Below are positions 1-8,969 of a stretch of 8,969 bases of DNA, piece by piece. The stretch is from a bacterium. GTDB taxonomy: Bacteria > BMS3Abin14. The stretch spans positions 1 to 8,969 of the forward strand of contig JARGFV010000100.1 of the NCBI GenBank assembly GCA_029210545.1. Reading direction: 5' to 3'. The notes below the pieces were generated by a model, which ran no database searches, was not told the DNA's origin, and was given only the letters and a program-made list of their open reading frames with translations. The translations under genes were made by a program, and so were the position numbers. Each line of letters begins with the position of its first letter. The first letter of the stretch is position 1.

Positions 1-3
1 TGA

Positions 4-83
4 GGAAAGGGAAAACGACGCTTTTCCCTTTCCGTGGAGCAAAAAGTCCCGAATTGGACTTTTTGCGACCCTGTCAAAATTGA
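4..83 (-). repeat. 80-bp double-hairpin repeat, copy A
   Basis: First of three copies of an 80-bp unit, read here on the minus strand. It contains a hairpin at 39-66 with perfect 11-bp arms (GCAAAAAGTCC / GGACTTTTTGC, loop of 6) and a hairpin at 4-33 with perfect 12-bp arms (GGAAAGGGAAAA / TTTTCCCTTTCC, loop of 6). By hand alignment it matches copy B at 75 of 80 positions and copy C at 71 of 78. It sits directly downstream of ppdK in the direction of transcription. Confidence 0.9.
39..66 (-). terminator. Candidate terminator-like hairpin after ppdK
   Basis: On the ppdK transcript this is an 11-bp perfect stem, GCAAAAAGUCC with GGACUUUUUGC, whose 3' arm holds five U residues. It starts 24 bases after the stop codon and is followed by a second strong 12-bp hairpin. 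The U tract is inside the stem and not after it, so this is not a classical intrinsic terminator. End formation or mRNA 3' protection is inferred from position. The same unit elsewhere in the window is upstream of genes, which weakens a terminator-only role. Confidence 0.35.
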
Positions 84-97
84 GACTCCTCAATTTT
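76..97. repeat. Hairpin overlapping the ppdK stop codon
   Basis: Perfect 9-bp inverted repeat AAAATTGAG (76-84) / CTCAATTTT (89-97) with a 4-base loop. The ppdK stop codon occupies 90-92 in its right arm. The hairpin overlaps the outer edge of repeat copy A and is not present next to copies B or C. A smaller perfect hairpin, GCGCA / TGCGC at 101-113, adjoins it inside the ppdK coding region. Confidence 0.7.
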
Positions 98-2795
98 CGA
101 GCGCAGCCTGCGCCGCTGACAGCCTCGCGATGGGCACCCGGAACGGGCTGCAGGAAACGTAATCCAGCCCCACTTTGTGGCAGAAATGGATGGAATCCGG
201 ATCGCCGCCGTGCTCGCCGCAGATGCCGATCTTCAGATCCTTGCGGGTCTGGCGGCCCTTGTTCACGCCCATGGCCACCAGCTGACCGATGCCCGACTGG
301 TCCAGGCTCTCGAATGGATCTTTCCCGTAGATCCCCTTCTCCACGTACATGGGCAGGAAATATCCCGCGTCGTCCCTTGAGAAACCGCATCCCATCTGGG
401 TCAGGTCGTTGGTGCCGAAGGAGAAGAACTCGGCCTCGACAGCGATCTCGTCGGCTGTGAGGGCCGCCCTGGGGACCTCGATCATGGTCCCGATGGTAAA
501 GTCCAGGTTCCGGATCCTGTACTTGGCCTTGACGTCCTCGCAGGCCTGCAGAATGATCGCCTTCTGGTCCTTGAGTTCATCCACGTGGCCCACCAGCGGC
601 ACCATGATCTCGGGCATGGCCTTGACCTTCTCCTTGCGAAGCTCGGCCGTGGCCTCCAGGATAGCCCTCGCCTGCATGTAGGTGATCTCGGGGTACGAGA
701 TCCCGAGGCGGCACCCGCGGTGGCCCAGCATGGGGTTCGACTCGTGAAGCTGGTCGATGCGGGCCTTGACAGCCTCGACCTTCTTGCCCATGGACTTTGC
801 CAGCTCCTTGATGAGCTTCTCCTCCTGGGGCATGAACTCGTGGAGCGGCGGATCCAGGAGGCGGATGGTCACGGGGAGCCCCTCCATTGCCTTGAGGATC
901 CCCTTGAAATCCTTTTTCTGATAGGGCAGCAGTTTGTTGATCGCCTTGCGCCGGTCGGTCTCTGTTTCGGAGAGGATCATCTCCCTCATGGCCTTGATCC
1001 TGTTGTCTCCGAAGAACATGTGCTCGGTCCGGACGAGACCGATCCCCTCGGCCCCGAATCGCCTGGCCTGAGCGGCGTCGGCCGGGCTGTCCGCGTTGGT
1101 TCGGATACCCAGTTTCCGTGTTTCGTCGCACCACCCCAGGAACGTTTTTAGATACTTGTTCTTCTCGGGATCGATGACGATGAGGGGCAGTACACCCTCG
1201 TAGAACAGGCCTCTGGTCCCGTTGAGCGTGATGACGTCCCCTTCCCTGAATACCTTGCCGTCCACGGTGACGGTCCCCTTGCCCACGTTGATATCAAGAG
1301 CGCTGCACCCTACGATGCAGCACTTGCCCCATCCCCTGGCCACAAGGGCCGCATGGGAGGTCATCCCTCCCTTGGCTGTCAGGATCCCCTCGGCCGCGTG
1401 CATCCCGTGGACATCCTCGGGGCTCGTCTCGTTGCGGACCAGGATGACTTTCTTTCCCTTGGAACCCCACTCCTCGGCCTTGTCGGAGGTGAGCACGATC
1501 TGCCCGGTGGCGCCCCCGGGACCTGCGGGGAGGCCCCGGGCAACGACCTTGAAGCCCCCCTCCTTCGCCGGGTCCACCATGGGGTGGAGAAGCTCGTCAA
1601 GCTGGCTGGGCCGGACCCTCATGATGGCGGCTTTCTTGTTGATGAGGCGCTCGTTCACCATGTCCACGGCCATCTTGAGGGCGGCGGGGCCGTTCCTCTT
1701 CCCGACACGCGTCTGGAGCATCCAAAGGCGACCCTCCTGGATGGTGAACTCGATGTCCTGCATGTCCCTGTAATGCCGCTCCAGCTTTTTCCGGATCCTG
1801 TCCAGCGCCCTGTAGTTCCTGGGCATGGCTACTTCGAGGCTGGGAAGGTCCCGGTTGGTGTCGGTCATGGACCAGCTGTTCAGCGCGTTGGGGGTCCTGA
1901 GGCCGGCCACGACGTCCTCGCCCTGGGCATTTACCAGCCACTCGCCGTAGAACTGGTTTTCACCCGTTGCCGGGTTCCTGGTAAAGGCCACGCCGGTGGC
2001 GGAATCGTCACCCATGTTGCCGAAGACCATGGCCTGTACGTTGACGGCGGTGCCCCATTCGTCCGGGATCCCCTCGATGAGCCGGTATGAGATGGCACGT
2101 TTACCGTTCCAGGAGAGGAAAACAGCCCCGATACCGCCCCAGAGCTGGTCCCTGGGGCTGTCCGGGAACTCCTTGCCCAGAACGCTCTTGATCTTTGCCT
2201 TGTACTGCTCACAAAGTTTTTTCAGGTCATCGGCGGTCAGGTCGGTATCGTTGAGGTATTTTTTCCTCTTCTTGAGCGCCTCCAGCATGTGTTCGAGCTG
2301 TTCGCGGATCCCTTTCCCTTCGTCCGCTTCGATCCCGAGAGCTTTTTCCATGACAACGTCGCTGTACATGGTGATGAGCCTGCGGTACGCGTCGTACACG
2401 AACCTCTCGTTGCCGGTCCTGGCCACCATCCCGGGGATAGTCTTCGAAGTGAGACCGACGTTGAGGACTGTTTCCATCATGCCCGGCATGCTGGCCCGGG
2501 CGCCCGAACGGACCGAGAGGAGGAGGGGATCGTTGACGTCGCCGAACCTGGCGCCCATCTCCGCCTCGATCATGCTGACGGCCTTGTCCACCTGCTCCCT
2601 GAGGCCCTTGGGGTACTTTCTCTTCAGGCGGTAGAATTCATTGCAGACCTCGGTGGAAACGGTGAAACCGGCAGGCACGGGCAGACCGAGGTGATTCATT
2701 TCGGCCAGGTTGGCCCCCTTGCCCCCAAGGACTTCCTTCATTTCAGCCTTTCCGTCCGCTTTCCCCCCTCCGAAGTAGAAAACCATTTTCTTCAT
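90..2795 (-). CDS. ppdK: Pyruvate, phosphate dikinase (PPDK), complete, 901 aa
   Basis: Cytosolic enzyme interconverting pyruvate + ATP + Pi and phosphoenolpyruvate + AMP + PPi; in anaerobes it serves PPi-linked glycolysis or gluconeogenesis. The domain order is standard. An N-terminal nucleotide-binding half (about 1-360) carries GGKGANLAEM near residue 24 and SVRSGARASMPGMM near 94. The swivelling phosphohistidine domain (about 415-535) has GGMTSHAALVARG with catalytic His481. The C-terminal PEP/pyruvate barrel (about 540-895) has GLVRTEHMFF near 586, GTNDLTQ near 794 and GICGEHGGDP with acid/base Cys859. Length 901 is normal. The start is chosen because AAGGAG (2802-2807) lies 6 bases upstream and the N-terminus matches the family; Met4 is a weaker alternative. 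It lies 410 bases after glyS, so it probably has its own promoter. The last three codons (LEN) and stop fall inside a hairpin next to a repeat copy. No key residue appears to be missing. Confidence 0.98.
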   Translation of the reverse strand: MKKMVFYFGGGKADGKAEMKEVLGGKGANLAEMNHLGLPVPAGFTVSTEVCNEFYRLKRKYPKGLREQVDKAVSMIEAEMGARFGDVNDPLLLSVRSGARASMPGMMETVLNVGLTSKTIPGMVARTGNERFVYDAYRRLITMYSDVVMEKALGIEADEGKGIREQLEHMLEALKKRKKYLNDTDLTADDLKKLCEQYKAKIKSVLGKEFPDSPRDQLWGGIGAVFLSWNGKRAISYRLIEGIPDEWGTAVNVQAMVFGNMGDDSATGVAFTRNPATGENQFYGEWLVNAQGEDVVAGLRTPNALNSWSMTDTNRDLPSLEVAMPRNYRALDRIRKKLERHYRDMQDIEFTIQEGRLWMLQTRVGKRNGPAALKMAVDMVNERLINKKAAIMRVRPSQLDELLHPMVDPAKEGGFKVVARGLPAGPGGATGQIVLTSDKAEEWGSKGKKVILVRNETSPEDVHGMHAAEGILTAKGGMTSHAALVARGWGKCCIVGCSALDINVGKGTVTVDGKVFREGDVITLNGTRGLFYEGVLPLIVIDPEKNKYLKTFLGWCDETRKLGIRTNADSPADAAQARRFGAEGIGLVRTEHMFFGDNRIKAMREMILSETETDRRKAINKLLPYQKKDFKGILKAMEGLPVTIRLLDPPLHEFMPQEEKLIKELAKSMGKKVEAVKARIDQLHESNPMLGHRGCRLGISYPEITYMQARAILEATAELRKEKVKAMPEIMVPLVGHVDELKDQKAIILQACEDVKAKYRIRNLDFTIGTMIEVPRAALTADEIAVEAEFFSFGTNDLTQMGCGFSRDDAGYFLPMYVEKGIYGKDPFESLDQSGIGQLVAMGVNKGRQTRKDLKIGICGEHGGDPDSIHFCHKVGLDYVSCSPFRVPIARLSAAQAALEN

Positions 2796-2801
2796 CGAAA
2801 A

Positions 2802-2807
2802 CTCCTT
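2802..2807 (-). promoter_or_regulatory. ppdK ribosome binding site
   Basis: Minus-strand AAGGAG six bases before the ATG at 2795. It fixes the ppdK start at MKKMVF and not at the internal Met4. Confidence 0.85.
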
Positions 2808-2883
2808 TTCTTATTGCCCCCTCCAGGACATTGCTTGCTGCATTAAAGCATTAAAACCCGGACAGTTACGTACACTTCTTAAG

Positions 2884-2930
2884 GTTATAGATCAATATGG
2901 TTAATGCGTTCCTGGGTGGTATCACGTCAA
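2884..2930 (-). promoter_or_regulatory. Candidate ppdK promoter region
   Basis: Minus-strand TTGACG (2925-2930) resembles a -35 box, but the hexamers 17-18 bases on (GCATTA/CATTAA) are poor -10 boxes. A better -10 match, TATAAC, lies at 2884-2889 without a good -35. Either could drive ppdK, whose start codon is about 90 bases further on. The distance from glyS makes some promoter here likely; the exact element is uncertain. Confidence 0.3.
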
Positions 2931-2961
2931 GACTCTGAAGGGCATACACCACCCGTTCGTC

Positions 2962-3003
2962 ACACCAGACATGTGACTCACCAGAGCACACAGGTCACAG
3001 AGG
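2962..3003. repeat. Weak degenerate heptamer array
   Basis: Six consecutive 7-base units can be framed here. All begin with A and five begin with AC, for example ACATGTG (2969-2975) and ACAGGTC (2990-2996). Agreement outside the first two positions is poor, so this is tentative and rests mainly on similarity of pattern to the clearer arrays at 6602-6650 and 8804-8838. Confidence 0.35.
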
Positions 3004-3101
3004 TAACCATTTCATCCCTCCCTTGAAGGCCCAACCGTTCAGGTGAGGGGAAGACGGTCGATATGCCTTCTGCCCTGATCGTCCTGGCCTTTCTCTGTGT
3101 T

Positions 3102-3155
3102 GCCTGTCCTGATCCTGTCGAGGGGTGGGACAGGCGGCCTGCCAGCGGGCCGCCT
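3102..3155. repeat. REP-like palindrome cluster
   Basis: Overlapping inverted repeats: GCCTGTCC (3102-3109) with GGACAGGC (3128-3135); the alternative CCTGTC (3114-3119) with GACAGG (3129-3134); and an 8-bp arm pair AGGCGGCC (3132-3139) / GGCCGCCT (3148-3155). The minus strand contains CCCTCGACAGGATCAGGACA, a wording I recognise from short dispersed repeats common in environmental bacterial genomes (recollection, not searched). The 3132-3155 stem lies about 50 bases after the glyS stop and could slow or end glyQS transcription, although no T run follows it. Confidence 0.55.
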
Positions 3156-3205
3156 CTGGGCACTCATTTCCCGGAAGAGACGGATTTTCCTTTCAGTTCT
3201 TCCAT

Positions 3206-5304
3206 CTAGGAATCTGCAACAGGTTCAAAGGCAGATTCTTTGTCGGTGACGATTTTCCTGAAATCAGCCACCCGGGCGAAAAGCTCTGATACGGTGCCCA
3301 GGATGGCCAGTCTGTTCTTCTGAGCAGCGGGGTCCTCGTCCATGACCATGACGCCGTCGAAGAAGGCGTCCACCGGTTTTTTCATCTTCGCGAGGGTGTT
3401 GAGCACCTTCAGGTACTCCCCCTTGTCCAGGCTGGCCGCGGCGTCCCTGCCAACGGCGGTTGCCGAGTCGATGAGCCCCTTTTCCACCTTCTGGCCGGCT
3501 GTCGGGCGGTCAACCTTGCCCCTGAACCCCACCGGGATGATGTTCATGACCCGTTTGAAGGAGAGCATCAGGTCGGCAAAACCGGCCTTCCTGCTGAAGG
3601 CCGTGAGGGCATCGATCCTCGCCGCCGCGTCCACCGGGTCTCTCCAATGGTCGGCGAGAACGGCCGAGACGACGTCGTGGCGGTAGCCGCGGCCTGTGAA
3701 CAGGTTGTGCAGCCGGCCGCGGAAGAACTCCTCGAGGCCCTCCAGTGCCTCTTTCGGGGGCACGTCCGTCTTGTCCCCGAGAAGCCTGAGGGACTGTTTC
3801 ATGAGGTCGGTCAGGGACACTCTCCAGCCCCTGTCCATGAGGATGGCGATGATGGCCAGTGCGTGGCGTCTCAATCCGTAGGGGTCCGCGGTCCCCGTGG
3901 GAGTGATCCCGATGCCGAAACACCCGCATACGGTATCCATCCTGTCGGCGATGCTGACCGCTGCGCCGCCCGCCGTTTTTGGTGTCCTGTCGCCCGAATA
4001 CCTGGGGTAGTAATGCTCCAGGATCCCGTCGGCCACAGCCTTGTCCTCCCCTTCGAGGAGGGCGTATTCCCTGCCCATGACTCCCTGGAGTTCCGCGAAC
4101 TCGCACACCATCTGGCTGACAAGGTCACTTTTGCACAGGTAGGCGACCCTTTTGACCTCCTTGACGGCATCGGGTTCAACCTTGCGCACGATAGCGGCCG
4201 CCAGTGAGCTGAAACGCTCCATCTTTTCCCAGGATGTGCCCAGCTTCTGCTGGAAGACCACGTCCTTGAGTTCCTCCGCACGCGCTTTCTGGGAAACCTT
4301 CCGGTCCTCCTGGTAGAAGAACATGGCGTCTTCGAGGCGGGCCCTGAGAACTCTCTCGTTGCCGTGGGCCACGACCTTGCTGCTTTTGACCACGTTGTTG
4401 CTGATGGTGATGAAATAGGGCAGGAGCCGGTTGTTCCTGTTGGTGACGGTAAAGTAACGCTGGTGGGATCTCATGGAGGTGATGAGGACCTCCCGCGGAA
4501 GGGCAAGGTACCTGTCCTCGTAGGTCCCCGTCACGATGACCGGGTACTCGACCAGGTATGTCACCTCGTTGATCAGTTCGTTGTCCGGGATCGCCTTGCC
4601 GCCGACCTTTTCGGCCGCTTTCCGGACCCCCTCACTGATGATGCCGCGCCTTTCGTCCTGATCGAGGACGACCTTGGCTTTCCTGACCTGCAGGAAATAA
4701 TCTTTCGTATCCCTGATCTCGAAAGGTCCGGGGGCCATGAACCTGTGCCCGCGCATCATCCGTCCCGATCTGATCCCTTCAAGGTCGAAATCCACCACGT
4801 CGCTCCCGAAAAGGCACAAGATCCACCGGATGGGCCTGGGGAACCTGAGGCTCATGTAGCCCCATCTCTGGAACTTGGGAAAGTGCAGTGAGGTGATGAT
4901 GCGGGGCATGATCTGGGGGAGGATGTCAGCAGTGGGCCGGCTGGCCTCGGACCTCACCGCGGCGACATACTCTCCCTTTGGCGTCAACACGACAGTAAGG
5001 TCCCTGACTTTGATCCCCTGCCCCCTCGCGAACCCTTCGGCCGCCTTCGTAGGGTTGCCCTTGTCATCGTAGGCCACGTTCGTGGCCGGTCCCATGACCT
5101 GTTTGACGCTCGTCTCCTGCCGGCCGGCGACGCCGGTGACGTGCAGGACGATGCGCCTCGGAGTGGCATACGCCCTGGTCTCGCCGAAGGGAACCCTCAG
5201 GGCTGTCAGCTCTTTTTCGGCCAGCTGCCTTATCTGGTCCAGCGCCGGAGGCAGGTAGGCGGCCGGGATCTCTTCCGTTCCGATCTCCAGTACGAGTTCT
5301 CGGC

Positions 5305-5308
<4 letters not shown>
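3206..5308 (-). CDS. glyS: Glycyl-tRNA synthetase beta subunit, complete, 700 aa
   Basis: Beta subunit of the bacterial alpha2beta2 glycine-tRNA ligase. It binds and positions tRNA-Gly while GlyQ makes glycyl-adenylate and charges the tRNA. The N-terminus [15 protein letters not shown] is the family signature. Other family landmarks are [19 protein letters not shown] (72-90), the RSHQRYF segment near 280, an HD-like stretch [13 protein letters not shown] (404-416), [12 protein letters not shown] (475-486), and a C-terminal anticodon-binding-type region ending with [14 protein letters not shown] (646-659). Length 700 compares with about 690 in E. coli. The frame stays open 66 codons further upstream, but that part is glyQ read out of frame. 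The start at 5308 is supported by GGAGG (5318-5322) nine bases upstream and by the ATGA overlap with the glyQ stop. The gene is intact and co-translated with glyQ. Confidence 0.98.
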
Positions 5309-6228
<920 letters not shown>

Positions 6229-6238
6229 CGGACGTAAT

Positions 6239-6244
6239 CTCCCT
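6239..6244 (-). promoter_or_regulatory. glyQ ribosome binding site
   Basis: Minus-strand AGGGAG ten bases before the glyQ ATG at 6228. It selects this start over the ATG at 6288. It is one base from the end of the 11-bp dyad at 6246-6281. Confidence 0.75.
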
Positions 6245-6245
6245 A

Positions 6246-6281
6246 ATATAATTCTGCCGGCTGACGCTGTCAGAATTATAT
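6246..6281. promoter_or_regulatory. Dyad in glyQ leader with embedded TATAAT
   Basis: Perfect 11-bp inverted repeat ATATAATTCTG (6246-6256) / CAGAATTATAT (6271-6281) with a 14-base spacer. A competing 5-bp hairpin, CTGAC (6261-6265) / GTCAG (6269-6273), overlaps the right arm. On the minus strand, towards glyQ, the right arm reads as a perfect -10 box TATAAT (6275-6280), but the -35 position is poor. It may be a promoter/operator, a leader hairpin controlling access to the ribosome site, or another member of the local hairpin cluster. Confidence 0.5.
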
Positions 6282-6284
6282 CTG

Positions 6285-6299
6285 GCAAGCTGCGCTTGC
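6285..6299. repeat. Short hairpin next to glyQ leader dyad
   Basis: Perfect 6-bp arms GCAAGC (6285-6290) / GCTTGC (6294-6299) with loop TGC. It lies three bases beyond the 6246-6281 dyad, giving a pair of an A/T-rich hairpin and a G/C-richer one similar in layout to 76-97 plus 101-113 at the ppdK end. Confidence 0.6.
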
Positions 6300-6373
6300 A
6301 GTATGATTCTTACGTTTTGCGGGGTTACACAGACCTATATCTTACCGGATTTCCTGGGTGCCTTTCTCCATGT

Positions 6374-6453
6374 TCAAATTTGACAGGGTCGCAAAAAGTC
6401 CAATCCGGGACTTTTCGCTCAAAGGAAAGGGAAAAGCGTCGTTTTCCCTTTCC
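6374..6453 (+). repeat. 80-bp double-hairpin repeat, copy B
   Basis: Same unit as copy A but on the plus strand, opposite to the genes. Its first hairpin (6391-6418) has an A-C mismatch at 6393/6416, which would be a G-U pair on an RNA made from the minus strand. The second hairpin is perfect over 14 bp (6422-6435 / 6442-6455, loop GCGTCG). It matches copy C at 72 of 78 positions by hand count, and continues directly into four further palindromes. Confidence 0.9.
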
Positions 6454-6456
6454 TTA

Positions 6457-6553
6457 CAAATCAATGACTTACAGTGCGGGTCATTGATTTGGGCACCCCG
6501 CGCGGGGCGCGTTGATGACTTTTCGCGAAGTCATCAAATTTCGTTTTACGAAA
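6457..6553. repeat. Run of four palindromes extending copy B
   Basis: In order: CAAATCAATGAC (6457-6468) / GTCATTGATTTG (6480-6491), 12 bp with an 11-base loop; CCCCGCGCGGGG (6496-6507), a 12-bp palindrome with no loop; TTGATGACTT (6512-6521) / AAGTCATCAA (6528-6537), loop TTCGCG; and TTTCGT (6539-6544) / ACGAAA (6548-6553), loop TTT. All arms are perfect. The short open frames across this stretch are translated repeats and are not genes. Confidence 0.85.
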
Positions 6554-6557
6554 CTTG

Positions 6558-6588
6558 AATATAAACAGGGAAAGCGTTTGGATGTCAA
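6558..6588 (-). promoter_or_regulatory. Candidate sigma-70 promoter upstream of glyQ
   Basis: Minus-strand TTGACA (6583-6588, perfect -35) and TATATT (6558-6563, 5 of 6 to -10) separated by 19 bases, two longer than ideal. It points towards glyQ and, if used, would give a leader of about 320 bases spanning the whole hairpin cluster. It lies after recO and so could make glyQS independent of the mgtE-recO operon. Confidence 0.4.
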
Positions 6589-6601
6589 GGTTTGGAGCGA
6601 A

Positions 6602-6650
6602 GTATACGGTGAACAGTACACAGTTTACTGTGAAGGCCGTACGGTCGAAC
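6602..6650. repeat. Degenerate heptamer tandem array downstream of recO
   Basis: Seven consecutive 7-base units fit a loose plus-strand consensus GTnnACR, for example GTATACG (6602-6608), GTACACA (6616-6622) and CCGTACG (6637-6643). Because GT and AC are complementary, the array also forms dyads such as CACAGT (6619-6624) / ACTGTG (6627-6632) and the palindrome CCGTACGG (6637-6644). It begins 24 bases past the recO stop in the direction of transcription. Confidence 0.6.
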
Positions 6651-6673
6651 CTTTCCACTTTACACATTCTTTT

Positions 6674-7423
6674 TTACTTCTCGTTCTTCAGCATTTTTAT
6701 TGCCTTCGATTCGTAACCGAGGTGATGGACGGCAAACCCGTGGACCAGACCGAAGATCCTTTTCGCGTCCCCGTGCCGGACGGTGAGCTTCGCGGTGTGG
6801 TTCAGATCACGGGTTGACAGGAAACGCAGGGTCGCTAGGTCCCCGGCGGCAAGGTATGAACCGCCCTCCACGCCGCGGCATTGGCGGTGGATGACTCCCC
6901 CCCACCTGCTGTCCAGGACAGCGTCCTTTTCGATCTCACCGAGGCAGGAAAGGCAGCTGCCCAGTTCGGGCATGAGACCCAGCTCTCCCAGCAGCCTGAC
7001 CTCGAAAAGCAGAAGGACGCGGAACAGGTCTGTCCCCTCCTCCAGCCCTCTCAGGCAAGCCAGCAGGAGTTCGTATGTGCCAGGCGAAGGATCGTCTTCC
7101 TGGACGCAGTGAGCGGTGGTCTGGCTCATGTACGACGCGGCGCACAGCGTCCTGTAATCGGACCGGATGGCCAGGAACGGTTCGATGACATCGGCGGTCC
7201 GGATCCTCTTCAGCTTCCCTTCCTTGCGTGACGCGTACAGGTGAAGGCTGGTCCTGACAAAAAGGTCCAGGGGCGCCGACTTTCCCTTCCTGATGTTCCC
7301 CGCCGCCGAGGCTGCCGCACGGACAAGTCCGCGGTCCCTCGTCAGGAAACTGAGGATCCTGTCCTCTTCTCCGACGTCGGTGGAGAACAGGACGATGGCC
7401 TCCGTGGAAAATGTTGAGCCCAT
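6674..7423 (-). CDS. recO: DNA repair protein RecO, complete, 249 aa
   Basis: RecO works with RecF and RecR to load RecA onto SSB-coated DNA and anneals complementary strands in recombinational repair. The N-terminal segment (about 1-80) reads as the RecO OB fold: TEAIVLFSTDVGEEDRILSF, then RDRGLVRAAASAAGNIRKGK and APLDLF. The C-terminal helical domain holds a metal-site pattern, Cys157-x2-Cys160 followed by His179-x2-Cys182 after a GG pair. Many RecO proteins have Cys at the position occupied here by His179. Length about 250 is typical. The start lies only 6 bases after the mgtE stop with no good Shine-Dalgarno sequence, so translation is probably coupled to mgtE. Divergence is high, as usual for RecO, but the fold pattern, zinc site and position next to glyQ make the call firm. 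No clear intrinsic terminator follows. Confidence 0.93.
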   Translation of the reverse strand: MGSTFSTEAIVLFSTDVGEEDRILSFLTRDRGLVRAAASAAGNIRKGKSAPLDLFVRTSLHLYASRKEGKLKRIRTADVIEPFLAIRSDYRTLCAASYMSQTTAHCVQEDDPSPGTYELLLACLRGLEEGTDLFRVLLLFEVRLLGELGLMPELGSCLSCLGEIEKDAVLDSRWGGVIHRQCRGVEGGSYLAAGDLATLRFLSTRDLNHTAKLTVRHGDAKRIFGLVHGFAVHHLGYESKAIKMLKNEK

Positions 7424-7429
7424 GGCCTG

Positions 7430-8782
7430 TTAAAGGAGGATTGCCGTGGCCATGCCGAGGTAAACCAGTATCCCGAGGCTGTCGACGGTGCTTGTGACAA
7501 AGGGTCCGGTGGCGATGGCCGGGTCGACCTTGATCATGTGCAGAACGATGGGCATGAGGGAGCCGATGGCAGCGGCCATGAGCATGGAGATGAGCATGCT
7601 GGAGCCTACGACGAACCCCAGGTAACTGACGTCCCCGAACTGCAGATGGGCCAGGACCATGAGAATGCTCCCGTACGTGACACCGAGGAGCAGGGCTACG
7701 GAGAGTTCTTTTAAGATAACCATTCTCAACTCTTTGACGTCGATCCTGCCGGTGGCAAGTCCCCGGACGACGATGGTCATGGAGGTGCTCCCGATGTTGC
7801 CTCCCATGGCGATGATGATGGGCAGGAAGTTGGCCAGGGCGACGATCTGGGTAAGAGTGGCGTTGTACATGTGGAGGAACTGGATCCCGATGAATTCGCC
7901 CACGAAAGCCGCCAGCAGCCACGGCATCCTCATCCGGGCCCGGACGAAGACCGACCGGCTCAGGTATTCGTCACCTGTACCGACCATCTTCATGATGTCC
8001 TCGGTTGCCTCGCTGCGGATGACGTCGATGACGTCGTCCACGGTGACGATGCCAAGGAGCTTGTTCTCCTGGTCGGTCACCGGCACGGCCAGAAGGTCAT
8101 ACTTCTCGACGACGCGCGCCACGTCCTCCTGGTCCGTTTCCGGATCGATGCTGACAACGTCCTTGGCCATGACCCGCTGGATGGAGGTACCTGGCGGAAC
8201 CAGGAGGAGCTGTCTGAGGGAGCACACCCCCACAAGATGGTTTCTCCTGTCCACGACATAGAGGTAAAAGACCATCTCGGTGGCGTCTTCGCCCCTTTTC
8301 TGAAGTTCCAGGATGGCGTCGCCTACCGTTACCTTCTCATTGAGGGCGAAGTAGTTGGGGGTCATCATCCGTCCCGCGCTGTCCTCGGGATATTGAAGGA
8401 GCTCTTCGATGCTCTCTGTTTCCGACTGGGTGAGGAAGTTGAGGATCTCATCCCTGGCCTCATCCGACACGTCTTCCAGGATACTGACCTTGTCATCCGG
8501 GTCCATCTTCTGGATGATCTCGGCCGCCTTCTCCCTCTCGATGCTCGTCAGTATTCTGGCGCTGACGGGAGAGTCCAGCTGGCTCAGGATCTCCGAAGCC
8601 GTCCCCATGTCCTCGATGAGCTTGAAGACCTTTAGCTGTTCGGACTCGGTGAAGTAGCGGAAAAGATAGGCGACGTCCGCGACGTGGAGTTTTTCCAGTA
8701 TTCTGCGGACGTTCTGGAAGGCGCCCCGCCGGGTCAGTTTTCTGATGCTCTCCAATAGTGTGTCGATCTTCGTGGTGCGCAT
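7430..8782 (-). CDS. mgtE: Magnesium channel/transporter MgtE, complete, 450 aa
   Basis: Inner-membrane Mg2+ channel gated by cytosolic Mg2+. The N-terminal superhelical MgtE_N domain occupies about 20-130. A linker with YPEDSAGRMMTP (131-142) leads into two CBS domains (about 138-200 and 202-262), the second ending in VDDVIDVIRSEATEDI. The membrane domain (about 285-450) has roughly five hydrophobic segments. It includes the family signature LPIIIAMGGNIGSTS (320-334) followed by VVRGLATG, and the last segment contains VTSTVDSLG with Asp434. Asp434 corresponds to the pore Asp432 of Thermus MgtE (family knowledge). Length is normal. The start has AAGGA about 7 bases upstream. It is followed by recO after 6 bases, so they are likely co-transcribed. 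I see no M-box-like Mg2+ riboswitch in the short leader, which instead holds repeats. Confidence 0.97.
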   Translation of the reverse strand: MRTTKIDTLLESIRKLTRRGAFQNVRRILEKLHVADVAYLFRYFTESEQLKVFKLIEDMGTASEILSQLDSPVSARILTSIEREKAAEIIQKMDPDDKVSILEDVSDEARDEILNFLTQSETESIEELLQYPEDSAGRMMTPNYFALNEKVTVGDAILELQKRGEDATEMVFYLYVVDRRNHLVGVCSLRQLLLVPPGTSIQRVMAKDVVSIDPETDQEDVARVVEKYDLLAVPVTDQENKLLGIVTVDDVIDVIRSEATEDIMKMVGTGDEYLSRSVFVRARMRMPWLLAAFVGEFIGIQFLHMYNATLTQIVALANFLPIIIAMGGNIGSTSMTIVVRGLATGRIDVKELRMVILKELSVALLLGVTYGSILMVLAHLQFGDVSYLGFVVGSSMLISMLMAAAIGSLMPIVLHMIKVDPAIATGPFVTSTVDSLGILVYLGMATAILL

Positions 8783-8803
8783 GGCTGTTTCCTTTTGGAA
8801 AAG

Positions 8804-8838
8804 TATTCAGATATCAGTAGCCGGTAATCAGTATTCGG
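8804..8838. repeat. Degenerate heptamer tandem array upstream of mgtE
   Basis: Five consecutive 7-base units fit the consensus TAnTCRG, including TATTCAG (8804-8810), TAATCAG (8825-8831) and TATTCGG (8832-8838). It lies just upstream of the mgtE ribosome site. The consensus differs from that of the array after recO, but the 7-base period is the same. Confidence 0.55.
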
Positions 8839-8853
8839 GCCTCAACACCCGAA
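8834..8853. repeat. Hairpin in the mgtE leader
   Basis: Perfect 6-bp arms TTCGGG (8834-8839) / CCCGAA (8848-8853) with an 8-base loop, overlapping the last heptamer unit. It could be a small leader hairpin or operator for mgtE; function unknown. No convincing promoter was identified between here and copy C. Confidence 0.4.
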
Positions 8854-8891
8854 AGAACCTATTATCTTGCAGGATTACTTTTCCCCGAATC

Positions 8892-8969
8892 TTAAACTTG
8901 ATAGAGTCGCAAAAAGTCCAATCCGGGACTTTTCGCTCCACGGAAAGGGAAAAGCGTCGTTTTCCCTTT
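8892..8969 (+). repeat. 80-bp double-hairpin repeat, copy C (cut by window end)
   Basis: Third copy, plus orientation, 78 of 80 bases present. The first hairpin is at 8909-8936 with the same A-C mismatch as copy B; the second is at 8942-8969 and lacks its last two bases because the window ends. It lies upstream of mgtE. Confidence 0.9.

Follow-up and report, generated by a model that had tools for sequence, protein, structure and literature searches.

A modular five-hairpin MITE in the recO-glyQ gap of a BMS3Abin14 bacterium, with a candidate IS1182-like transposase partner

The gap between recO and glyQ in the window, the whole 8,969-nucleotide stretch of a BMS3Abin14 bacterium analyzed here, very probably holds a copy of a non-autonomous, five-hairpin MITE that is probably mobilized in trans by an IS1182-like transposase and lies in the probable leader of glyQS (Table 1). 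The unit recurs with the same hairpin order and boundaries, its stems covary, it comes in size variants, and it shares its ends with an IS. It is short (154 bp here and 150-155 bp in most copies) and contains no transposase gene; terminal inverted repeats, a target duplication of ~6 bp, many copies and an unoccupied site in a relative complete the features of a MITE.

Table 1 Features of the window and the basis on which each was placed.
Feature	Position	Strand	Details
Second copy, cut by contig end	1-75	-	Pattern match
Left target-site duplication AAATTT	6376-6381		Copy-specific flank matching, 59 copies
Complete 154-bp MITE-like element; terminal inverted repeats enclose five hairpins	6382-6535	+	40 scored copies in the source genome; limits set by aligning copies
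Left terminal inverted repeat GACAGGGTCGCAAAAAGTCC	6382-6401	+	Start common to all copies
Palindrome 1 (hairpin 1), 6391-6401/6408-6418	6391-6418	+	Loop AATCCG; left terminal repeat as 5' arm
Palindrome 2 (hairpin 2), 6422-6435/6442-6455	6422-6455	+	14-bp stem, loop GCGTCG
Palindrome 3 (hairpin 3), 6457-6468/6480-6491	6457-6491	+	12-bp stem, hypervariable loop
Palindrome 4 (hairpin 4), 6493-6501/6502-6510	6493-6510	+	GC-rich, one mismatch in window copy
Palindrome 5 (hairpin 5), 6512-6521/6528-6537	6512-6537	+	Loop TTCGCG; right terminal repeat inside
Right terminal inverted repeat, minus-strand reading GATGACTTCGCGAAAAGTCA	6516-6535	-	Palindrome search and copy alignment
Palindrome 6, 6534-6544/6548-6558	6534-6558		Host hairpin at insertion site, outside element
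Right target-site duplication AAATTT	6536-6541		Copy-specific flank matching, 59 copies
Probable glyQS promoter, inferred	6558-6588	-	TTGACA 6588-6583, TATATT 6563-6558
Third copy, cut by contig end	8900-8969	+	Contig end inside copy

All six palindromes described in the initial annotation were found, spanning 6391-6558; the right limit of the array needed correction, having been set at 6553, within palindrome 6, rather than at its true end, 6558. The six-base loops reported there are those of palindromes 1, 2 and 5, and palindromes 5 and 6 overlap at 6534-6537. The stretch 6374-6560 folds at -80.8 kcal/mol on the plus strand and -83.2 kcal/mol on the minus strand, compared with means of -47.3 and -45.1 kcal/mol for dinucleotide shuffles of the two strands (z = -8.2 and -9.2), and none of 200 shuffles folded as well. 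The annotation had favored a composite stem-loop unit over a lone terminator or operator, and the copy alignment agrees, as other copies repeat five of the hairpins in unchanged order. Because these five recur in order, the objection foreseen there, that other copies would lack the downstream palindromes, does not hold; the sixth palindrome, expected to recur with the rest, belongs instead to the host target site. A mobile element, its ends or a target duplication had not been named.

In the 2.72-Mb source genome, a 28-base hairpin-1 pattern allowing up to two mismatches gave 188 matches, 97 forward and 91 reverse, and the reversed pattern, run as a control on the same genome, gave none. Forty scored copies of a 191-base query in this genome are 89-100% identical and contain the five hairpins in order. 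Copies start with GAYAGRGTCGCAAAAAGTCC and finish with GCGAAGTCATC or GCGAGTCCATC; the terminal inverted repeats set GAYAGRGTCGCAAAAAGTCC on the left against a right end of the GATGRACTCGCAAAAAGTCC type, and some copies (L028 and L198) have a right end that is a mirror of the left-end motif. The word GACTTTTCGC, present at 6409-6418 and at 6517-6526, had been read as a possible sign of shared ancestry, a view borne out in that the pair mirrors the terminal inverted repeats of the element.

In 41 of 59 copies, the six bases to the left and to the right of the element agree at 5 or 6 positions; shuffling of the flank partners gives an expectation of 13.4 copies and a maximum of 22 in 2000 shuffles. 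Position-wise match rates of the flanks set the location of the duplication, and an 8-bp model was dropped for one of 6 bp because the right flank begins with TC in 59 of 59 copies. Left flanks fit AANNTT in 31 of the 59. In the window, the direct repeat to the left of the element extends to TCAAATTT at 6374-6381.

Most copy matches end at query position about 168-173 (6537-6542), before the bulk of palindrome 6, which therefore lies outside the repeated unit. The recO-glyQ gap of G003, a relative from a different genus whose unoccupied site is similar rather than identical in sequence, reads TTCAAGTTTTTCACGAAACTTGAATATAAACAGGG; since the hairpin is present there and the element absent, palindrome 6 is a host hairpin. 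By this comparison, the element entered the left arm of palindrome 6 and duplicated part of that arm. In genome G004, a separate element starts elsewhere within the same gap. Both contig ends of the window fall inside further copies, and numerous further contigs of this genome start no more than about 75 bases from a copy. Such contig ends are likely the result of the assembly breaking at the repeat, and the element probably accounts for part of the genome's assembly breaks.

Copy length varies from about 23 bp to 564 bp as two modules, each a pair of hairpins (1+2 and 3+4), are gained or lost. The 564-bp copy (L044) contains an 82-bp unit with the hairpin 1+2 pair 4.3 times and a 35-bp unit with the hairpin 3+4 pair 2.6 times, an arrangement of internal modules in tandem with a fixed module at each end, and L050 contains two 81-bp units. 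A size of ~45 bp also occurs at the small end of the range. Four remnants of about 20-23 bp (L205, L209, L212 and L213) comprise barely one end motif and are still flanked by matching duplications, and in L198 and L203 the interior is inverted compared with most copies.

Of the 11 other genomes in the family, ten have the element; it was not found in G001, a complete genome of the same family, or in 49 genomes outside the family. In a wider scan with one genome per species and one pattern variant, hairpin 1 appeared, among the matches listed (100 stretches), in genomes of uncultured relatives and of Desulfurivibrio sp. AMeS2, with a single match in Mariprofundus; given the single pattern variant and the 100 listed stretches, the true spread may be wider. 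Copies in Desulfurivibrio, which belongs to another phylum, have the whole five-hairpin architecture, and 8 of 8 agree at 5 or 6 of the 6 flank bases. The Mariprofundus erugo match (L106:7118-7147) is a lone hairpin-1-like sequence with no other parts of the element and was set aside. No plasmid was found to carry the element of the source genome or of Desulfurivibrio.

Pairing within the stems was counted in 78 distinct full-length copies on the basis of the named structure (an automatic consensus fold pairs the left end differently), and 94.2% of cells pair; a single pair accounts for 26 of the unpaired cells. Two-sided changes occur at 19 of 46 pairs, in 132 cells (counts that ignore relatedness), whereas shuffles give 38.4 such cells and slid controls no more than 20. 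Within the source genome, stem variation (0.034) is lower than loop variation (0.153). Mismatch intermediates comprise 41 G-U and 74 A-C cells; because G-U is not favored over A-C, selection specific to an RNA strand is not indicated. As judged with a simple ORF caller, neither the placement of copies (29 codirectional, 11 divergent and 7 convergent gaps) nor their orientation relative to the genes (11 same, 18 opposite) has a clear bias. One terminator-like match on the plus strand of the window, at 6512-6537, faces against recO and glyQ, and Rfam at its gathering threshold gives no match in the window.

The stems may be kept by selection on DNA-level pairing or by intrastrand correction of palindromes. 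A speculative extension, to which we give limited credence, is that selection acts on the hairpin array in the form of folded DNA, single-stranded or cruciform, which might be part of the transposition substrate or a chromosomal structure used by the host. If true, selection on the DNA fold would explain two-sided stem changes across genera and in another phylum, without RNA-strand bias and despite module turnover. With stems that covary in a mobile element, it becomes testable whether palindromes in MITEs are kept by folded-DNA selection, by an RNA function or by intrastrand correction.

A candidate partner adjoins one copy in the source genome: a 520-aa gene (L292) with DUF772 and DDE_Tnp_1 domains. 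The best match of its protein is IS1182, at 116 bits against a curated family cut-off of 270, and we therefore call it IS1182-like. The L292 IS is bounded by a left end, GACGGCATCGCAAAAAGT, and a right end, GCGGGTCCATC, that match the ends of the element; the two flanks of this IS copy differ (AATATT versus AAGGTT). Homologous left ends in G009 (GACGGACTCGCAAAAAGT) and G007 (GATGGCTTCGCAAAAAGT) have the flanks AATAAT and AAGGTT, with conservation beginning at the same boundary, and the G009 left end matches the right end of the element (GATGGACTCGCAAAAAGT) at 17 of 18 bases. Relatives that are ~40% identical and come from unrelated genomes have ends GACGGGGCGGCAAAAAG with duplications AAAGCT and AAATCTA, or ends GATTCCGGCGCAAAAA with the duplication AATGTTT. 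The shared end motif and boundary thus tie the ends of the element to this IS clade.

On these sequence grounds, mobilization in trans by the IS1182-like transposase is probable. This DDE transposase would recognize ends of the form GAYRGRSTCGCAAAAAGTC and insert the element into targets resembling AANNTT, with a duplication of ~6 bp. Against this role stand the rarity of the intact gene among carriers, the differing flanks of the L292 IS, the score below the family cut-off and a search for ends of the closest outside relative, L306, that found none. No relatives of the transposase were found in IMG/VR. Two IS1182 genes near G003 copies (L268 and L293) were rejected as partners, not being bounded by the ends of the element. 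A strict-motif search of 1.06 Mb of loci for an autonomous element, sought as two ends separated by 15-4000 bp and bearing matching flanks, returned none.

Both recO and glyQ are on the minus strand, with glyQ at 6228. A minus-strand TTGACAT...TGTTTAT block upstream of glyQ is similar in six genomes, and this promoter-like block backs the position in the glyQS leader that the initial annotation had proposed. A consensus scan did not flag the probable promoter because the best spacing is 19. With the block at 6588-6558, the expected start of transcription is near 6551, and the transcript would pass through the element on its way to glyQ. The window copy thus probably lies in the glyQS 5' leader; insertion into the host hairpin of the recO-glyQ gap would have placed it downstream of the probable promoter, so that glyQS mRNA should carry the element in its 5' leader. 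It provides an example of insertion just downstream of a probable glycyl-tRNA synthetase promoter. A separate 16-bp inverted repeat (ATATAATTCTGCCGGC / GCTGTCAGAATTATAT, 6245-6281) lies outside the element, just upstream of glyQ, and G003 has a similar sequence at that place.

Could a different DDE transposase, absent from the present assemblies, move a MITE of the same anatomy? Only one copy of the intact transposase gene was found, and in several carrier genomes, including G003, G006 and Desulfurivibrio, no intact IS1182-like gene was found, a rarity among carriers that this explanation would accommodate. However, the end motif, the boundary and the A/T-rich duplications of 6-7 bp fit the IS1182-like clade in unrelated genomes, and a search of the source genome for an IS256-type transposase (PF00872) as a partner found none; we consider a different DDE transposase rather unlikely. 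Spread as a REP/REPIN-type family by a RAYT (Y1 tyrosine) transposase would be in line with the palindromic, intergenic nature of the copies and with a REP-associated tyrosine transposase gene (L282:1429-2118) located ~770 bp from a source-genome copy with matching end motifs. It is nevertheless extremely improbable, as terminal inverted repeats and target duplications are unexpected for Y1 elements; moreover, G001 has Y1 genes and no elements, whereas G006 and G007 have many elements and no Y1 match.

The strong folding, together with the probable location between promoter and glyQ, would also suit an array that is chiefly a host RNA feature in the glyQS leader, such as an attenuator, a terminator or a riboswitch-like structure, rather than an inserted element. 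Yet dozens of unrelated sites have the five-hairpin unit, the array is absent at glyQ in G001, G002, G003 and G007, and the missing orientation bias, Rfam match and G-U excess noted above point the same way, leaving such a feature very unlikely.

A MITE with an IS1182-like partner has precedents: MITEs, and IS1182-partnered MITEs, are already known. The modular family appears to be new, a limited literature search having found no published description of the BMS3Abin14 element family. A little-studied uncultured bacterial lineage thereby gains a MITE family that is abundant, modular and linked to a candidate transposase partner. REP/REPIN repeats, which are associated with RAYTs, are abundant intergenic palindromes. 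The present element shares that character and differs from them in its terminal inverted repeats, target duplications and greater length, and in a distribution independent of Y1 genes. Closer in partner are the Methanosarcina MITEs attributed to an IS1182-family element (160-169 bp, terminal inverted repeats of 25-26 bp, 7-14 copies; PMC3852290), which are likewise non-autonomous, with terminal inverted repeats, an IS1182-family partner and a similar size; about 190 matches here contrast with their 7-14 copies, and the passages considered here make no mention of a hairpin array or module duplication. The Chunjie MITE of Geobacter uraniireducens (178-235 bp at full length, 38 full-length copies; PMC10969869) is similar in being intergenic and of variable size, with conserved ends, direct repeats and insertions near housekeeping operons, but apparently has other ends, a distinction drawn from its description rather than from its sequence. 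By architecture, the nearest analogues are the BOX elements of Streptococcus pneumoniae, which are composite, with fixed end modules and variable tandem internal modules, and measure 67-637 bp (PMC3049150). Both have fixed ends, variable tandem modules, strong stem-loops, intergenic locations and many copies, here over about 23-564 bp. The BMS3Abin14 element apparently differs from BOX in sequence, and it differs in host and module make-up, with hairpins 1+2 and 3+4 as its repeated modules, in having ends that are themselves hairpins, and in having an identified candidate transposase partner.
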